Of a DNA stretch of 22,194 nucleotides, positions 1 through 22,194 are shown in pieces. Where the stretch lies: positions 1 to 22,194 of IMG/VR virus record IMGVR_UViG_3300042294_003954; one strand, 5' to 3'. The notes beneath the pieces were generated by a model. The model ran no database searches. It saw only the letters and a program-made list of their open reading frames with translations, and was not told the origin of the DNA. The DNA is from a virus. Position numbers and translations under genes: made by a program. Position 1 is the first letter of the stretch; every line of letters starts with the position of its first letter.

Positions 1-1
1 C

Positions 2-973
2 GAGGACGAATACCATTGGGCCAACCAACGCTGCCTGCAAGGCAAGGCCCAGCGGATCGTCGGGCGGTTCTGGGATAATCCGAAGTGGTTCGATCACGCC
101 ACGGGCAAGTGGACGCCGGACGGGGTCGAATACCTGAACCGATTGAAGTCGGCGCTGTCGGGCGTGCGTCTGCAACGCTTGTACTACGGGAAATGGGTTA
201 GCGCGGAAGGACAAGTGTGGGAGAACTACGACCCGCACAAGCATGTGATCGATGGAACCGTCGAAAAGCAAAACGGCGAATGGTTCCTCGTGTCTCCCAA
301 TCTCGACAAGCCAGTCCACCTAAAGTGGTTCCTTGGCGCTCAGGATATTGGCTTTGACGCCCCCGGCGTCTTCCAATGCTGGGGCGTGGACGGCGAGAAC
401 CGCATGTACCGCTTGGTCGAGATCTACAAGCGCCATTGGGATCACGACCAATGGGCAAAAGCCATCGTGGAAATCAACAAGGAATACGAAATGAGCGCTA
501 TCGTGACTGACCACGATCCGGCGTTCATCAGCAACCTCAACAGGTGGCTGGATCGCCACGGCATGCCGCGCATTGTGCGCGAATGGGACAAGCACCGTGG
601 CCCCGGAGGCGAAAAAGCGGGCATCGACCAAGTGCGCGTGCGTTTCAAGCAGCGCGGCGACAAGACCTACGGCTTGTATCTGCTGCGCAACGCCACCAAG
701 TACAAGGACTCGCGGCTGGAAGGCGAAGGCAAGCCGTGGTGTACCGAGATGGAAATCCCCGCGTATGTGTATCCGCTTGTCGAGGACGGCAAGCTAAACC
801 GCGACACGCCCGATCCGGGCTGCATCGACCACGGTTGCGACGCCATGCGCGGCGCATGCACTTTCTCGTGGGAACGCGACCTTGGCAAGGATGTCGTCTA
901 CAAGCCCAAGTACAGCGAAAACACGCTTGGGCAGTTGCTGAACCACGAAGAATGGGAAACTTCCAATGCTTAA
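2..973 (+). CDS. terL: Terminase large subunit, C-terminal part (5' end outside window)
   Basis: This is the DNA-packaging motor and nuclease that cuts and pumps the genome through the portal. The reading frame is open from base 2, so 323 residues are visible and the Walker ATPase motifs must lie upstream. The visible start (WTPDGVEYLNRLKSALSG, then RLQRLYYGKWVSAEGQVW) is the usual end of a terminase ATPase domain. An RNase H-like nuclease domain follows. Its three expected metal-binding acidic positions can be proposed: Asp at 344-346 (QDIGFDAPG), Asp at 509-511 (IVTDHDPAF) and Asp at 839-841 (HGCDAMRG). An internal ATG at 143 is not the real start, because terminase-like sequence continues upstream of it. 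The stop overlaps the portal start by 8 bases, so the two are probably translationally coupled. Family assignment is firm; which terminase subfamily it belongs to is not known. Confidence 0.93.
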   Translation, partial: EDEYHWANQRCLQGKAQRIVGRFWDNPKWFDHATGKWTPDGVEYLNRLKSALSGVRLQRLYYGKWVSAEGQVWENYDPHKHVIDGTVEKQNGEWFLVSPNLDKPVHLKWFLGAQDIGFDAPGVFQCWGVDGENRMYRLVEIYKRHWDHDQWAKAIVEINKEYEMSAIVTDHDPAFISNLNRWLDRHGMPRIVREWDKHRGPGGEKAGIDQVRVRFKQRGDKTYGLYLLRNATKYKDSRLEGEGKPWCTEMEIPAYVYPLVEDGKLNRDTPDPGCIDHGCDAMRGACTFSWERDLGKDVVYKPKYSENTLGQLLNHEEWETSNA

Positions 974-2900
974 GGTGACTCCGCAAAACCTGTACGACGA
1001 AGTGCAGGCCGCGCAGCGGTATTGCGAAAAGCACCGCGAGTGGTTCGGCAGGCAGGTGCAGCGTTATGCGTCGCCGTTCTACGGCAAGTTCACGGGCAAG
1101 GAGGAATACTTCCCCGAGAACTATTACTACGCCTATGTCGCGCACACCGTCGCGCGGTTGACGGGCATCGAGCCGAAGATCCGCCTGTCCACCGCGCGCG
1201 ACCAAGCCCGCGTGCAGGCGTTGGAGGATGCTGGAAACCGCTGGATCCTCGACACGAACTACCAGCGCGAGCGCGAAAAGCTGGCTACGGATTACTGCTT
1301 TGCGTGGTCGGTGGCCATCGTCCACCAAGACGCCCGCAGCGGGTTCGAACAAGCCGAAGATCCCGTGATGACGCCCAAGGCCGTGCGCATCTCCCCGCGC
1401 AGGTTTGGCTGGGATCCAATCGCGCTGTCCATCGAGGAAGCGCGGTACATGTACCATGTGATGATCCGCGACAAGGACGACCTGCTAGAGGAGTCCAAGG
1501 AAGATGGCGCCGGTTGGATTGAGGCCAACATCAAGGCTATTCCGACCGACATTGAAGCGAAGGGTTTGCGGGACAAGTACCTGCAAGGTGAAACGCCCTC
1601 GCGCAACGAAGTGATTTATTACGAGATTTGGGTGCCGGAATACACGCTGCCCGAGGACGATGCTTTTTGGGAGGGCATGTCCAAGGCCGAAATTTCGCGG
1701 TATCACGGCACCATTTTCACCGTGGCTTGGGCGTCGGAAGACGGCAAGGGGCAAGCCGCGTTCCTGCGCGATCCTCGTCCGTTCTACGGCCCGCGATGGG
1801 GGCCGTATGTCGTCGGCGGGCAGTACACGGTGCCCGATGAGTCCGCGCCGTTGTCCGCGTTGACCGCGAACGAAGGACAGATCCAAGAACTGAACAACCA
1901 AGCGCGTGCAAACAACAACGCCGCGCAACGCCGCAAGTCCTTGGCGCTCGTGGACGGTTTGAAGCCGTCGCTGATCAACAAGCTGGCTGCCGCGCCGGAC
2001 GGAGATATTGTCGCCGCGCCCGGCATCGAAAAGAACAAGGTCGTCGAGATCGAAGTCGGCGGCGCAAGCCAAGACGCCCAAATGCGCGAATTTGAGCTGC
2101 GCGGGCGCGTGGATCGCAACCTTGCCATGGGTGACGCCGTGCGCGGGCAGGTTAGCGGCGCCGGAACTGCCACGGAAAACGCCATTGCCGCGCAGGCCAG
2201 CAGCGCGTTGCAGGGCTTCGTGGACATGAAGTTCGTGGAGTTCGAGAAGCGCCTGTTCCGCAGCGTGCTGTGGTACTTCGACCAAGACGAGCGCAGCGTG
2301 CTGCCGCTTGGCCGCGAGCTTGGCGTGTTCGTCGGCGGACAGTCGCCAGAAGAAATGGCCGAAGGCGTGCGCCGCGCAGTCAAGGCTGGTTACCTGCCGC
2401 GCGAGCAGGGCGAAGCCATGATGATCATGCTGTCGCAGATTACGGACACGGACGAAGAAGGCAGCGGAATGTCCTTCGACGATCTGGAGATCCACATCGA
2501 CGCCGTGCGCAACGACGGCAGCGAAGTGCAAAAGATGGTCGCCGCAAGCAACGCGATCATGCAAATGCTGCCAGCCGTGATGTCCGCGCCGTTCTGGGAT
2601 TGGAAATCGTGGCTCAAGCGGTGGGGCGAAGCGTTCAACATGCCCGACCTCGACCAGTATTTGAACCTTGATGCCGCCGCTGAAATGGCGCAAATGAATA
2701 TGGAAATGCAGATGATGTCCGGTGGCGCCGCCGGTGCCACGGGCGGCAGGCCCGGCGGTGGAACGCCGGAACCCGTTCGCAACGCCCCCAAGCTGGCGCA
2801 GAACCAAGGTTTTGGCAAGGCCGTCGGCAACAAGGTCGAGTCCCGCGTAAGCAAAACCCAAGGCGCGCCAAACCGCGCCGGAAACACCACGAAGGCGTGA
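966..2900 (+). CDS. Portal protein (head-tail connector)
   Basis: This is the predicted dodecameric ring at the capsid vertex through which DNA enters and leaves. The product has 644 residues, within the usual size range for podovirus portals. Visible support: an N-terminal region rich in Trp, Tyr and Arg; a segment ISPRRFGWDPIALSIEEARY (about residues 140-160) that is typical of podovirus portals; a long central helical, Ala/Asn/Gln-rich stretch (ELNNQARANNNAAQRRKS) compatible with the clip and stem; and a low-complexity Gly/Pro/Met C-terminus (MNMEMQMMSGGAAGATGG) like a disordered tail. Its position directly after the terminase and before scaffold and capsid genes is the classic order. The ATG at 966 overlaps the terminase stop, and the next gene starts 2 bases after its own stop. 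Assignment rests on motif resemblance and context. Confidence 0.88.
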   Translation: MLKVTPQNLYDEVQAAQRYCEKHREWFGRQVQRYASPFYGKFTGKEEYFPENYYYAYVAHTVARLTGIEPKIRLSTARDQARVQALEDAGNRWILDTNYQREREKLATDYCFAWSVAIVHQDARSGFEQAEDPVMTPKAVRISPRRFGWDPIALSIEEARYMYHVMIRDKDDLLEESKEDGAGWIEANIKAIPTDIEAKGLRDKYLQGETPSRNEVIYYEIWVPEYTLPEDDAFWEGMSKAEISRYHGTIFTVAWASEDGKGQAAFLRDPRPFYGPRWGPYVVGGQYTVPDESAPLSALTANEGQIQELNNQARANNNAAQRRKSLALVDGLKPSLINKLAAAPDGDIVAAPGIEKNKVVEIEVGGASQDAQMREFELRGRVDRNLAMGDAVRGQVSGAGTATENAIAAQASSALQGFVDMKFVEFEKRLFRSVLWYFDQDERSVLPLGRELGVFVGGQSPEEMAEGVRRAVKAGYLPREQGEAMMIMLSQITDTDEEGSGMSFDDLEIHIDAVRNDGSEVQKMVAASNAIMQMLPAVMSAPFWDWKSWLKRWGEAFNMPDLDQYLNLDAAAEMAQMNMEMQMMSGGAAGATGGRPGGGTPEPVRNAPKLAQNQGFGKAVGNKVESRVSKTQGAPNRAGNTTKA

Positions 2901-2901
2901 C

Positions 2902-3207
2902 ATGGCTTGGTACGAATTTCAAGGGCAGGACGGAGAAATCATCGAGCGCGAGTACTCGATGGGCAAGGCGCCCAAGATCGGTCAATCGATCAAGGTCAAG
3001 GGCAAGAACTACACGCGCATCGTTTCGTCCACGCAACCGGAAGTGCGCTATCTCGATCCGAATTTTGTTTCGCATTCGTTGCCGCGTTGGCACCCTGACG
3101 CGCCGCACCACGAACCGGGCACGGGCAAGCCGTGTTTCCGGAGCATGAGGGAAATCAGGGAGTTCTCCGCAAAGACGGGATACAAGTATGAATATGGAAA
3201 CGGTTGA
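2902..3207 (+). CDS. Small conserved-looking phage protein of unknown function
   Basis: The product has 101 residues and I do not recognise a confirmed family. The first half (MAWYEFQGQDGEII, later KVKGKNYTRIVS) looks like a short beta-hairpin module and is faintly reminiscent of the FmdB-type N-terminus, but the paired cysteines of that zinc ribbon are absent; there is only one Cys. The second half (LPRWHPDAPHHEPGTG, then a helix REIREFSAKTGYKYEYG) is rich in Pro, His and aromatic residues. It sits between portal and scaffold, starting 2 bases after the portal stop and overlapping the scaffold start by 20 bases. That placement suggests a head-assembly or accessory virion role. This is inference from position only. 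The reading frame itself is credible because it fills the gap exactly and is tightly coupled on both sides. Confidence 0.75.
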   Translation: MAWYEFQGQDGEIIEREYSMGKAPKIGQSIKVKGKNYTRIVSSTQPEVRYLDPNFVSHSLPRWHPDAPHHEPGTGKPCFRSMREIREFSAKTGYKYEYGNG

Positions 3208-4309
3208 CACCAAGGTGGACGCGGCGCAGCCGCAGGAATCCCAGCAACCCAGCGCGGAAACGCAAGCTCGTGTCGTCTACGACACGCTGGCCGAAAAGCT
3301 GCGAGAGCAGGAATCGGTCAAGGAGTCGGCCCTCGCCAAGGCGAAGGAAGCCGCCCAAACCAAGGAGCAATCCTCGAAGGCGCTTGAGCGCGGCGAGGAT
3401 GGCAAATTCGTCAAGACGCCGAAGTCTGCACCGGAACCAAAGCTGGTGCAGGCCGAGGACGCGGAATCCGACGACGATACGGGGCCGGAAGTCGATGGCT
3501 CAGACGCGAAGGCGCAAGAACGCGCCCTTACCGCCCTGCGCCGCGCCAAAGTCCCCAAGGACATTCTGGAGGGCTTGCCCGACGAGGTGAAGCTCAAGTG
3601 GGGACGGCAACTGCACAAGATGCAGTCCGAAACCGACAGGATGGCTCAGGAGTTCGCCACCCTCAAGAAGGGATCGAAGCAGGAAAAGCAAGAGTCGAAG
3701 CCGGATAACCAGCCGGACTCCCAGCGGGCCGAAAAGCAGGCGCTGGCGGAGCAACCCGAGCAGGCTTACATCCGACAAGCGGCGAAGCAACTTGCCGACA
3801 CTTTCATGTTGGGGGACGAAGCAGAGTCCGCATTCGCCAGCGCATTGGAGCAAGCCACGAAGCCGCTCGCAGATCGCTACTCGCATCTGGAACAGCAGCT
3901 TCAAATGGCGACGGGAATGAGTACGCACATGCTGCTCACCTCGGCTCGCAATACCTTGGCGCAGGACTACCCCGAGCTTCGCGAAGCGGAAGTGTTCGGA
4001 CAGGTGACCCAGACGATGCAGCGGCTGGCCGAAAGCGGCGTGTACATGGACATTGCGGATCTCGCTGAAAGAACCGAATCAGCCATGCGCGACGCGGCCC
4101 AGCTTGTGCTGCGCGACAAAATCGCCGCCCGAACGAAGGCGCAACGATTCCAGACCGACCAAAAACGCAACGGCGGACAGCCGAGTGTGCCGAAGAGGGG
4201 CGGGAATGTCGAAGTGAACGGCATGTCCCGCGACCGCGCCATCTTCCACCTCATGTCGTCCGAAGGACTGACAGGCGCCGAGGCGCGCCGTCGCGTTGAT
4301 GGTTACTGA
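3188..4309 (+). CDS. Scaffold-like head assembly protein
   Basis: The product has 373 residues and is highly charged and largely helical or disordered: rich in Glu, Lys, Gln and Ala, with very few aromatics and no cysteine. The N-terminal 130 residues are low in complexity (SKALERGEDGKFVKTPKS, then an acidic EDAESDDDTGPEVDGSD). The middle is predicted helical. The C-terminus is basic (KRNGGQPSVPKRGG, then SRDRAIFHLMSSEG and a final RRRVDGY), which fits known scaffolds such as that of P22, whose basic C-terminus binds coat protein. The gene lies immediately upstream of the major capsid protein, where scaffolds normally sit. I chose the ATG at 3188 because GGGA at 3177-3180 is suitably spaced; the ATG at 3194 is an alternative that shortens the product by two residues. 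No protease signature is visible. Confidence 0.78.
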   Translation: MNMETVDTKVDAAQPQESQQPSAETQARVVYDTLAEKLREQESVKESALAKAKEAAQTKEQSSKALERGEDGKFVKTPKSAPEPKLVQAEDAESDDDTGPEVDGSDAKAQERALTALRRAKVPKDILEGLPDEVKLKWGRQLHKMQSETDRMAQEFATLKKGSKQEKQESKPDNQPDSQRAEKQALAEQPEQAYIRQAAKQLADTFMLGDEAESAFASALEQATKPLADRYSHLEQQLQMATGMSTHMLLTSARNTLAQDYPELREAEVFGQVTQTMQRLAESGVYMDIADLAERTESAMRDAAQLVLRDKIAARTKAQRFQTDQKRNGGQPSVPKRGGNVEVNGMSRDRAIFHLMSSEGLTGAEARRRVDGY

Positions 4310-4334
4310 CACCAACAAAAACAAGGACTGAAAA

Positions 4335-5564
4335 ATGCCTGCTATTGTTTCTTTTGCCGACTGGGCGGAAGCGACTGGCCCGCTGCTCTTGACTGGGCCG
4401 GACAAGTTCGTCAACGCCGCTCAACTTCAAAACTACTCTTGGGCGCGTTTCGTTCGCGGCAAGGATTACTCGGAAGTCGTCCAAGGCGGCTCCGAGATCC
4501 GCGACGAACTGATGTTCGACGAAGCTAACACCTTCTCGATGTATCAGCCCAACGACCCGCAGACCCCGACGATGCCCCAAGTGCTTACGCGCTGGTCGTC
4601 GCCGTGGCGCTTCGCCGTTGACAGCTATAGCTGGACGGAGGAAGAGGAGGCGCTGAACGCTGGCTCGTCGTACACCGACGACGCCCGCTTCATGCAATAC
4701 AAGTCGCTGCTGACCAAGCTCGAAATGCGCGTGCAGACCTCGATCTGCAACGGCATGGAGAACAAGTGGTGGGCGGTGCCGGATCCGACGACCATGGAGG
4801 CCGCCGCTGGCAAGGAGCCTTACTCCATTCCGGCGTTTGTCACCGAGCAAGCCAACGGCTTGTTCAACGATGTCGGCGGCGCTGGCGCTTTCACGACGGT
4901 CGAAACCATCAGCCCGACCGCTGCTGGCAAGACCAAATGGCGCAACCGCGTCATCGGTTACGACAGCCCCGCCGTCAAGCCCACCGCTGGCGCGCGAAAT
5001 GTCATCAACGCGATGGATGATGCGTTCCTGCAACTGAACTTCCGCCCGCCTGCTGGCAAGGAAGCGTACTTCGAACCCAACACTTGGAACAGCATCGCGT
5101 GCTTCACGACGAAGAAGGGTCTTCTTGTGATGACCGACCTGCTGCGCCAAGGGCAGGATTGGTACACGAACCGCACCAGCCCCGACTCGGCCTTCAACGG
5201 CCCGATGTACGCTGGCATGGAAATCGTGTATGTGCCGCAACTGGACGCGGCGCCGCTGTATGTCAACTCTGGAACCACCGACATGGTTTCGGAAGGCGAC
5301 ACCAACGCTGCTGGTCGTGGCCCTCGGTACTACATGCTCAACGCCAAGTACCTGAAGACCGTGTTCCACAAGGACAAGTACTTCGTTCGCAAGCCGCCGA
5401 TGTCGCCGTTCAACCAGCCGTTTACCAAGACGGTGTACATCAACAGCTACTTCAACAATGTCTGCACGGCGCGTCACATCCACGCGATCATCACGCCGGG
5501 CACCGTCACGGGCAACTTCCCCAGCACCTCGCTGACTGCTTCTCAGGTCTACGCGGCCTACTGA
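4335..5564 (+). CDS. Major capsid protein
   Basis: The predicted coat protein that forms the icosahedral shell, 409 residues long. It is a globular, aromatic-rich sequence without low-complexity parts. Features consistent with a podovirus capsid protein are the N-terminal arm (PAIVSFADWAEATGPLLLTG), an extended-loop-like acidic segment (GSEIRDELMFDEANTFSMY), and the helix region with EEEEALNAG and KLEMRVQTSICNGMENKWW. The C-terminal half contains KYFVRKPPMSPFNQPFTK and ends in a beta-rich segment. An AAGGA ribosome-binding site at 4323-4327 lies 7 bases before the ATG, one of the better sites in the window, as expected for an abundantly made protein. Position after the scaffold gene and before a decoration-like gene supports the call. 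An HK97 fold is presumed from the gene order, not demonstrated by sequence. Confidence 0.85.
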   Translation: MPAIVSFADWAEATGPLLLTGPDKFVNAAQLQNYSWARFVRGKDYSEVVQGGSEIRDELMFDEANTFSMYQPNDPQTPTMPQVLTRWSSPWRFAVDSYSWTEEEEALNAGSSYTDDARFMQYKSLLTKLEMRVQTSICNGMENKWWAVPDPTTMEAAAGKEPYSIPAFVTEQANGLFNDVGGAGAFTTVETISPTAAGKTKWRNRVIGYDSPAVKPTAGARNVINAMDDAFLQLNFRPPAGKEAYFEPNTWNSIACFTTKKGLLVMTDLLRQGQDWYTNRTSPDSAFNGPMYAGMEIVYVPQLDAAPLYVNSGTTDMVSEGDTNAAGRGPRYYMLNAKYLKTVFHKDKYFVRKPPMSPFNQPFTKTVYINSYFNNVCTARHIHAIITPGTVTGNFPSTSLTASQVYAAY

Positions 5565-5583
5565 TTACAAGGAGAAATCAACA

Positions 5584-6318
5584 ATGCTGTTCGCGCAAAT
5601 GCATCAATTCCCCCAAGTTGGGTTGCCGACGGGAACCAGCACGGAGCTTCCGGGAACAATGCCGATTCCCGTGGCGATGTGGGATGATTTTTATGAAGGA
5701 ATCACGACGGCCCAAAGCACTTCGGTTTTGTCGTATGATTTGACTGCTACTGGAACCGCAGTTGCCGCTGGTAGTTTTATTGTAAGCACCGGCGACACAA
5801 ACGGTGTATACAGCGTCACTTCTGGCAGCGCCACAAACGACGAAATGATTGTTCGCACTCGCGGAATTCAAAATCTCGTGGCTGGCAAGCCGTTGTCTTG
5901 CTTTGCTCGCGTGCGCAGCGCAGGTTCAGCGGCAACGCATTATGCGGTGTGGGGACTTTGGTCTAACGGAACTACTGCGGTGGCTATTGCGCAAGCGCAG
6001 GGTATTGGTTTCCGTTTCTACAACGGGTTCCTTCAAATTGGCGCACGCAACGACACCGTTACGGTTGCGTGGGCCAATGTCGCGCCCATGGCGGCTGCAA
6101 CTTTCTATGCTTTGGGCATTATTACTGATGGCATCAAGCATCAGTTTTATGTTGATGGCGTGAAGGTTGGCGAAATTGCCTTGGATTGCCTTAAGGCATC
6201 CGGTGCTGCAAGCAGCGGCGTTTATGCAATGGGTTTGGGTTGTGGCACAACCGCAACTTCACCACTCGCCGTTTCTCGTTGCGCCGTTGATTATTGGGGC
6301 ATTGCATCTGTCCGCTGA
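5584..6318 (+). CDS. LamG/concanavalin-like virion surface protein (candidate head decoration)
   Basis: The product has 244 residues rich in Gly, Ala, Ser and Thr, with a beta-strand pattern. The segment PVAMWDDFYEG near residue 35 and the segment FYALGIITDGIKHQFYVDG near residues 175-195 follow the strand-turn pattern of LamG-type jelly-roll proteins that carry a 'Y-V-D-G' turn. Such domains commonly decorate phage capsids or tails and may bind glycans. An AAGGAG at 5569-5574 is a strong ribosome-binding site 9 bases before the ATG. Direct placement after the major capsid protein suggests a decoration or head-fibre role; a tail or bacteriocin-like use is the alternative. Codon use is noticeably more AT-rich than in the capsid gene. 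A stem-loop follows the stop directly. Fold assignment is moderate, exact role is inferred. Confidence 0.65.
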   Translation: MLFAQMHQFPQVGLPTGTSTELPGTMPIPVAMWDDFYEGITTAQSTSVLSYDLTATGTAVAAGSFIVSTGDTNGVYSVTSGSATNDEMIVRTRGIQNLVAGKPLSCFARVRSAGSAATHYAVWGLWSNGTTAVAIAQAQGIGFRFYNGFLQIGARNDTVTVAWANVAPMAAATFYALGIITDGIKHQFYVDGVKVGEIALDCLKASGAASSGVYAMGLGCGTTATSPLAVSRCAVDYWGIASVR

Positions 6319-6324
6319 GTAATC

Positions 6325-6364
6325 AGCTTGTCAGGGGAGGCGGTGCGACCGTCTCCCCTAAGCT
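6325..6364 (+). terminator. Strong intergenic stem-loop, possible terminator or processing site
   Basis: The only sizeable hairpin I found between genes. AGGGGAG (6333-6339) pairs with CTCCCCT (6353-6359). A G-T wobble and CGGT/ACCG continue the stem to a GCG loop (6345-6347), and AGCTT (6325-6329) pairs with AAGCT (6360-6364) around a 3-base bulge. It begins 7 bases after the stop of the preceding gene. There is no T-run after it; the next bases are ACACAAAACATT, so intrinsic termination would be weak or incomplete. It may attenuate, protect the 3' end of the abundant capsid transcript, or act as an RNase site. The AGGGGAGG inside the stem is also the only Shine-Dalgarno-like run near the next start. 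Confidence 0.45.
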
Positions 6365-6376
6365 ACACAAAACATT

Positions 6377-7120
6377 ATGACTCTGACCGCTGCACGCTGC
6401 GTAGACCACATCCGCCACACGCTGGGCAATGCTCTGCCGTCAGCGACTATTGACCCGATGACGGTCATCAACCAAGCGGGCCAATTCCTCTGCACCATGC
6501 ACGAATGGAAGTGGCTGGAGCGGCAGTCCGCCTATGTAGGTTTTACCGCAGCGCAAAGCTGGTCTACCTGCCCGTCCGACCTGCGCGATTTGATTTCGGT
6601 GCAGTTCACTCAGGGACTGGTCAACCGCGTGCGCATTACTTCGATCAACGAAATTAGCCGCCTGCGCTCGCACAACATTGGCGTGGGCTTAGCGATGACT
6701 TGGGTTTCGCTCGTGAGCCGCGCCAACCCCACCGGCGGCGCTCCCATTCCGATTTTTGAACTGTACCCGACGCCAGTCACGACCGACGCGCAGGCGCTTA
6801 CGGTGTTCTACAGGGCGGGCTGGACGCCACCCGCCAACTTGGACGAATCGTCGTTCATCAACATTCCCGAGTACATCGAACCGCTGTACATCCAGATCTT
6901 GCGTGCTTTCGCGCGCGGGTATGAAGAAGAAGACCAAGCAAGCTTAGACCAGCGCCTGCAAGCGTTGTACACGGGCGTGCTTTACTTGACCGCCGCAGAA
7001 CGCGACGGAGCGATCCAGCACCAATACGGCCCTCCGCTGCAAACGGGACTTAGCGCGGTTGGCACCTACTTGCCGGGAGTCCCCGCAAGCCCCTACACCG
7101 TTTCAAACCCCACGCCGTAA
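6377..7120 (+). CDS. Head-tail adaptor (connector) candidate, T7 gp11-like by position
   Basis: The product has 247 residues, mostly helical in its first third. The N-terminal pattern (MTVINQAGQFLCTMHEWKW, residues 28-46) is typical of podovirus head-tail adaptors, where a helix of small residues leads into a Trp-containing turn. The middle is beta-rich with IPIFELYPTPV and ALTVFYRAGWTPP, patterns seen in T7 gp11-like tail tubular A proteins. A helix around YIEPLYIQILRAFARGYEEE follows, and the C-terminus is Pro/Gly-rich and probably disordered. It would form the ring linking portal to nozzle. The ATG at 6377 has no recognisable Shine-Dalgarno; an AGGGGAGG run lies 37 bases upstream inside the stem-loop. 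The next gene starts 2 bases after its stop. Adaptor assignment is by pattern and gene order. Confidence 0.62.
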   Translation: MTLTAARCVDHIRHTLGNALPSATIDPMTVINQAGQFLCTMHEWKWLERQSAYVGFTAAQSWSTCPSDLRDLISVQFTQGLVNRVRITSINEISRLRSHNIGVGLAMTWVSLVSRANPTGGAPIPIFELYPTPVTTDAQALTVFYRAGWTPPANLDESSFINIPEYIEPLYIQILRAFARGYEEEDQASLDQRLQALYTGVLYLTAAERDGAIQHQYGPPLQTGLSAVGTYLPGVPASPYTVSNPTP

Positions 7121-7121
7121 A

Positions 7122-7469
7122 ATGAGCGGAATTATCCACGACAATCAACCGTGCTATTGGACGACTAGCACAAGCGCAACCGCCCAATATCCAACCGACA
7201 CCGTTGGAGGCGCTGGTGCGGTTGCTTCTTCGCTGTTTCGTTCACAATACAAAAACGCCATTGTCATGACGGTAAAGGTTACTCACACCGCAGCAGCAAC
7301 GGCAACGCTTGATTTGGCCGAAGGCACTACAAACATTGCTACGCTGACAACCCCAGCGGCAGGATCGTATATGTTCCAACTAGGTGGAGATGTAGGAACT
7401 TTTGCGGCTGGCGGGTTCAACATTCGAACATCGGCAGGAACTGTTCAAGTGTGGTGGAGGCCGCAGTAA
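7122..7469 (+). CDS. Small beta-rich virion protein, first copy of a tandem paralogue pair
   Basis: The product has 115 residues, predicted all-beta, with abundant Ala, Thr and Gly and almost no charge in the core. It begins IIHDNQPCYW and ends VQVWWRPQ, and contains YKNAIVMTVKV and AAGSYMFQLGG. Each of these matches a block in the next gene, so the two are paralogues. I chose the ATG at 7122, one base after the preceding stop. An in-frame ATG at 7059 lies inside the upstream gene and adds a Pro/Arg-rich stretch not shared with the paralogue. No ribosome-binding site is obvious, so coupling to the previous gene is likely. Function is unknown. A small structural, decoration or tail-accessory role is inferred from its place between adaptor and nozzle. 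Confidence 0.72.
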   Translation: MSGIIHDNQPCYWTTSTSATAQYPTDTVGGAGAVASSLFRSQYKNAIVMTVKVTHTAAATATLDLAEGTTNIATLTTPAAGSYMFQLGGDVGTFAAGGFNIRTSAGTVQVWWRPQ

Positions 7470-7470
7470 C

Positions 7471-7836
7471 ATGGCTGACAATATTTACGACAATCAGCCG
7501 TGCGAGTGGGTGACAATTGCCACAACGGCAACAGACGCTTTTCCGCTAGATGGAAAAGGAGCCAGCACAACTAGTTATGCGCTAAGCAAGTTTGGGGTTG
7601 GGTATAAAAACGCAATTTTGCAAACCGTAGTAATTACCGCAAGCGCAGCGGGAGAAACCTGTTCTGTTCATTTGGGAACTGGCCCCACCGTCTATCAATT
7701 CAGATCTCCCGGCGCAGGAAGCTACAGTTTTGACATTGGCGGCAGCGCAGGAGCTTTTTTGCCAGCGGGATTTCACATCAGGATTCCCGCAAGCAATGGC
7801 GTTAGCAGCATGACCGCGTATTACAGGCCGCAATAA
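7471..7836 (+). CDS. Small beta-rich virion protein, second copy of a tandem paralogue pair
   Basis: The product has 121 residues. It starts MADNIYDNQPCEW and ends TAYYRPQ, matching the previous gene block for block (DNQPC-W, YKNAI, GAGSYSFDIGG, AGFHIRIP, YRPQ). The match extends to DNA at both ends: CGACAATCARCCGTGC occurs at 7139-7154 and 7488-7503, and AGGCCGCARTAA at 7458-7469 and 7825-7836. The ATG at 7471 is chosen because it aligns with the start of the paralogue; an upstream in-frame ATG at 7402 is inside the previous gene. The next gene begins 3 bases after its stop. One Cys is shared with the paralogue near the N-terminus and another occurs mid-protein. Function unknown; a small beta-sandwich virion component is the simplest reading. 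Confidence 0.72.
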   Translation: MADNIYDNQPCEWVTIATTATDAFPLDGKGASTTSYALSKFGVGYKNAILQTVVITASAAGETCSVHLGTGPTVYQFRSPGAGSYSFDIGGSAGAFLPAGFHIRIPASNGVSSMTAYYRPQ

Positions 7837-7839
7837 ATC

Positions 7840-10800
7840 ATGCCGAACTTTGAGCTACCGTTTCCGTTTGGCGGGCTGAACGACAACAACGCGCAGTCCA
7901 AGCAGCCCAGCGGCACATCGTCCGATGCGGTCAATGTGCGCGGCATTGATCCCATCACGGGTCGCGTGCGGGGCGCCCAGCGGAGCGGCTTGCTCAAGTA
8001 CACCAACGACAGCTTCGAAGCCCGCGTTAAACGGTTCGAAAAAGTCGTCTACGACAATCGGCAGCTAAACTATGGCGTTCAAGACCCGCCCAAATTGGTT
8101 TGGGAAAATGTCAACGCCAACACAAACGCCAGCACTTACGGCGTAGTTGACTCGCGAGAAAACTTGTATGTCGTGGACGCCGGGCGCGCCGTCCAAAAGT
8201 TCAACAAGAATGGCGTGTTGATCTACACAATCACGCCTAACATCGAAGATCAAAACCTGCACATTCGCGGATTGGCCGTGGACGGTGCTGGCAACTTGTG
8301 GATTGCCACGGGCCATCAAAACCCAGCGCAGTTGTCTATTTCTCCTTCGCCGTTGACAAGCGCGGCGGCTTTGGAAAAGTCCAAGATTTGGCGGTATCGC
8401 GAAAACGATGCAGGCGCGGCGCCGGAGCAGGTGTACGCCTACAGCCCCAAATTGACGATTGAAAAGCTGGTGTACAGCAACGGCCTGCTGTACGCCGCCG
8501 CCAACGATCCCAAGCTGGAAGACGGCTACGCCATCGTCTACGGCGATTTGTTTACTACGGGACTAGACGAGTTTGGTCGGCGCAAGTTGCCGTATCCGCT
8601 GTGCGACATCGATGTCGATGGCAGCGGCAAGGTTTACTTTGCTGCGGCTGAAAACACCAACCGGTACAACCGGCATTCGGCTACCTACCCTTATTACGGG
8701 CAGACCATTGTCGATTGGACGCCTTCGGACATCCCTGCCGAAAAGTTGTGGTCATGGTACGACTCGACAAGAATCGTGTCCGAAAACAACGAGCGCATCA
8801 CAGCGTGGGAAGACTCGTCCGGCAACAGTCGCGACCTTGGCAACAATCCTGTGACAGAAACGGGGCCGCGCTATCAAGCCACCGGATGGTTGGGACAGCC
8901 GTGCATCGAGTTTGACGGCAATTCGCAACTGTACTCCAATCCCGCCAGCCAACCGACAACGCCGCAAAGCCAAGCATCGTCTCGCACCGGCGTGCCGAAC
9001 TATAGCGGCGCAAAATGGGCGTTGAGCATTGTTTTTAGGCCGCAAGTTGCTGACAACGACAATCCGATTACGGATCCCGCATATCTGTGCGGCATTAACA
9101 CTTCGCAAACGGAAAAACATGACTTGCATGTCACGGTTCACAAAACTCAAGATTTGATTTTTCCGGGGACAGTAGACCCCAACAAAGTTACGCTGTACGC
9201 AACGCCAAACACTTATCCGTCTTGGAATTTTTGGGTTGCAACTCCTTCGACAAGTGTTGAATTGTTTTTGGGTCAACCGTCTCCGGGGTTGGCTACTAGC
9301 GGCAACAATGCGGCGTATATTGGCGCGGGTAAATATCGATTTCCTGCTTCGGCAACGCTGTCCCCCAACAACAATGCCAGCGTTTTGACAATTGTGTATT
9401 CAGCGGGCACGGGCACGCCCGGCACCGACTTGGAATGCCACTATCGATTTAACGGCCAACCAATCGACAGGTGGCGCGGGGCGCAAATTACCGCAACCAT
9501 GGGTTTTTACCTTGGCCGCCAGACGCCTACGCTGTCTTCATCCTCAACCAATTGGTTTAAAGGGCAAGTCGCGGAAATTGTCGCGCTTCACAATTTAGAC
9601 AGCGCATCTGTTCCTGCGTATCCGCGCTCGTTGGGTTTGGCAAGCAAAACGCAAACAGTCATTTTTGGCGCGGACACAAAACGATGTGCAACCGGCATTC
9701 CTTATCCAAATCCCTACGGAATTACTAACAAACAAATTTATGATGTTGATGGAGTAGATGTTGGCTCTTTTAGTCCTCCAAGCACTTTAGGGCTGATTCG
9801 CGGTGATGTTGTGCAAGCTGGATCAACAGTAGCTGGCATTTTGGGGCCGCTTGCCAATTTGCAAACACTTGGCGGCGTAAACTTTTCTGGCTTTCCCGCT
9901 GCTAACAGTTTTCCCTTTAATGCTGCTGCCGTAATTAATCCTGCAAGTTTGCACAGCGTTGCAGCTACTTACACTAGCTCTGACAACACTAACGCTAGTT
10001 TGGTTGAACGAGTAGAAGGCTACCTTGCGTGGAAATGGGGCATTTGGCCGTTGCTGCCTCGCGGCAATTACGCTCCGCCAACGCTGGCGATGGAAACTAC
10101 TTACAACCCCGGAAACTGGCCGCACCCATTCCGCAACTCTCCGCCTTCGCCGGACACTACGCTTACAGCAAGCCGATATGCCAAATTTGTGTCTCCGCTG
10201 GCGGTGACCGGATGCTTGGAGTCTATTACAGGCAATCTATATTGGATTACCGACGGTTTTAGCGGAGACGCATCTGGCATGGGCCTGCGCGTCAAGCATG
10301 TAGACAATGCGACCTACACCATGGGCAATTCGCAGGTGTCTGGCTCTACGACACCGCCTGAATACACATGGTCGGACTTTGACGGGCAGGTTCGCAAGCT
10401 TACATACAACGCTGCAACCGACACATTGACTTCGGAATGGAAACTAGGAACAGGCGGCCCGGCAACTTTCTTTGGCGATTACTTGCCGCACCTTGGATCG
10501 GATGCTTTCTACAACATCTATTACCCGTTTGTGTTTGACGGCGGCGATACGCTGCAACCGGGTTGGTCTGTGTACGCCAAGGAAACAGGGCCAGCGGTCA
10601 AGCTGATGGAAGACACGACGGGCGGAACCGGCGTGTTGCATGCCGTGCCGGAATTGGTCAGCCCGCCGTACAGGTTTGGATCGCTTCCTACGGACGATTT
10701 CCCCGGCACGCCAAACCCTGCCCTGCCGGACACCTATCCGCGCGCAGAAAACGCCTATGTTTTGCGCGACGGTGTTGGCGACGACACAACTGTTGAGCGG

Positions 10801-12153
10801 TACGAACTAATTCAAACCAGCGCAAGTGTCGGCACTTCGTCGCCGCGAGCGCAAGCGTTGCTTGCGGTGTCCAACGGCAAGATCAAGCGGTTTGACTCCG
10901 TCGGGGGCATCCAATCGCCCGCCGGTGCTACGACATTGCCGCAGCCAGAGCTTGATGCCAACGCGCAATACATCGATTCGGCCATTTTGTTTGGCAAGGT
11001 GTACTTTGCCGACGGCATCAGCTACCGAGTGTACGACCCGCGCAACGACATCGTGACCGCGTGGGAAGCGCAGGATGCCGGGTCGCTGCCGAACCGGTGC
11101 AAGCTGCTGGCAAACTGGCGTGGTCGCGCGGTGTTGGCGCGCGGCGCCGATGATCCGCACAACTGGCATATGTCGGAGCAAGGCGCTCCCAACAACTGGG
11201 ACAACTTCCCGCCCGTGTCCACGGCGACGCAAGCTATCAGCGGGAACAACGCCCGCGCCGGATTGTGCCCGGATCTTGTCAACAGCTTGATCCCATACAA
11301 CGACGATTTGCTGTTGTTTGGCTGCGATTCGTCGCTGTGGATGATGCGCGGCGACCCGATGGCCGGTGGCGTCTTCGACCTTGTGTCGGATGTCACAGGC
11401 GTAGCGTTTGGGCGCTCGTGGGCTAAGGATCCGGAAGGCAACTTGTACTTCTTTGGATCGCGCGGCGGCGTTTACATCATGAAGCCGGGCAGTATTCCGA
11501 TTTCGATGACGCAAGCGACTATTGAACGCAGGTTGACTGAAGTCGATTTGGGCCAGTTTTATGTCGAGATGTTCTGGAACACCTACGACGACGGGCTGCA
11601 TTTGTTCCTGATGCCGTTTACGGACACGGCGACGCACACCAAGCATTTCTTCTGGGAGCGCCGCACGGGAGCATGGTTCCAAGACGAGTTTGGCCCTGTC
11701 GGGAACACGGCCAAGCAGCCATCTGCCGCGATTGTCGTGGACGGAGACGCGCCGGACGACAGGTGCCTGTTGATCGGATCCTACGATGCCAGCCTGCTGA
11801 AGTGGGACAAGAACGCTGTCAACGACGACTCCCAGATCATCAACAGCCGCGTGTTGATCGGCCCGATTGCGCCCGACGACACGGAAATGGAATCGCGGGT
11901 GATGAATTTGGCGGCGGTACTTTCCAACCAAGGCGCGGTCAATTATCGTCTGTATGCCAGCCAGACACCCGACCTAAAGGGCGAACCGGTTGCCAATGGC
12001 ACCTTGGTGCCGGGGCGCAACCCGATTCACCTTGTTCGCGCTCGCGGGGCGTATGTCTGGATCGAGCTTGGACAAGCCAACGCGGCCACGCGCTGGGCGA
12101 TGGAAAGCTTGCGAATGGACGCCTACCCGGCGGGAAGGAAGCGCAATGCCTGA
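7840..12153 (+). CDS. Tail nozzle-like beta-propeller protein (T7 gp12-like by position) with LamG-type insertion
   Basis: The product has 1437 residues, far longer than T7 gp12 (about 800). The N-terminus (PFPFGGLNDNNAQSKQPSGT, then DAVNVRGIDPITGRVRGAQ) is the usual opening of podovirus tail tubular B/nozzle proteins. Propeller-like repeats follow (ENLYVVDAG near 107, GLAVDGAGNLWIATG near 145-158, DIDVDGSGKVYFAA near 256-268). From about residue 300 a LamG-type segment interrupts the propeller (LWSWYDSTRIV, AWEDSSGNSRDLGN, IEFDGNSQLYS), ending near residue 733 with VERVEGYLAWKWG. Propeller strands resume (ITGNLYWITDG near 802; PEGNLYFFGSRGGVYIM near 1200). The C-terminus (VRARGAYVWIELGQ, ATRWAMESLRMDA) resembles nozzle C-termini. 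It would form the lower tail tube or tip. A P22 gp10-like stabilisation protein is an alternative. The insert is more AT-rich than both ends of the gene. It overlaps the fibre gene by 8 bases. Confidence 0.72.
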   Translation: MPNFELPFPFGGLNDNNAQSKQPSGTSSDAVNVRGIDPITGRVRGAQRSGLLKYTNDSFEARVKRFEKVVYDNRQLNYGVQDPPKLVWENVNANTNASTYGVVDSRENLYVVDAGRAVQKFNKNGVLIYTITPNIEDQNLHIRGLAVDGAGNLWIATGHQNPAQLSISPSPLTSAAALEKSKIWRYRENDAGAAPEQVYAYSPKLTIEKLVYSNGLLYAAANDPKLEDGYAIVYGDLFTTGLDEFGRRKLPYPLCDIDVDGSGKVYFAAAENTNRYNRHSATYPYYGQTIVDWTPSDIPAEKLWSWYDSTRIVSENNERITAWEDSSGNSRDLGNNPVTETGPRYQATGWLGQPCIEFDGNSQLYSNPASQPTTPQSQASSRTGVPNYSGAKWALSIVFRPQVADNDNPITDPAYLCGINTSQTEKHDLHVTVHKTQDLIFPGTVDPNKVTLYATPNTYPSWNFWVATPSTSVELFLGQPSPGLATSGNNAAYIGAGKYRFPASATLSPNNNASVLTIVYSAGTGTPGTDLECHYRFNGQPIDRWRGAQITATMGFYLGRQTPTLSSSSTNWFKGQVAEIVALHNLDSASVPAYPRSLGLASKTQTVIFGADTKRCATGIPYPNPYGITNKQIYDVDGVDVGSFSPPSTLGLIRGDVVQAGSTVAGILGPLANLQTLGGVNFSGFPAANSFPFNAAAVINPASLHSVAATYTSSDNTNASLVERVEGYLAWKWGIWPLLPRGNYAPPTLAMETTYNPGNWPHPFRNSPPSPDTTLTASRYAKFVSPLAVTGCLESITGNLYWITDGFSGDASGMGLRVKHVDNATYTMGNSQVSGSTTPPEYTWSDFDGQVRKLTYNAATDTLTSEWKLGTGGPATFFGDYLPHLGSDAFYNIYYPFVFDGGDTLQPGWSVYAKETGPAVKLMEDTTGGTGVLHAVPELVSPPYRFGSLPTDDFPGTPNPALPDTYPRAENAYVLRDGVGDDTTVERYELIQTSASVGTSSPRAQALLAVSNGKIKRFDSVGGIQSPAGATTLPQPELDANAQYIDSAILFGKVYFADGISYRVYDPRNDIVTAWEAQDAGSLPNRCKLLANWRGRAVLARGADDPHNWHMSEQGAPNNWDNFPPVSTATQAISGNNARAGLCPDLVNSLIPYNDDLLLFGCDSSLWMMRGDPMAGGVFDLVSDVTGVAFGRSWAKDPEGNLYFFGSRGGVYIMKPGSIPISMTQATIERRLTEVDLGQFYVEMFWNTYDDGLHLFLMPFTDTATHTKHFFWERRTGAWFQDEFGPVGNTAKQPSAAIVVDGDAPDDRCLLIGSYDASLLKWDKNAVNDDSQIINSRVLIGPIAPDDTEMESRVMNLAAVLSNQGAVNYRLYASQTPDLKGEPVANGTLVPGRNPIHLVRARGAYVWIELGQANAATRWAMESLRMDAYPAGRKRNA

Positions 12154-13183
12154 TTCTAAGCGCATTGGAATTTCTGGTCAGGCCCGTGGGATCGACCCGC
12201 AAAGGCAGCGGCGCAACAGCTTTACGACGGATGAAGCTGTCGCGGCCCCGCTGACCTTAAACCAACGCGGGCAAATCACAATTCAGGTGTCTGGGCCGTT
12301 TCAAGTAGACGCTGAGGGCAACCTGTCCTTAAATGTCGCTCCGCCGCTTACGGTGACCAACAACAGCCCGCTGACGCTGGGCTTGGCATTAGACCCCAGC
12401 CTGACCGTGATCAACGGGAAACTGGCTCCGGCGCTGGTGCAATCGGACAATCAACGGGCAGGTTTGGCGCCCCGTTTGACGGGCACCAGCACCAATTTTT
12501 TGGCTGGAGATGGCGTTTACAGGGACTTGCCGGTTGGCGACCACGGCGCTTTGACCGGACTGGCTAATAACGACCATGTCCTATATCTCGACATTGAGGA
12601 TTACCAGCAGACGATTGGCGCAAACCCCGATCAATGCTACATCGCCAACTGCCGTACCGGCGTGGCGCTGGCAACGCTGACGCTGACTGCAAACCGCACC
12701 TACTGGATCCCGTTTGTGGCTCCCGTGCGAGGCGGCACGCTCGGGGATGTGCGCGTGCAGATTACGACCGCTGCTGTTGGAGAAAACATCCGCATCGCGC
12801 TCTACAACTGCGTGAGCGATGGAGCTGGTAAGCCGCTCACCGGCGATTTCCGCCCTAGCGGGTCGGCCCTTGTCAGCGCAACCCAAAGCACGGCATCGAC
12901 CGGGACTTTCGTGTTGCCGTTCGCAACGCCGCTAACGGCTGGTCGGCTGTACTGGTACTGCCTGATGTCAAGCGGCGCTCCCGCCATCCGTGCCGTGTCT
13001 ACAAACGAAGCGGACATGGGGTTGGGTTGGGCAATTCCGAGCGGCACGACTGCGCCGAGCGCGATCACATACTGGTACGAGACGATCACCTACTCGTCTG
13101 GTCTGCCAACCAAGGCGGGCACCGAAAGCTACACCAACGGAACGGGATCGGCTCCTGCCATCTTCCACACTTGGAGCGCGTAG
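12146..13183 (+). CDS. Tail fibre / receptor-binding protein with triple beta-spiral-like shaft
   Basis: The product has 345 residues. I chose the ATG at 12146, which overlaps the nozzle stop by 8 bases and has GGAAGGA at 12133-12139. An in-frame ATG at 11990 only adds out-of-frame nozzle sequence. The N-terminal 30 residues are basic and probably attach to the tail. Residues about 35-97 form three short repeats with the spacing of adenovirus fibre-shaft repeats (GPFQVDAEGNLSLNVA, PPLTVTNNSPLTLGLALD, PSLTVINGKLAPAL). Then come two motifs common in phage fibres: STNFLAGDGVYRDL (115-128) and DHGALTGLANNDHVLYL (132-148). The C-terminal 190 residues are beta-rich (ENIRIALYNCVSD, AGRLYWYCLMSSGAP) and probably form the receptor-binding head. 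A trimeric fibre is inferred. It has several Cys. Its place between nozzle and ejection genes differs from T7, where the fibre gene is last. Confidence 0.8.
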   Translation: MPDSKRIGISGQARGIDPQRQRRNSFTTDEAVAAPLTLNQRGQITIQVSGPFQVDAEGNLSLNVAPPLTVTNNSPLTLGLALDPSLTVINGKLAPALVQSDNQRAGLAPRLTGTSTNFLAGDGVYRDLPVGDHGALTGLANNDHVLYLDIEDYQQTIGANPDQCYIANCRTGVALATLTLTANRTYWIPFVAPVRGGTLGDVRVQITTAAVGENIRIALYNCVSDGAGKPLTGDFRPSGSALVSATQSTASTGTFVLPFATPLTAGRLYWYCLMSSGAPAIRAVSTNEADMGLGWAIPSGTTAPSAITYWYETITYSSGLPTKAGTESYTNGTGSAPAIFHTWSA

Positions 13184-13238
13184 CAGCAGCTTGTTAAGCA
13201 AATAAACACCACCAAAAACCAAAAAAGGAAATAACAAA

Positions 13239-13904
13239 ATGGTCGCTGTTGGCATTGGCGCACTTATGAGCGGCGCTGGCATTCTTGGAGGTGCTTTGTT
13301 CGGCAAGGAAGATCCAGCCAAGAAACAGTTCAAGCAAATGATGAAGCTGTACGGCAAAGCCAAAAATGAACAAGGCTGGCTGTACGGGCAAGCGTTGCAA
13401 CAGCAAAAAGCCATGCTGCCAACCATTCAAAAAGGCTACGCCAAAGCGAACAAGTTTGCCGACATGTACGGGCAAACCGCGCGACAGGGCGCGATGGATC
13501 AATCCAAGCAAGCTGGCAGCGCCATGCAGCAGTCTATGATGCAGCGCGGCTTGTACAACACGACTGCGTTTGACAACGCTTCGCGCGGCATTAGCTCCGA
13601 TTTGACCCGCACGCTCATGGGCATCGACGAATCCGTCGCGGGCATGAAGGGGCAGCTTGCTACCTCGCAAGCGCAAGCTGAAGCCGGGGCCATGGGTGCA
13701 ATGTCTGGCTTCTATCAGAATTACGCCGCCGCCAACACCAACCTGCTGGGTTCCATGGCTGGCGCGGTTGGCAATGTGCAATACCAAGACCCGAACGCTT
13801 GGCTGGGAAGCCTGACGGGACTTGGCGGAACGCTTATGGGATATGGAATGACCTACGGGGCCAACAAGGGTTCTAACATCCCCTACTACCTCCAAGCGCC
13901 CTGA
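13239..13904 (+). CDS. Internal virion/ejection protein candidate, T7 gp14-like
   Basis: The product has 221 residues. A hydrophobic Gly/Ala segment at residues 2-22 (VAVGIGALMSGAGILGGALF) could insert in a membrane. The rest is Ala/Gln/Met/Gly-rich helix (QGWLYGQALQQQKAMLPTIQ, DQSKQAGSAMQQSMMQRG), and the tail is Gly/Tyr-rich (LTGLGGTLMGYGMTYGANKG). Small size, hydrophobic N-terminus and position as first of three genes before a very large one match T7 gp14, which makes the outer-membrane pore of the ejection channel. No direct sequence similarity to T7 gp14 is claimed. An AAAGGA at 13224-13229 lies 9 bases before the ATG, a good ribosome-binding site, following a 55-base gap. This suggests independently strong initiation for the ejection module. 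Confidence 0.62.
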   Translation: MVAVGIGALMSGAGILGGALFGKEDPAKKQFKQMMKLYGKAKNEQGWLYGQALQQQKAMLPTIQKGYAKANKFADMYGQTARQGAMDQSKQAGSAMQQSMMQRGLYNTTAFDNASRGISSDLTRTLMGIDESVAGMKGQLATSQAQAEAGAMGAMSGFYQNYAAANTNLLGSMAGAVGNVQYQDPNAWLGSLTGLGGTLMGYGMTYGANKGSNIPYYLQAP

Positions 13905-13916
13905 CAAACGACGACC

Positions 13917-16517
13917 ATGGCAATCATTATCCGTCCGAATAGCGGCATCAACAACGCGATGGCTGGCTTGGCCGCTGGGTTTGGCCAAGGCATGCAACTG
14001 GGCTTGCAGCAAGAAAAGCTGCGAATGGAGCAGGAGAGAATCAACGCCATCCTTGCCCGAGAAGAACGCCAAGCAATTTTGGCCGAGGCGGCAGACCGCC
14101 GCGCAGAAACAGCGGCAAATCAACAAACGCAGTTGTTTAACCTTGGCATGGAACAGCGTCAGGCCGATGCGGAAGCAGGCGGATTGCTGGCGGCAACGCA
14201 GCAAGACTTTGCGATGCTGCAAAACCCGTCGCTTATTCCGGAACAGGATCTGCCTACGCGGTTGCCTGAGCAATCTAAGCAAGCGGGTTTTGAGCAATCT
14301 AATCAAATGACTGGTGAGCGCATGCAGCCATACAACTTTGCTGCATCGTTTAACCAAATGATGGCTGGGTTGGAAAAAAAGCCCACTTATCAAGAAGTCC
14401 GCGCTAGGTATGAACAAAACATGGCGGCTGCTGACAAACTGGCGGGCTACATGTCTCCAGAAATGCGCGACATGTACATGCGAGAAACTGGAAAACGCAA
14501 CCTGTTGATGGCCGACGAAGCCGCGCGGCAAGCGTTTAGTTCGATGCTAGTTGATCAGCGTGGTCGTGGGTTTTTTCAGACATACACGCCAACTGGGGAG
14601 CCTGTAGAAGACCCGCAAATTACTGCACGGCTTGAAAGTTTGCTTGAGCAAGCACAAAACACGAGCGTTCCGCTGCAAGCAACGCAACAGATTTATGACA
14701 ACTTGCTAGAAGAGGTTGGCAAAGCCAAACTTAAAGCGCAGGACTTTAAGTTTCAAATGAATCGGTTTGATGCCGCTATTGCTAATAGCGAGCAAATGGG
14801 TCAACAATCTCAAGCGTTAGCATTTCAGGCATTAAAAAATAATTATCAACTTGATCCAAACATTAGCCCGCAGCAGATGTCGTTGAACATTGAAAAAGCT
14901 AATCAGGGAATGATTGGCGTAACGATTAACAGCAAACTTGAATGGGTAAACGCTGCAACAGCAAAAGAAGACACCGCACGGCTGCAAGCAGAATCGGATA
15001 AAATGCGTGCAATGGAGCGTGAAAATGCTGATTTAAGAAATCAGCTACTGCAAAGGAACATTGGCCTTGCAGAGGCGCAAACGAAGTACACAGCAGGTCG
15101 CAATCAAGGCTTTAATTTGTCGCAAGCGTACAGCACGGCTACGCGCATGTACGGTCAACTAAGTGAAGATCAAAAGTACGCTTTGGAAGAGCAAGGCGTA
15201 ACGCCTGACATGTGGATTGAACAAATGGCGCAGAGATTGATGAGCAGCGGCGGCGGCATGCCGGGCGTTGCTTCTACCGGTGCGCCTAGTACTCCGTTTG
15301 GTGCAATGCCGGGCGCGCAAACGGTTGCGGGCGGCAATCAACAAATTGCGCTTACTCCAGAAATCAAGCAGAGACTGAACCGCGAAGCGGACGAACTACA
15401 ACTTAAAGGTGAAGAGCGCCGAAACTTTGCAGCGTGGCGGCTTAAAAACCCGCAAGCAAACCCCGCCGAGTACAAGCCTGCTGCGCCTGCTGCGTCTGCC
15501 ACGCCTGAAACCGAAAGCGAAAGCAAACCACCCTCGGAAACGCCTGCCGTGCAAATGACGGAAGAACAAGCCATCGCAGGCCTTGATCGATTTAAGCAGC
15601 TAACTAACAAGCCGAACAAAACCTTGGCTGAGGAAGTTGAACTTACCCGGCTAAAGAAAAATGCACCTGAATTTCAAGCGGCGCTAGTTAGGTCTCAACA
15701 AGCTCGACACCAACAAGCAAAAGCTAAAAAACAGCTAACTGATCGCCAAGCAGAAATTAAACAAGATGTTCTAAATGCTAAAGAAGCTCTAGCTACCAAA
15801 AAGTACTCCACCGGTAGCGCCAGAAAAGAATTGTTCGGCGTGCCACAGTCTCAAGAAGAGTTTGATTTGATGATGGAGTATGCTTCCGAAAACAAAGGGG
15901 CATCTACTTATGTAGACGACATTGGTTTGCTTGCACAAGTTATGGGTTTTGATGTAAGCAAGTGGTCTGACAAAATTCGCGTGTTGTCTCCTGAAGACCT
16001 CGCCGTTGCCAAAGAAGCATTGCCTTATAAATCGTCAGATCAGTCATCCGAAGCAAATCAACAAGTAAAGCGCCAAAGCGCAGCTTCTTCTGCGGCGCAA
16101 CTAAAGCTGGTGCCGCCCGGTGAATACAGGGAAGGCACATGGCTAAGTCAAAAAGCACCTAGCCCGCCTGCGCCTAATGCGCCTAGTGTTGAACCTTCCG
16201 TTCTAGAACAACAGCGGCGAGAAAAACTGCAAACTCAAAACATGCAGCGCGTAGTGTCGATGTCGGAAACGCAGTTGAAAAAAGAACTTGTTGAGGCTTA
16301 TGGCTACGACATTAGAAGTGTCACAGAGCTTTTGAAGCAACATGGTTCTGAAAACATTAAAGTTGCTTTGGCTCAAATTGGTCAGCAAGGCGTTGGTGTT
16401 GGCCCAGCCCCCAAGGCAGGTAAGCAAACGCAAAAAAACATTGATGACACGCATCGAGCGCAGCAAGCAATGCTTCGGAGTCAACTAAACGCTCGTTTGC
16501 GGAATCAAGGCCGCTGA
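13917..16517 (+). CDS. Internal virion/ejection protein candidate, T7 gp15-like
   Basis: The product has 866 residues. The N-terminus (IIIRPNSGINNAMAGLAAGF, residues 3-22) is mildly hydrophobic. A strong coiled-coil candidate follows (LGLQQEKLRMEQERINAILA, AREERQAILAEAADRRAE, to about residue 80). The body is Gln/Ala/Met-rich helix with further heptad-like stretches around residues 340-385. A Gly/Pro/Ser-rich linker (MSSGGGMPGVASTGAPS, near 440-455; PAAPAASATPETESESKPP, near 520-540) separates a second helical part. No lysozyme, transglycosylase or other catalytic motif is apparent. Size, composition and middle position in the three-gene set suggest a T7 gp15-like channel protein. Much of the gene is AT-rich: I counted 21 G/C in the 60 bases from 14821. 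No Shine-Dalgarno is seen; it starts 12 bases after the previous stop. The role is inferred. Confidence 0.6.
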   Translation: MAIIIRPNSGINNAMAGLAAGFGQGMQLGLQQEKLRMEQERINAILAREERQAILAEAADRRAETAANQQTQLFNLGMEQRQADAEAGGLLAATQQDFAMLQNPSLIPEQDLPTRLPEQSKQAGFEQSNQMTGERMQPYNFAASFNQMMAGLEKKPTYQEVRARYEQNMAAADKLAGYMSPEMRDMYMRETGKRNLLMADEAARQAFSSMLVDQRGRGFFQTYTPTGEPVEDPQITARLESLLEQAQNTSVPLQATQQIYDNLLEEVGKAKLKAQDFKFQMNRFDAAIANSEQMGQQSQALAFQALKNNYQLDPNISPQQMSLNIEKANQGMIGVTINSKLEWVNAATAKEDTARLQAESDKMRAMERENADLRNQLLQRNIGLAEAQTKYTAGRNQGFNLSQAYSTATRMYGQLSEDQKYALEEQGVTPDMWIEQMAQRLMSSGGGMPGVASTGAPSTPFGAMPGAQTVAGGNQQIALTPEIKQRLNREADELQLKGEERRNFAAWRLKNPQANPAEYKPAAPAASATPETESESKPPSETPAVQMTEEQAIAGLDRFKQLTNKPNKTLAEEVELTRLKKNAPEFQAALVRSQQARHQQAKAKKQLTDRQAEIKQDVLNAKEALATKKYSTGSARKELFGVPQSQEEFDLMMEYASENKGASTYVDDIGLLAQVMGFDVSKWSDKIRVLSPEDLAVAKEALPYKSSDQSSEANQQVKRQSAASSAAQLKLVPPGEYREGTWLSQKAPSPPAPNAPSVEPSVLEQQRREKLQTQNMQRVVSMSETQLKKELVEAYGYDIRSVTELLKQHGSENIKVALAQIGQQGVGVGPAPKAGKQTQKNIDDTHRAQQAMLRSQLNARLRNQGR

Positions 16518-16530
16518 CAATTGCAACGCC

Positions 16531-19500
16531 ATGAACGACCAAGATCAATTTAGTTTCATGGACAAGCCCAATCAGCCCGTGCCGTCGCCGGGCCAGCTTG
16601 GGTCTGAGGCCTATGCGTTCATGGACGAGGGCGGCGGTTACAGCCTTAAAGAATACGCGACCCAATATGGCAGCAGCTTTCTCCAAGGGTTGACTGGCGC
16701 TTTTACTGGCGCCGTCGAAGGCCTTGGCATTTTGTCGGAAAAGCTGACTGGAGAATCGCAGCTTGACGACCGGGCGCGTGAAATGCAGGCAAGCGTTCAG
16801 CAGTTTGCGCCGGGCGTTACCGGTCTAGGCCAAGGCTGGACTGCTGGAATTGGAGGCGCTTTTGGCAGCGCAACGGGTTTTGTGTTGGCAGGAGCGGCAA
16901 CGGGCGGAACGGGCGCGCTTGCTGGGCGTGGTTTAGCTGGCGTTGGCGCGCTTGGGCGGGCTGCCGGGGCAAGCGCCGAGGCAATTGGCGCTGCGGGGGC
17001 CGCTGTGGGCCGTGGCGTGCAGATGGCTACTGCTGGGGGCATTGGGGCGCTGGGCAACGCAGCCGCGCGCTACGAGGAAGCCAAAGCCCTTGGCAAGTCC
17101 GAAGATGAAGCGTGGGGGTCGTACCTTGCGGGCGCGGCGATTGGCTCGCTCGAAATCGTGCCTGTGGGCTTGGCAAGGTCGGCGCAGCGTCTTGGCCGGA
17201 TTAACAACCGCACCGGCGGCGCCCTTAGCAAGTTGACCGTCGGCCAAGTGATGCTTGCCGAAGGTTTGGAAGAAGCTGGGCAGGAGGCGCTGAACGAAAG
17301 CCTCAACCAGTTGGCCGACTATGCGATGGGCATCAAGTCCGCCGAGGAAGCGTTTGAGTTTGGGGAAGTTTTGAAGTCCGGCGTGCTTGGATTCCTGCCG
17401 GGCAGCGCCATTTCAGGTTTGACTGCCAAGGCGCAGATTGCCGCCGATCTTGCGGAGCAGCGCAAGGCGTTGGCCGAAAAGGAAGCCGCCGAACTGCCCA
17501 AGAAGCTGGAAGAACAGCGCATCCAAGGCTTGACCGAACAGGTCGAGGGTGCAACTAAGCAAGCCGAGCAGCTAAACCAGCTTTACGAAATGGGCCAAAA
17601 GGAGCTTGAACGGCTCAAAGGCCCGGCGGAAGTTGCAGAGGGCGAAACGCCGCGTCCTGTCGGCACGCCGGAACAGATTGCCCAGCTTGAAAAGCAGCTA
17701 GAGCAAATTGGCGAAGCGCGCGAAATTTCCGCCAAGCAACTTGAAGCAGTCGCGGCGGAAACGGAGTTGTCGGCCAAGGCCGAATTGGCTGGCGACTACG
17801 GGTACGCGCGTGCCGCCGCCGAGCGCAAGGGCTTGCTGGAGGAGTTCGAAAAGTCTCAGGAACCGGGGGCTGAACGCCTTATGGTGCCTGAAGAAGAAGC
17901 CAAGTGGGCCGCCACCAAGGAGCAATGGAAGAAAACCAAGGCGTTTGGCGCCTTGCCAATCAATGTAGACACGATTCGGCCCGTGCTTCCGGCCAGCGAT
18001 TCGCAGCGCAACGCCGAGCGGATCCTGAACGAGGCGGGCGTAGATGTCGAATTCTTAGACCTTGGCGCGGGCAGCGAAGCCGTGCAGGGATTCCAGCAAG
18101 GCAATAAGGTCTATCTGAACTCGCGCCTGTCGGAAGGCCAATTGCTGCGCACGGTCGCGCGGCACGAAGGCTACCACTCGCTGTACAGGAAGTCGCCGGA
18201 AGAATGGCAAGCGACGCTGAACAAGATGCAGCAAGTCGCGCCAAATGTGTTCAACGCCGCGATGAACAAGGCCGCAAGCGAAATTTCGACGCGGCTTGGT
18301 CTTGACGAAGCCAAATTGCGCAAGCGGCTGCAAACGCCGGAAGGGCGTGCCGAACTAACGAACGAGACGATGTCGTCGATGGCCGACATCTTTAGTTCCA
18401 CGATTGACGCGCTGCGCGAAAACCCTTCGCTGGCCGACGAGTTGATCCAAAAAGACCCCGGCTTCTTCCGCAAGATCTGGGAATGGGTCAAGGAACGGCT
18501 GAACAAGATCGGCTTTGATTTCAACACGCTGTCCGCCGAGGAGCAGAAAGCACTCGGCAAGCTGCCCAAGCTGCTGTACAAGACGACGGACGGCGAGGTC
18601 GAAGTGGAGGCGTCGGTCAACGAGCGCATTGCTGGCGCCAACACGCTGATTGCGCTGTGGGATCGCGCGCAAGCCGGAACCGAGGTGGCCATGTCCAGCC
18701 GCCAACGGCAAGCGCGCATCTTTGCCAAGCGGACTTTGGCAACCATTGAGGCGACTAAAAAAACTGAAGCCAAGGTCAAGGAAGACATTGATGCGGAAGA
18801 CGCCGAAGCCGCAGCAAAGCGCAAAGAAGCCGAAGAAAAAGAACAAGCGCGGGTCGCCAAAAAGCGCGAAGCCGAAATTACCAAAGTAGTCAACAAGATC
18901 AAGCAAATCTCGGAAACCGAGGAGTCTTGGTATTTGGTTGAAGCAGCGGGCACGGCTACGACGATTGAAGACCGCAACACCGCCGTCCAAATGCTGCCGT
19001 TTGGGCTTAAGGATGCAACGGCAGAGGAAACCAACCGCCTAGGCCAAGCACTTGTCGCAAGGTACGACAAGTATGCGGCTAGAGCCAAGGCCGCAGCCGA
19101 ACGCAAAGCGGAGCAAAAGCAAAAGGAAGCGGATCAGAAAACGCGCGCTGCTGAAGAACTGGCCGCGAGACAGGCAGAAGCCCAACGCAAGCGGGAAGCT
19201 GCCGAGTTGGCAAAACAGCAACGGGAGGAAGCCGCCAAGGCCAAACAAGCCGAGCGTGAGTTTGAGCAGGAGCGAAAGGCGCTGCAACGGCAACGCGAAA
19301 AAGAGCAAGCTGCCGAAGAACGGCGCCGCAACGCAAAAGAGCGCAGGAATGCCGCTGCCGAACGGCTAGCGGCAAAGCAAGTTGAGAAAGAGCGAAAGGA
19401 AGCCGAAAAACAACAGCGCAAGGCGGACGCGGCAGCGGCCAAGCTGGCTGAACAGCAGCGCAGGGAACGGGAAGCCGCAGAAGCGGCGGAAGCCGCCGCT

Positions 19501-22194
19501 CAAGTTGCGGAGCAACAAGAGCAAGAAGAAAAGGAAGCTCGCACGCGCCGCAAGGGCGAACGCATCCCCAAGTTGCGTCGCGGGTACATTGCGCCGGGGC
19601 AACTGCGCGTTGGCGACATCGTCAGTTACAACTACTGGAAGGCTAAAGTTATCGAGGCTACGGGCAGCGGCTTGGAGCAGCGGGTCAAGCTGCAACGGCT
19701 GTCTGACGCCGAAGCCAAGATGATCGACACTATGGATCGGCAGGATTGGTGGAATGCCGTTCCGTTTGCCGGGCGCGTGTTCACGGTTAACATGACCAGC
19801 TCCAAGATCATCAGCTTGGTCGCGTCTCGCAGCGAAGAAGAAGTGCTGGAGGAAGATGGCGTCAAGATGTTGCGCGAACGACTTCGCGCGGATCTGGAAC
19901 GCCGCGAAGGCGATCCGCCCCGTTTCAGCATCGTCGGGCAATACGACGACATGGCCGTGGACATGCGCTACTCCAAGGCGCTGGGCTTGATGGAGGCGTT
20001 CAAGGCTGGCGGAGAAATTCCGGCAACCAGCACATGGGACGCCATCCACGATTACAAGTCGCGAGGCTTTGACCGCGATGAATGGAATCAGGCCATCAAG
20101 TATTTCGAGGAATACGGCATGTGGCCGTACCTGAGCGCCGGGCAATACACCATTCCGGTGCAGATCGACACGCAAGTCGAGCCGCTGTTCTCGATCAACC
20201 TTGGCAAGAAAGAGCAGGCGATCCACGAACCGACGGGCTTGCCGCTCAACAAGAACGGCACGGTCACGGTTTATTACCCGACCACCAACGACAATGCGCG
20301 CAGGCTGATCGAAACTCGTGAACTGGTCGGGCACTCGGTGGACGCCAAGCGCATTTACCTGACCAACGAGTCCAGCGGTGCGGCCATTGCGAAAAAGCCG
20401 GGCACTATCGAGCAGCCGACAGATGGCGCCAATGTACTGCTGCACATCGACCCCAACCTGCTGTCGTTGGATGCCGAGTACGAAGGCGGGCGCAAGGACT
20501 TTTACATCACCATTCGCGAAGGCGAAGCATTTGACCAAAAGATGAAGCAGGTCAAGTTGTTTACGCTGGACATTGATCGCGACAAGCCAGTTTCTCCTCC
20601 GCTTACTCTGGACAAACTTAACGAAGCGGTCGCGGATGCAGTTGCCGCCTATCGCGCGCTCAAACCCGAGCAGCGCAAGGAGCGGCTGCGCGAAGCCAAG
20701 AAGAGGCTCAAGGCCAAGCACAATGTCGGCGTGTTGCTGTCGCAGCCCAACGCCAAGCTGCGCAAGACCTCCGACGAAATGGGGCCGCGCACCAAAAACG
20801 GCAAAAGGGTCAGTTCGCTTGGTCTGGGTCTGGCGTCCGCGCAGAAGCTTGGCGACAAGCTAAACCTGTGCGCAAATTCGGCCAATTGCCGCGATACATG
20901 CTTGGGCGACAAGTCAGGCTTGAATGCACTATACGGCGGCGAAGGCAGCAGTCGTTCCGGCCCGCGCCTCTCGCAATACCTGAAGACCGAGGCGCTTGTC
21001 CTTAGCACGGAAGACTTTGCCGTTGCCCTGTACGCGGAAATCGAGAAGTTCGAGCGCGCCGTGCTTCGGGAGCGTCGTCAACCTAGCGTGCGCCTGAACC
21101 AAACCTCCGACCTGCCGCCGTCGGTGCTGAAGCCGTTCATCGAGGCGTTCCCGCGCACGATCTTCTACGACTACACCAAGCTGCACAGCAGTTCCATTGC
21201 GCCCAACCATCACCTGACATACAGCTCCACGGGCTGGTCGCAGATGATCGACGGCGAATATCAGGAGAGCAAGGGCACCAACTGGGGCCGCATGCGCAAC
21301 ATGCTGGACTCTGGTTTCAATGTGGCGATCTCGTTTACCGGGCGCGGCAAAACAAGCTTGCCCGATTTCATCCTCGACGAGCAAACTGGCATCAAATACA
21401 AGGTGATCGACGGCGACACCTACGACGCACGATTCTTGGATCAACAGCCGGAGGGGCAACCGGGCATCGTCATTGGCCTGCGCAACAAGGACGACACGCG
21501 CGCGGCTGGCAAGGAGCCGCTGCTGGAGGAACTCAAAGCCAAGGGGCGCAGCCTGTTTGTGTATTACGACCGCCAAGTGCATGGCCCGACCTTGGGCGTG
21601 CCGCCGCAAAAGGCAAGCGAAGAAACGATTGCGCGGCTAAAGGAGCGGATGAAAGCCGCCCCGCCCGCGCAGGCTGAAGCCGAGCTTGAAGGCGAGCAGG
21701 AAACACCCAGTTTCTCCGTTCTAGGCCGCGTCACGCCGGAGATGGACGCGGAATACATGGCCGCTGTTGAAAGCGGCGACATGGTCACGGCGCAGCGGAT
21801 GGTGGACAAGGCAGCGCGTGCCGCCGGATACGCCATTGGCCCTGTGTATCACGCTGGCCGGAAAAAATTCAATCGGTTTATGAGCTTGTCGGAGCAAGCT
21901 GAAGAAGCCGGTGAATCCTACGAACCGGAAGGTTACGACGGCGGGAACTTGGGCATTGGGTTCTACTTTACTCCAGACAAAGCTTATGCGTCTAAATACG
22001 GAAAAGCGCGAAAGTTTTATTTGAAAATTGACAAGCTTTTAGATTTTGCAGACGAGCAAAACAAAAAACGGTTTGGTGAATTGCTAGATGAAATGACCGA
22101 AGATTTGGGGGAAGTTGCGCAAGGCGAAGTTATTGACGCTTTGGTGGATGAAACTAATTCAACTGGCGTTGTTGGTTACGGTGTTGGCGGTATG
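16531..22194 (+). CDS. Giant polyvalent/ejection protein: zincin motif, coiled coils, gp88-like domain, ADP-ribosyltransferase (3' end outside window)
   Basis: At least 1888 residues are visible, with no stop before the edge. Order of parts: residues 50-190, Gly/Ala-rich hydrophobic segments compatible with membrane contact; about 490-620, a zinc metallopeptidase-like region with HEGYH at 545-549 and a possible third ligand Glu612 (TNETMSSMADIF); about 721-800 and 849-1010, highly charged Lys/Glu/Arg/Ala coiled coils; about 1020-1045, a small beta segment (QLRVGDIVSYNYWKAKVIEA); 1231-1332, a possible ADP-ribosyltransferase-like region; about 1395-1675, a gp88-like domain with Cys1447, Cys1453 and Cys1457; from 1771, an ADP-ribosyltransferase-like domain (GPVYHAG, LGIGFYFTPDKAYASKYG). 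This matches known phage polyvalent proteins, thought to enter the host with DNA and modify host targets. It fills the T7 gp16 position. The ATG follows the previous stop by 13 bases without a Shine-Dalgarno, so coupling is likely. Confidence 0.85.
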   Translation, partial: MNDQDQFSFMDKPNQPVPSPGQLGSEAYAFMDEGGGYSLKEYATQYGSSFLQGLTGAFTGAVEGLGILSEKLTGESQLDDRAREMQASVQQFAPGVTGLGQGWTAGIGGAFGSATGFVLAGAATGGTGALAGRGLAGVGALGRAAGASAEAIGAAGAAVGRGVQMATAGGIGALGNAAARYEEAKALGKSEDEAWGSYLAGAAIGSLEIVPVGLARSAQRLGRINNRTGGALSKLTVGQVMLAEGLEEAGQEALNESLNQLADYAMGIKSAEEAFEFGEVLKSGVLGFLPGSAISGLTAKAQIAADLAEQRKALAEKEAAELPKKLEEQRIQGLTEQVEGATKQAEQLNQLYEMGQKELERLKGPAEVAEGETPRPVGTPEQIAQLEKQLEQIGEAREISAKQLEAVAAETELSAKAELAGDYGYARAAAERKGLLEEFEKSQEPGAERLMVPEEEAKWAATKEQWKKTKAFGALPINVDTIRPVLPASDSQRNAERILNEAGVDVEFLDLGAGSEAVQGFQQGNKVYLNSRLSEGQLLRTVARHEGYHSLYRKSPEEWQATLNKMQQVAPNVFNAAMNKAASEISTRLGLDEAKLRKRLQTPEGRAELTNETMSSMADIFSSTIDALRENPSLADELIQKDPGFFRKIWEWVKERLNKIGFDFNTLSAEEQKALGKLPKLLYKTTDGEVEVEASVNERIAGANTLIALWDRAQAGTEVAMSSRQRQARIFAKRTLATIEATKKTEAKVKEDIDAEDAEAAAKRKEAEEKEQARVAKKREAEITKVVNKIKQISETEESWYLVEAAGTATTIEDRNTAVQMLPFGLKDATAEETNRLGQALVARYDKYAARAKAAAERKAEQKQKEADQKTRAAEELAARQAEAQRKREAAELAKQQREEAAKAKQAEREFEQERKALQRQREKEQAAEERRRNAKERRNAAAERLAAKQVEKERKEAEKQQRKADAAAAKLAEQQRREREAAEAAEAAAQVAEQQEQEEKEARTRRKGERIPKLRRGYIAPGQLRVGDIVSYNYWKAKVIEATGSGLEQRVKLQRLSDAEAKMIDTMDRQDWWNAVPFAGRVFTVNMTSSKIISLVASRSEEEVLEEDGVKMLRERLRADLERREGDPPRFSIVGQYDDMAVDMRYSKALGLMEAFKAGGEIPATSTWDAIHDYKSRGFDRDEWNQAIKYFEEYGMWPYLSAGQYTIPVQIDTQVEPLFSINLGKKEQAIHEPTGLPLNKNGTVTVYYPTTNDNARRLIETRELVGHSVDAKRIYLTNESSGAAIAKKPGTIEQPTDGANVLLHIDPNLLSLDAEYEGGRKDFYITIREGEAFDQKMKQVKLFTLDIDRDKPVSPPLTLDKLNEAVADAVAAYRALKPEQRKERLREAKKRLKAKHNVGVLLSQPNAKLRKTSDEMGPRTKNGKRVSSLGLGLASAQKLGDKLNLCANSANCRDTCLGDKSGLNALYGGEGSSRSGPRLSQYLKTEALVLSTEDFAVALYAEIEKFERAVLRERRQPSVRLNQTSDLPPSVLKPFIEAFPRTIFYDYTKLHSSSIAPNHHLTYSSTGWSQMIDGEYQESKGTNWGRMRNMLDSGFNVAISFTGRGKTSLPDFILDEQTGIKYKVIDGDTYDARFLDQQPEGQPGIVIGLRNKDDTRAAGKEPLLEELKAKGRSLFVYYDRQVHGPTLGVPPQKASEETIARLKERMKAAPPAQAEAELEGEQETPSFSVLGRVTPEMDAEYMAAVESGDMVTAQRMVDKAARAAGYAIGPVYHAGRKKFNRFMSLSEQAEEAGESYEPEGYDGGNLGIGFYFTPDKAYASKYGKARKFYLKIDKLLDFADEQNKKRFGELLDEMTEDLGEVAQGEVIDALVDETNSTGVVGYGVGGM

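Follow-up and report, generated by a model that had tools for sequence, protein, structure and literature searches.

The nozzle protein gp17 of SU10 is composed of a platform and a seven-bladed beta-propeller, with extra domains inserted between blades 2 and 3 (PMC9509320). The muzzle protein gp44 of phicrAss001 combines a T7-like ring-joining domain with a propeller and holds nested inserts whose lengths vary between relatives, and its authors inferred that it contacts the surface (PMC10172136). LamG modules also occur in phages as free-standing proteins (PHROG 10356, Laminin_G_3-like), mostly of 245-560 aa. Nozzles that carry inserts and LamG modules of phages are both already known, and the viral protein described here, P0001, combines the two. 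P0001 is a four-level nest in which a nozzle core holds a second seven-bladed propeller, the propeller holds a LamG domain, a predicted jelly roll, and the LamG holds a variable insert. It shares with SU10 gp17 the core fold and the insertion of domains into the nozzle protein, but the SU10 inserts are four Ig-like domains, whereas the inserted domain of P0001 was modelled as a seven-bladed propeller with LamG and not as an Ig-like domain of the SU10 type. It resembles phicrAss001 gp44 in the features named above, yet carries a propeller and LamG instead of Ig-like domains and a 'crass fold'. The P22 gp10, Pa223 and Sf6 gp8 nozzles have the core fold in common with P0001 but, at 470-512 residues, are about one third of its length. 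Searches of open-licence papers turned up no nozzle that carries a LamG.

The window analysed here is the entire virus record IMGVR_UViG_3300042294_003954 (22,194 bases), and its features are listed in Table 1. Upstream of the P0001 gene lie portal-like, major-capsid-like and adaptor genes, and P0001 is encoded close to the adaptor gene, as are podovirus nozzles of the T7 gp12, P22 gp10 and SU10 gp17 type. A dip in GC coincides with the inserts in P0001, as might be expected if the contig were chimeric or reading frames had been fused, but such an artefact of assembly or annotation has practically no chance of being the explanation: it is refuted by an identical 1437-residue protein on a second contig (L002) and by at least eight further records in which a single open frame, 55-65% identical, has the P0001 layout.

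Table 1 Features of the P0001 locus, with positions in the window and residues of P0001.
Feature	Position	Strand	Residues	Basis or remarks
Adaptor protein (expected nozzle partner)	6377..7120	+		Pfam PF24175 SU10_adaptor, E 1.6e-8, above cut-off
Nozzle protein P0001 gene	7840..12153	+	1-1437	Single open frame, 1437 aa; core profiles and fold
Nozzle core, part 1	7840..8079	+	1-80	nN profile
Second beta-propeller, part 1	8083..8709	+	82-290	Profile p2a; segment present in LamG-free L154
LamG piece 1	8713..9072	+	292-411	Profile iE 7e-15; HMM-HMM 99.8%; PHROG 10356
Smaller LamG insert	9073..9267	+	412-476	GC 0.44; dN/dS 0.22-0.34
LamG piece 2	9268..9594	+	477-585	iE 0.012, weak but collinear; ends with GQVAEIVALHN strand
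Nested large insert	9595..9978	+	586-713	AT-rich, fast-diverging, low model confidence
LamG piece 3	9979..10149	+	714-770	EGYLAWKWG helix, HPF..PP end
Second beta-propeller, part 2	10165..10833	+	776-998	Profile p2b
Nozzle core, part 2	10840..12150	+	1001-1437	78-80% identity to close relatives
Fibre-like gene, directly 3' of the P0001 gene	12140-13183			Adeno_shaft, E 1.7e-5, below Pfam cut-off

Several other genes of the record were noted in passing. Right after the major-capsid-like gene, a 244-aa protein (5584-6318) appears by eye to be another ConA-like jelly roll. Its counterpart, which lies about 1400-2000 nt upstream of the nozzle start, is a divergence island of 50-55% identity in the phage pairs L005/L011 and L003/L008, which are otherwise 94-100% identical. 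Directly 5' of the nozzle gene (7059-7836), two small adjacent frames of 136 and 144 codons have the look of tandem paralogues, sharing a DNQPCxW start and a WWRPQ or YYRPQ end; between L005 and L011, the region containing the 144-codon frame has an identity of 58-63%. A giant frame of at least 1888 codons (16531-22194) runs past the end of the record and matches GP88 (PF17338, E 2.4e-14) at residues 1402-1654.

Structures were modelled separately for the nozzle core, using the LamG-free relative L019 (856 aa), and for the propeller with LamG, using P0001 residues 58-1022 (18 sequences). Both core parts of L019 were modelled mostly at pLDDT 70-93. This core had the platform and seven-bladed propeller fold of the solved nozzles (Z 25-30 overall), aligning to the Pa223 nozzle 9nwi_Y with Z 29.7 and 3.0 A over 459 residues, and reaching Z 27.2 with SU10, 26.7 with P22 gp10 and 26.1 with the phicrAss001 muzzle. 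The nN profile matched relatives that had been left out of it (L019, iE 2e-17; L055, iE 1e-18), and a profile of the second core part, built without L019, matched L019 at iE 2.9e-138. The fold match of the L019 core, together with the core profiles that join L019 to P0001, indicated that P0001 is a podovirus nozzle. L019 was also considered as a relative with an empty, LamG-free propeller and was set aside, as homology between its residues 84-428, modelled mostly at pLDDT <50, and the second propeller is uncertain (p2a E 0.008); L154 and L155 were used in its place. PDB sequence searches with P0001, with LamG alignments and with the nozzle core gave no credible match. Cultured phages were searched by tblastn with P0001 and L019 without a match, and the LamG alone gave just three weak matches in that phage collection (E 0.5-0.7). 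Bacterial and archaeal genomes yielded 60 pattern matches, none of them a P0001 relative.

In the model of residues 58-1022, pLDDT was mostly 75-93 across about residues 97-345. A single seven-bladed propeller aligned to model residues 22-935 (P0001 79-992) over about 290 residues (Z 28.6, 2.6 A), with the LamG left out of the alignment. As one propeller thus spans both flanks of the LamG, the blades that end near residue 295, which had been attributed to the nozzle's own propeller, belong instead to a second propeller nested in the nozzle protein. Both halves of it were recognised by profiles in other LamG-bearing members. Shorter homologues that lack the LamG block were found as L154 and L155 (1080 codons, stop to stop), in which the propeller halves stand only 35 residues apart and the LamG profile has no match. 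By eye, the uninterrupted L154 stretch GDIFVTWHENVGAGTDNQGISKFNANGDLL corresponds to P0001 GKVYFAAAENTNRYN before and GCLESITGNLYW after the LamG, which places the LamG insertion point within one blade.

The LamG was identified with a profile derived from 12 LamG proteins that occur free-standing in phages. Profile positions 16-122 aligned to P0001 residues 292-411, positions 129-228 to residues 477-585, and positions 227-255 to residues 714-742 (iE 3e-7). HMM-HMM comparison of the first LamG part gave a probability of 99.8% over the first 103 columns, and PHROG 10356, a virion protein family, matched residues 244-392 (E 1.4e-12). A Pfam search of P0001 returned no Laminin_G_3 match and no confident domain, its sole output being a sub-threshold Reg_prop repeat. 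Predicted structures of viral LamG-like and ConA-like proteins ranked among the best fold matches of the model of residues 58-1022 (several TMt 0.58-0.67, about 300 columns), in which much of the LamG was at pLDDT 30-75. P0001 and the free-standing proteins share the same motifs in the same order: WTP..LWxWYDA, WxDxSGNxR, GxPxxxFDG, GxxxEI, EGYLAWKWG and LP..HPY..PP. They differ in that the LamG of P0001 is buried in a propeller and carries inserts of 65 and 128 residues. The profiles, the propeller fold and the LamG-free L154 and L155 bear out the preliminary description in placing a LamG module inside a beta-propeller of a nozzle protein.

That description had also proposed a further insertion nested in the LamG. 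Profile positions 227 and 228 are adjacent, yet they stand 128 residues apart in P0001, and this defines the nested insert at residues 586-713. The insert is present as proposed but is not the only one, since residues 412-476, which had gone unmentioned, also interrupt the LamG, with 65 residues where the profile has 6 positions. The distance between the 'GQVAEIVA' strand and the EGYLAWKWG helix is unusually long, as had been claimed: 143 residues in P0001 vs 13 in 20 free-standing LamG proteins and 18 in 3 more. In eight other nozzle relatives most of the measured gaps were 35-45 residues, with two at 70-71. All close relatives had gaps of 153-161 residues, so the long gap is a property of the P0001 clade; L046 has a gap of 156. 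The nested insert was modelled poorly (pLDDT about 29-55, and low across 590-722). A different loop of the LamG, LP..HP, lies between the EGYLAWKWG helix and the HPF..PP end and appears to be another site where insertions are frequent. It holds a second LamG in L053 (PF13385, E 3.7e-7, residues 664-844), and in L065, L068 and L052 it has extra segments, including an NGxxYTFR...NEVxI-like stretch.

Both nozzle-core parts were present in 54 open frames, some of them near-copies, and the stretch between the parts ranged from 25 (L166) to 1191 residues. Successive stages of nesting occur among these relatives: the core only (L166), the core with an uninterrupted propeller (L154), the propeller with LamG (about 35 members) and the propeller with two LamGs (L053). 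Other relatives are built differently. Seven FG-GAP_2 repeats (E 1.8e-99; best stretch 645-691) replace the second propeller and LamG in L055, and insert modules of other kinds separate the core parts by 654-713 residues in L144, L145, L160 and L176, where the profiles of the second propeller and of the LamG both gave no match. Within one large clade of the nozzle-core tree, 35 of 39 members had the LamG, a count in which three rows (L150, L158 and kin) were included by kinship and layout because the LamG profile fell below threshold there. The LamG label needs three changes on this tree, which a single gain with two losses could explain. The placement of L154 and L155 (support 89/55) fits either of two histories, and these members may never have gained the LamG or may since have lost it.

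The composition of the insert was recounted, and the preliminary figures (20 G/C in the 60 bases from 9721 and 42 in the 60 bases from 11101) were exact. The AT-richness that they were taken to show holds clearly at third codon positions, where GC was 0.34 in the nested insert and 0.68 elsewhere in P0001 (Fisher p = 3e-13), but over the length of the insert the dip in total GC is modest (0.471 vs 0.570 for the contig). Total GC was set aside as a sign of foreign origin, as about 4% of equal-length windows of the contig are as low. The same segments in relatives were AT-rich compared with the core.

Within P0001 the LamG layers diverge fastest, the innermost insert above all. Compared with nine close relatives, identity was 78-80% in core part 2, 49-66% over residues 291-590 and 24-38% over residues 591-690. 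Pairwise dN/dS was 0.02-0.07 in the core (1001-1437), 0.11-0.21 in the LamG for those pairs whose divergence could be measured, 0.22-0.34 in the smaller insert and 0.60-0.91 in the large insert (586-713). Near-neutral drift would give the same dN/dS of 0.6-0.9 in the nested insert, and since it is poorly modelled, the insert may be disordered filler. The broader proposal that it is near-neutral filler tolerating change, and the LamG a passive leftover, would account for the low pLDDT, the dN/dS near 1, the variable length and the low third-position GC; we consider it quite improbable. Short motifs within the nested insert stay recognisable (RGDVVQ-like and VNPxxLHSxAATY), the smaller insert is clearly constrained, and retention of the LamG through most of the clade is unexpected for a passive leftover.

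The history of the gene is mosaic. Identity between L003 and L005 was 97-100% for 5 kb upstream of the nozzle gene, fell to 56-86% across most of nt 400-2200 of the gene, reaching its minimum in the nested insert, and was mostly 84-98% after that. Their synonymous divergence was 0.14 in core part 1, 0.95 in the second propeller and 0.83 in the LamG. Low synonymous divergence in the core and high divergence in the middle point to exchange of the middle of the gene by recombination in this pair. Such patterns of selection and recombination fit those of an exposed contact surface.

We judge it reasonably probable that the LamG and its inserts are exposed, undergo recombination and give the ejection nozzle a built-in module for surface contact. 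In SU10 and phicrAss001, domains inserted into the nozzle propeller are located at the tail tip, where they change their arrangement or come into contact with the cell, and the LamG is likely to be located there too. By this analogy, the module most likely touches a variable molecule on the cell surface, and its ligand is probably a glycan. The nozzle core would attach to the adaptor and let the DNA out, while the second propeller, inserted early in the core, would serve as a stalk or platform that keeps the LamG at a distance from the channel. The LamG would bear its two loop inserts at its outer end, where LamG and inserts would touch the variable host-surface molecule, probably a glycan, and so help to position or trigger the nozzle. 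In this scheme we infer the exposure of the LamG at the tail tip, its binding of a ligand and any trigger role.

A purely structural role, in which the LamG and inserts are a docking site for tail fibres of the phage itself or a brace between adjacent nozzle subunits and do not touch the host, appears unlikely. The SU10 nozzle does hold short tail fibres, and the fibre-like gene follows the nozzle gene directly here; yet docking would be expected to conserve a surface, and the insert is the least conserved part of the protein, varies in length between relatives and lies in a divergence island bounded inside the gene. The product of the fibre-like gene may itself be the real receptor binder. 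It is possible, and we propose it only tentatively, that a LamG cassette exchanged by recombination within the nozzle helps to determine host range, which would then not depend on tail fibres alone, with residues 586-713 as the specificity element on a LamG scaffold.

The existing relatives of P0001 form a series of steps by which nested domains may accumulate in a tail protein, running from the core to the added propeller, the added LamG, the LamG inserts and the second LamG. Should the LamG part bind the host, the nozzle would double as an adhesin, and searches for receptor-binding proteins that are limited to fibres and spikes would overlook it.
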